From the NCBI GenBank assembly GCA_947476645.1, contig CANJRM010000017.1, positions 1-46,261 of the forward strand: a stretch of DNA of 46,261 nucleotides. The letters are read 5' to 3'. The notes beneath the pieces are model-generated. The model did no database searches and was not told the origin of the DNA. It worked only from the letters and a program-made list of their open reading frames with translations. The DNA comes from Bacteroidota bacterium. Its GTDB lineage: Bacteria > Bacteroidota > Bacteroidia > Chitinophagales > LD1. Position numbers and translations under genes: made by a program. Positions within the stretch are counted from its first letter, which is position 1; each line of letters starts with the position of its first letter. Of the stretch, positions 1-46,261 are shown piece after piece.

Positions 1-2069
1 ACCTGTGCGTTTAAGTTCGCACCATCCATATACACCTGTCCGCCATTGGCGTGAATCACTTCGCAAATATCTTTGATGGCACTTTCAAATACTCCATGTG
101 TAGATGGATAAGTTACCATGAAACAACAAAGATTGTCTTTATGTTCTTCCGCTTTTTTCAGCAAATCAGCAAAGTCAATATTACCGTGGCTATCGGTAGC
201 CACCACAACAACTTTCAATCCTGCCATTACAGCAGTTGCCGGATTTGTTCCGTGTGCCGAAGCAGGAATCAACGCCACATCTCTATGTCCTTGCCCGATA
301 TCTTTTTGATAAGCGCGAATAACTAACAAGCCCGCATACTCACCTTGTGCTCCTGAATTTGGCTGAAGAGAAGTAGCTGCGAAGGCAGTAATCTCACTCA
401 AATAATTTTCAAGCGCGGTAATGATTTCTAAGTAACCTGTTGCCTGCGACTTAGGTGCAAACGGATGAATGTTCGCGAACTCTGCCCAGCTAATTGGTTC
501 AAGTTCTGCTGCTGCATTTAACTTCATGGTGCAAGAGCCAAGAGCAATCATTGATTTGGTCAACGACAAATCTTTATTCTCTAAACTTTTAATGTAGCGC
601 ATCAATTGGCTTTCGCTCTTGTGTGTATTGAACACCGGATGAGTTAAGTAAGTTGATGTTCTTTTTAAACCGGTTGGCAGTTCCAAAGGTTGAGGCGCGT
701 AACGATAAATATCAAACGTGTAATCATCTTTACCAACCGCACAAGCGAATACGTTTACAATGTCCACGACATCTTCCGGCTGTGTGGTTTCATCTAACGA
801 AATAGAAATACCGTTCGTGTCGTAATAGAAATTCATTTCCTTATTCACCGCCAGTTGATGAATGAAATCATGCTTCTGGTCTTGTCCCGTAGTATCAATT
901 TTCAGTGTATCGAAATGATATTGATTACTGATTTTAAAACCTAAGTGATGTAATTCTTTTCTAAGAATAGAAGCTAACGTATAAACGCGAAGCGCAATAT
1001 TCTTTACGCCATCTGCTCCATGATACACACCATACATTCCCGACATAATAGCGAGCAATGCCTGAGCCGTGCAAATGTTAGAAGTTGCTTTCTCTCTGCG
1101 AATGTGTTGCTCTCTTGTTTGCAATGCCATGCGTAAAGCAGGCTTGCCTTGGCTATCAACACTCACACCGATAATTCTTCCGGGTAAAATTCTTTTGTAA
1201 TCATCTTTAGTAGCAAAGAATGCGGCATGAGGACCACCATAACCCATTGGCACACCAAAGCGTTGTGAATTACCCACTACACAATCGGCACCAAACTCGC
1301 CCGGTGGGGTAAGTAAAGTCAAGGCAAGTAAATCAGTCGCCACACACACGTAACATTCTAAGGCGTGGCACTTTTCCGTAAATGCTTTATAATCTAAAAT
1401 GCTTCCATCCATTGCCGGATATTGCAACAAGGCACCGAAGAAATCTTTATCTAACTCAACAGTATTGTAATCGCCAATAACTACTTCAATACCCAATACA
1501 CCCGCGCGGGTTTTAATGACATCAATAGTTTGTGGTAAACACAAACTAGAAACAAAAAACTTATTGTGCAGTGCATCTTTCTTATTCTTTAAACCCCAGA
1601 ACATGTGCATGGCTTCAGCCGCTGCGGTTCCTTCATCAAGCAACGAAGCATTGGCAATAGGCATACCGGTAAGGTCGCTCACCATGGTTTGAAAATTCAG
1701 CAACGCTTCTAATCTGCCTTGTGCAATCTCCGCTTGATAAGGCGTGTATTGGGTATACCAACCCGGGTTCTCTAAAATATTTCTGCGGATGGCAGCCGGT
1801 GTAATGTTGTTGTAATAACCCAAGCCGATGTATGAACGAAACACTTTGTTCTTCGCTGCTTTCTTCTTCAGTTCGCGCAGATAATTGTATTCACTTTGTG
1901 CATCGGGCAGGTTCAGTTTATCTTTTCTGCGAATGTTAGCAGGAACGGTTTCTGAAATTAAATCTTCCAGACTGTTTACTCCGATAGCTTTCAGCATTTC
2001 GGCAGTTTGATTTTCATCGGGTCCAATGTGGCGGTTTACAAAGTGGTCGGTTGAGCGAAGATTAAGCAT
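1..2069 (-). CDS. gcvP: Glycine dehydrogenase (decarboxylating), P-protein; 3' end beyond window
   Basis: P-protein of the glycine cleavage system, a PLP enzyme that decarboxylates glycine and passes the aminomethyl group to lipoyl-H protein in the cytosol. The reading frame is open from an ATG at 2069 (starts [19 protein letters not shown], the usual N-terminus with the RHIGP motif) to the window edge, about 689 codons of a family near 950-960. The last visible residues are [14 protein letters not shown], a strongly conserved P-protein motif; the PLP-lysine region should follow just outside. No glycine riboswitch-like structure was seen in the roughly 100 bp upstream. Identity is secure; the 3' end is not visible. 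Confidence 0.95.
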
Positions 2070-2173
2070 GTTTACGCGTAGTTAGCAGTTTGAATAATGG
2101 GCGCGAAAATAATAAAGCAGCGAACTAAATTTTGTGACAAAAAACGGTTGTCAACATTCTTTACAAACAAAAT

Positions 2174-2764
2174 TTACGCGCTAAGGTTTTGCAAATTTTT
2201 CTTCACCGTTTCCCATTCATCATCAATAATGCTATAGATAGCGGTATAGCGGAAATTTCCGTTTTCCATCAGGCGTTGCTTACGCAAAATTCCCTCCAAC
2301 TGCCCGCCAATTTTTTCAATCGCTTTGCGCGAGCGAACGTTTGTAGAAGTTGCTTTGAACTGCACCCGAACAGTTTTTAGCGTTTCAAAGCAGAAGCTCA
2401 GCAAGATCAATTTGCATTCTGTGTTTATGCCTGTTTTCCAGAAATCTTTTATCAGCCACGTTCTGCCAATTTCTAATTGGCGGTCGGTTACATCCATGTC
2501 GTATAACATGGTAGAGCCAATCAGCTTTTTAGATTCTTTATGGTAAATAACGAACGGATAGTGTGTTCCTTTTTCCCTACCTGCCAAAGCAGCATCGTAA
2601 GAAGGAATAAATTTTTCGGGGTCTGAATAATCCTGAGGGTAAAATTCCCATAAGCTTTTGTCATTTGTCAATGGCAGAAGTTCTTCATAATGTTCGCGCT
2701 CCATCGGACGCAACTCAACGGTTTTCCCAACTAAAATGGTAGGATGTTTAATCCAATTATTCAT
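2174..2764 (-). CDS. GNAT family N-acetyltransferase (RimJ/RimL-like)
   Basis: A 196-residue protein with the RimJ/RimL-type GNAT layout: an N-terminal TVELRPMEREHYEEL strand-helix, a central IGSTMLYDMD / LEIGRTWLIKDFWKTGINTE block corresponding to the acetyl-CoA-binding region, and a late NVRSRKAIEKIGGQLEG segment, the family's common 'N..S...ekiGF' motif. It probably acetylates a small molecule or a protein N-terminus using acetyl-CoA; the substrate cannot be read from sequence. It stands alone, divergent from the DUF2461 gene, with 104 bp to gcvP. Start chosen at the ATG that gives the usual short N-terminus before TVELRP. Confidence 0.85.
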   Translation of the reverse strand: MNNWIKHPTILVGKTVELRPMEREHYEELLPLTNDKSLWEFYPQDYSDPEKFIPSYDAALAGREKGTHYPFVIYHKESKKLIGSTMLYDMDVTDRQLEIGRTWLIKDFWKTGINTECKLILLSFCFETLKTVRVQFKATSTNVRSRKAIEKIGGQLEGILRKQRLMENGNFRYTAIYSIIDDEWETVKKNLQNLSA

Positions 2765-2885
2765 GATGCTAAAATAGAATTTGTTGCTTATGTTTCGTGC
2801 TTGGACAAACTCAGCATGACAAAAGATAGTGTCCTAAAAACTTATGCATTTCTGATATTATTGCATTCTAAATTTTGAAACGGTT

Positions 2886-3554
2886 ATGAAATATTTCTCT
2901 CCCGCATTTTTTAAATTCCTCGATGAACTTTCGAAAAATAACAACAAAGAATGGTTCGATGAAAATCGACATCGTTATGAAAGCGATGTGAAGCAACCCT
3001 TCAAAAAATTGGTAGAAGATTTAACGGCAAAACTTTCAAAAGAAATTCCTGAACTCAACCAACAGGTACACAAAGCTATCTTCCGCATTAACCGCGACAT
3101 TCGTTTCGCAAAAGATAAATCGCCTTATAAAAATAACGTGGCAGCTGTTTTTAGTCGCAAAGGAACGCAGGATATTGATTTCCCCGGCTTCTATATTCAT
3201 ATCGGCTCAAAAGAAATTTTAGTAGGCGGTGGAAAGTACGAAGTGAGTAAAGAGCATTTGGCTAAAATTCGTCAGGAGATTTATTACAACAATGGCGGTT
3301 TCAAAAAAATACTGAACGAGAAAAGCTTTAAAAAAAAATACGGCAAGCTTGATGGAGATAAAAACAAAGTGCTTCCCGCTGAATACAAAAAGTTTGAAAA
3401 AACACAGCCGTACATAGCCAACAAACAATTCTGGTATCACAGTTTACTTACACGAAAAGAAATTCTCAGCGATAAACTCGATACTATTCTGCTCTCGTAT
3501 TTCAAAGCAGGAATGAAAATGAATAAGTTCTTACTCGAAGCAATCAATAGTTAA
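2886..3554 (+). CDS. DUF2461 / TIGR02453 family protein
   Basis: A 222-residue protein with the features of the DUF2461 family: N-terminal FFKFLDELSKNNNKEWFDENR, then a central DIRFAKDKSPYKNNVAAVF and GFYIHIG block. The function of the family is unknown. It is the first gene of a three-gene plus-strand cluster with very short spacers (5 bp to the next gene, 12 bp to the third). Length is normal for the family, and no signal peptide or membrane segment is visible. Confidence 0.88.
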   Translation: MKYFSPAFFKFLDELSKNNNKEWFDENRHRYESDVKQPFKKLVEDLTAKLSKEIPELNQQVHKAIFRINRDIRFAKDKSPYKNNVAAVFSRKGTQDIDFPGFYIHIGSKEILVGGGKYEVSKEHLAKIRQEIYYNNGGFKKILNEKSFKKKYGKLDGDKNKVLPAEYKKFEKTQPYIANKQFWYHSLLTRKEILSDKLDTILLSYFKAGMKMNKFLLEAINS

Positions 3555-3559
3555 CCGTA

Positions 3560-4237
3560 ATGAAATTACTTCTCTGTGTTTCTTCTCTTAACGATATTGT
3601 ATCTTGCTTAAAGCATTTTGGAATTAATCCGGAAAAGAATTCACCGCTCAGCTTTTTGTCGTCTGCAAAAATTCTTCATCATGAAGTAGATATTTTAGAA
3701 ACGGGAGTTGGTATTTATCAAACCACTTATAAACTCACAAAGGTTTTATTGCAGCAGAAATATCATCTGGCATTAAAGCTTTCTTTCGGAAATTCTTACA
3801 AAGAAGAATTTCCTGTTGGTCGTGTGCTCAATATCATCAATGAGAAACCCGGTGATTTCGGAATGCTTGAAAATGCAGAATGGAAAGACCACTATGATTT
3901 CGGTTTGCTTAAAGCAACTGACGAGCCGCAGGTTCGTGGTGGCTTTATCAATATGACCAATGCTTACATGAATGTTTTTGCTTCGTTCAAAAAAGCAGTG
4001 GGCGTTACAGTGAATAATTATGCCGATACCAACACGTTTCAACTTCGGAAAGGAAAATACAAAGCCGATTGTGAAACGGGTGACGGACTTGGTTTTGTTT
4101 ATACCTGCTTATTCGAAAAGCAAAGCTTTTATCAGTTGTGTTTCATAGAAAGAAATCTTGTTTCTGGTGATATTGATTTTGAAAAAGCAAAAAATACCAT
4201 GAACGAAACATTGATAGATTTGATTCGGAAATTATAA
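3560..4237 (+). CDS. Nucleoside phosphorylase-superfamily protein, futalosine hydrolase-like (MqnB-like)
   Basis: A 225-residue protein resembling MqnB, which cleaves futalosine to dehypoxanthine futalosine in the futalosine menaquinone pathway. Visible signs are the ILETGVGIYQTTYKL segment (the GvG..n a/t turn of the superfamily) and a C-terminal ETGDGLGFVYTCLFEKQSFYQLCFIERNLV block matching the 'EsMEgaaf.y.c....ip..qiRsiSN' region. The match is divergent: the usual ESMEG and RSISN residues read ETGDG and IERNL here. The fold assignment is solid, but catalysis on futalosine is an inference. No other menaquinone genes are in the window. The gene is tightly coupled to its neighbours. Confidence 0.7.
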   Translation: MKLLLCVSSLNDIVSCLKHFGINPEKNSPLSFLSSAKILHHEVDILETGVGIYQTTYKLTKVLLQQKYHLALKLSFGNSYKEEFPVGRVLNIINEKPGDFGMLENAEWKDHYDFGLLKATDEPQVRGGFINMTNAYMNVFASFKKAVGVTVNNYADTNTFQLRKGKYKADCETGDGLGFVYTCLFEKQSFYQLCFIERNLVSGDIDFEKAKNTMNETLIDLIRKL

Positions 4238-4249
4238 ACACAAAAGGCA

Positions 4250-4786
4250 ATGACAAACACAGAATTACTCGAACAATACCGCGAATGGAGAAAGAAGGAA
4301 GACCCGAAAACATTGAAAATGTTGAACAATGTTTTAGCGTTCGAAATATTTTTGGCGGGCAGATTGCCGATGGGTTTTATTGCGGGATTAAAAGTAAAAT
4401 CGGTTGATGCCAACCAGTGCCAAATCAATGTTCCTTATCGTTGGGTAAATCAAAATCCTTTTCGCTCTACTTATTTCGCGGTGCTTTCAATGGCTGCTGA
4501 AATGAGCACAGGAATGTTAGGCATGATGATGACTAATAATTCTCAACCATCGGTTTCGATGCTGGTTACTCACCTCGAAGCTGATTTTGTAAAAAAAGCA
4601 ACGGGCATTACCACCTTTACTTGTAACGATGGACAAGCCATTAACGAAACTATTGAAAGAGCAATTATGACTCAACAAGGTCAGGCATTTACTGCAACCA
4701 GTGTGGGCACTTCTGCCAGTGGTGAAGTGGAAGCAAAGTTCAGAATAGAATGGAGCTTTAAAATGCGCAGCAAACAATCTAAATAA
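4250..4786 (+). CDS. DUF4442 hotdog-fold thioesterase-like protein
   Basis: A 178-residue protein of the DUF4442 type (hotdog fold, related to acyl-CoA thioesterases). The pattern VPYRWVNQNPFRSTYFAVLSMAAEMSTGMLG is the central-helix region of that family, where substrate and dimer contacts occur; VTHLEADFVKKATG is the following strand pair. It is the third gene of the DUF2461/MqnB-like cluster and ends just before a strong terminator. A role in acyl-thioester turnover is inferred from the family; no substrate can be named. Confidence 0.8.
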   Translation: MTNTELLEQYREWRKKEDPKTLKMLNNVLAFEIFLAGRLPMGFIAGLKVKSVDANQCQINVPYRWVNQNPFRSTYFAVLSMAAEMSTGMLGMMMTNNSQPSVSMLVTHLEADFVKKATGITTFTCNDGQAINETIERAIMTQQGQAFTATSVGTSASGEVEAKFRIEWSFKMRSKQSK

Positions 4787-4788
4787 AC

Positions 4789-4815
4789 AAAGCGGGTCTT
4801 ACGGGACCCGCTTTT
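4789..4815. terminator. Bidirectional intrinsic terminator
   Basis: A perfect 10-bp inverted repeat (AAAGCGGGTC / GACCCGCTTT) with a six-base loop, with A-tract and T-tract flanks. It lies between two convergent genes and can serve both. Confidence 0.85.
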
Positions 4816-4838
4816 AGCTTGTTCATTAATCCTTAAAA

Positions 4839-5687
4839 TTATTTTGCCATTGCTAAGTTACCGCTGTTTATGGTAGCTATTGGTAGAGTAGTTTCGTTTC
4901 CTTCAGCATTGATTGCTTTTACACGGTAGTAAGTCAGGTTGCTGTTGATTTGAGTATCCGTATAAGTCATTGCTACATCAGCCGCCTTATTCACGTTAAC
5001 CATTTGAAGTAAAGAGTAGTTCTTCCCATCGCTACTTTTTTCTACCGAGAAAATTGAAACATCAATTTTAGTTGGATTTACAACGCTCAACACCACACTG
5101 TTTGCATTTAAGATAGCATCTAAGTTGAAAGGCGAAGAAGCAGTTGCCTGATTTTCGATTGAGTTAGCGTAAAACATTCTAACATCAGAACCTATTTTTG
5201 CTTTAGAAGAAGAAGAAACGTTGTTGTTTACAAAGTAAGCTCCACCTTTTCCGGCAACTTCACCAGAAATATTGTTGAAATTGTTTCCAGCAGTTACGTT
5301 GTTGTTGTTAGCAATATTGCCTCTGTTCTCAATATCCATCATAGCTTCTAAAATCAAGTTGTTGTTGATAGTTCCTTCGTTGATGATTCTCTTTAACACC
5401 GTGTTTCCGTTGTTTACAAATGTTCCTCCTTTAGAAACCAGCATATCTTTCATCCCAACCATTCCTGCTCCTTTCGCTACTGTTAATGTTCCTTCTACTG
5501 TTATTGCCGTGTTTAAAGTTATTTGCCCTGTTACTACTACTACATCTTCTGCTTTAATGGTAGAGCCCGCGTAGTCACCGCCCCAAACGGCTGCATCAGT
5601 CCATTTACCGGAACCAACAGTATAAGTCTTAGCATTTGCCGAAGCTATCGTGAGAAGCGCTGCGATGATGATGTAAACTTTTTTCAT
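4839..5687 (-). CDS. Secreted asparagine-rich beta-strand repeat protein
   Basis: The start is placed at the internal ATG at 5687 because MKKVYIIIAALLTIASANA is a clear signal peptide (282 aa). The mature part opens with YTVGSGKWTDAAVWGG, common at the start of Bacteroidota surface proteins. It continues as a run of short, Asn- and Gly-rich strands (GGTFVNNGNTVLKRIINEGT, NNNNVTAGNNFNN) suggesting a right-handed beta-helix. The C-terminal segment FSVEKSSDGKNYSLLQ...YYRVKAINAEGNE is like the fibronectin-type modules that often precede T9SS sorting domains, but no sorting domain follows. It is probably exported to the periplasm or cell surface; function unknown. Confidence 0.7.
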   Translation of the reverse strand: MKKVYIIIAALLTIASANAKTYTVGSGKWTDAAVWGGDYAGSTIKAEDVVVVTGQITLNTAITVEGTLTVAKGAGMVGMKDMLVSKGGTFVNNGNTVLKRIINEGTINNNLILEAMMDIENRGNIANNNNVTAGNNFNNISGEVAGKGGAYFVNNNVSSSSKAKIGSDVRMFYANSIENQATASSPFNLDAILNANSVVLSVVNPTKIDVSIFSVEKSSDGKNYSLLQMVNVNKAADVAMTYTDTQINSNLTYYRVKAINAEGNETTLPIATINSGNLAMAK

Positions 5688-5968
5688 GATTTGGGATTTA
5701 AAATTGAATCTATGTGTGTGTTTACGCTCACTATTGTAAAAAGGTTTCACTTGTCGATTACAATGTTTTACTTGTATGGACTTTGCCCTTGAAAATCAAC
5801 CCATAAGATATGTTTTTACGAGTCTTTACTTGTTGAAATCATGCCGAACAAGTGGCAGATTGAGCAACACAACATGTAACCTTTTTAAGGGTGTTTGAAA
5901 AGTGCAACAACGAAAGACTCGTTGGCTTGAAAAAGGAAGAAAAAAGAGAGGATTAAGAAGAAAATCGA

Positions 5969-6607
5969 CTACTCCTGCCATTTACCCTTTACAAAAAGGG
6001 CATAGCACACGTAAGCAAAAAACGGAGCGCCTATTACATCGGCTGTATAATGAACGTGTTGCCATACGAGCATAATTGCTACTGCAATAGCCGAAAGAAA
6101 GGTAAACGATTTCAAGGCAACACTTCTGCAACACAAAAAGAAAATACAAAGGTCAGCCATATGACCTGAATAGAAAAGGTCGTTGAGAATGTCTTTATTT
6201 TCTCCTACCAAAAAATCAAGAAATGGATCGTGAAGCGGAACCGTATCCGTTGGCGGAACAAGAGGAATAAGCACAATAAAAACTCCACGCAATAAAAATA
6301 CAACCAGAAAAGCGCGGGCTACATAATAGAAATCGCGGGGTCGTGCAATAATGTAGATGATAAACAAAATTGCACACGAGTAGGTGATAGAGAAAATAAT
6401 AGTGGAGAAGTCGCGCGGCACAAAAAACTTTTGAATAGGGTCGTTTAGAATTACACCGGGTGTTAAACGATTCCATGCCAGGAAATGCACCATCGCCATA
6501 TAAAGCGAAGTGCAAACAACTGCATTGATGGTAAAGCGCATCAGGAAGTTCTTTTCTTCGAGTGCTTCGCTCCAGTTATTTCGAAAAGTAAGATACCACG
6601 AGTTCAT
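5969..6607 (-). CDS. PAP2_C / sphingomyelin synthase-like membrane protein
   Basis: A 212-residue polytopic membrane protein with roughly five to six hydrophobic segments. Near the C-terminus it carries DLFYSGHMADL and HVHYTADVIGAPFFAY, matching the two catalytic blocks of the PAP2_C (sphingomyelin synthase/lipid phosphate phosphatase-like) family: a histidine in SGH and the His/Asp pair in HYTxDV. Such enzymes transfer or remove lipid head-group phosphates at the membrane. Bacteroidota make sphingolipids, so a lipid head-group role is plausible, but the substrate is not known. Divergent from ccmC, with about 116 bp between them. Confidence 0.75.
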   Translation of the reverse strand: MNSWYLTFRNNWSEALEEKNFLMRFTINAVVCTSLYMAMVHFLAWNRLTPGVILNDPIQKFFVPRDFSTIIFSITYSCAILFIIYIIARPRDFYYVARAFLVVFLLRGVFIVLIPLVPPTDTVPLHDPFLDFLVGENKDILNDLFYSGHMADLCIFFLCCRSVALKSFTFLSAIAVAIMLVWQHVHYTADVIGAPFFAYVCYALFVKGKWQE

Positions 6608-6673
6608 AGGCAGATATGCAGGAATTTTCGCAATGATAAATAAAAATGGTTACCGATTATTTGAAAATTCATT

Positions 6674-6681
6674 TAGGTTTG
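6674..6681 (+). promoter_or_regulatory. Candidate Bacteroidota -7 box for ccmC
   Basis: TAGGTTTG matches the TAnnTTTG consensus and lies 43 nt before the ATG of the downstream gene. No good TTTG -33 box is present at the usual distance, so this is tentative. Confidence 0.4.
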
Positions 6682-6723
6682 ACCCGTAACGAATTCACAT
6701 AAATAAATCGTTTAAGCAGCTCG

Positions 6724-7815
6724 ATGAAATGGATTTACAGCACATGGTGGAAATGGATTTCGGTGGTGTTATTGACTTATGTAGTAGCGGGTAGTTTTTT
6801 TGTTCCGCTTGGTCCGGGAATTACAAAAGTTTCTCCACTTGGCTTTTATCCCGATTCAGTTTACACTTTCCAAATCAATACGTCACATGCTCACTTTCTT
6901 TCGCCACAAGCAGGTAAAGTTCAATTGTGGTTTAAAAATCAGAGTAGCTACTTCGCTCCTATTTCTTTTAAAGTAACAAGTAACACTACTGCCGAAGCAC
7001 AGTTTGCAGTAGGTTCAAGTCAGCAAAATAATTTCAAGCCATCTAATTTCGATGTAGTGCTGAATGATGATTTAGACGGAACCTTTGCGCTACGCGATGC
7101 AATTACTTTAGTAGCATCCTCTTCAACTGATACTTCATTCAAATCGTTATTGGTTAATACTGAACCCGAAGTCAAAAGCAATCATCATCAATTGGTTTGC
7201 TTCCCTTACCGCGAAATTTTATACGAAACTATTCGCAATACGTTCTTTCATGTGCCTATGTGGTTTGTGATGACTATGCTGGTGTTTGCTTCGTTCATTG
7301 CAAGTATTCGCTATTTGGTAAACGGAAAAGAAGAAGCTGATTTACTGGCTGAGCAAAGTGTAATTGTAGCACTGCTGTTTGGCACTTGCGGTTATCTAAC
7401 GGGTTTGCTTTGGGCAAAATACACCTGGTATATCGGAGTTTCGTGGGGCGATGTAATTCGCAAACTATTGCTGGAAGATATAAAGATGGCGGCAGCTTTA
7501 GTGGCTATGTTTTTTTATGCCGCTTATTTAATTCTCCGCAGTTCATTTGAAGATGCGGCTAAGCGCGCGCGCATTTCTGCCGTCTACAATATTTTTGCTT
7601 TTGTGATTTTTATTCTGTGTGTGTTTGTTTTGCCGCGTCTTACAGACTCCATGCATCCCGGCAACGGTGGAAATCCTGCATTCAGCAAATACGATTTAGA
7701 CAGCACGCTCCGAATGTTTTTCTATCCTGCAGTTATCGGTTGGATTTTACTCGGCTTTTGGATTTTATCTGTGCTTATCCGCATTCAACTCCTTTCTAAA
7801 AAACAGAAATCATGA
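6724..7815 (+). CDS. ccmC: CcmC-like heme handling / cytochrome c biogenesis membrane protein
   Basis: A 363-residue membrane protein. After one N-terminal membrane span there is a periplasmic stretch of about 150 residues, then a CcmC-like core: FFHVPMWFVM (the conserved HVP..W histidine), a GYLTGLLWAKYTWYIGVSWGDVIRKL block corresponding to the tryptophan-rich WWD motif, and DSMHPGNGG, where CcmC has its second heme-ligand histidine. CcmC delivers heme to the maturation machinery for c-type cytochromes. The next gene is a CcmD-like protein overlapping by 4 bp, which supports the call. The extended periplasmic insert is longer than in proteobacterial CcmC. No other ccm genes are in view. Confidence 0.75.
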   Translation: MKWIYSTWWKWISVVLLTYVVAGSFFVPLGPGITKVSPLGFYPDSVYTFQINTSHAHFLSPQAGKVQLWFKNQSSYFAPISFKVTSNTTAEAQFAVGSSQQNNFKPSNFDVVLNDDLDGTFALRDAITLVASSSTDTSFKSLLVNTEPEVKSNHHQLVCFPYREILYETIRNTFFHVPMWFVMTMLVFASFIASIRYLVNGKEEADLLAEQSVIVALLFGTCGYLTGLLWAKYTWYIGVSWGDVIRKLLLEDIKMAAALVAMFFYAAYLILRSSFEDAAKRARISAVYNIFAFVIFILCVFVLPRLTDSMHPGNGGNPAFSKYDLDSTLRMFFYPAVIGWILLGFWILSVLIRIQLLSKKQKS

Positions 7816-8015
7816 AACGAATTTCATCGCTTACTATTCTCACTTTATTTTGCTCCCTGCTTTTTGCTCAGGGCGATTCAGGAGCTAACAGTTTCTTTGC
7901 TTCCAATCTGAAAATTTTTGTTCCTGTAGGTGTGCTTACGATTATTCTTCTATGCATTTTCCTGTTTCTTTTTTCGATTGAAAAAAGATTAAAGAAACTG
8001 GAGAAAGAGAATTAA
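7812..8015 (+). CDS. CcmD-like small membrane protein
   Basis: 67 residues: a signal-like N-terminus (MKRISSLTILTLFCSLLFAQ), then one transmembrane helix (FVPVGVLTIILLCIFLFLF) followed by the short charged tail SIEKRLKKLEKEN. This arrangement is usual for Bacteroidota CcmD-family proteins, which stabilise CcmC. The ATG overlaps the ccmC stop (ATGA), indicating translational coupling. Confidence 0.72.
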   Translation: MKRISSLTILTLFCSLLFAQGDSGANSFFASNLKIFVPVGVLTIILLCIFLFLFSIEKRLKKLEKEN

Positions 8016-8019
8016 TCTG

Positions 8020-8040
8020 ACAAACGCGCTTAGTGTTTGT
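8020..8040. terminator. Weak hairpin between convergent genes
   Basis: A six-base inverted repeat (ACAAAC / GTTTGT) around a nine-base loop, located between the ccmD and flavoprotein stop codons. No long T-tract, so termination activity is uncertain. Confidence 0.35.
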
Positions 8041-9312
8041 TTACTCCTCTCCCATTTCATTTTCTTCTAAGTCTTTCAACTTCTTGCCAACTGCAATCAA
8101 ACGCACCATGCGCTTAAGATAAGTACTGTGATTTTTTACGTAAGGATTATTAGTATCCCATACATAACCTGCAAGTACTGAACAGATTTGCTGAATCACT
8201 TCGGCATTTCGTTCTTCAGCAAAAAATATTTTTTGCAAAGTGCCATCATACCATCCCATTACGTATGAGCGAAACGTATCAACTCCCTGCATCATTACAT
8301 CGGTATATTCTTTTTGCCAATCAACCTTTTCACCATTGAGTTGACGAACTACTAACTTGCTGGCTATTTGAGATGAAGTGGTAGCTAACGTAACACCTGA
8401 TGAAAACACAGGGTCAAGAAACTCCGTAACATTTCCTGTGAGCACAAAACCATCACCAAAAAATTTATCGGTTGTTACTGACCATGCCTGCAACACGCGC
8501 GGCTCAAATAAAAATTCGCAGTCTTTAAAGCGAGGCGCAATACTCCAGTCACTCGCAATAATATCGCGCAATTGCTTTTCGGGCTCACCCGGAAAAGCAT
8601 CAAAGAACCCGGGCTCACTTACAAAACCACACGAGGTAATTCCATTTGAAAAAGGAATACACCAGGCCCACACCCCGGGTTTGTGGTCAACAATCAAAAT
8701 ACGATTAGGCTCTACATATTCATCTCTGCGTGTATCGCGAATGTGCGTGAATAATGTTTTGCGGGGTGGAAGATTCGATGGCTTATCCAATTTAAATAAA
8801 CGAGGAATTACTCTTCCGTAACCGGAACCATCAACAATAAAACGCGCTTCAATTTTTTTCTCGGTTCCATCTTTCTCTACTACAGTAGTAGTGGAGTTTG
8901 TCCCATCAAATTGAATAGCAGTAACGGTTGTTTCGAACGCCACATCCACTCCCATTCGTTGTACCTCTGTTGCCAGCACATTATCAAAATGCGCGCGAGG
9001 CACCTGCCATGTCCAACTCCAACCTTTGGTAAACTGGTCGCTGAAATTAAAATCCATTATTCCATCGCTGCCCTGTGTAAATTTTGCTCCGAATTTTTCC
9101 TGATATCCTTGTGCTTTCAACACAGGAAGAAAACCGGCATCGTCCAGAGCTTCCATACATCTGGGCAACAAACTTTCGCCAATTACAAAGCGCGGAAATT
9201 TTTCCTTCTCTACAATTTTTACTTTGAAACCCGCCTGGTTGATGATAGAAGCAGCTACAGTTCCCGATGGTCCTGCACCTATCACTAATACGTCAACTTT
9301 TTCTGTGTTCAT
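8041..9312 (-). CDS. FAD-dependent halogenase-like oxidoreductase of pigment cluster
   Basis: A 423-residue flavoprotein. The N-terminal VLVIGAGPSGTVAA is the FAD-binding GxGxxG motif; GESLLP at about 45-50 is the conserved 'GES.lP' block. VWAWCIP at 214-220 fits the WxWxIP signature of tryptophan-type halogenases. Such enzymes use reduced FAD to halogenate aromatic rings, or act as related monooxygenases. It is the last gene of the pigment operon, 11 bp after a ketosynthase gene. Flexirubin-type pigments can carry a halogen on the aryl ring, so an aryl halogenase or hydroxylase acting on the polyene head group is a reasonable inference. The reaction itself cannot be determined from sequence. 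Confidence 0.75.
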   Translation of the reverse strand: MNTEKVDVLVIGAGPSGTVAASIINQAGFKVKIVEKEKFPRFVIGESLLPRCMEALDDAGFLPVLKAQGYQEKFGAKFTQGSDGIMDFNFSDQFTKGWSWTWQVPRAHFDNVLATEVQRMGVDVAFETTVTAIQFDGTNSTTTVVEKDGTEKKIEARFIVDGSGYGRVIPRLFKLDKPSNLPPRKTLFTHIRDTRRDEYVEPNRILIVDHKPGVWAWCIPFSNGITSCGFVSEPGFFDAFPGEPEKQLRDIIASDWSIAPRFKDCEFLFEPRVLQAWSVTTDKFFGDGFVLTGNVTEFLDPVFSSGVTLATTSSQIASKLVVRQLNGEKVDWQKEYTDVMMQGVDTFRSYVMGWYDGTLQKIFFAEERNAEVIQQICSVLAGYVWDTNNPYVKNHSTYLKRMVRLIAVGKKLKDLEENEMGEE

Positions 9313-9323
9313 TTTTTGAAATT

Positions 9324-10442
9324 TTACGTGGTCGAATATATAACGGCAGCATTGCAGCCACCAAATCCCGATGCTGTTTTTAGTGCATGGTTTTTATTGC
9401 TCTTTGTTAGTCCACTACTCACATTTATGTTTTCTGAAACACCTAGTGTTTCAAAATTTTTGCTTGGCAGTATCACTTCCTCCAGCAAAGATTGGTAAGT
9501 AAAAATTGATTCCAAAACTCCTGCTGCACCGAGTGTATGTCCGAAGTTTCCTTTCATACTGTGCAATGGGATTTGCGAAAGCGATGCACTTGAAAATGCT
9601 TTAGCTTCCATTTCATCGTTGAATAACGTTGCTGTACCATGTGCAGAGATGAAAGATAAATCGTTTGCATCAGCTTTGCTTTCCTTCATTGCTTCGTTTA
9701 CTGCAAAAGCCAATTCCAAACCTGTGCGTGATGGTCCCGAAATATGGTTGGCATCATTGGTGCTTGCTCCGCCATTCACCAAAATATTTTTCGCAAGAGA
9801 TTTTTCTGTAGTCAGGATAATGGTGGCTGCACATTCACCTAAATTAATTCCATCGCGGTTTTTATCGAATGGCTTACACGAATTTTTGCTCATGGCATTC
9901 AGCGATTGAAAACCGCTGATGACAAATTTTGAAAGCACATCGGCTCCGCAGATAACCGCATGTTTGTATTTACCCGATTGCAACAACCGTTTTGCAATAA
10001 CCACCGAAAGCACTCCTGAAATACATGCATTAGAAACCACCAGCGGTTTGTTCTTCGAACCAAAACGTTCCGCTATAATTTTTGCTGTATTGAAAAGAGA
10101 AACGCGGCTTCTTATTTCCTCATTAACTTCTTTGCCTTCAATCAATTCAATATTACCTTTTGTGGTAGAAAGAATAAAAAGAGTATCAGCGTCCGAAAGT
10201 TTTATTTCAGTTTGCGCTAAAGCATTTTGAACGGAGGCAATGCAAATGCTTTCGAAGCGGGTAAAACTATCTTGTGTAGTTATGCTCTCAAACATACTTG
10301 CATAAAAAGGTTCGGGTGAAAGCGATGTATCTGCAATTTGACGAATAGCAGACAAGCCATTCTTCACCTTCTCAAAATTTTCCTGTGTGGTAATTCCGAG
10401 TGGAGAAAAAATATTATCGGCAGCTATGTAAACAGCGTCCAT
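9324..10442 (-). CDS. Beta-ketoacyl-ACP synthase (second ketosynthase of pigment cluster)
   Basis: 372 residues with the thiolase-fold ketosynthase motifs: nucleophile C140 in VSNACISG, H268 in SAHGTATLFNDEMEA and H302 in GNFGHTLGAAG. The complete Cys-His-His triad argues for an active condensing enzyme and not a chain-length factor. It is somewhat shorter than typical FabF (about 410). In the cluster it should extend an ACP-bound polyene chain with malonyl-ACP. Its start overlaps the thioesterase stop by one base (TAATG), so translation is coupled. Confidence 0.85.
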   Translation of the reverse strand: MDAVYIAADNIFSPLGITTQENFEKVKNGLSAIRQIADTSLSPEPFYASMFESITTQDSFTRFESICIASVQNALAQTEIKLSDADTLFILSTTKGNIELIEGKEVNEEIRSRVSLFNTAKIIAERFGSKNKPLVVSNACISGVLSVVIAKRLLQSGKYKHAVICGADVLSKFVISGFQSLNAMSKNSCKPFDKNRDGINLGECAATIILTTEKSLAKNILVNGGASTNDANHISGPSRTGLELAFAVNEAMKESKADANDLSFISAHGTATLFNDEMEAKAFSSASLSQIPLHSMKGNFGHTLGAAGVLESIFTYQSLLEEVILPSKNFETLGVSENINVSSGLTKSNKNHALKTASGFGGCNAAVIYSTT

Positions 10443-10876
10443 TACAATCCGTTTTGTTTTTTCCAGTTCACAAATACTTCGGGAATTACTAAACTCAAAT
10501 TCATAGTTTCGCTTTCAACAAAAACCTGGGTTGTTGTTCCTTTGCAAATAACATCGTTTGTTTTTTCGCAACGAATCACATAATCGAAAATCACTTTCGC
10601 AGCGGGTGTATTCCGCATGGTGGTTTCTACGAGCGCTACATCTTTATACTGCAATGTTTTTTTGAAATCGGTGGAGAGATGAACAATAGGCGTGGCAAAT
10701 CCTTTTTGATACATCTCCATATAATCGAGATTATACTTTTTGCCGAATGCTTCTCTGCCTTCCTGAAAATAATTGACGTAGTTGCCATGCCACACAATGC
10801 CCAACGGGTCACATTCATTGAAACGAACTTCCACTCGCGCTACTGCCGATAAAGATGATGCGTGTTTGCTGTTCAT
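10442..10876 (-). CDS. 4HBT-type acyl-thioesterase
   Basis: 144 residues of the YbgC/4-hydroxybenzoyl-CoA thioesterase hotdog family. The motif VRFNECDPLGIVWHGNYVNYF contains the catalytic aspartate D23 and the conserved HGNY loop. It hydrolyses acyl thioesters, here probably releasing or editing polyene or aryl intermediates. Overlaps the dehydratase gene by 4 bp (ATGA) and the ketosynthase by 1 bp. Confidence 0.85.
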   Translation of the reverse strand: MNSKHASSLSAVARVEVRFNECDPLGIVWHGNYVNYFQEGREAFGKKYNLDYMEMYQKGFATPIVHLSTDFKKTLQYKDVALVETTMRNTPAAKVIFDYVIRCEKTNDVICKGTTTQVFVESETMNLSLVIPEVFVNWKKQNGL

Positions 10877-11325
10877 GCTTTTTGTTCAACAGGTTTTGTT
10901 TCGGGCTCTACAAATATTTTCATTTTGCAGTGCGCAATTTCTTCTCCATTCAACTTTACCGAGCCGCTGATAATACTCACATCAAAAATCTGATTAGTAA
11001 TAATGATTTCCGTTTGTATCTCCTCTCCTGCCTCAGGTAATTTGGTAAAACTAAAGTCGCGCACATCGCCAATAAAACCAATCGGAATTTTCTTGCCAAG
11101 CATATTGCATTCATAACCCATTTTAGCGGCCGCAGTTTGTGCAATGTTTTCCATCAATCCCGCTATGGTCAGTTTGCCATTGTTACATAACACATGGTTT
11201 GCATCAAAAACAAAACTTGTAATGGAATGATTCTCGCTGACTTCATGCAAAGTACTCACCAAAACAAAAGGTGGCTTCTGAGGAATAAGGTCTATAAGAT
11301 TTTGTCCGCTAACGGGTAATGACAT
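10873..11325 (-). CDS. Hotdog 3-hydroxyacyl-ACP dehydratase (FabZ/ApeP-like)
   Basis: 150 residues with a dehydratase hotdog layout: LIDLIPQKPPFVLV near the N-terminus, H44 in DANHVLCNNG (equivalent of the 'GHFP' catalytic histidine) and E59 in GLMENIAQTAAAK (equivalent of the 'EAMAQ' catalytic acid). It should dehydrate the beta-hydroxyacyl-ACP made by the ketosynthase and reductase, creating each double bond of the polyene. The surrounding sequence is closer to aryl-polyene dehydratases than to housekeeping FabZ, but this needs alignment. Directly abuts the acyltransferase gene. Confidence 0.75.
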   Translation of the reverse strand: MSLPVSGQNLIDLIPQKPPFVLVSTLHEVSENHSITSFVFDANHVLCNNGKLTIAGLMENIAQTAAAKMGYECNMLGKKIPIGFIGDVRDFSFTKLPEAGEEIQTEIIITNQIFDVSIISGSVKLNGEEIAHCKMKIFVEPETKPVEQKA

Positions 11326-12201
11326 TTATGCTTTTTTCCAGAAATCGTAATAATTAAACCACTGCTCAGGATTCTCCTTCACCATTCCTTCGAGGTCGCG
11401 AACATAATCTTCCATAATCATATCGAGCGTGGTTTCCTTGGTAACTGTTCTATACGGACGACAATAAAAGTTATAATGAGTAGCACTTCGCTTTACTCCA
11501 TACACAAACGAATAATTAGCACGAAAAGTTTTTATGATTTGAAAAATCCCAATCGGGAAACGCGCTTCTTCACCTAAGAATTTCAACGAGCGTGTTTTGC
11601 CATCATGCAAAAAACGGTCGGCTGTGGTAGCAATTATTTCGTTGCGCTCCAGTGCTTCACCAATTTCATAAATGTGCGAGAGGTCGTCTTTGATAGCAAT
11701 CAGTTTGAATTTTCTTCCGCCTGTTACGTTGTTGAGATAATTTTTTAACTGCTCATGTTCGCGGTCAAACACAAGAATATTAATTGTGTCGCCATAGCCC
11801 ATCAGAAAGTGTCCTGCAATTTCCCAGTTACCTAAATGTGCGCCCAGCAAAATTCCGCCTTTGTTTCCACTCACAATGCCTTTCATATTTTCTGCACCAA
11901 AAGATTCGGAAGTAAATTGATTATCCATGCCCGACATAATCATCATTTTATCAATGAGCATTTGACCGAGGCGATAGTAGCTGGTGTAGATTTTGAAAAA
12001 CGATTTCAGTTTGCCGTAACCAATTCGCTGGTGGAAGTAGTTATAAATGTGCTTCGATGTTTCGGGAGAAAAAAAGAAATAATAAAGCACTACAAAATAC
12101 AGAATGAAGTAGGCGGGGCGTACACCGAAATTTTTGAAAATAAAAATGAAGATGGCGTAGCCGAGGGTATTGCCGCGCGACTTGCCTTTCCATTCTGCCA
12201 T
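11326..12201 (-). CDS. LpxL/HtrB-like lysophospholipid acyltransferase
   Basis: A 291-residue protein with an N-terminal membrane-anchoring hydrophobic segment (YAIFIFIFKNFGVRPAYFIL...) and the catalytic H(X4)E motif in LLGAHLGNWEIAG (H122, E127). It is related to late lipid-A acyltransferases. In flexirubin and aryl-polyene clusters such proteins are thought to transfer the finished polyene acyl group from ACP onto an alcohol or lipid at the inner membrane. The gene adjoins the ACP gene with no spacer. Confidence 0.82.
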   Translation of the reverse strand: MAEWKGKSRGNTLGYAIFIFIFKNFGVRPAYFILYFVVLYYFFFSPETSKHIYNYFHQRIGYGKLKSFFKIYTSYYRLGQMLIDKMMIMSGMDNQFTSESFGAENMKGIVSGNKGGILLGAHLGNWEIAGHFLMGYGDTINILVFDREHEQLKNYLNNVTGGRKFKLIAIKDDLSHIYEIGEALERNEIIATTADRFLHDGKTRSLKFLGEEARFPIGIFQIIKTFRANYSFVYGVKRSATHYNFYCRPYRTVTKETTLDMIMEDYVRDLEGMVKENPEQWFNYYDFWKKA

Positions 12202-12450
12202 TTACGCTCCCGTTCTTTTGCTGATAACGTAATCGTATAAATTCTGGAAGGTGAGAATGTTCGTAAAGTCTTCCTGCTTTACTTTAATACCGAAGTTGCC
12301 TTCAATAATTACAACGAGGTCAACATAGTCCAATGAATCGAGTTCGAGGGTCTCTTTTAAAGTAGCATCAGGAGTAATGGTAGCTCCGTCCACTTCAAAT
12401 TCCTCAACCAGAAATTCGTTGATTTTAGAAATTACTTCTTCGTTTGTCAT
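12202..12450 (-). CDS. Acyl carrier protein
   Basis: 82 residues with the phosphopantetheine attachment site LELDSLDYVDLVV (serine 39 in DSL) and the acidic helix II typical of ACP. It carries the growing aryl-polyene chain between the cluster enzymes. Located between the first ketosynthase and the acyltransferase genes in a tight operon. Confidence 0.93.
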   Translation of the reverse strand: MTNEEVISKINEFLVEEFEVDGATITPDATLKETLELDSLDYVDLVVIIEGNFGIKVKQEDFTNILTFQNLYDYVISKRTGA

Positions 12451-12469
12451 AGCACTTGTGGGGTTTTAT

Positions 12470-13690
12470 TTACTTCCATTTTTTTACAATCAGTGACGAG
12501 TTAGTGCCACCGAAGCCGAAAGAATTGGATAAAAACACATCAATATTTTTCTCTTTGGTTATTGTAGCAATATTAAGTTTCGCACTATACTCATCAGGAT
12601 TTTCGAAATTGATATTCGGTGCTACAAAATTATTCTGCATCATCATCAAAGAATAAACAATTTCGCTTGCTCCCGCCATCCAACACTCGTGTCCTGTCAT
12701 TGATTTGGTAGAACTCACCAACGGCTGATACGCACCAAACACTGCGGCTATTGCCTGCGCTTCACTAGCATCGCCTTGTGGTGTGCTGGTTGCATGAGCG
12801 TTGATGTAATCAATGTCATCAGGTTTTACATCGGCATCTTTCATACACATCATCAACGAACGCACCGGACCATCAACCGTAGGATTTGAAATATGTCCGC
12901 CATTCGAAGAAAAGCCATAGCCAATTACTTCTGCCAGAATATTTGCTCCGCGTTTTTGCGCACTCTCCAACGATTCAATAATCACCGTAGCTGCTCCACC
13001 ACTTGGTATCAAACCATCTCTGTCTCTGTCAAACGGTCTCGATGCCTTTGTGGGTTTATCTTCACGAACTGAAAATGCTGCGAGCGCATCGAAAGTTCCC
13101 ATCGAAAAAATATTGAGCTCCTGCGCACCGCCACAAACCACTCTGTCCTGATAACCGTGACGAATTAAAAAATAACCAAGCCCTATGGAATGTGAACCAC
13201 TGGCACATGCAGCACTCACGGTAAAGTTGATTCCCTTCAGCTTGAAAATAGTAGCCAGGTTCATGTTCACCGTGCTGTTCATGGTTTGAAACACCGCACC
13301 GCTGCCCGCAAACTGCGTGTTCTTTTTTTCGCGCATAATATCGGTGCTCTCCACCACTGCCTGCGCGGTGCTGTCGTTGCCGTAAATAATTCCGGTTTCG
13401 TGGTGGTCGAGAAAATCCTGGTCCATTTTTGCCTGCGCCAAAGCCTGCAGGGTTGCCATGTAAGCATACTCACCGGGCTCTGAAAGCATAACGCGCGAAC
13501 GCCTGTCGAGCAAACCTTTGAGCTGCGGTTTTTCGCAAACACCGGTAAGCCCCGAGCGGTAACCAAACTCCTTACGCGCAGGGTCGAGGATAATGCCCGA
13601 CCTGCCGCGGTAAAGCGAATCGCGCACCTCATCGGTATTTTTACCAATGCACGACCAAATTCCTAATCCTGTAATTACCACACGGTTCAT
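12470..13690 (-). CDS. Beta-ketoacyl-ACP synthase (FabF-like, first ketosynthase of pigment cluster)
   Basis: The start is set at the internal ATG at 13690 (MNRVVITGLGIWSCIG), which gives the canonical ketosynthase N-terminus and 406 residues; the frame is open upstream for 37 codons, but these look non-coding. Motifs: C162 in VSAACASGSHS, H299 in NAHATSTPQGDA and H334 in KSMTGHECWMAGA. It should start or extend the polyene chain on the neighbouring ACP. First gene after the 671-bp repeat-containing gap, 19 bp before the ACP gene. Confidence 0.9.
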   Translation of the reverse strand: MNRVVITGLGIWSCIGKNTDEVRDSLYRGRSGIILDPARKEFGYRSGLTGVCEKPQLKGLLDRRSRVMLSEPGEYAYMATLQALAQAKMDQDFLDHHETGIIYGNDSTAQAVVESTDIMREKKNTQFAGSGAVFQTMNSTVNMNLATIFKLKGINFTVSAACASGSHSIGLGYFLIRHGYQDRVVCGGAQELNIFSMGTFDALAAFSVREDKPTKASRPFDRDRDGLIPSGGAATVIIESLESAQKRGANILAEVIGYGFSSNGGHISNPTVDGPVRSLMMCMKDADVKPDDIDYINAHATSTPQGDASEAQAIAAVFGAYQPLVSSTKSMTGHECWMAGASEIVYSLMMMQNNFVAPNINFENPDEYSAKLNIATITKEKNIDVFLSNSFGFGGTNSSLIVKKWK

Positions 13691-13917
13691 AGCGCAATAA
13701 TAATTTTTTGAAGGTTTGATTGCAAGCGGAAGCAGCGAATTAGTAAGAAGATGCGGAAATTGGGGATGATTTGATGGACTGCGAGGAGATGCCGAAGTCA
13801 TAGACTTCTTCTTATTTTAAAATTCCAAGTCAACGGGAGGAGGACTTGGAACAGCGTGGGGATAACTACAAAAACATACCCCTTTGTTTTTATTTTAAAA
13901 GCCCCGAAGCAGAAAAT

Positions 13918-14106
13918 CGTTGTTCTACCGTTTGCATCCGTTGTTCTAACGTATGCAATCGTTGCTCTATAGTAAACAAACGTTGCTCTAACGTATTTAA
14001 CCGTTGTTCTAAAGTATTCAATCGTTGTTCTAACGTTTGCAATCGTTGCTCTATCGTTGTCAATCGTTGCTCTATCGTTGTCAATCGTTGCTCAATAGTC
14101 GCGTTT
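13918..14106. repeat. Nine tandem 21-bp repeats (coiled-coil-like on minus strand)
   Basis: Nine consecutive 21-base units beginning CGTTG(T/C)TCTA, with a variable second half; units 7 and 8 are identical. On the minus strand the frame is open and each unit reads T-I/L-E-Q-R-L-x, a perfect heptad, from about 14114 down to a stop near 13890, but there is no ATG (a TTG at 14084 is the best start). On the plus strand the units read as a Cys-rich peptide with no believable start. It lies between the desaturase and ketosynthase genes of one operon. It could be a small coiled-coil peptide gene or a structural DNA repeat with a period of two helical turns. Confidence 0.8.
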
Positions 14107-14220
14107 GTTAAAATTTAACTACATCGAAGCAAAGAAAACCGGCATTTAAGCAGGTTTTTTCTGCAAAAAATAAACTGAATTAAGCAGTTAAATAAAATTG
14201 AAAAGGCAAATTTGTTTTAC

Positions 14221-14246
14221 GCAGGGTCCCGAGGCGGAGACCCTGC
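14221..14246. terminator. Eight-base hairpin downstream of desaturase operon segment
   Basis: GCAGGGTC and GACCCTGC form a perfect 8-bp stem around a 10-base loop. On the minus strand only a short A/T-rich run follows, so it is a weak terminator or attenuator candidate between the two parts of the pigment operon. Confidence 0.4.
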
Positions 14247-14269
14247 TGAGACAGAAGAGATGTAAAAGT

Positions 14270-14353
14270 GATTTTCGGGCGTGTCAAATGCGTTGCGGAG
14301 GACGTAAAATGCATTTTCGCGTTTGTCAATACGATTTTCGGCCTTGTCTATTG
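14270..14353. repeat. Four degenerate 21-bp tandem units
   Basis: Four 21-base units, three of which contain (G/C)ATTTTCG followed by a (T/C)TTGTC or GTGTC block; the second is diverged. On the minus strand they encode heptad-like steps (DKAENRI, DKRENAF, DTPENHF). They sit just downstream of the desaturase stop and share the 21-bp period, but not the sequence, of the array at 13918-14106. Confidence 0.55.
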
Positions 14354-14361
14354 TCTTGTGT

Positions 14362-15906
14362 CTAATGTCTCTCTCTCTCCTGCACTTTAAACTTCTTCCC
14401 GTCATCCTTACATATTTTCTGCGTCAACTCTCTTCCGCTCAAAATAGCAATAGGCAAACCACCGCTGGGGCGGTTCCAATGGCTGGCGTAATAAAAATTC
14501 TTTAAGCCAGGAAACGTAAACTTAATAGGCACCGATGCCAGAAAGTTTTTACCCGCCATTAAGCCCTGCGCACTTCCCTTCCAGTTGCCGGTATAGCGCA
14601 GTGTGGTGGCGGGTGTAGCCACATCTACTACCTCAATAAATTCTTTAATGCCGCCTAAGCGCTTATCGAGTTGCTCAATTACTTTTTCGGCAAAGGCAGC
14701 TTTTACCCTGCGGTATTCTGCACGGTTATGTTTGCGGTGGTCAATCCAAAACTCGCGCTGTTTGGTATAAAAACTCACCACTACCGAACTCTTGCCTTCG
14801 GGCGCCATGGTTTTATCGTAACTGTAAATGTGCACCTCCATGCGGTTGTATTCGGTGCCATCGGGCGAAACCAGCGGCTCATCTAAAGGATAGCGCGCCA
14901 GATGCGGCAAATGCGAAAGGTCTTTATTAATGCCATACGAAAACTGCATAACCGAGAAAAATATTTCGAGACTTCTGCCTTCTTTGAGCGCAATCATTTC
15001 ATCGTTCACAAACTTTCCTTCAAGCAATTCAAAGGCAGTCAGGTGCCAGTCGGCACAGGAAATAATTAAATCCGATTCATGAATTTTACCATGACGAACC
15101 TGCACCGCTTTTGCCACTCCGTTCTCGGTAATTATTTTGTTTACGGGGGTGTGGTAATGAATCTTTCCTCCTAAATCCAGATATCTTTTTTCAAAACGCT
15201 CGGCAAATTTTAGTGAACCTCCCATCGGGTAACCCGCGCTCTTCTTATCGAAACTCGCCATCGGAAAATAAATCACCAGCAGGTTTACTTCTTCTCCGTC
15301 ATACAGCATTTGAAAACTTTCTTTCAAAAACGGGTTCTTCAGCTTTGCTGCAAAGGTGTAATTGGTTTTGCCCCATAGTTTCAAAAACGTAAAAAGAAAC
15401 TCGGCATAGCGCGCCATCTTTATACTACGGATAATAGATGGAATCAGCGGCAGCGGGTCCATAATGGGCGGCATATCAAACTTCTGAATTACGCGCATCG
15501 GTTTTATAAAATCGCGAATGGCTTCTTCATCTTCAGGGGCAAGGTCAATTAAATATTCCTGAAGTTTATCGAGGTTGGTGTAGAAACGAAAAGTATTGCT
15601 GCCGTATTTGTCTTTATTCTTTACCTCTATAAACATGCGAATGTCGTGGTTCACCCAGTCCACCGCTTTTACATCAATCAGCTCATTCCACAATTTGTAA
15701 AACGAACTTCCTTTATCAGAGCCGAGAATCCAGTGCGCGCAGCCGTCAAAGGTATAACCGGCTTTTTCCCAACTGGTGCAAAGCCCTCCGGGAATATTAT
15801 GCTTCTCAAAAATCTGGGTATCGTAGCCGTTCATTTGCAGGTAACAGCCGAGCGATAAACCCGAAATGCCTGCACCTATGATATTTACCGTCTTGGCTGG
15901 CTCCAT
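14362..15906 (-). CDS. CrtI/retinol saturase-like FAD-dependent oxidoreductase of pigment cluster
   Basis: 514 residues. N-terminal NIIGAGISGLSLGCYLQMNGYDTQIFEKH is a dinucleotide-binding fold with the glutamate that binds FAD ribose, followed by GGLCTSW as in phytoene desaturases. The C-terminal HWNRPSGGLPIAILSGRELTQKI is the second FAD-binding block typical of CrtI/carotene isomerase relatives. Proteins of this family are common in flexirubin-type clusters; a role in desaturation or isomerisation of the polyene is likely but unproven. 89 bp after fabG-like, and followed by the 671-bp repeat-containing gap. Confidence 0.8.
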   Translation of the reverse strand: MEPAKTVNIIGAGISGLSLGCYLQMNGYDTQIFEKHNIPGGLCTSWEKAGYTFDGCAHWILGSDKGSSFYKLWNELIDVKAVDWVNHDIRMFIEVKNKDKYGSNTFRFYTNLDKLQEYLIDLAPEDEEAIRDFIKPMRVIQKFDMPPIMDPLPLIPSIIRSIKMARYAEFLFTFLKLWGKTNYTFAAKLKNPFLKESFQMLYDGEEVNLLVIYFPMASFDKKSAGYPMGGSLKFAERFEKRYLDLGGKIHYHTPVNKIITENGVAKAVQVRHGKIHESDLIISCADWHLTAFELLEGKFVNDEMIALKEGRSLEIFFSVMQFSYGINKDLSHLPHLARYPLDEPLVSPDGTEYNRMEVHIYSYDKTMAPEGKSSVVVSFYTKQREFWIDHRKHNRAEYRRVKAAFAEKVIEQLDKRLGGIKEFIEVVDVATPATTLRYTGNWKGSAQGLMAGKNFLASVPIKFTFPGLKNFYYASHWNRPSGGLPIAILSGRELTQKICKDDGKKFKVQERERH

Positions 15907-15995
15907 TTGAGAAAGTAATTGAAAATTTAAAATTGAAGATGTAAGATTGAATACAATGAGTTGGCTTTTGAATATTAAATCTTCCTTCTTAAATA

Positions 15996-16724
15996 TTAAG
16001 TATAAAGCCCTCCGTTCACGTTTATCACTTCGCCTGTTATATACGATGCACCTTTCGATGCGAGGAATACTACGGTATCTGCTACTTCATCGGCTTCGCC
16101 AAAACGCTGCACCGGAATTATACTTCTGAACTGCGACTCTTCAATGCCTTCGGTCATTTCTGTTTTAATAAAACCCGGAGCCACACAATTTACTGTAACG
16201 CCTTTTCTTCCCACTTCCTGCGCCAGTGATTTGGAAGCGGCAATCACTCCTGCTTTGGATGCCGCATAATTCGTTTGCCCCGGCAAACCTTTAATACCCG
16301 AAAGTGAAACCACATTAATAATGCGACCAAATTTTTGGAACATCATTCCGGGAAGAAGGAGCTTAGTGATGTAGTAAAATGAATCAAGATTGGTGCGAAG
16401 CACATCGTGCCAGTCGGCTTCTGCCATCATAATCAGCAAAAAATCTTTGCGAATACCCGCGTTGTTTACGAGTACTTCAATGGTCTTATCTTTATTGGCT
16501 TCAATCCAACCGCCTAAAACTTTTTCCACTTCTTCTTTGCTGCCTACATCAAATTTTAAGTTACTCGCATCGCCACCATTTTCTTTTATCAGGGCAACCG
16601 TTTTATCAGCTTCTGTTTCGTTGCGCTGAAAATTCACCAATACAGAATACCCCTGTGCGGCTAATTTCAAACTTACTGCTCTGCCAATTCCCCTTGAACC
16701 ACCGGTAACGAGTGCGTATTTCAT
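15996..16724 (-). CDS. 3-oxoacyl-ACP reductase, FabG-like SDR
   Basis: 242 residues, classical short-chain dehydrogenase: TGGSRGIG at 7-14 for NADP(H) binding, NNAG at 87-90, catalytic serine in NVVSLSG (140-142), Y153 and K157 in NYAASKAG, and the ITGEVINVNGG C-terminus typical of FabG. It reduces beta-ketoacyl-ACP to the hydroxy form, supplying the cluster dehydratase. Five bases separate it from the upstream ammonia lyase stop. Confidence 0.9.
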   Translation of the reverse strand: MKYALVTGGSRGIGRAVSLKLAAQGYSVLVNFQRNETEADKTVALIKENGGDASNLKFDVGSKEEVEKVLGGWIEANKDKTIEVLVNNAGIRKDFLLIMMAEADWHDVLRTNLDSFYYITKLLLPGMMFQKFGRIINVVSLSGIKGLPGQTNYAASKAGVIAASKSLAQEVGRKGVTVNCVAPGFIKTEMTEGIEESQFRSIIPVQRFGEADEVADTVVFLASKGASYITGEVINVNGGLYT

Positions 16725-16729
16725 ATCTC

Positions 16730-18265
16730 TTAAATTACTTCAGGATTATTGTCTTTTAAATACTGCTTTATACCGCGAAGCATTTTGTAACTCGGCAAAT
16801 CAATTTCAATTTTTGGCGAAACAGTTCTTACTCCATCATAAAACTCCTTTGATTTAGCACAGAGTTTATCGGCCTTGTCCAAACAATCAATAGCTTCTGC
16901 CACCGCCAACACATGTACCGATAAAACTTCAAAAGTATTTTCGATAACACGGGCAGCCATAAGCGCTGCATTGCTTCCCATGCTTACAATATCCTGGTTA
17001 TCGTTATTGCTCGGAATGCTATGTATGTAAACAGGGTTTGAAAGCGTTTGATTTTCGGCTACTGTAGAGGTAGCTGTATATTGAATGCCCTGAATACCGA
17101 AGTTGAGACCTATAGTGCCTGTATTGATAAATGCGGGAAGTTTGCCGTTAAGTTTATCGTTGAGCAAATAATTCAATTGTCTGTCAGCAAGCATCGAGAG
17201 TTTGGTGATGGCAATTTTAAGTTTATCCATTTCAAGGGCTACATAGTCACCATGAAAATTTCCTCCGTGGTAAACGTTCTTAATCTCGTCATCCACCACC
17301 GGGTTATCGCTTACCGAGTTTAATTCATCCACTAAAACTTTTTCTGCCGAAGCTATAGTGTCGTAGATAGGTCCAAGAATTTGCGGCATACAGCGCAGCG
17401 AGTAATACTCCTGCACCTTTTCTTTAAAATGGGTATCAGGTGTGTCGGTATATAAATGCTCCTGACGGTTGCGCATCAATTCGCTTTTAGCAACAATTTT
17501 ACGCATAGCTTCTGCTACCTTATTTTGCCCCGTATGCAGTTTTACCTGATTAAGAGGCGCTGAAATATGGTCATCGAATGACTCAAAAATTTCATTGATG
17601 GTAATCGAAATTAAAGTTGACCAGTTCAATAATTTTTTTGCAGCAATCAAATTCACCAAACCAATTCCCGTCATGCACGAAGTGCCGTTCATCAATCCTA
17701 AACCTTCGCGCAGGCGAATGGCAAACGGAGTGAGATTATGTTTATGCAGAATCTCGGTAGCATCATAAATTTTTCCTTCGTGCCAAATCTCTCCTTCCCC
17801 TATTAAAGCTAAAGCCATATGTGCTAACTGCACTAAATCTCCACTCGCTCCCACTCCACCGTGCTCATATATTACAGGAATCAAATCCTGATTAATCATT
17901 TCCTTAATCAGAATCAATAAATCGGGATGCACTCCGCTTTTGCATTGCGCAAATGTGTTAAGGCGGTCAACCAGCATTGCTTTTGCGTAAACAACATCAA
18001 TAGGTTTTCCGGAACCCGAAGCGTGACTGCGAATTAAATTGTATTGAAGCGTTAAACGTTCGCTGTACGCAATCTTAAACTGCGCCATAGGACCAAAGCC
18101 CGTATTGATACCGTAAATAACTTTGTTCGATGCAAAGTCTTTGAGGAAATGAAAGTTCGCATCTGCCCTTTTAAGCAAAGCAGCACTCAATTCAATTTTT
18201 TCTCCGCTGTAAATGATTTTTGAAATATCATTCAGCGTAAGTTGTTTTTCGCCTACACTAATCAT
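16730..18265 (-). CDS. Aromatic amino acid ammonia lyase (HAL/TAL family), probable tyrosine ammonia lyase
   Basis: 511 residues of the MIO-dependent lyase family. The MIO cofactor forms from A140-S141-G142 in HGGVGASGDLVQLAH; Y51 in YGINTGFG is the catalytic tyrosine; QDIVSMG near the C-terminus is also conserved. These enzymes deaminate His, Phe or Tyr without oxygen. Because it leads a polyene operon and no histidine-utilisation genes are near, tyrosine to 4-coumarate (the aryl starter of flexirubins) is the most likely reaction. Specificity cannot be proved from this reading. It is the first gene of the operon; its promoter must lie in the 160 bp before the attL repeat. Confidence 0.82.
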   Translation of the reverse strand: MISVGEKQLTLNDISKIIYSGEKIELSAALLKRADANFHFLKDFASNKVIYGINTGFGPMAQFKIAYSERLTLQYNLIRSHASGSGKPIDVVYAKAMLVDRLNTFAQCKSGVHPDLLILIKEMINQDLIPVIYEHGGVGASGDLVQLAHMALALIGEGEIWHEGKIYDATEILHKHNLTPFAIRLREGLGLMNGTSCMTGIGLVNLIAAKKLLNWSTLISITINEIFESFDDHISAPLNQVKLHTGQNKVAEAMRKIVAKSELMRNRQEHLYTDTPDTHFKEKVQEYYSLRCMPQILGPIYDTIASAEKVLVDELNSVSDNPVVDDEIKNVYHGGNFHGDYVALEMDKLKIAITKLSMLADRQLNYLLNDKLNGKLPAFINTGTIGLNFGIQGIQYTATSTVAENQTLSNPVYIHSIPSNNDNQDIVSMGSNAALMAARVIENTFEVLSVHVLAVAEAIDCLDKADKLCAKSKEFYDGVRTVSPKIEIDLPSYKMLRGIKQYLKDNNPEVI

Positions 18266-18393
18266 TCTGTGGGTAAAAATTTATCGTTAGCAAAAGTTTA
18301 ATCGTGTCAATACGTTTCTACGAATTTTGAAAGTATCATTATTCGCGACAAAGCAAAAGCAAAACACCTTCCTGAACAGCTCCATTTCTTACT

Positions 18394-18420
18394 AAAAAAA
18401 AAGCAACCCTCTGGAGTTGC
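18394..18420 (-). terminator. Original tRNA-Glu terminator left outside the island
   Basis: GCAAC...GTTGC hairpin (18403-18420) followed on the minus strand by nine T residues (18402-18394). It lies immediately beyond the duplicated tRNA 3' end, at the distance expected for the terminator of the tRNA gene before the island inserted. Confidence 0.75.
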
Positions 18421-18429
18421 AATTTTTTG

Positions 18430-18446
18430 GTACCGCGTAGGGGAAT
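18430..18446. repeat. attL: 17-bp copy of the tRNA-Glu 3' end
   Basis: GTACCGCGTAGGGGAAT, identical to 43674-43690, where it is the 3' part of the intact tRNA-Glu gene. On the minus strand the left copy continues as ...GGTACCA, an encoded CCA end. Confidence 0.88.
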
Positions 18447-18550
18447 ACAATATTCTTTACAAAACTTGAAAGAAACATTGCCAAACATAAGCCTGTATTG
18501 TGTTTTATGAGGCAATTAATTATTTTATTGTAAAAAATTTATTGTTCCTT

Positions 18551-18585
18551 TTTGTTTCTTTTCCGGTTCTTTTGGGCTAATTTTG
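18551..18585 (+). promoter_or_regulatory. Candidate integrase promoter
   Basis: TTTG at 18551-18554 and TAATTTTG at 18578-18585 fit the Bacteroidota -33/-7 pattern, with a somewhat long 23-bp spacer. The -7 box overlaps the left end motif, so integrase binding there could repress its own gene. ATG follows at 18631. Confidence 0.45.
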
Positions 18586-18604
18586 TCCCTGCACTGTCCC
18601 CCGT
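18580..18604 (+). repeat. Left end motif (putative integrase arm-type site)
   Basis: ATTTTGTCCC, five bases, TGTCCCCCGT. The same two blocks with the same spacing and orientation occur at 43605-43629 near the other end of the island. Confidence 0.65.
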
Positions 18605-18630
18605 TTTTTACATATATACCAATAAATAAC

Positions 18631-19752
18631 ATGGTAGAATTAAGAGCCAAAAAATTAAGTGGTGGTAAATTTCATCTTTTTGTTGACGTTTATGAAAATG
18701 GTCAACGCAGAAAAAAATACTTGAAAATCTATGTTTCCGAGGACTATACACGACCTATACGGGATGCGAAAGGAAATATGCTATATGATAAAAAGGGACG
18801 ACCAGAGCAACACAAAATTCTAACGAAAGATAAAGCAAATTGGGACACAGCTGAGAAAGTTAAAACAGAAATTGAGAGTCAACTGAATAAAAATAAATAC
18901 GGATTTGATTCAACAGATTACAGCGCAACAAATTTTACCAAGTATTTCGAAGAGTTGGTTGTTGCATACCAAAAAAAGGATTTCCGCAAAGGAGAAGCCT
19001 GCCTGAAATTATTTAAGTCTTTCAATAATGGTAGAGATGTTTTGTGCAGAGAGATAGATGAAGATTATGTTATTGATTTCAGGGATCACCTTGTAAGTAA
19101 TACTAACGGAGATACACCATAGAGTTATTTTCGTTTCTTCAAAGATGCAGTGAAGAAAGCGCATAAGAAAGGTTTTCTGAAAACAAATTATGGGGACGAT
19201 GTAACGGCAAAAAAAGGAGATAGTGATATCTCTAAAGATGTAATAAGTATTAAAGAGCTACGAAAGATGGATGAATTTCAGATCAAGCAAGCTGAGGTAA
19301 AAGAGGCTTTCATTTTTTCCTATTTTACAGGTTTGGACTGTGCCACTCTACGAACCATGACCGGAAAAAACATCATTGAAGTTGATGGTAAACCGCATAT
19401 CAGGGGTCAGCGTACCAAGAACGGGGTTAAGTTTCAGAACCCTTTGAATAAGACTTGTATGAAAGTGCTTGAAAAAAGAATAAAGGATGATGCCCCTCTG
19501 TTTGATTTGCCGAGCAGCACAACAATTACTAAAGGTTTGAAAAACTGGACAAATGCAGCTGAAATAAAGAGGCATCTTACCTTTCATTGTGCACGGCATT
19601 CGTTTGGAACCAATCTGATTGCTGCTGGGACCGACCTAAAATCTGCATCTGTGCTAATGGCTCATAAAGGGCTTAGGGAAATAGAAAAATATGTAAAAGT
19701 TGTTGGGAAATTAAAATTGAAAGCGATAAAAAAATTGCCTGAACTTTATTAA
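18631..19752 (+). pseudogene. Tyrosine recombinase (integrase) interrupted by in-frame TAG
   Basis: One continuous frame from MVELRAKKLSGGKFHLFVD (ATG at 18631) to 19752, broken only by TAG at 19120-19122 between NTNGDTP and SYFRFFKDAVKKAHKKG. Both halves align with a Bacteroidota tyrosine integrase: N-terminal Arm and SAM-like core-binding domains, then a catalytic domain with HLTFHCARHSFGTNL (H-x-x-R) and MAHKGLREIEKYVKV (catalytic Tyr in the usual LGHkxxxxtxxYxxv position). The first catalytic Arg position reads TGLDCATLR instead of the usual TGLR, so it may be lost or shifted. It presumably catalysed integration at tRNA-Glu. It is inactive unless the amber codon is read through or is a sequencing error. 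Confidence 0.85.
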
Positions 19753-19770
19753 GGGAAAAAATATTCAATT

Positions 19771-20517
19771 ATGAAGAACGAAACAATTCTCGAACTTACC
19801 AATGAAGATATTGCAATAATAGGCGAGGATAAGTTATTCAAAGAACTACAATTACAGTTCGATCAATCTGGATATATCTACAACGAGGGTTGTAAAATAT
19901 TCAATCCAGAACTTGCGTATATATTGACCAATACAAGAATTAAATATACCAATCAGAAAAATAAAATCAACGTCTTTGATGGCACAGATTTTATGCCCTA
20001 CTACTTAGGCGGTTATCGTGCTGGTCTATTTCGTTTTGAACGAAATTTTGAAGTAAATGTTGAAACTTTATACGGCAAGAATGCCTTATCCTATGTTGAA
20101 TCATTACACCATAAAGTGTATCATTCAGATGCTGCTGGTAGTGATGAAGGTTGGTCTTTCTGGATAACGGCAAAGAATCCCATAACAAGAGATAACATAC
20201 ACCTGAATGGCTTATATGCCGGCTTGTTGAGTAAAGTTTATGATTTGCAAGAAAATCATCCGGGATTGTTTCGAGATTTTGATAAATGCAAGCATGACAA
20301 GAATAAGATACCTATTGGTAATAAAGATGGAGTGAAAGAAAAAGTTAAGAAAGAGCCATCCGATATAACAAAAGAAAAATACAGGATGTACATGACCGAC
20401 TATAATGAACTGATGAAAAAACCTGAAATGACTATTCAACAGGCTGAAGAGATAGTTCAAAAGAAGTACCGTTTTGGCTACAGAACTTTTGAAAGAGCTC
20501 GTATGTGGGGAGAGTAA
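19771..20517 (+). CDS. Hypothetical island protein, 248 aa
   Basis: Not recognised. 248 residues, soluble, charged, with no signal peptide or membrane segment. The C-terminal quarter is lysine-rich (DGVKEKVKKEPSDITKEKYR) and ends in a helix-rich segment QQAEEIVQKKYRFGYRTFERARMWGE that could be a small DNA-binding helical domain. It starts 18 bp after the integrase stop and could be co-transcribed with it. Confidence 0.7.
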   Translation: MKNETILELTNEDIAIIGEDKLFKELQLQFDQSGYIYNEGCKIFNPELAYILTNTRIKYTNQKNKINVFDGTDFMPYYLGGYRAGLFRFERNFEVNVETLYGKNALSYVESLHHKVYHSDAAGSDEGWSFWITAKNPITRDNIHLNGLYAGLLSKVYDLQENHPGLFRDFDKCKHDKNKIPIGNKDGVKEKVKKEPSDITKEKYRMYMTDYNELMKKPEMTIQQAEEIVQKKYRFGYRTFERARMWGE

Positions 20518-20553
20518 CGACAAATTGTTTTTTTTCTCCGACAAATTGTTTTT
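20518..20553 (+). repeat. Two direct repeats, operator candidate
   Basis: CGACAAATTGTTTTT occurs at 20518-20532 and 20539-20553, starts spaced exactly 21 bp (two helical turns), upstream of the HTH gene promoter. This is consistent with tandem binding sites for a small regulator. Confidence 0.5.
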
Positions 20554-20590
20554 GTCCATGCTGATTCTAATGAAAAATATTTTCGCTGCT

Positions 20591-20617
20591 TAGTTTTGCG
20601 TCCTGATAAAACAGGAC
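20591..20617 (+). promoter_or_regulatory. -7 box plus 5'-UTR hairpin before HTH gene
   Basis: TAGTTTTG at 20591-20598 matches TAnnTTTG. It is followed by GTCCTG (20600-20605), six bases, CAGGAC (20612-20617), a perfect 6-bp hairpin just before the ATG at 20621 that could modulate translation. Confidence 0.45.
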
Positions 20618-20620
20618 AAA

Positions 20621-20995
20621 ATGCAAGACACAACACAGATTACCGATTTTCTCCGTGCGCTACTCACGCCAATTATAAAGCCTATTATTTCGGAAGAGAT
20701 AAGAGAGAACTTCCGCGTGCTACAACAAACAGAACCGGAACCTGATATAATAGATACCATAGACATTATTGAGGCCGCAAAAGAAACCAGGTATAAGGTC
20801 AACTACCTGTACCAACTCTGCTCCGAGGGCCGAATTCCATTCGACCAGGTTGCACCAGGTTGTGCAATAACATTTTCTCGTAAGAAATTAAAGGTATGGC
20901 GAGCAAATGGCGGCCCACAAATGCTATCCCAGACCATAACACAACTGTCGCAGGATTTCCTAAAGGGCAAAAAGAAACGCAGTTCAAAAAAATAG
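20621..20995 (+). CDS. Small HTH/excisionase-like DNA-binding protein
   Basis: 124 residues. The central IIEAAKETRYKVNYLYQLCSEGRIPFDQVAPGCAITFSRKKLKVWR has the pattern of MerR/Xis-type helix-turn-helix proteins used as helix_turn_helix_17 excisionases in Bacteroidota elements: a helix, the 'S..tiYqL...G.IPf' turn, then the 'f.r..L..W' wing. The tail LKGKKKRSSKK is basic. It probably regulates excision or element gene expression. Three bases separate it from the next HTH gene. Confidence 0.72.
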   Translation: MQDTTQITDFLRALLTPIIKPIISEEIRENFRVLQQTEPEPDIIDTIDIIEAAKETRYKVNYLYQLCSEGRIPFDQVAPGCAITFSRKKLKVWRANGGPQMLSQTITQLSQDFLKGKKKRSSKK

Positions 20996-20998
20996 AAT

Positions 20999-21238
20999 AT
21001 GAACTACCTCGAAAAAATAATAGCACTACTCCAGGAAATACTTGTGGTGGTTAAGGGCAATGGAAAAAGTCAAGAGTTACCTGAAAAAATGAACGTAGAT
21101 GAAGTTTCGTTGGTGCTGAAGCAGTCGAATTCTTCTACCTACCGCGACTTGAAAAACGGATTGCCCTACCATAAAAAAGAAAAGAAAGGCATTTACTTTT
21201 TGCGTAGCGAAGTAACGGCCTGGTTAAAATCTAAATAA
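20999..21238 (+). CDS. Excisionase-family HTH protein
   Basis: 79 residues ending in MNVDEVSLVLKQSNSSTYRDLKNGLPYHKKEKKGIYFLRSEVTAWLKSK, a textbook small winged-HTH excisionase layout (helix-turn-helix, then G-L-P-Y-H and F-x-x-x-E-V-x-x-W-L). The N-terminal IIALLQEILVVVKGN may form a dimerising helix. It pairs with the preceding HTH gene; the two may work together in excision control. Confidence 0.75.
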   Translation: MNYLEKIIALLQEILVVVKGNGKSQELPEKMNVDEVSLVLKQSNSSTYRDLKNGLPYHKKEKKGIYFLRSEVTAWLKSK

Positions 21239-21288
21239 TGAAAACTATTTATTTCATACGAATCCTAATTCCTCCCTAAAAAAGAAAA

Positions 21289-21346
21289 TCCCCGCAGCGT
21301 TGTAGCGGCAGGGACAGTATGTTTTCGAATGCAAAGCAAACATACT
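21289..21346. other. Two adjacent stable hairpins, possible structured RNA or origin element
   Basis: First hairpin at 21289-21314 (TCCC.GC.GC arms with two single mismatches, loop near TTGTA). Second at 21316-21346, with perfect 9-bp arms AGTATGTTT / AAACATACT. They fill the 266-bp gap between the HTH genes and the helicase-like gene. No ORF is seen there. Confidence 0.5.
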
Positions 21347-21504
21347 CCCTCCTTTCCAAATTTCCAACTTCTACTGCGTTTTTAAACTGAGAAAATATCT
21401 CAGACAATCTGATTTCTATTAAAGATTTCGGACGTGTAATTCTATTGCCAAATAGTATCCCTATAAGCAGAACAGTATGTACAAAAAATTCAAATCTTAA
21501 TAAC

Positions 21505-22920
21505 ATGGAAACAAATAACATATCAGATAATACCGGAGATCTTTCGAAACCAGAAATATTCAAAAATCACATCAATGAATTGATAGGCAAACCGGTTCAA
21601 ACGCCTAATGAAACTGACAATGTATTTCCTTTGAAAGCATTTCCTTTAGCCATACAAAAAATAATTAAGGCTACTAATGAAAGTTTAAACTTCCCAGTTG
21701 ACTTCATTGGATCCTCCATTCTCTTTGCTACTTCAGTTGCCGTGGGAAATACTTGTCATGTAGAAATTAGGAAAGGACACAGGGAAAATGCTGGGATATA
21801 CTTAACGTTGGTAGGACGTCCAGGATCCAATAAAAGTCATCCACTAAATTTTGCCTTAAAACCAATCATTGAACGCGACAAAAGAAGTTTTCAGGAATAC
21901 GAAAGACTTATGAGAGAATTTAACCGGACGATTGTCTTGTCAAAAAAGGAAAGAGAGGAACAGGGATTGGATGAACCGGTAAAACCAATTCACAAAAAAA
22001 TTATTTTATCAGACTTCACCCCCGAAGCATTGGCGTATAAACATCACTTTAATAAAAGAGGGATAGCCGTTCATATTGATGAATTAGCTGGATGGTTTAA
22101 AAATTTCAATAGATATAGTCAAGGAAGTGAAATGGAATTTTGGTTAAGCACGTGGAGCGGAGAAGCAATTACCATTGACAGGAAAAAAGGAGAGCCAATT
22201 TTCATACCGCACCCTTATGTTCCGGTTGCAGGCACAATTCAAACCGGCCTACTAATTGAGTTGTCACGTGACAGCAGAACTAAAAATGGTTTCATGGACC
22301 GTATTCTTTTTGCTATTCTGGAAGACTGCAAAAAGGAATCTTGGTCCGAAACTGAAATAGATATTTCAATCATTAATCAATGGTCAAGTGTTATTGATAA
22401 ATTATTTGAACTTGAATTGAGATTAGATGATACCCTAAATCCGAATCCTGAAATATTAAGTTTTAATCCAGCCGCCAAAAAGATGTTGTTCGATTGGCAA
22501 AAAATAAATACAGCTCTGTGTAACGTTGAACTGAATGACGAGTTAAGCGGCCCTATTTCAAAAATGGATCGATACGCCCCACGATTAGCTCTGATTCTTG
22601 AAATGTTGAAATGGGCATGCGGAGAATCAGAAAAAGTGGATGTTGGGGAGGAGGCAGTTAGTGGTGCGCTATCACTTGTTGAATATTTTAAAAAGTCCGC
22701 AGAGAAAGTGAATGATATAATTTCTTCAATTAACCCCGTTGACCAGCTACCAGAATTGAATCGCAAACTTTACGAAGAGCTACCCGAATGTTTTACAACC
22801 AAGGAGGGTTTGGTAGTTGCATCTAAATTTCCCGTTCCGGAAAGAAGTTTTAAAAGATTTTTAGATCATGGAATGTTATTCACTCGTTTGAAACATGGGC
22901 ACTACAAGAAAAAATTTTAA
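21505..22920 (+). CDS. DUF3987 helicase/primase-associated protein
   Basis: The start is placed at the ATG at 21505 (METNNISDNTGDLSKPE; 471 aa), after which the coding signal begins. Family features: FPLKAFPLAIQKIIKATNESLNFPVDFIGSSILFATS, then YLTLVGRPGSNKSHPLNFAL, a Walker A-like GxPGxxKS loop, and later VHIDELAGWFKNFNRYSQGSEMEFWLSTWSGEAITIDRK, the DE-containing Walker B-like segment. DUF3987 proteins are superfamily-3-like helicases found in mobile elements next to primases. It probably takes part in replication of the element together with the downstream toprim gene. Confidence 0.82.
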   Translation: METNNISDNTGDLSKPEIFKNHINELIGKPVQTPNETDNVFPLKAFPLAIQKIIKATNESLNFPVDFIGSSILFATSVAVGNTCHVEIRKGHRENAGIYLTLVGRPGSNKSHPLNFALKPIIERDKRSFQEYERLMREFNRTIVLSKKEREEQGLDEPVKPIHKKIILSDFTPEALAYKHHFNKRGIAVHIDELAGWFKNFNRYSQGSEMEFWLSTWSGEAITIDRKKGEPIFIPHPYVPVAGTIQTGLLIELSRDSRTKNGFMDRILFAILEDCKKESWSETEIDISIINQWSSVIDKLFELELRLDDTLNPNPEILSFNPAAKKMLFDWQKINTALCNVELNDELSGPISKMDRYAPRLALILEMLKWACGESEKVDVGEEAVSGALSLVEYFKKSAEKVNDIISSINPVDQLPELNRKLYEELPECFTTKEGLVVASKFPVPERSFKRFLDHGMLFTRLKHGHYKKKF

Positions 22921-22942
22921 TCAAAACGCATTTGGCATTTAT

Positions 22943-22977
22943 GGCATTTCAGACACAATTAAATCGTTTGAAATGCC
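22943..22977. other. Inverted repeat between helicase- and primase-like genes
   Basis: GGCATTTCAGAC and GTTTGAAATGCC form a 12-bp stem with one G-T pair and an 11-base loop, 23 bp after a stop codon. Repeated GGCATTT and TGTGCCA words surround it. It may be a terminator, an operator or an initiator-protein site. Confidence 0.5.
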
Positions 22978-23010
22978 AATTGTGCCATGTGTGCCACCAA
23001 TAAAATTAAA

Positions 23011-24036
23011 ATGGAATATCGCTACATATTAGAAAAATGCAGTAAGAAATATATCTGCCCAAACCCTAACTGCAGAATAAAATCTTTTGTGAGGTATATT
23101 GACACTACCAATCAAGAATATTTACCTGAATGTTATGGGCGTTGCGACCGGGAAATGAAATGCGGTTATTGGTTAAATCCGTATAAAGACGGATATATTA
23201 AAAAATTAAATGAGCAGGATCAGGTATTCAAAAGACCCAGTGGTGCTTCGTTTAATTCAAAACCGGTTTGCAGCAGACCACCGGTGTTTATTCCGGCCGA
23301 AATATTAAAAGCAACAATGCGTGGGTGGGACCAGAACACGTTCATTCAAAATTTATTGAACCGCATTCCTTTCCCCATGGATGCAAAGGATGTTTCGAAT
23401 GTAATTTGTCTGTATCAATTGGGAACTATTTGCAAGGGAAGTAGAACCGGTTCGGTTACATTTCCTTTTATTGATGTAAATCAAAACATCAGGGCTATAC
23501 AAGTAAAGCAGTTTGATACCTCAACTCATACGACCAACACGGACTTTTTACATTCCATAATTGAAAGGCATCATCAAGGGAATAGTAAGCCTCTCCCAGT
23601 CTGGTTATCAGAATATTTGCAGAATGAAAAAAAAGTCACTTGTCTATTTGGAGAACATCTCCTAAATAAATACCCTAATAACCCGGTGGCGTTGGTGGAA
23701 GCGCCAAAGACAGCAATTATCGGCACACTATATTTTGGCTTTCCTGAAAAAACAACTGATATGCTATGGCTTGCCGTGTATAATTTATCAAGCTTGAATT
23801 ATGAAAAATGTAAAGTATTGGGAGGCCGGAGAGTTTATCTATTCCCAGACCTATCTGAAGAGGGTAGAGCATTTGAACTTTGGAGCAAAGCAGTTCAGCA
23901 ATTTGCGCATAAAATTCCAGAAGCACATTTTAAAATTTCACAACTCTTGGAGCAAAAAGCGGATGCAGAAGATAGAATCAATGGATTAGATCTTGCTGAT
24001 TATCTCTTAAGACTTGACTGGAAATTATTTAGATAA
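23011..24036 (+). CDS. DUF6371-like primase/toprim-related protein with zinc-finger N-terminus
   Basis: The start is set at the ATG at 23011 (MEYRYILEKCSKKYICPNP; 341 aa). The N-terminus has a four-cysteine zinc-ribbon type pattern (CPNPNC ... CDREMKCGYW), as in Bacteroidota element primases. A central SRTGSVTFPFIDVNQNIRAIQVKQFD and a C-terminal VALVEAPKTAIIGTLYF ... GRRVYLFPDLSEEGRAFELWS block match the toprim-like core: Glu in 'VEAPKTA' (often VEspKTA) and Asp in 'fPDl..eG'. It probably makes primers or restarts replication of the island after excision. It follows the DUF3987 gene, the usual pairing. Confidence 0.75.
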   Translation: MEYRYILEKCSKKYICPNPNCRIKSFVRYIDTTNQEYLPECYGRCDREMKCGYWLNPYKDGYIKKLNEQDQVFKRPSGASFNSKPVCSRPPVFIPAEILKATMRGWDQNTFIQNLLNRIPFPMDAKDVSNVICLYQLGTICKGSRTGSVTFPFIDVNQNIRAIQVKQFDTSTHTTNTDFLHSIIERHHQGNSKPLPVWLSEYLQNEKKVTCLFGEHLLNKYPNNPVALVEAPKTAIIGTLYFGFPEKTTDMLWLAVYNLSSLNYEKCKVLGGRRVYLFPDLSEEGRAFELWSKAVQQFAHKIPEAHFKISQLLEQKADAEDRINGLDLADYLLRLDWKLFR

Positions 24037-24158
24037 ATGAGCAAGCTCAAAAAATAAATGTTACCAATTTTAATCAGGCAGTTCCAGTTTCACCCATCCG
24101 TATTCATGTGCTTGTAATACGTATTGCCATCAGTTAACTTCGAATAAAATTTAAAAAT

Positions 24159-24515
24159 ATGATAGCAGAAAAAAGAAAAGACCCACTTACAGGCCAGGAA
24201 TTCCAGCCAAAGAAAAAGAGCCAGCGTTTTGCAACACCGACTAATCGAATCTTTTTTAATAACCTGAAAGCAGCAAAAGTCCGGGACCAAAAATCGGCCT
24301 GGGATAATGCGCTCAGGAAAAATTTTTTAATACTGAAAGAATTGATGGGAAACGAAAAAGTGAAAACGTTTCATAGAATGTTTTTACAAGGTAAAGGGTT
24401 TTCCTTTCATGTAAATACAGGTACCGACAAATTTCAAGATGTATTATATTGGGGGGTGTATAATTATCTGTGGCTTTCCCTGGAAAACGACCAAATTAAA
24501 ATAGTAGCCAAATGA
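24159..24515 (+). CDS. Hypothetical island protein, 118 aa
   Basis: Not recognised with confidence. 118 residues with a basic N-terminus (MIAEKRKDPLTGQEFQPKKKSQRFATPTNRIFFNN). The TPTNRIFFNNLKA segment resembles small conserved proteins next to mobile-element genes in Bacteroidota, but no function is known to me. Overlaps the next gene by 4 bp (ATGA). Confidence 0.68.
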   Translation: MIAEKRKDPLTGQEFQPKKKSQRFATPTNRIFFNNLKAAKVRDQKSAWDNALRKNFLILKELMGNEKVKTFHRMFLQGKGFSFHVNTGTDKFQDVLYWGVYNYLWLSLENDQIKIVAK

Positions 24516-24805
24516 TAGACTTAACAACACTGCAGGTATTACCAAACCTGCCGGAAGAACTCCTTTCAATACAAGCAGCAAATAAATTGCTCAGAAGTCA
24601 AAATGAAACATTGACTACCGAAAATAATAACCTGCAAATGGTAAGTTGGTTATTAGGGGCTATAATTCTTGTTGGCGGTGGTTACTTTATTTGGGTTTAT
24701 ATGGCTGACTCTGAAAATCGAAATATTGCCCCAAAACTGGAAGCAAAAAACGATGTAAAGGAAACGGAATCTGTAAACACATTGCAACAAATAATAAAAA
24801 CCTAA
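24512..24805 (+). CDS. Small protein with one membrane segment, 97 aa
   Basis: A coiled-coil-prone N-terminal half (LSIQAANKLLRSQNETLTTENNNLQ), a single transmembrane helix (VSWLLGAIILVGGGYFIWVYM) and a charged tail. Translationally coupled to the preceding gene and followed after three bases by another tiny membrane protein gene. Function unknown; a membrane-tethered partner of the preceding basic protein is possible. Confidence 0.65.
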   Translation: MIDLTTLQVLPNLPEELLSIQAANKLLRSQNETLTTENNNLQMVSWLLGAIILVGGGYFIWVYMADSENRNIAPKLEAKNDVKETESVNTLQQIIKT

Positions 24806-24808
24806 CAA

Positions 24809-24946
24809 ATGAATTGGGAAGCATTCTCACAAATTGTGAATAGCAAGGCGTTTACAATTTTAATTCTTACCGGTTGCCTTATCGTGGGAACTATCTGCCT
24901 TAAAAGGCAGGTAATCGAAATTTCCGAATGGCGCGAAACCCAGTAA
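24809..24946 (+). CDS. Tiny membrane protein, 45 aa
   Basis: ATG at 24809, stop TAA at 24944-24946. MNWEAFSQIVNSKAF is followed by one hydrophobic helix (TILILTGCLIVGTICL) and a charged end KRQVIEISEWRETQ. The close spacing (3 bp) to the preceding membrane-protein gene and the clean membrane-helix-plus-charged-tail pattern support a real gene. Function unknown. Confidence 0.55.
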   Translation: MNWEAFSQIVNSKAFTILILTGCLIVGTICLKRQVIEISEWRETQ

Positions 24947-25190
24947 AATTTATAGTGTAAAATATAGCTATAAGCGCATCTAAGCGCTTTAACGTGCATC
25001 AATGTGTATCAATCCACTTTCATGCATATTCAATCCGCATTCATGCGTATGCAAGTATTTTTTGCAAAAAATATGCATCCATATCAACATCCGTATTTAT
25101 TTGGATTAGTACCCGATGAAAAACACCAACTTGCTGATTACACTTATTTCGAAAATCCAACGTTTCCGATGATGCAATTGCAAACTAATT
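24947..25190. other. CRISPR-proximal spacer region with palindrome and short repeats
   Basis: No convincing gene. Between 24990 and 25060 there are repeated CATCAAT/CATTCATGC/ATTCAATCC words. TATTTTTTGCAAAAAATA at 25056-25073 is an 18-bp perfect palindrome. This region is upstream of the array in the crRNA sense, so it is the leader candidate. Confidence 0.5.
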
Positions 25191-28100
25191 GTTGTGATTT
25201 GCTTTCAGAATGTATCTTTGATTTATTGCTATCCAACGTTGAATTTAGACATGATACCGTTGGTGATGTTGTGATTTGCTTTCAGAATGTATCTTTGATT
25301 TATTGCTATCCAACGTTTCTCCTCTGCTTCCCTGTTTCCTCTTTGTTGTGATTTGCTTTCAGAATGTATCTTTGATTTATTGCTATCCAACTAATAAGAC
25401 AGCTAAAAAAAGCGGGAAAAAGTTGTGATTTGCTTTCAGAATGTATCTTTGATTTATTGCTATCCAACTATTCTAAGTTTGAAGCATTACAAGAAAGAGT
25501 TGTGATTTGCTTTCAGAATGTATCTTTGATTTATTGCTATCCAACGCCCGAAGGTTACGAATACGCCTTTTACGAGTTGTGATTTGCTTTCAGAATGTAT
25601 CTTTGATTTATTGCTATCCAACAAAACTTTCTCAAAGCCAACCTTCTCGCTGGTTGTGATTTGCTTTCAGAATGTATCTTTGATTTATTGCTATCCAACT
25701 TTTCCAGGTCCGCGCGATAAGTCCAGGTGTTGTGATTTGCTTTCAGAATGTATCTTTGATTTATTGCTATCCAACAGTGCAAAACTTTTGCAGTCACCGC
25801 TGTTTGTTGTGATTTGCTTTCAGAATGTATCTTTGATTTATTGCTATCCAACTTGAAGAACTGGCACTCACTCTTAGCGGTGGTTGTGATTTGCTTTCAG
25901 AATGTATCTTTGATTTATTGCTATCCAACAGGTTGCTTTCTGCATGATAGAATTGATAAGTTGTGATTTGCTTTCAGAATGTATCTTTGATTTATTGCTA
26001 TCCAACAGTGCTGCAGTTTACTATCACAAAGCGCCAGTTGTGATTTGCTTTCAGAATGTATCTTTGATTTATTGCTATCCAACTATGTTCTTGTCTTTGA
26101 GATTGTGTTGCAAGTTGTGATTTGCTTTCAGAATGTATCTTTGATTTATTGCTATCCAACAAAAATTGTAATCGGAACAGACAGCGAAGGTTGTGATTTG
26201 CTTTCAGAATGTATCTTTGATTTATTGCTATCCAACTAACAGTATCCTCCATCCATTGCGACATGTTGTGATTTGCTTTCAGAATGTATCTTTGATTTAT
26301 TGCTATCCAACTGCAGCTATAAAAGCAACTGCAGGCACTGGGTTGTGATTTGCTTTCAGAATGTATCTTTGATTTATTGCTATCCAACTATCATCGTATG
26401 TTTCCGATTCTGTTTTATGTTGTGATTTGCTTTCAGAATGTATCTTTGATTTATTGCTATCCAACAAATGTTTGTGGGTGGGAAACAAGGGTGTAAGTTG
26501 TGATTTGCTTTCAGAATGTATCTTTGATTTATTGCTATCCAACAACATCTCAAAAAGCATGAAGATTTGATTAGTTGTGATTTGCTTTCAGAATGTATCT
26601 TTGATTTATTGCTATCCAACATTACTTCTACTAATCATGCCGCAAATATAGTTGTGATTTGCTTTCAGAATGTATCTTTGATTTATTGCTATCCAACCAA
26701 ACACACCACAAGAGAGATTGAAAAGAAGTTGTGATTTGCTTTCAGAATGTATCTTTGATTTATTGCTATCCAACTATCAAAAAATAATTCAATGGCATCT
26801 TCACGTTGTGATTTGCTTTCAGAATGTATCTTTGATTTATTGCTATCCAACTCTTCTTCGTCCATTACCTTCCAGGAAATAGTTGTGATTTGCTTTCAGA
26901 ATGTATCTTTGATTTATTGCTATCCAACTGTTGAGCTTTACAGTAATGCAGCGGAGGTGTTGTGATTTGCTTTCAGAATGTATCTTTGATTTATTGCTAT
27001 CCAACGCACTTCTTTTACAATTTCTCTGGTTGTCAGTTGTGATTTGCTTTCAGAATGTATCTTTGATTTATTGCTATCCAACTACTTGAGAAAAAACAAA
27101 CTCAAGGTTCAAGTTGTGATTTGCTTTCAGAATGTATCTTTGATTTATTGCTATCCAACACCAACACTATTTTATTTGCCATGAGTTAGTTGTGATTTGC
27201 TTTCAGAATGTATCTTTGATTTATTGCTATCCAACAAAGTTGCTGATGTGTTAGTAGTGGACTCTGTTGTGATTTGCTTTCAGAATGTATCTTTGATTTA
27301 TTGCTATCCAACATCGTTAAATTCTTTCCAGTCCTCTAAGCGGTTGTGATTTGCTTTCAGAATGTATCTTTGATTTATTGCTATCCAACCAAAATCAGGT
27401 TTTGACCTTTTGCGAATTAGTTGTGATTTGCTTTCAGAATGTATCTTTGATTTATTGCTATCCAACCGTAACGCCATTTTCAACATTTACAATAGTGTTG
27501 TGATTTGCTTTCAGAATGTATCTTTGATTTATTGCTATCCAACAAGCCGTTTAAACTTGACACGATTACACATGTTGTGATTTGCTTTCAGAATGTATCT
27601 TTGATTTATTGCTATCCAACAATAATTCCTGATGATGCGGTTATTGAGATGTTGTGATTTGCTTTCAGAATGTATCTTTGATTTATTGCTATCCAACGGG
27701 GAAAGGTTACATTACAAGGTGAACCATGTTGTGATTTGCTTTCAGAATGTATCTTTGATTTATTGCTATCCAACGAAATATTTCATCGGGCGTTGCTACG
27801 TGACCGTTGTGATTTGCTTTCAGAATGTATCTTTGATTTATTGCTATCCAACCAAAGGATATTGCACCAATAGCACTCGGTTGTTGTGATTTGCTTTCAG
27901 AATGTATCTTTGATTTATTGCTATCCAACAATATCTTTTCGCAGGGGCGAACCCTATCGCGTTGTGATTTGCTTTCAGAATGTATCTTTGATTTATTGCT
28001 ATCCAACTAAACTTTTCTTAGAAAAAACCCTTGACGGGTTGTGATTTGCTTTCAGAATGTATCTTTGATTTATTGCTATCCAACATCATGGTTTGAGTAG

Positions 28101-28469
28101 AAAGGCCGGAACCTGTTGTGATTTGCTTTCAGAATGTATCTTTGATTTATTGCTATCCAACCTCTTGCATTGAAAGTGATTTAGCTTCTTTGTTGTGATT
28201 TGCTTTCAGAATGTATCTTTGATTTATTGCTATCCAACATCATCAATAAAGTGGTTGTCTTTAAATGTGTTGTGATTTGCTTTCAGAATGTATCTTTGAT
28301 TTATTGCTATCCAACAGCGAAAGAGTTTTTTGCACATATCAAAGCGTTGTGATTTGCTTTCAGAATGTATCTTTGATTTATTGCTATCCAACTGTGTGCT
28401 TCAAACCCGCTGCGAACCAAGTGTTGTGATTTGCTTTCAGAATGTATCTTTGATTTATTGCTATCCAAC
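25191..28469 (+). CRISPR. Type II-C CRISPR array, 43 repeats of 47 bp, 42 spacers
   Basis: The repeat starts GTTGTGATTTGCTTTCAGAA and ends TTTATTGCTATCCAAC. All 43 copies look identical by eye, including both ends. Spacers are mostly 30 nt (range 28-31). The crRNA sense is the plus strand, because the tracrRNA anti-repeat pairs with the 5' part of the repeat in this orientation. Each repeat contains TATCTTTG (repeat positions 23-30), a match to the Bacteroidota -7 box, with GTTG at positions 1-4 as a possible -33, so each spacer unit may be transcribed from its own promoter. The array is convergent with the cas operon. No spacer was recognised as matching the window. Confidence 0.98.
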
Positions 28470-28543
28470 AGACTTGGCTGAAAGGTAGCAATAGCAAGGT
28501 TTTCATTGTAAATCTACTTCAAAAAAAATGAGGGATAGCTATT

Positions 28544-28571
28544 AAAAAACCAGACTAAGGTCTGGTTTTTT
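28544..28571. terminator. Bidirectional terminator between CRISPR array and cas2
   Basis: AAAAAACCAGAC and GTCTGGTTTTTT form a perfect 12-bp stem with a four-base loop, ending in T runs on both strands. It separates the plus-strand crRNA transcript from the minus-strand cas operon. Confidence 0.88.
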
Positions 28572-28575
28572 AATT

Positions 28576-29831
<1,256 letters not shown>

Positions 29832-29836
29832 CGCCC

Positions 29837-32800
29837 TTAATATTCACCTACCTGAACAATTTTGCCTAAATGGTTGATGCGGACTTTTACCATTTTATTT
29901 AGCTCTGGTAAAGTTTTATACTGCTTATAAATTATATCTTTAAGTGACTTTTCATCAACCGGCTTGCCATCAGCACTTTTACGCTGTACTACAGTTTCTA
30001 AATGGTGGCGGAATTGATAATCACGGATTGTGTTATTACCATAAACCTTTTTAGACATAGTTTGAACTCTAAATAAATTTGGGCTTATCAAATTGTAATT
30101 ATTGGGATTTAGCAAATCAATTTCATGTGGGTTAAAGCCTGTTGTTTCGTTCGGAAAAACGAAGTATTCGTTTTGTTTCATGGTAAATAGAAACTGCCAA
30201 CCTTCTTTTTGTTTATAGTCTTTATTGATAATTGGTAGCCTTTGATTAACGCGTGTAACGGCTTCGTGAAATGAAATTACTTCGTCTTGCAGGTTGCCTT
30301 TTTCGTCTTTATAAACAGCTACATGGTGGTTGCCGGAGTTGCTTACAAAATCGACAGGAATGGTGTTGCCGTTGTTATCTAATATTGGATTGCCATCTTT
30401 GTCTTTTTTATCATGCAGAGGTTCAGCTGTGCTTGCTCCTGTAATTGTTACACGTTTAATGCAAACGCCTTTTTCTTTGTTGAGCCAGATTGGATTATCG
30501 GTAAGGTTGGAGAATGCTTTTTTTGCATCGCCTTTATGTTCAGCTAAACGGGCCTGTAATAGTTTACGGATATTTACATCTACCACTTTCTCAACATTTA
30601 GTTCGGGGTTTATTTCTTTACGGATAGTGTAAACTGGTTTGTACCAAACCAGTTTTACTTTCTCCGGAACTTTTAGGGTTTGTTCTTTATCTAAGTAAAG
30701 AGGTGCTTTATCTAAACTGTTTTTGCCGGTGAATGCTTTTTTAGGGTCGTTCTCAAATTGAGCTAAACGATTGAGCAACGCCATGCGATAGCTTTCTTTA
30801 GCCACTTTACTTATTTTTTCAGCATCGAAGTTGCTTCCTACTTTTACTATATCTGTTTCGTATTGCTGAATGCTGCCATACACGGTTTCTAAATGCAGTT
30901 GCCCGCGCGGGGTTAGTTCTGTTTTTGTTTTTATGCCGCTGGCTGTTTTAAACTTATTGTTGTTTTTGGTTACTACTTTATTTTTGGCTTTGTAAGAAAC
31001 CAAGGTGTTTTCTAAATTTTTCTTGGCTTCGGTTCTAAATTCGTTTAAAGGCATGGGGGCTTTAAAACGGAGTTTGTTTTTTTCATCGCGATATAATTCT
31101 TTCTGCTCTATGCCATAGATGCTGCTGCTTTTATCGCTGCGGGCATTAAGATTGTTAAGGTATTGAACATGGCTGTATTTAGTAAAGGCAACTGTAAGTG
31201 CATCCATAGCATGGTGGCGATGGTCGCTACGTTTGGTCCAGTCGGTAATGCGTTTAATAACCTGCCCATCGCGGTTAGTAAACTGATGAGTTAAACCTAA
31301 GCCATTGTATTTATCCCAACTAAGTTCCTGCATAATGTCTACCAGTTGCCAATCTTCCCTAAGTTTATCGGTAACACTACCGGTGGTAGTGGTTACAGTG
31401 CGAAAAACTTCTTCAAGCATTGTCTTGGCTTTTTTTGCAATGTATTGTGTGTTGCGTAACTCTCTTTCAATAAAGCCATCAGGAATTTCATTTCCTTTCA
31501 TCAACAGCTTTTTGTGTTTGGTTTTACTGATTTTAAAATTCTTGTAGAAATCTTCTACGCGCGATTGGTATTGTGTCAATCCTTCTGCACCTTGCTTGTC
31601 GGCTACATAATCAATAGCGGTTCTATCTGCTTTTTCAATGTTGGCAGATTTTAGTTCTAAGGTTTTGTTAGAAAAAGAATCATCGAACAATTTTGCTTTG
31701 GCAACAATATGTTCAATGTCGAATTTTTTGGAGAATAATTCATCTGGAGCTATGTAGGTATTGGTGTAAAGTGTTTTGTAGCCGTTGTGTTCTAACTCTA
31801 AGTAAAGTTTATAGCGAATAATATCGTTGCGGCTAACGTTTGGTAAACCAAACTCTGTCTGCAATATTTTGCGGTATTTATCGTGGTTGTCTTTTGCTTT
31901 GGTCATGCTTTCGGTTGCTTCCTGCCGCTCTTTTGCACTCTTTTTTAATTCACGCGCTAATTCAACCCGAATTTCATCTGGCTTGCCATATTCTTCAATT
32001 GCAGCGTTAACCACGTTCACCATTTGGTTCAATATCTTTTCTACAACTGGATTGCGAAGGGTGTTCTTTGGCAGAACTTCTAACTTATTTTTTAATACAC
32101 GAACTGCCTGTTCTTCGGCAGTTAAAGAGTGAGAGTGATTGTAGCCCGCATACTCACAAGCTACATCGTATTTAAGCCCATCTTTTAGATGCGGTAATAT
32201 TTTTCGTATTGCTTTTGAACTTAAACTGCCGTAATCATCTTGAAAACTTACGTTAGCCATTATTCGGGCATACTCCGGTTCAAAACCAAACTTTGTTTTG
32301 AGTAGTTTAATCAGATTTTCATCGCCTGTGTTGGTGTCATCACCTTCAAATGAGTAAAGCAAGTGCCATAATTGAAAATGAGGTTGTTTCTCTAATTCGT
32401 TGCCTTCAATTGAGGAATCGAAATCAAGCACGGAGTTATTGATGCCAAGCCCAGTGAATAGTTCTTTGATAGTTTGCTTTTCTTCATCAGCGTTCATCTT
32501 GCTAAAGTCAATAGCATCATGACCTGATATTTCAGCAATCTTTTTATACGCTTCGTAAAAGACGGCATTGGTTCTATTGCCTTCTATTTCTTTGTAGTTT
32601 AGGTCTAATTCAGACGGCTTTTTAAATAACAGCTTTAATGCTTCGGGCTTACTTAATTTTTCCTTCACATTAAGTTCTGCAAAAAGTTGTTGTTTTTCTT
32701 CTAAATCCAGTTCTCTTTTTTCGCCTGTCTTTTTGTTGGTTACTTCAAGGTTGTTCAGTATTTGCCAAATCTTAAACTCTTGAAACAGTAGAGAAGATTT

Positions 32801-34012
32801 AGGGCATACTCTAAGACCTCTTACTTTAGTTTTAGTTTTACCAGCAATTACCGCTTCTACCTTTTTGTTTTCAAACTCGCAAAAGCTAATAAGCCCCTTT
32901 TGTGTTTTTAATCTGCGTTGATAAAAAATGATAATGTCGCGCAGTTCGGTTTTTAGTTCTTCGGTAAGTGCTTTGTGATGCTTGGCTTGCTCTGTGTAAA
33001 TGGTGTTGAACTCATCTAAATAATCTTGTCGGTAAAACACTTGCCCTTTTAGGCGTGTGTGCGGATTTTCTTCCAATTGTTTCCAGAGGTATTGCCCAAC
33101 GGTAAGTTTATTAAAGAATAGTTCTTTACTACGGTCGCTAATAGCACCAAGGTAGCCGCTTGATTCGCTTATTTGACCATTGATTTCAATTAAAGCCTCG
33201 GCAACTTCACCTATGGTTAATTGTTGGTTAATTGCTTTGTTTCTTAGTTCATAACGCTGCAAGCGTTTCTCTTTGAAATCGCCTTTAAGTTCAGGGGTAT
33301 CTATTTTTAAGGTCTTGGTAAAGTAATCGGCAGTGGCTTTTTTCTTTATTCCTTTTAACAACTCTTTCGCTTCGTTAGTTAAGATCGAAGCATGAAATTG
33401 TTTTTGAAAATTCCAGATAGTATCAAACTCGTTTTGTAAATCTGATCGGTAGAAGTCGGGAATGTATTTGCCTCCTTTGCTTAGTAATTCAAAAACAAAT
33501 TGACCAGGTGTATGGTTATTGTCGTACAACTGCTTGGCAATTTTCATTCCGTCAATGAGTTGCCCTTCATCTTCATTCTTTGCTTTACGACTGCTTTTGT
33601 AACCGCGCTTCTTATTTATCATTAATAAAGTGCGGGCAAAATCTTCTAAGGTTATTTCTGCAGTAGCTGCTTTAGCGCGGTTTTGGTAAGTTCTAAAGGT
33701 GGAAGCATTGCCTTGTTCTGAGAGCAAGGTTTCATCGTTAATAAAGCCATGCTTCTTTAATACTTCTATGAGGTTTTCTCTTCTTAGTTTATAGCGTTGC
33801 AGGTTTCTTCTTGCGCCCCGTTGTAAAGTTCTATCTGCATTGGATGAAATTGGCTTCCCTTTTTCGAAATTGGTTTGCTCATCGGTGGTAAGCGGGTTTA
33901 CGCGAACACCTATTTTAATGATAGTTGATTTCTCATTTGCATTTTCTGCTTCATTTACCATTGCCCATCCTATAGAGGTGGTGCCAAGGTCTAATCCTAA
34001 AACTTTTTTCAT
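29837..34012 (-). CDS. cas9: RNA-guided endonuclease Cas9 (type II-C)
   Basis: Start at the ATG at 34012 (MKKVLGLDLGTTSIGWAMV), giving 1391 residues; the longer in-frame start at 34060 would run through the tracrRNA anti-repeat. RuvC-I D8 (LDLGTTSIG), then an arginine-rich bridge helix (RTLQRGARRNLQRYKLRRENL), a large alpha-helical recognition lobe, RuvC-II E684 (RVELARELKK), HNH with E767-H768 (FDIEHIVAKAKLFDDSF) and N791, and RuvC-III H934 and D937 (DHRHHAMDALTVAF). All nuclease residues are present, so both target strands can be cut. 1391 residues is large for II-C, though II-C proteins of about 1400 occur in Bacteroidota. No csn2 or cas4 gene is nearby. Confidence 0.97.
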   Translation of the reverse strand: MKKVLGLDLGTTSIGWAMVNEAENANEKSTIIKIGVRVNPLTTDEQTNFEKGKPISSNADRTLQRGARRNLQRYKLRRENLIEVLKKHGFINDETLLSEQGNASTFRTYQNRAKAATAEITLEDFARTLLMINKKRGYKSSRKAKNEDEGQLIDGMKIAKQLYDNNHTPGQFVFELLSKGGKYIPDFYRSDLQNEFDTIWNFQKQFHASILTNEAKELLKGIKKKATADYFTKTLKIDTPELKGDFKEKRLQRYELRNKAINQQLTIGEVAEALIEINGQISESSGYLGAISDRSKELFFNKLTVGQYLWKQLEENPHTRLKGQVFYRQDYLDEFNTIYTEQAKHHKALTEELKTELRDIIIFYQRRLKTQKGLISFCEFENKKVEAVIAGKTKTKVRGLRVCPKSSLLFQEFKIWQILNNLEVTNKKTGEKRELDLEEKQQLFAELNVKEKLSKPEALKLLFKKPSELDLNYKEIEGNRTNAVFYEAYKKIAEISGHDAIDFSKMNADEEKQTIKELFTGLGINNSVLDFDSSIEGNELEKQPHFQLWHLLYSFEGDDTNTGDENLIKLLKTKFGFEPEYARIMANVSFQDDYGSLSSKAIRKILPHLKDGLKYDVACEYAGYNHSHSLTAEEQAVRVLKNKLEVLPKNTLRNPVVEKILNQMVNVVNAAIEEYGKPDEIRVELARELKKSAKERQEATESMTKAKDNHDKYRKILQTEFGLPNVSRNDIIRYKLYLELEHNGYKTLYTNTYIAPDELFSKKFDIEHIVAKAKLFDDSFSNKTLELKSANIEKADRTAIDYVADKQGAEGLTQYQSRVEDFYKNFKISKTKHKKLLMKGNEIPDGFIERELRNTQYIAKKAKTMLEEVFRTVTTTTGSVTDKLREDWQLVDIMQELSWDKYNGLGLTHQFTNRDGQVIKRITDWTKRSDHRHHAMDALTVAFTKYSHVQYLNNLNARSDKSSSIYGIEQKELYRDEKNKLRFKAPMPLNEFRTEAKKNLENTLVSYKAKNKVVTKNNNKFKTASGIKTKTELTPRGQLHLETVYGSIQQYETDIVKVGSNFDAEKISKVAKESYRMALLNRLAQFENDPKKAFTGKNSLDKAPLYLDKEQTLKVPEKVKLVWYKPVYTIRKEINPELNVEKVVDVNIRKLLQARLAEHKGDAKKAFSNLTDNPIWLNKEKGVCIKRVTITGASTAEPLHDKKDKDGNPILDNNGNTIPVDFVSNSGNHHVAVYKDEKGNLQDEVISFHEAVTRVNQRLPIINKDYKQKEGWQFLFTMKQNEYFVFPNETTGFNPHEIDLLNPNNYNLISPNLFRVQTMSKKVYGNNTIRDYQFRHHLETVVQRKSADGKPVDEKSLKDIIYKQYKTLPELNKMVKVRINHLGKIVQVGEY

Positions 34013-34029
34013 GATTGGGGTTTTATTTT

Positions 34030-34037
34030 TATTTTTG
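34030..34037 (+). promoter_or_regulatory. tracrRNA promoter -7 box
   Basis: TATTTTTG matches TAnnTTTG and lies six bases before the predicted tracrRNA 5' end, inside the cas9 5' leader on the opposite strand. Confidence 0.6.
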
Positions 34038-34042
34038 TTACT

Positions 34043-34117
34043 CATTCTGAAGCAAATCACAATAAGGATTTATTCCGTTGTGAAAACATCTAAGCCGGGG
34101 CAACTCGGCTTTTTTTT
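34043..34117 (+). ncRNA. tracrRNA
   Basis: The anti-repeat CATTCTGAAGCAAATCACAA (34043-34062) is complementary to CRISPR repeat positions 2-22 with a single one-base gap. It is followed by the AAGGATTTATTCCGTTGTGA nexus-like segment, common in type II-C tracrRNAs, and a terminator hairpin AAGCCG / CGGCTT (34092-34111) with an eight-T run. Length about 75 nt. It is transcribed opposite to cas9, starting 31 bp upstream of its ATG. It forms the guide duplex with crRNA and loads Cas9; RNase III processing is expected. Confidence 0.9.
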
Positions 34118-34150
34118 ATTATCATAAGCATGTCCAACGCTATATTAGTT

Positions 34151-34158
34151 CAAATCTA
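34151..34158 (-). promoter_or_regulatory. Candidate cas9 operon promoter -7 box
   Basis: On the minus strand TAGATTTG matches TAnnTTTG. With AATTG about 12-17 bases further upstream as a weak -33, transcription would start near 34144. The resulting leader of about 130 nt would be fully antisense to the tracrRNA. Confidence 0.45.
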
Positions 34159-34293
34159 AAAACATTAAACAATTGGAATAAAAACCCGTTCTCAGGTTCA
34201 ATTGTGCACGTAAAAAATAAAATCGCATACAATTCATTTTCTGCAAGCATCTGCAGCCATCAGGAGGTGCGGCCTTTCTTATAATTTTCATAA

Positions 34294-34557
34294 ATGCAAA
34301 TAGATAACTCGGAAAGGATTTTAGTCAAGCTTGATGCTAATACAGATGGTAGTATTGAAATTGCCACCTACTACGAAAGCTTTGGCTCCGGAATGAAATA
34401 TACCACCTTCAAAAATGGTAAAGCGATCGGATGGGCAACTAATCTAAAGTACGCATTGGATAATCATTATTTATTCGTGCATCATCAAATTCGGAAGATA
34501 TTCGATGAAGACGAATTCAAGGATATACCCAAATACGGAGAGCAGGGAAAGCGATAA
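34294..34557 (+). CDS. Hypothetical protein, 87 aa
   Basis: Not recognised. ATG at 34294; a soluble acidic/aromatic protein (GSIEIATYYESFGSGMKYTTFKNG) with no motif known to me. It stands alone between the tracrRNA and the convergent lysozyme gene, with no clear promoter. Coding status rests on composition and an ATG in an A-rich context, so moderate confidence. Confidence 0.5.
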   Translation: MQIDNSERILVKLDANTDGSIEIATYYESFGSGMKYTTFKNGKAIGWATNLKYALDNHYLFVHHQIRKIFDEDEFKDIPKYGEQGKR

Positions 34558-34771
34558 TTCCTAAAACGATATAATCTGAAACCATATTTCTCACCAAATA
34601 ATGCTCCTATTTTTTGACCCCGAAATACAGGGGAGGTTAGTCTGCGTTTAGGGGATAAAATGTTCTCCGGAATTATTTGGGGGAGGATTATTCGAAATAT
34701 TATAGCAATCAAAGGACTTACAAAGCAAATTGATTTTTGACGCGCACTAATAAAATGCGGCATAACCTCTT

Positions 34772-35500
34772 TTACTTCATCTTTAAGTTGTTAAGTTCTT
34801 CGAGGGTTCCGTTAAAAGTGTTGTAGTCAACTGTTCCTTTAAAGGCAGGGTGTATGTATTTATCGGTTTTCTGCCAGAACTTATAATTGCAAGTAGGCTC
34901 CCTCCAAAAATCAGAAATCCATAAAGGGTAGTTTCCATTTAGTTCATGCTCTAAATACTTGGTATAATAATCGGTTTCGCAATAAATGATTGGCTTTTCC
35001 CCTGTGGTCTTTTCTATTTGCTTAATAAATGCCATTAATTCTCTTTGCACCTTTTCTTTAGTGGGCATGTTATTTTCGAACTCAGCATCAAGAACAGGCG
35101 GTAAATTTCCTTTAGTTAAGTCAGCATAATCAATAAAATTGTCGGCTTGCACTTTGCCGTTTGTGCAATAATTGAAAAAATGATACGCTCCTACAATTAT
35201 GGATTGATCTTGTGCTTTTTTCTTATACTCTTTATATCTCGAATCTCGATGACTTGCGCCTTCGGTCGCTTTAATAAATATGAAATAAGGTTTTGATTTT
35301 TTGAACTCTTCCCATTCAATATCTCCTTGATGATGAGAAATATCTATCCCCCATAGGGAGCTATTATCAGCTTTAATTTTTGGGTAGTTGCATGTAAGTG
35401 TATGAAATTTTAAAAATGCCTTTTTGAAGATTCTTGGTTTGATAAAAGCGAATGCAGAAATTGCCAATACCATTGCCAGTAATAAGCCTGCCTTTTTCAT
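34772..35500 (-). CDS. GH25-family lysozyme, membrane-anchored or secreted
   Basis: 242 residues. The N-terminal MKKAGLLLAMVLAISAFAFI is a signal or anchor. GIDISHHQGDIEW (D53) opens the glycosyl hydrolase 25 TIM barrel, FIFIKATEGASHRDSRY and IIVGAYHFFNY follow the family order, and PPVLDAEFEN supplies the catalytic acid pair (D138, E140). GH25 enzymes cut the muramic acid-glucosamine bond of peptidoglycan. Last gene on the minus-strand side of the signalling cluster, 136 bp after the protease gene. It may be cell-wall remodelling, or the effector of the cluster. Confidence 0.88.
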   Translation of the reverse strand: MKKAGLLLAMVLAISAFAFIKPRIFKKAFLKFHTLTCNYPKIKADNSSLWGIDISHHQGDIEWEEFKKSKPYFIFIKATEGASHRDSRYKEYKKKAQDQSIIVGAYHFFNYCTNGKVQADNFIDYADLTKGNLPPVLDAEFENNMPTKEKVQRELMAFIKQIEKTTGEKPIIYCETDYYTKYLEHELNGNYPLWISDFWREPTCNYKFWQKTDKYIHPAFKGTVDYNTFNGTLEELNNLKMK

Positions 35501-35636
35501 TTGTTGAAATTAAGAAAGTGCATCGTTTCTCACTGCCATTTAGAAAAAAATAACACCTTAAAAGTTTTAACTTTTAGCGAGCCGTTTAGTAATAACATTG
35601 AAGCACCGCAGAGATTATATAATAGTATTAAGAACT

Positions 35637-36863
35637 CTACTTAACCTGCTGAATATATTTCGCCAAAATCCCTCGATTGAAACTTTGCTCTTTTGAGCCG
35701 AGGTAGGTTACAGCTACTAATTTACCAAACTGATTGAAAACCGGTGAGCCGCTTGCGCCTGATGCAACGGCAGCAGAAAACTGGATGTAATATGTTGCGG
35801 GATTTTGAGTAAAACTGCCTTGTGTAGATGTACAGTTCAAAACATTGTCTTCGTTCACAGCAAGAGCATCGCCCATTGGGAAGCCAATAACATAAGCAGC
35901 TGTGTTTACCTGGATTTTTGTTTCATCTGTTTCTGTTCCAACTGGGGAAATAACAGAAGTATTTGGCGGCAGTTGGTGTGATTTGATTTTAAGTGAAGCC
36001 AAATCAATATCTTCTTTATCTGCAATTTTATGAACGTAACATTCAATTCGGTTTTCGGGAGAAAATGTTTTGCCATTGGGATATATATAGGCCGCCTCTA
36101 ACTCGCCATAAAATTTAGGGTCGTCCTCACCCCAACCGTTTTCGCGTAGCGTGCGCTTGATGGCCGGTTTGATTTTGGTAAAGAAATAGTCTTTGAGATT
36201 GTCGTGCTGCCAAGGTTCTACTACATGGTGGTTAGTTATGAGAGTTCCGTTGCTATCAATGAAGAATGCACTACCTTCGGAAGTAAGAGGCTGCAATTCG
36301 CTTTTTACTTTATTGAAACCGATTTCTTTGTCTGGTTTTAAACCAAAGTAAATATCGTTTGCTTTTGTGTGGATTCGGATAAAGTATTTTACTTCGACCA
36401 TTGCTACTGCATTTTTGTAGCGGTTATAAATTTCGGTGGGACTTAATGAAAGTTCGGGTTTGGTGGTATTGCGATTAGAAAGAAAATTGAAAGCAAGAAG
36501 CAATATGCCTATTACTGCTAAAGCAAAAAAAGTTTTGAGCGCGTGTTGTTTGATGAAGATTAAAGCAGGGTTTGGAGCGTTATCAATTTCATTGCCTGGA
36601 GCGATAGCATAGGGTTGTGGTTTTTCGATTTTGTTCCAATCGAGATTTTCTACACCACCAAACAGGACTTCATCGCCATATTTTATTTCAGTGGTTTGGT
36701 TGTTCATTTTTTTGCTGTTTACAGTGGTGCCGTTGCTGCTATAATCCTGTAAAAGAATTTTGCCACTATCGGTAACAGTAAGCAGTGCATGGTTTCGGCT
36801 GCAAAAGTTAAGGGATAGAACAATGTCTGCTTCGGGATAGCGACCGATTTTGTAGGTTTTCAT
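35637..36863 (-). CDS. FHA domain - transmembrane - trypsin-like serine protease
   Basis: 408 residues in three parts. An N-terminal FHA phosphothreonine-binding domain (GRYPEADIVL, CSRNHALL, YSSNGTTVN at 7-50), a transmembrane helix at about 111-128 (TFFALAVIGILLLAFNFL), then an extracytoplasmic HtrA/trypsin-like protease with H213 (LITNHHVVEPW), D287 (DIDLASLKI) and S371 (SGASGSPVFNQFG). The FHA side faces the cytoplasm, where the neighbouring kinases could phosphorylate its ligand, so kinase signals could control a protease outside the membrane. 21 bp after the kinase gene; same operon. No PDZ domain. A decayed second copy of its 3' end lies at 43473-43604. Confidence 0.88.
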   Translation of the reverse strand: MKTYKIGRYPEADIVLSLNFCSRNHALLTVTDSGKILLQDYSSNGTTVNSKKMNNQTTEIKYGDEVLFGGVENLDWNKIEKPQPYAIAPGNEIDNAPNPALIFIKQHALKTFFALAVIGILLLAFNFLSNRNTTKPELSLSPTEIYNRYKNAVAMVEVKYFIRIHTKANDIYFGLKPDKEIGFNKVKSELQPLTSEGSAFFIDSNGTLITNHHVVEPWQHDNLKDYFFTKIKPAIKRTLRENGWGEDDPKFYGELEAAYIYPNGKTFSPENRIECYVHKIADKEDIDLASLKIKSHQLPPNTSVISPVGTETDETKIQVNTAAYVIGFPMGDALAVNEDNVLNCTSTQGSFTQNPATYYIQFSAAVASGASGSPVFNQFGKLVAVTYLGSKEQSFNRGILAKYIQQVK

Positions 36864-36884
36864 TATTTGGTTTTTGACTATGGG

Positions 36885-38459
36885 CTAAAACCCATCCACT
36901 ATATTTTTTAATGTTTCAAATTCAGACGCACTAACGTTGCATATTGTGAGAATATCTGCTGAATTGAATACAATTTCAGCTCTGTTACCGTCTATATTTC
37001 TTATCTCTATTTTTAGTATATTGATTTCGATTTTTTTTTGAATGTAATGATTAGTAGAAAGGGCTGTTGAATAGATCGAGTATTGTATAAATCTGCCATC
37101 AAAACTTATGTCGCTTGCAGTGGTTTGATTAGAGCCATAATCTTTGCTATAATATTTGGTATAATCAACGGTACAAGGTAAGTGGCTTCTTATAGCACCT
37201 AACATTAGATGTACCTGAGAAATTTTTTCAGCTGACACTGGGATGAACTTTTCACCGCCTTCATCTTTTAGCTTGTGTTTCACGTTAGGCTTTTCTGGTT
37301 CACTTGGTGCAGCAGCGAGAGTAGTATCATCAGCCTCAAATTTATTTTGAGGTGTTGCTATTATTTCACTTGAAACAACCGGGGTATATCCTTTAGGTAA
37401 TGTTGGCAATTCGTCCTGACTTATTGTTTCCACTGGGCGATGATTAAAAATTTCTAAATTGATAGAAATCAAAAATCCGATTAAGCCAATACTAAATAAG
37501 GAAACGAAAGCCACAAGTATTTTTTTCCTTTTTGACCAATCTGGCGATTTAGTTTCGATCTTAGGTCGAATTATCACTCGTGTTCTTTCGCTAAAAACAT
37601 CTTGAGGGTTGAAATAATGTTTTAAATCTGCTGCGCTATTTGGGCGCAGATTGGGTTCGCGCCTGAGGCAGTTAGTGATAATAGTTTTAAATGGCTCGGG
37701 CATTGAGCTAAAGTTTTCTGCCTCTGCGGGATTAACGAAAAGGATGTTGTGAATGATTTTCTCGCTGGTACTTCCAGTACCGGTTTTGCCAAAAGGGTGT
37801 GTGCCGGTAATGGCTTCGAGAAGGATAACGCCCAAGCTCCATAAATCAGCAGAGTAGGTAATCTCCGCGCTGTCGGTTTTAAAAAATTCGGGAGCCATGT
37901 ATTCGACTGTGCCTACAAGTTGAGTGCTGGCGGCTGTGGCATCGGTAATTTTTGCAATGCCGAAGTCGGTAATCTTAGCCCGGAGTTTTCCGTATTCGTT
38001 AAAAAGCAGAATGTTGCTGGGCTTGAGGTCGCGATGGATGATGTTGTTGGTATGGAGATAGGCAAGACCTTCGACAATATCTTTAGCGAGGTCTTCGAGC
38101 AAGCGGTATTCGGGCTTGCCTTTTTTGAGTAAGTCAGCAAGAGTGCCGCCATCTGCATATTCTAAAATGCCTACCTGATATTGGACAGGGTTGCCGTGTA
38201 TATCCTGTGAGCCAGTGTTTACTTCATAGGCTTCGATGTGCTCTACAATATTAGGATGACGCAGTTTTTTGAATCGCTTAACCTCATTTATGAGGTTGTA
38301 TTTGCTGGTAGGGTCGCCCTGATAAATTTTGAGGGCAACGAAGATTTTATCTTCATTATCGTATGCTTTATATACCTGACTGAAACCGCCCGTGCCGAGC
38401 AAATCTTTTTTCGGGTTGTAAGTGAACCGCTGTTTGAATGATTGTAGAGATACTTCCAT
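36885..38459 (-). CDS. Membrane Ser/Thr protein kinase 1 (PknB-like)
   Basis: 524 residues. The cytoplasmic kinase domain has a glycine loop GTGGFSQVYKAY, K44 in VALKIYQ, the HRDLKPSN loop (H142-D144), DFG at 165-167 and VEYMAPEFF. A transmembrane helix follows near residues 310-335 (ILVAFVSLFSIGLIGFLISI), then an extracytoplasmic C-terminal region of about 180 residues of unknown fold. It probably phosphorylates cytosolic proteins, perhaps FHA ligands, in response to an outside signal. Nearly the same kinase domain as kinase 2, with an unrelated C-terminal sensor, so this is a module with swapped sensors. In operon with the FHA-protease gene. Confidence 0.9.
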   Translation of the reverse strand: MEVSLQSFKQRFTYNPKKDLLGTGGFSQVYKAYDNEDKIFVALKIYQGDPTSKYNLINEVKRFKKLRHPNIVEHIEAYEVNTGSQDIHGNPVQYQVGILEYADGGTLADLLKKGKPEYRLLEDLAKDIVEGLAYLHTNNIIHRDLKPSNILLFNEYGKLRAKITDFGIAKITDATAASTQLVGTVEYMAPEFFKTDSAEITYSADLWSLGVILLEAITGTHPFGKTGTGSTSEKIIHNILFVNPAEAENFSSMPEPFKTIITNCLRREPNLRPNSAADLKHYFNPQDVFSERTRVIIRPKIETKSPDWSKRKKILVAFVSLFSIGLIGFLISINLEIFNHRPVETISQDELPTLPKGYTPVVSSEIIATPQNKFEADDTTLAAAPSEPEKPNVKHKLKDEGGEKFIPVSAEKISQVHLMLGAIRSHLPCTVDYTKYYSKDYGSNQTTASDISFDGRFIQYSIYSTALSTNHYIQKKIEINILKIEIRNIDGNRAEIVFNSADILTICNVSASEFETLKNIVDGF

Positions 38460-38477
38460 AGGGTGACCGTATTGAAT

Positions 38478-38592
38478 TTAATTAAGCACTAAGCGATACT
38501 GGTGTTTGATATTTGCAGTATAGAAACTGCCAAAAGAATCTGCTGCTTTGAATGATTGCCATACAGCGATTGGAACACCCTGATGAAGATAA
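38478..38592 (-). pseudogene. 3' fragment of a KTSC-domain lipoprotein gene
   Basis: In the correct frame this reads YLHQGVPIAVWQSFKAADSF ... NIKHQYRLVLN-stop, nearly the same as the C-terminus of the intact KTSC lipoprotein gene at 40387-40776. Upstream the homology stops abruptly at 38592. It is the remnant of the gene that once preceded kinase 1, showing that the KTSC-kinase pair was duplicated in tandem. Confidence 0.8.
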
Positions 38593-38709
38593 GTTGAGTG
38601 CATCAATTTTTATTGTAAGATCGTTGCCTTCGTTGTCGTTTGTTGTTTTGATTATTTCTTTGAAGCCAAGAATATCAATAAAGATTACGAAACGGTGTTG
38701 GTATGTCAT
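38593..38709 (-). pseudogene. 5' fragment of a 'FIDILGFK' family gene
   Basis: ATG at 38709, one base after the kinase 2 stop. It encodes MTYQHRFVIFIDILGFKEII and about 19 more residues before it fuses to the KTSC remnant at 38592. The N-terminal pattern is like that of uncharacterised proteins related to nucleotide cyclase domains (FIDILGF). The gene has been truncated by the same recombination that created the KTSC fragment. Confidence 0.6.
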
Positions 38710-38710
38710 G

Positions 38711-40366
38711 CTACTTGCAAATAGTTTTAAAGATATTCTCAAACATCGTATTTGGCATTATGCTACCCTCTTTTGTTTCCATTGACATATTTGAATCAAT
38801 CACTTTTGAACTTCTATCGTATTTAATAAAGGCTAACAGCTTGAACGTTCTCTTTTTGCAATTAAATTCAAGTGTAGTTACGGTAAAGTCGGATGGTTGA
38901 AGATATTCTTCCGAATGTAGCAAAAGAAGAAACAGGTTTTTTGACTCCGAAGCTTTGGTTATCAAATCAGAAAGATTGGAACGGTTCTGCTTTGATAGAA
39001 TTATGTGCTTCAATGATACTCTTGTAGTTCCATCTATTGAAGAAATACTGGATGGTAGATAGTAATACAGAACCTCTGGATTCACCGAAATTAATTGCCA
39101 GTTTTCAGGAAACAACTCTTTCGCAAGTGCTGTAATGTAGACTGTTGGATTGTTGATGAACTCTTGCTGACAATCTTTGCTGCAAAAACCAAGTGTGAAT
39201 CGGTCTACTTTAGTTGTGTATGCTGCGTAGCCGTTTAAATCCATATTGCAAACCGGGTCAAATTTGTAATCGAGTTTATATAAAGGCTTACCCTCTAAAT
39301 TTTGTTTGTCTGGCAAAGTATTGATATTAACTTTATAGGCTTTGCTATTGTCAGGTTTTGTCACAGTTTTATTTACAAAAACAAAAAATACAATCGGGAA
39401 GAATGTTGTCATAATAATTATACCAATACCCCATCTTTTAAAATTTGTTCTAAATTTATTATTGTTCACTTTGGAAGGAATGTTTCCTATCACCTGAGTT
39501 TTTTCTGAAAAAGCATCACCGCCTCGCAGCAATAATCCCTTTAACTCATTAGCCGATTGAGGTCTAAGATTGGTTTCGCGCAAAAGACAACGAGTGATAA
39601 TTTGGTTGAAAGGTGCGTGTAAGTTTTGTGTGGCGGTGCTAAGGTCTTTGTTCAGTATGTTGTTTATGATTTGCTCGTTGCTTAAACCTTGCGTGGTTTT
39701 GCCAAAGGGGTGAGTGCCTGTGAGGGCTTCGAGGAGTAGAACGCCTACGCTCCATAAATCGCTTGCAGGGGTAATGTTGCCAGTGCTGAAAAATTCGGGA
39801 GCCATGTATTCTACTGTGCCGACAAGTTGGGTGCTCGCGGCTGTGGCATCTGTGCGTTTGGCAATTCCAAAGTCAGTAATCTTTGCACGGAGTTTTTCGC
39901 CCTCGCTAAACAATAAAATGTTGGTGGGTTTAAGGTCGCGGTGAATTATGTTTTCGCTATGCAGGTAGGCAAGTCCTTCAATAATGTCTTTTGCCAAATC
40001 TTCAATGAGGCGGTAATCGGGTGTTCCTTTTTTGAGCAGGTCGGCCAGTGTGCCTTTGTCGGCATATTCTAAAATGCCTACGTGGTATGCAATGGGTTTG
40101 CCGTGTATATCACTGCTTCCTGTGTTTACTTCATACGCTTCAATATGTTTTACAATGTTGGGGTGGTTGAGTTTTTTGAAGCGTTTTATTTCGCTGATGA
40201 TATTGTATTTATCATCGGCTGTGCCTTGTGAGATTTTGAGGGCAACGAAGATGTGGTCTTCGGTATCATACGCTTTGTAAACTTCACCAAAGCCGCCTTT
40301 GCCGAGCAAATCTTTTTGCGGGTCGTAAGTGAAACGCTGTTTAAAGGATTGTAGAGATACTTCCAT
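38711..40366 (-). CDS. Membrane Ser/Thr protein kinase 2 with YHS/TRASH-like extracytoplasmic domain
   Basis: 551 residues. Kinase domain as in kinase 1 (K44, HRDLKPTN at 142-149, DFGIAK, MAPEFF), then a transmembrane helix around 320-342 (GIGIIIMTTFFPIVFFVFV). The extracytoplasmic part begins with DPVCNMDLNGYAAYTTKVDR / FTLGFCSKDCQQEFINNP, the pattern of YHS/TRASH heavy-metal-binding domains (cysteines in DPVCNM and FCSKDC), followed by about 130 residues of unknown fold. It may sense a metal or redox state outside the cell and signal through phosphorylation. The kinase N-termini of the three copies (MEVSLQSFKQRFTY-type) are very similar. 20 bp after the KTSC lipoprotein gene. Confidence 0.9.
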   Translation of the reverse strand: MEVSLQSFKQRFTYDPQKDLLGKGGFGEVYKAYDTEDHIFVALKISQGTADDKYNIISEIKRFKKLNHPNIVKHIEAYEVNTGSSDIHGKPIAYHVGILEYADKGTLADLLKKGTPDYRLIEDLAKDIIEGLAYLHSENIIHRDLKPTNILLFSEGEKLRAKITDFGIAKRTDATAASTQLVGTVEYMAPEFFSTGNITPASDLWSVGVLLLEALTGTHPFGKTTQGLSNEQIINNILNKDLSTATQNLHAPFNQIITRCLLRETNLRPQSANELKGLLLRGGDAFSEKTQVIGNIPSKVNNNKFRTNFKRWGIGIIIMTTFFPIVFFVFVNKTVTKPDNSKAYKVNINTLPDKQNLEGKPLYKLDYKFDPVCNMDLNGYAAYTTKVDRFTLGFCSKDCQQEFINNPTVYITALAKELFPENWQLISVNPEVLYYYLPSSISSIDGTTRVSLKHIILSKQNRSNLSDLITKASESKNLFLLLLHSEEYLQPSDFTVTTLEFNCKKRTFKLLAFIKYDRSSKVIDSNMSMETKEGSIMPNTMFENIFKTICK

Positions 40367-40386
40367 AGGGTTAAACGTGTGGGAAT

Positions 40387-40776
40387 TTAATTAAGCACTA
40401 AGCGATATTGATGTTTAATATTTGCGTTGTAGAAACTACCAAAGGAATCTGCCGCCTTGAATGATTCCCATACTGTAATTGGAACGCCCTGATGAAGATA
40501 ATTTCCTTTATCTGTTTCAATGATGAAATAACCATCAGCGCTATTGCAACTATAAAAACGAGCTGCTCTTATCCAACTGCTTTTACTTGTATTTGCTTTA
40601 TCGGTAAAATCAAAATCGGCACTTTCTACAGCACTAACTGCTGCATCGTATGATGCAAAAGTAGATGGTAGTGAATTACAACTTGCTTTTCCGGTTGTTA
40701 CTTCATCGGGCTGGTTTTTACCGTTTGAATTGCAAGAGGCAATGAAGAGGGTTAATACGAATGCAAAATATTTCAT
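40387..40776 (-). CDS. Lipoprotein with KTSC-like C-terminal domain
   Basis: 129 residues. Lipoprotein signal MKYFAFVLTLFIASCNSNG with the lipobox cysteine at 15. The C-terminal half, SSWIRAARFYSC ... FIIETDKGNYLHQGVPITVW ... FKAADSFGSFYNANIKHQYR, follows the order of the KTSC domain (K-S-S, Y-VP-W, A-S-G-F, I-Y). KTSC domains usually appear fused to nucleic acid-related enzymes and phage-associated proteins; here it sits on a lipoprotein between a phosphatase and a kinase gene. Function unknown; possibly an extracytoplasmic partner of kinase 2. A 3' fragment of a second copy lies before kinase 1. Confidence 0.72.
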   Translation of the reverse strand: MKYFAFVLTLFIASCNSNGKNQPDEVTTGKASCNSLPSTFASYDAAVSAVESADFDFTDKANTSKSSWIRAARFYSCNSADGYFIIETDKGNYLHQGVPITVWESFKAADSFGSFYNANIKHQYRLVLN

Positions 40777-40785
40777 GAGTTTGTG

Positions 40786-41487
40786 TTATGTGTGAATGAT
40801 TTGAAAAGTAAAATTGTCGTTTGTTTTGCCTTCGCAATCATTTATAAGATTTGCTCTGATTTCGTTTAAGGATAATTCGGGTGAAAAGATAGCATTGATT
40901 TTTTCCTCAGTGATATTTTCCAGAACACCATCGGTGCAGAGGAAAAAGAAATCGCCTGTTAGAATTTCCTTTTTTGAAATGTTATGCAAAGAAAAATCGC
41001 CTTTAGTTTTTGTACTCAGAGAATTGGTGATGAAGTTGCGAATGCTCTTTAGTTCTTCTTCATCTGTGTTGCCTTGTTTGCGTAAATCATTTACAAGCGA
41101 GTGGTCTTCGGTAACGAAAAGAATTTGATTGTTACGAATGTGATAAAGGCGACTGTCGCCAAGCCACGCAATGATTGCACTATTTGAATCAAAAGCAATT
41201 AGGACAACCGTAGTTGCCATGTTTTTTAGTTCGGGATATCTGTTTTCTGTTTCCTGAAATTGTTGGATTGTGTATTGAAGTGCTTTACTAAGATAGTTGC
41301 CATTGTAAAGAGCAGATGGGCTTGATTTGAAATAATCAGAAATTGAAGAGCAAGCTAATTTGGAAGCTACTTCGCCATAAGGTAAACCGCCAACGCCATC
41401 GCAAACAATGAAAAGACTTCCCTGTGCATAGTAGCTGTCTTGATTGGTTGGACGACAACCGATGGAAGTGTAAGCGATAGATTGCAT
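40786..41487 (-). CDS. PP2C-family Ser/Thr protein phosphatase
   Basis: 233 residues, single-domain PP2C/SpoIIE-like metal phosphatase. The motifs in order are TNQDSYYA, FIVCDGVGGLPYGEVAS, ATTVVLIAF, AWLGDSRLYHIR, VTEDHSLVNDL, FFLCTDGV and TNDNFTFQ; the aspartates of CDGVGG, CTDGV and the final D/N bind metals. It should reverse the phosphorylation by the two kinases and maybe control the FHA protease. First gene of the minus-strand signalling cluster. No membrane segment. Confidence 0.92.
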   Translation of the reverse strand: MQSIAYTSIGCRPTNQDSYYAQGSLFIVCDGVGGLPYGEVASKLACSSISDYFKSSPSALYNGNYLSKALQYTIQQFQETENRYPELKNMATTVVLIAFDSNSAIIAWLGDSRLYHIRNNQILFVTEDHSLVNDLRKQGNTDEEELKSIRNFITNSLSTKTKGDFSLHNISKKEILTGDFFFLCTDGVLENITEEKINAIFSPELSLNEIRANLINDCEGKTNDNFTFQIIHT

Positions 41488-41618
41488 TGAAACTAAAGTA
41501 GCTTAATTAGAAAACTGAAATCTTGAGCAAAATATTTTGAAAGAGCATCCACTTTTATCCTTATTATTAAACTTTACATCGTATGCGAATATGACGCATT
41601 ATGAATAATAAGTGCAGG

Positions 41619-41626
41619 CAAATTTA
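41619..41626 (-). promoter_or_regulatory. Candidate -7 box for the signalling cluster
   Basis: On the minus strand TAAATTTG matches TAnnTTTG, about 130 bp upstream of the PP2C start; no good -33 box was seen. The same 159-bp intergenic region must also drive the divergent FISUMP gene. Confidence 0.3.
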
Positions 41627-41646
41627 TACTTCTTGCGTTTTAAAAT

Positions 41647-42387
41647 ATGAATATGAATATCAAGAAATATGCTTTTGTTTTCCTTATCCTACTATTTAGT
41701 TGCCATAACAGCGAAAAAAAAGTAGATAGGAAAACGAAAATTCCGAGTGTCGTAAAAAAGAATGATGAAATCGTCAAAGACATGGCCGGGAACCAATACG
41801 GAACAATCAAAGTCAATAATAAAATTTGGTTTTCTTCAAATTTAAAAACGACAAAATATTCTAATGGAGAATCTATACCCAATATTAAAAAAGATAAAGA
41901 TTGGGGTGCAGCTGAAATTGGGGCTTATTGTAAATTTGACAATAACGATAAGTATTATTCTTATGGTTATTTATATAACCTTTATGCAATAATCGACAAA
42001 AGAGGATTGTGTCCTAAAGGATGGCACGTAGCCACATCGGAAGACTGGAATTCTGCAGGGGAAAACATATGGAGTAAAAAGCTATTTAATAATAAAATTT
42101 TAGGTTGGAGAAACATAGCGGACGATAATAACTTTGTGGTCAAAGGGGATTTCGCTAAAGATGCTGATTATAATAGTTTTTGTTGGGAAAGTAAATTTTC
42201 AGGGGGTGGAAGTGCAATTTATTGGACCTCTGATTTTACTTTGGTTGAAGATGATGATACTGAACAATTTGCTGATTCTGTAATTTTGGGGCATATCGTA
42301 TTCTTCGGCTCAATAGGTGAAGGTCCATTTCTTCATAGAAAGAATGGTTTCCCTTGCAGATGTGTAAAGGATGAAATCAATAAGTAA
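41647..42387 (+). CDS. FISUMP-domain lipoprotein (Fibrobacter major paralogous type)
   Basis: 246 residues. Signal MNMNIKKYAFVFLILLFSCHN with a lipobox cysteine. The following part has the FISUMP pattern: VKDMAGNQYGTIKVNNKIWFSSNLKTTKYSNGE, YGYLYNLYAIIDKRGLCPKGWHVATSEDWNSAG and YWTSD ... FPCRCVKD. FISUMP lipoproteins are numerous surface proteins of unknown role in Bacteroidota and Fibrobacteres. Divergent from the signalling cluster and followed after 8 bp by a truncated kinase. Confidence 0.85.
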   Translation: MNMNIKKYAFVFLILLFSCHNSEKKVDRKTKIPSVVKKNDEIVKDMAGNQYGTIKVNNKIWFSSNLKTTKYSNGESIPNIKKDKDWGAAEIGAYCKFDNNDKYYSYGYLYNLYAIIDKRGLCPKGWHVATSEDWNSAGENIWSKKLFNNKILGWRNIADDNNFVVKGDFAKDADYNSFCWESKFSGGGSAIYWTSDFTLVEDDDTEQFADSVILGHIVFFGSIGEGPFLHRKNGFPCRCVKDEINK

Positions 42388-42395
42388 TTATAGCT

Positions 42396-42842
42396 ATGGA
42401 AGTAACTCTCGAAGCATTTCAAAAACGTTACCAGTATAAATCACCTACGGATTTAATTGGCAGGGGAGGGTTTAGCGATGTGTACAAAGCTTGGGACACT
42501 CAGGATGAACAATTCGTGGCTATTAAAATTGCTTCTGCCACCCCAGGCGAAAAATATACTCTCGAAAGTGAGGTTAAGAAAATTAAAAAACTCAAACACC
42601 CTAACCTGATTGAGTATTATGAAAGTTATGAAGTAAGTACCGGTACTAAAGATATACACGGCAATACACTAAATTATCAGGTAGCCGTAATGGAATATGC
42701 CGATGGTGGCACACTTGCCGATCTGCTTAAAACGCGCGCCCTAACAATACCGGAAGTCGAAGACTTAGCCGCAGGGATAATCAATGGGCTTGCTTACCTC
42801 CATGCTAACAACATTTCTCGCCGCGACCTCAAACCAGCTAAT
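42396..42842 (+). pseudogene. Truncated Ser/Thr kinase 3
   Basis: Starts MEVTLEAFQKRYQYKSPTDL and keeps the glycine loop (GRGGFSDVYKAW) and lysine (VAIKIAS), but ends at NISRRDLKPAN. The HRD histidine is replaced (SRRD), there is no DFG or C-lobe, and the frame runs into an unrelated fragment and stops at 42863. A third paralogue of kinases 1 and 2, in inverse orientation, cut off by recombination. Confidence 0.82.
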
Positions 42843-43002
42843 AGAGCAGGTAAATATTTATAACACTACCGGTAGCCTGGTAAGCCAAACTAAACAGCCG
42901 CAAAGCAAGAGTATAGATATAAGTGAACTTGCTACCGGAGTTTATATAGCTGAAATAAAAACCAAAGAGGCAAGTGTTAAGAGAAGATGGTTGAAAATGT
43001 AA
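42838..43002 (+). pseudogene. Fragment of a T9SS type A C-terminal sorting domain
   Basis: In the frame one base off the kinase, the sequence reads LIEQVNIYNTTGSLVSQ ... SIDISELATGVYIAEIKTK ... VKRRWLKM-stop, the classic Por secretion sorting domain of Bacteroidota surface proteins. It has no upstream gene: it is fused out of frame to the kinase 3 remnant. Confidence 0.8.
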
Positions 43003-43126
43003 ATATTGTATTCAAATAATCCTGTAATTCAGGCATCAAATAAATGGACGTTTGTTTGGTCTTAAAAGGGTTCAGATTATATCGTGTAAATAGGAATTAT
43101 CAGATTTATTGCCGACAGGAAAAAAG

Positions 43127-43156
43127 AATTGCTTCTGACTATAGTCAGAAGCAATT
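43127..43156. repeat. 30-bp perfect palindrome
   Basis: AATTGCTTCTGACTA followed directly by its exact reverse complement. It has no T-tract directly after on either strand and lies among gene remnants. It could be a terminator stem, a recombination site or a regulator-binding site. Confidence 0.75.
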
Positions 43157-43235
43157 AATTCAACAACTACTTATTTTTTAAACCTATCCGGAGATATTTT
43201 ACATAACACCTATTTCAAAGCACAAATCGTCATTG

Positions 43236-43376
43236 TTAGCGTGTTCCTTGAAAAGCAACAGTAAACGCTCCATACCCTGCATCTACTGTTACAATAACAC
43301 TTATTTGCCTCAATGCATATGTATAGCCGCCAGAGCAAGGTTGCCCATCAGAGGAACTAATATTATATGGCGAAGG
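43236..43376 (-). pseudogene. C-terminal fragment of an unrecognised protein
   Basis: An open minus-strand frame bounded by stops ends ...GYTYALRQISVIVTVDAGYG and six further residues before TAA at 43236. Amino acid composition looks protein-like, but there is no start. Part of the degraded right end of the island. Confidence 0.35.
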
Positions 43377-43472
43377 CTATGTTTTACCTATGAGGGAGTT
43401 TAGCTTTAAAGAGGCAGAAGATGATTTTGGCGGAAAATATCTTGGTTAATAGCTGGGGGGGGGCGGCTTAAT

Positions 43473-43604
43473 GCGACATCCGGAGCAAGTGGTTCACCAA
43501 GTGTTTAATCAATTCGGAAAATTAGTAGCTGTAACTTACCTCGGCTAAAAAGAGCAAAGTTTCAATCGAGGAATTTTGGCTAAACATATTCAGCAAGTGA
43601 AGTG
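43473..43604 (+). pseudogene. Decayed 3' end of a second FHA-protease gene
   Basis: Reads ATSGASGSP, then a one-base insertion, then VFNQFGKLVAVTYLG-stop-KEQSFNRGILAKHIQQVK-stop. This is almost identical to the C-terminus of the intact FHA-trypsin gene (SGASGSPVFNQFGKLVAVTY and LAKYIQQVK). One frameshift and one nonsense change inactivate it. It ends exactly where the right end motif begins. Confidence 0.88.
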
Positions 43605-43629
43605 ATTTTGTCCCCCCCTTGTCCCCCGT
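43605..43629 (+). repeat. Right end motif (putative integrase arm-type site)
   Basis: ATTTTGTCCC, five bases, TGTCCCCCGT; same blocks, spacing and orientation as at 18580-18604. Located 44 bp inside attR. Confidence 0.65.
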
Positions 43630-43633
43630 AAAC

Positions 43634-43658
43634 AAAAAACCCCCCATTTCATTGGAGG
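43634..43658 (-). terminator. Island-supplied terminator for tRNA-Glu
   Basis: On the minus strand, CCTCC, eight bases, GGGGGG, then TTTTTTG. It lies 16 bp beyond the tRNA 3' end and replaces the native terminator, which is now outside the other end of the island at 18394-18420. Confidence 0.6.
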
Positions 43659-43673
43659 ATTTTAATTTAGCAA

Positions 43674-43690
43674 GTACCGCGTAGGGGAAT
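43674..43690. repeat. attR: 17-bp repeat within the tRNA-Glu 3' end
   Basis: GTACCGCGTAGGGGAAT, identical to 18430-18446. It covers the acceptor 3' strand and part of the T arm of the tRNA. Confidence 0.88.
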
Positions 43691-43746
43691 CGAACCCCTA
43701 TTACCTCCGTGAAAGGGAGGCGTACTAACCGTTATACGAACGCGGC
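43675..43746 (-). tRNA. tRNA-Glu (anticodon TTC)
   Basis: 72 nt cloverleaf: acceptor GCCGCGT / ACGCGGT, D arm with GTA...TAC, anticodon stem CCTCC-CTTTCAC-GGAGG with TTC in the loop, and T arm AGGGG-TTCGATT-CCCCT. Discriminator A at 43675. The CCA is not encoded here (next bases CTTG), whereas the duplicated 3' end at attL does encode CCA. It remains usable if the tRNA nucleotidyltransferase adds CCA. Confidence 0.95.
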
Positions 43747-43763
43747 TTCTTTTTTAAGAGGCG

Positions 43764-43771
43764 CAAATGTA
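43764..43771 (-). promoter_or_regulatory. tRNA-Glu promoter -7 box
   Basis: On the minus strand TACATTTG matches TAnnTTTG, 17 bp before the tRNA 5' end, a fitting distance for a stable RNA promoter. Confidence 0.55.
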
Positions 43772-43814
43772 AAATTTTTTCGGAAGCGAAAAAGCCAATG
43801 AAAGAATATTCCAA

Positions 43815-45596
43815 TTACATTTTATCGGGCACGTTAATGCCGAGCAGTTTCATGCCGGTTTTAATCAGCAAACCTGTTTGTGCTGAAAGGGCAACTCTTA
43901 ATTTTTTCTCCTCTTCGGTAGAGGCATTAAGAATCGGAAAGTCATGATAGAACTTGTTGTAAGTTTTGGCAAGCGTGTAAACATAATTCGCCACTTCGCT
44001 CGGGTCATATTTTTCAGCAGCTGCACGCACCACATTCTCGTATTCGCTTATAAGAATAATCAGTTCACGCTCCACATCATTCAGTGTTTGCAGGTTGGTG
44101 TATCCTGAAACATCTAAATCCTGCGCTTTGCGCATAATAGCTGAAACTCGTGCATAAGTATATTGAACAAATGGCCCTGTGTGTCCGTGAAAATCAATGC
44201 TCTCTTCAGGATTGAAAATTATTTTCTTGTAAGGATTAACGCGCAGCACAAAATATTTCAGCGCACCCAAACCAATGGTTTGATAAAGTTCTGCTGCTTG
44301 CTCTTCGCTAAAACCTTCTGTCTTGCCCAACTCTTTTGTTTTCTCTTCAGCTATGTGCAACACTTCCGAAATCAAATCATCGGCATCAGCAGTTTTCCCT
44401 TCACGACTTTTAAATCTTCCTGTGGGTGATTCTACCAATGCGTAACTCAAATGATAAATACCATCTGCCCATGTGTGACCAAGTTTCTGTAAAGCCAGTT
44501 TCAAAACTTTGAAATGATAATCCTGCTCGTTCGCCACCACATAAATCATTTTGTCCATCCCGAATTCTTTGTTGCGCAATTCGGCAGTTGCTAAATCCTG
44601 AGTAATATAAACCGAAGTACCATCGCTCCTCAATAAAACTTTTTCGTCTAAGCCATCGGGAGTCAAGTCAATAATCACTGCGCCATCAACACGTTTCTTG
44701 AAAACATTTTTCCTCAACCCTTCTTCCACAATATCTTTCCCGAGCATATAAGTTTGACTCTCGAAATAATCTTTCTGAAAATCTACACTCAGCAAATTGA
44801 ATGTTTGCTGAAATCCTTCAAACACCCATTCGTTCATTTGCTTCCACAACTTTATTGTTTCCGCATCGCCTGCTTCCCACTTCAAAAGCATTTCCTGTGT
44901 TTCTTTAAACAGGTTGGTTAGTTTTTGGTCTTCATCAAAATCACCTGTCTTAGCGGCATTGATACTCTCTAACTCTTCCTTGGCTTTTTCATTCCACTTC
45001 ACATACCAATCGCCCACAAAATGGTCGCCTTTAATGCCGGTTGATTGCGGAGTAGAATTATTTCCATAGCGGATATAGGCCAACATACTTTTACAAATGG
45101 CAATACCGCGGTCGTTGTAAATATTCACCTTGGTTACATCGTAACCATTGGCTTTCAAAATTTCGCTCATCGAAAATCCCAAAAACATATTGCGCACATG
45201 ACCAATGTGCAATGGCTTGTTTGTATTTGGTCCGCAATATTCGAGCACTACTTTTTTGCCGTTAGCGGGAAACGTTCCGTAAGATTTATTGGCTGAAATT
45301 TTCTGTAAGCGATTCAACCAATAAGCAGAGGTGAAAGAGAGATTCAGAAAGCCTTTGATAACATTATAAGCAGCAACAAAATTTGTTTTCGCTTTCAATT
45401 TCTCACCAAGAATTTCGGCAGTTTGCTCAGGCGATTTTTTCGAAAACTTAATCAACGGAAAAACCACAATGGTGAAATCGCCTGTGTGTTCCTTCTTGGT
45501 AATATTCAGGGTAACTGCATCGGCAGAAATTTCTACACAGAATTCTTCTTTGAAAATTTGAATGGTTGCCTGCTTTAATTCCTGTTCTAAGTTCAT
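43815..45596 (-). CDS. argS: Arginyl-tRNA synthetase
   Basis: 593 residues, class I aminoacyl-tRNA synthetase that charges tRNA-Arg. The N-terminal Add-1 domain is followed by the HIGH signature CGPNTNKPLHIGHVRNMFLG at about 118-137. The FKSREGKTADADDL segment takes the place of the KMSK loop as usual in ArgS, and the anticodon-binding helical domain ends with the typical LKLLGINVPDKM. Housekeeping gene outside the island, divergent from the thioredoxin-fold gene. Confidence 0.97.
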   Translation of the reverse strand: MNLEQELKQATIQIFKEEFCVEISADAVTLNITKKEHTGDFTIVVFPLIKFSKKSPEQTAEILGEKLKAKTNFVAAYNVIKGFLNLSFTSAYWLNRLQKISANKSYGTFPANGKKVVLEYCGPNTNKPLHIGHVRNMFLGFSMSEILKANGYDVTKVNIYNDRGIAICKSMLAYIRYGNNSTPQSTGIKGDHFVGDWYVKWNEKAKEELESINAAKTGDFDEDQKLTNLFKETQEMLLKWEAGDAETIKLWKQMNEWVFEGFQQTFNLLSVDFQKDYFESQTYMLGKDIVEEGLRKNVFKKRVDGAVIIDLTPDGLDEKVLLRSDGTSVYITQDLATAELRNKEFGMDKMIYVVANEQDYHFKVLKLALQKLGHTWADGIYHLSYALVESPTGRFKSREGKTADADDLISEVLHIAEEKTKELGKTEGFSEEQAAELYQTIGLGALKYFVLRVNPYKKIIFNPEESIDFHGHTGPFVQYTYARVSAIMRKAQDLDVSGYTNLQTLNDVERELIILISEYENVVRAAAEKYDPSEVANYVYTLAKTYNKFYHDFPILNASTEEEKKLRVALSAQTGLLIKTGMKLLGINVPDKM

Positions 45597-45681
45597 GCGC
45601 GTGAAAATAATTTCTATTCACATCTTTTGCGTTTTTAGCCGCAAAGTTTTTAGCTACTTTCGTTTCACTAAAAAATACAGA

Positions 45682-46233
45682 ATGAAGAAATTGTTTGTAG
45701 TTCCGTTTATTGTGGCTGTTGTTGCATTATCCTTTGCGCCTTCACCAAAACCTGCTGCCGAAGGCGGAGGTCCTTTAAAGTGGATGACCTGGGCAGAAAT
45801 GCAGGAAGCGCAAAAGAAAGAGCCGCGTAAAGTGTTTGTAGATGTTTACACCGATTGGTGCGGCTGGTGCAAACGAATGGATGCCACTACGTTTACTCAT
45901 CCCGAAATTATCAGTTACGTGAACAAGAATTTTTACGCCATAAAATTTGATGCCGAAACAAAGGATGTAATTAATTTTAAGGGGAAAGAATATAAGTATG
46001 TGGCGCAAGGCTACCGCGGCTACAATGAATTAGCTGCTGAAATATTAAGCGGTCAAATGAGTTATCCAACGGGAGTTTATCTGGATGAAAAGATGGAACA
46101 AATTTTTCCTGTTCCCGGCTACCAAGACCCAAAGACATTTGAAACTGTTATAAATTTTGTAGCCACCAATAGCTATAAAACAAAACAGTGGGAGCAGTAT
46201 CAGCAAACATTTAAAGGAAAGATTACTCAGTAG
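45682..46233 (+). CDS. Secreted thioredoxin-fold (DUF255-like) protein
   Basis: The start is set at the ATG at 45682 because MKKLFVVPFIVAVVALSFAP is a signal peptide or anchor (183 aa); the longer frame upstream is non-coding leader. KVFVDVYTDWCGWCKRMDATTFTHPEI carries a CxxC redox pair (C60, C63), and the MSYPTGVYLDE cis-proline loop is present. Probably a periplasmic thiol-disulfide protein. The substrate is unknown. The window ends 28 bp after its stop. Confidence 0.85.
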   Translation: MKKLFVVPFIVAVVALSFAPSPKPAAEGGGPLKWMTWAEMQEAQKKEPRKVFVDVYTDWCGWCKRMDATTFTHPEIISYVNKNFYAIKFDAETKDVINFKGKEYKYVAQGYRGYNELAAEILSGQMSYPTGVYLDEKMEQIFPVPGYQDPKTFETVINFVATNSYKTKQWEQYQQTFKGKITQ

Positions 46234-46261
46234 TTTAATAAAAAAATCAGTTCATGTTATA

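What the first reader, a model, noticed from the sequence alone, without database searches (positions are those of the whole stretch)
34012..34158. tracrRNA lies antisense to the cas9 leader, which thereby contains a CRISPR-repeat mimic
Seen: the tracrRNA (34043-34117, plus) sits immediately upstream of the cas9 ATG (34012, minus). Its promoter box TATTTTTG (34030-34037) lies between. The reverse strand of the anti-repeat matches repeat positions 2-22 with one base missing. If cas9 is transcribed from TAGATTTG (34151-34158), its 5' leader pairs perfectly with tracrRNA along its whole length. Inference: tracrRNA can pair with and control cas9 mRNA (duplex cleavage by RNase III, or Cas9-bound repression), a built-in feedback loop.
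Basis: partly seen in the sequence, partly recalled or inferred. Interest (0 to 1): 0.8.

Follow-up and report, generated by a model that had tools for sequence, protein, structure and literature searches.

The report
Ordinary tracrRNA gene facing cas9
A small RNA gene that bacteria need for their CRISPR-Cas9 defence sits back to back with the cas9 gene, as in most relatives examined; here the two are so close that the cas9 message may be copied through the small RNA gene in reverse, but a control loop built on that is unproven.

Summary
The letters are as reported. A type II-C locus (cas9, cas1, cas2, 43 repeats) has a tracrRNA gene head to head with cas9, so the cas9 strand carries the reverse complement of the anti-repeat: a repeat look-alike by necessity. 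This layout is usual in the Bacteroidota loci examined: 74 of 81 loci in one sample, 74 of 78 places in a pattern-based second one. The missing base is a conserved bulge (37 of 45 loci). Spacing is two-peaked. In roomy loci (80 nt or more) cas9 often has its own TAnnTTTG box between tracrRNA and ATG (38 of 73); in compact loci like this one (40-79 nt) 1 of 71 has. Antisense overlap is therefore plausible here, but the proposed cas9 promoter is only marginally better than chance (p 0.03-0.05), boxes beyond tracrRNA in compact relatives show no clear strand bias, and two relatives have tracrRNA flipped to run with cas9. The feedback loop is unproven and not general to the family.

The parts
29837..34012 (-). 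cas9 (1391 aa), type II Cas9
   Evidence: TIGR01865 486.5 bits; Pfam RuvC_III, HNH_4, Cas9_a
28917..29831 (-). cas1, type II (NMENI) form
   Evidence: TIGR03639 306 bits
28576..28920 (-). cas2
   Evidence: TIGR01573 67.6 bits
25191..28469 (+). CRISPR array, 43 copies of a 47-nt repeat, 42 spacers; crRNA sense on + (opposite to the cas genes, inferred from the anti-repeat); each repeat holds TATCTTTG
34030..34037 (+). TATTTTTG, -7-type box of the tracrRNA promoter
   Evidence: a strict box 31-37 nt before the end of CACAA in 56 of 74 loci of sample 1
34043..34117 (+). tracrRNA: anti-repeat about 34043-34062, core CACAATAAGGATTTATTCCGTTGTG 34058-34082, terminator hairpin 34092-34111
34043..34062 (-). 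repeat look-alike on the cas9 strand (reverse complement of the anti-repeat), one base shorter than repeat positions 2-22
34151..34158 (-). TAGATTTG, candidate cas9 promoter box beyond the tracrRNA end; would give a leader antisense to the whole tracrRNA
   Evidence: p 0.03-0.05; weaker under the model
34013..34042 (-). gap between cas9 ATG and tracrRNA start: A-rich, no cas9-sense TAnnTTTG box
   Evidence: A-rich positions seen over 71 compact loci

Best explanation
This is an ordinary type II-C tracrRNA gene of Bacteroidota, transcribed away from cas9 from its own TAnnTTTG promoter (inferred from the motif), whose product pairs with the repeat part of crRNA and loads Cas9 (established for tracrRNAs in general, recalled). 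It belongs to a compact layout in which the repeat look-alike begins 40-79 nt before the cas9 ATG. Because no cas9 promoter is recognisable in that gap, cas9 is most likely transcribed from beyond the tracrRNA gene (inferred), so its leader is antisense to tracrRNA and the repeat look-alike in it is a by-product. Any mutual dampening of the two RNAs would be an incidental effect of the compact layout, not a dedicated loop shared by the family.
For: tracrRNA: anti-repeats fit their own locus's repeat better than those of other loci (mean score 31.9 against 21.5) and lack a base in 37 of 45 loci; core nearly invariant in the 42 of 74 sequences aligned; 99.8% of helix cells paired, one pair changed on both sides in 2 rows; core found in 56 of 396 genomes of the order and 26 of 395 of the phylum, reversed pattern in none. 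Layout: 74 of 81 and 74 of 78 divergent. Compact class: clustered on the Cas9 tree (10 changes, shuffled mean 25.1, 0 of 500 as low); 1 of 71 with a cas9-sense box in the gap against 38 of 73 roomy loci. A-rich peak at -13 to -11 in both classes fits a leadered cas9 mRNA (inference).
Against: The strict box misses many likely promoters in the window's order: the tracrRNA box itself is found in only 8 of 39 compact loci of sample 2 and 18 of 32 of sample 1, so a cas9 promoter in the gap could be overlooked. With the refitted model, 3 of 64 compact gaps do exceed the 95% shuffle level, about chance. The far region of compact loci has 11 of 69 loci above that level on the cas9 strand but 7 of 69 on the other, and 2 of 32 on each strand. 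No transcript data.
Confidence: 0.68

Rival explanations
1. One reading: tracrRNA pairs with the cas9 leader, RNase III cuts the duplex or Cas9-tracrRNA holds the leader, and free tracrRNA thus lowers cas9 expression.
For: Full antisense overlap if cas9 starts near 34144; TAGATTTG is the best cas9-strand box in the region; compact layout clustered on the Cas9 tree; box in the gap in 1 of 71 compact loci; strict box within 100 nt beyond tracrRNA in 7 of 68 compact loci on the cas9 strand against 4 of 68 on the other.
Against: Relatives with a box in the gap, or with tracrRNA flipped or far away; candidate box marginal; far boxes without clear strand bias; in one Flavobacterium psychrophilum strain a TAnnTTTG promoter was placed inside an IS982 element lying between tracrRNA and cas9 (PMC10309648, passages).
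Confidence: 0.17
2. cas9 has its own unrecognised promoter in the 30-nt gap or is driven from a two-way promoter shared with tracrRNA; the RNAs do not overlap.
For: Roomy relatives have cas9 boxes in the gap, 20 of 39 of them between -38 and -25; promoter letters are looser in compact loci.
Against: Compact gaps: 3 of 64 above 95% of shuffles (7 gaps too short to score), against 26 of 73 roomy ones; tracrRNA body 0 of 70.
Confidence: 0.15
3. A tracr-L-like natural single guide: a longer tracrRNA form carries its own repeat-like part and guides Cas9 to the cas9 promoter.
For: Known in type II-A (PMC11417352: abstract, introduction and passages seen); L039 and L042 have a repeat-like stretch in tracrRNA sense before the anti-repeat.
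Against: No repeat-like stretch in about 540 nt before the window's tracrRNA (score 16, shuffle mean 15.6).
Confidence: 0.02

Closest known systems
Type II-C loci of Bacteroidota (Riemerella anatipestifer, Flavobacterium psychrophilum, F. columnare)
   Same: R. anatipestifer: cas1, cas2 and cas9, 47-nt repeat, and an anti-repeat TGAAAGCAATTCACAA upstream of cas9 (PMC5006608, passages). F. psychrophilum: cas9 lies between tracrRNA and cas1; repeat-borne promoters inferred there and in F. columnare (PMC10309648 and PMC8092290, passages)
   Different: The passages seen do not discuss RNA overlap of tracrRNA with the cas9 leader or two spacing classes
tracr-L autoregulation of type II-A cas operons (PMC11417352)
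   Same: Cas9 level tied to a tracrRNA
   Different: Works by a long tracrRNA that guides Cas9 to the cas promoter DNA; no repeat-like part upstream of the anti-repeat seen here
scaRNA (Francisella novicida; proposed for other type II systems, PMC6199352, start of abstract and passages; Neisseria meningitidis, PMC13431127, passages)
   Same: A repeat-like RNA outside the array that could pair with tracrRNA
   Different: Here the repeat-like stretch is only the other strand of tracrRNA inside a putative mRNA leader, without a clean terminator of its own
cis-antisense RNA to an mRNA leader, cut by RNase III (general class, recalled)
   Same: Geometry, if overlap is real
   Different: No evidence of an effect

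Membership tests
Type II-C CRISPR-Cas | cas9, cas1 and cas2 only; no csn2 or cas4 in the operon | tested here: met
   From the array end 28469 to tracrRNA the minus strand is filled by cas2, cas1 and cas9; most other ORFs of the window were not scanned
tracrRNA | anti-repeat complementary to the locus's own repeat | tested here: met
tracrRNA | nexus hairpin and terminator hairpin after the anti-repeat | tested here: met
   covariation support is thin because 7 of 10 pairs never vary
tracrRNA (Rfam RF02348) | Rfam gathering score | tested here: not met
   18.5 bits against 70, E 1.6, though the best-scoring family for the 451-nt stretch; the Rfam label is not claimed
tracrRNA | transcribed and bound by Cas9 | not testable with these tools
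   no RNA data
Cis-antisense regulator of cas9 | the two transcripts overlap | tested here: inconclusive
Cis-antisense regulator of cas9 | overlap conserved in relatives | tested here: inconclusive
   compact layout clustered on the tree, but roomy, flipped and distant layouts exist
Cis-antisense regulator of cas9 | tracrRNA level changes cas9 level | not testable with these tools
   needs an experiment
tracr-L | repeat-like segment upstream of the anti-repeat in the same RNA | tested here: not met
scaRNA | separate small RNA with its own start and terminator and repeat homology | tested here: inconclusive
   repeat-like stretch on the minus strand; a minus-strand hairpin 34111-34092 is called terminator-like but its tail is AGATGTTTTC and it lies before the repeat-like stretch

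The most novel reading that the evidence does not exclude
Bacteroidota type II-C loci come in two discrete layouts. In the roomy one, cas9 and tracrRNA have separate back-to-back promoters. In the compact one, which includes the window, cas9 has no promoter of its own in the gap, its mRNA is read through the tracrRNA gene, and unpaired tracrRNA acts as an antisense brake, so that Cas9 output rises only when crRNA uses up tracrRNA.
Probability: 0.15. Interest if true: 0.62.

Novelty: new member of a known kind. Interest (0 to 1): 0.3.

Why it matters
If the overlap is real, compact loci would be a natural system in which the guide cofactor limits its own nuclease's mRNA, a way to balance Cas9 against crRNA supply. 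Even if not, the two-peaked spacing gives a clean, testable contrast: compact and roomy relatives should differ in where the cas9 mRNA begins.

Tried and rejected
Strict TAnnTTTG counts beyond tracrRNA: a hint in sample 1 (4 boxes in the first 50 nt on the cas9 strand of compact loci, 0 on the other) was weaker in sample 2 (2 against 0), and a looser model gave 29 hits on the cas9 strand against 27 on the other over all bins shown; not used as support.

Orientation of the upstream gene as the driver of compact cas9: 18 co-directional and 10 divergent in compact, 17 and 21 in roomy, 8 of 74 loci without a call (rough ORF picks); not conclusive.

Spacers aimed at the cas9 upstream region: best of 42 scored 20, shuffled spacers 21.2 on average; rejected. 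tracr-L: rejected for the window. Sigma-70 type promoters: 2 found, both on plus, 6.3 expected from shuffles.

Papers not held: four DOIs looked up (from memory: Chylinski 2013 and 2014, Faure 2019, one on CRISPR-derived regulatory RNAs); nothing from them is used. Searches for earlier reports: for tracrRNA/cas9 overlap or control, for spacing. Some listings were capped (20 of 22, 20 of 81, 20 of 31, 8 of 9 shown). I saw no description of the overlap or of two spacing classes in the listings and passages; that is not proof that none is in print. PMC10013973 was seen in passages and gave nothing on this.

Full report
What is there. It holds a type II-C locus: cas2, cas1 and cas9 on the minus strand and 43 exact 47-nt repeats with 42 spacers at 25191-28469. 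The anti-repeat implies that the array's crRNA sense is on the plus strand, opposite to the cas genes. Upstream of cas9 lies a tracrRNA gene on the plus strand, 34043-34117, with a TATTTTTG box at 34030-34037, an anti-repeat, a short nexus hairpin and a terminator. Rfam's tracrRNA model is the best-scoring family for this stretch but far below its threshold (18.5 of 70 bits, E 1.6).

The reported letters are right. The repeat look-alike on the cas9 strand scores 35 against a shuffle maximum of 25 in 2000. But it is simply the reverse strand of the anti-repeat, so any RNA copied across any tracrRNA gene from the other side would carry one. Nothing marks it as a separately evolved element.

Relatives. 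With the window that makes 81 loci; 74 have the repeat look-alike upstream of cas9 in cas9 sense (within 450 nt, score 18 or more, beginning TTGT or TTGC). Of the other seven, L033 has a tracrRNA core 1.2 kb upstream, L048 and L058 have it running with cas9, and L060, L069, L089 and L103 show no core in the fetched DNA. In L048 the cas9 ATG follows the tracrRNA terminator hairpin by about 23 nt (read), so cas9 there is presumably read through from it. A second sample came from a pattern search for the core: 56 of 396 genomes of the window's order and 26 of 395 of the phylum had it, some genomes being in both draws, and the reversed pattern occurred in none. I fetched 78 places, leaving out the window itself and counting places shared by both searches once; 74 have the Cas9 start motif on the opposite strand within 620 nt, none has it on the tracrRNA strand, and 4 showed no motif. 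Four were duplicates of the first sample and were dropped, leaving 70 and 144 loci in all. The samples differ in choice: the first favours Cas9s like the window's, the second requires an exact core.

The missing base. Of 45 loci with a readable own repeat, 37 lack at least one base in the anti-repeat, mostly just after GC; anti-repeats fit their own repeat (mean score 31.9) better than those of other loci (21.5). So the gap in the match is a conserved bulge of the crRNA:tracrRNA duplex. In 42 of the 74 tracrRNAs, the ones I aligned, the core CACAATAAGGATTATTCCGTTGTG is nearly invariant; its helix is paired in 99.8% of cells, with one pair changed on both sides in two rows. Seven of ten pairs never vary, and 43 of 500 shuffles reach one such pair, so covariation support is thin.

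Spacing. The distance from the look-alike to the cas9 ATG has two peaks: 66 of 144 loci at 40-69 nt, 5 at 70-79, 12 at 80-109, 51 at 110-149 and 10 above. I call the 71 below 80 compact and the 73 others roomy. The compact label is clustered on the Cas9 tree (10 changes; shuffled mean 25.1; 0 of 500 as low; quick LG+G4 tree of 80 of the 81 loci, the truncated L086 left out), and the window groups with L024 and L025, all compact.

Promoters. A strict tracrRNA box lies 31-37 nt before the end of CACAA in 56 of 74 loci. On the cas9 strand, a strict TAnnTTTG box lies between tracrRNA and ATG in 30 of 42 roomy and 0 of 32 compact loci of sample 1, in 8 of 31 and 1 of 39 of sample 2, 38 of 73 and 1 of 71 together. 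By length this is 39 boxes in 9365 nt against 1 in 2616 nt, where the regions beyond tracrRNA give 40 in about 42,500 nt on the same strand (computed). A weight-matrix scan agrees: 26 of 42 roomy and 0 of 32 compact gaps above 95% of shuffles, and 26 of 73 and 3 of 64 with a model refitted on compact tracrRNA promoters, 7 gaps being too short. So where there is room, cas9 often seems to start after tracrRNA and the two RNAs need not overlap. A published case fits: in one F. psychrophilum strain the authors place a TAnnTTTG cas9 promoter in an insertion element between tracrRNA and cas9 (PMC10309648, passages). In compact loci no cas9 promoter stands out in the gap or in the tracrRNA body (0 of 70), and the A-rich peak at -13 to -11 suggests a leadered message; this is why overlap is likely in the window. 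It is inference.

Limits. The strict box finds the tracrRNA promoter itself in only 18 of 32 and 8 of 39 compact loci, so absence of a cas9 box is weak evidence.

What it works like, and what it is. It is a tracrRNA gene by anatomy. It may also act as a cis-antisense RNA on cas9, but that is untested. It does not look like a tracr-L: no repeat-like stretch precedes the anti-repeat. The type II-A tracr-L mechanism (PMC11417352: abstract, introduction and passages) shows that tracrRNA-based control of cas9 exists in nature, by another route.

Verdict. The two-peaked spacing, which I did not see described in the listings and passages of ten paper searches (one of them, aimed at spacing), is the part worth a specialist's attention.

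Noticed in passing
25191-28469, and repeats of L024-L103: Repeats often hold a TAnnTTTG box (TATCTTTG at position 23 in the window): 30 of 48 readable repeats, 27 of the 30 at positions 23-27, against 2.2 of 48 expected from shuffled repeats. This fits a promoter inside each repeat; papers on Flavobacterium infer repeat-borne promoters from a TTG motif (PMC8092290, PMC10309648, passages), while the R. anatipestifer paper found none in its repeats (PMC5006608, passages).
   Followed up: partly
L166, L029, L093 (just after the tracrRNA terminator, tracrRNA sense); looser forms in L088 and L095: Extra units of the form AAATGTTTCA ... GTGA(N)AAAACATT + AAGC-type hairpin + T-run follow tracrRNA, three in tandem in L166; their tails resemble the tracrRNA tail (by eye). 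A motif search over 144 loci hit 6, 3 of them with both halves. Could be small RNAs derived from or partnered with tracrRNA.
   Followed up: partly
L024, about 40 nt beyond the tracrRNA terminator: A decayed second tracrRNA-like copy (TTACAATACGGATTATTCCGTTATGGAAATATT) follows the intact one in the window's nearest Cas9 relative (by eye).
   Followed up: no
L048 and L058: tracrRNA runs in the same direction as cas9; in L048 the cas9 ATG lies about 23 nt after the tracrRNA terminator hairpin, so cas9 seems to depend on read-through.
   Followed up: partly
L039, L042 upstream of cas9: The tracrRNA promoter region contains a repeat-like stretch (TTTTGAAAGCAAATCCAA on the cas9 strand), as if built from a CRISPR repeat.
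   Followed up: no
34057-34083: Free tracrRNA is predicted to fold its TCACAA, needed for the crRNA, onto a downstream TTGTGA that matches the start of the repeat; crRNA would have to displace it.
   Followed up: partly
34294-34557: An 87-aa ORF on plus without a Pfam or NCBIfam match lies downstream of tracrRNA.
   Followed up: no
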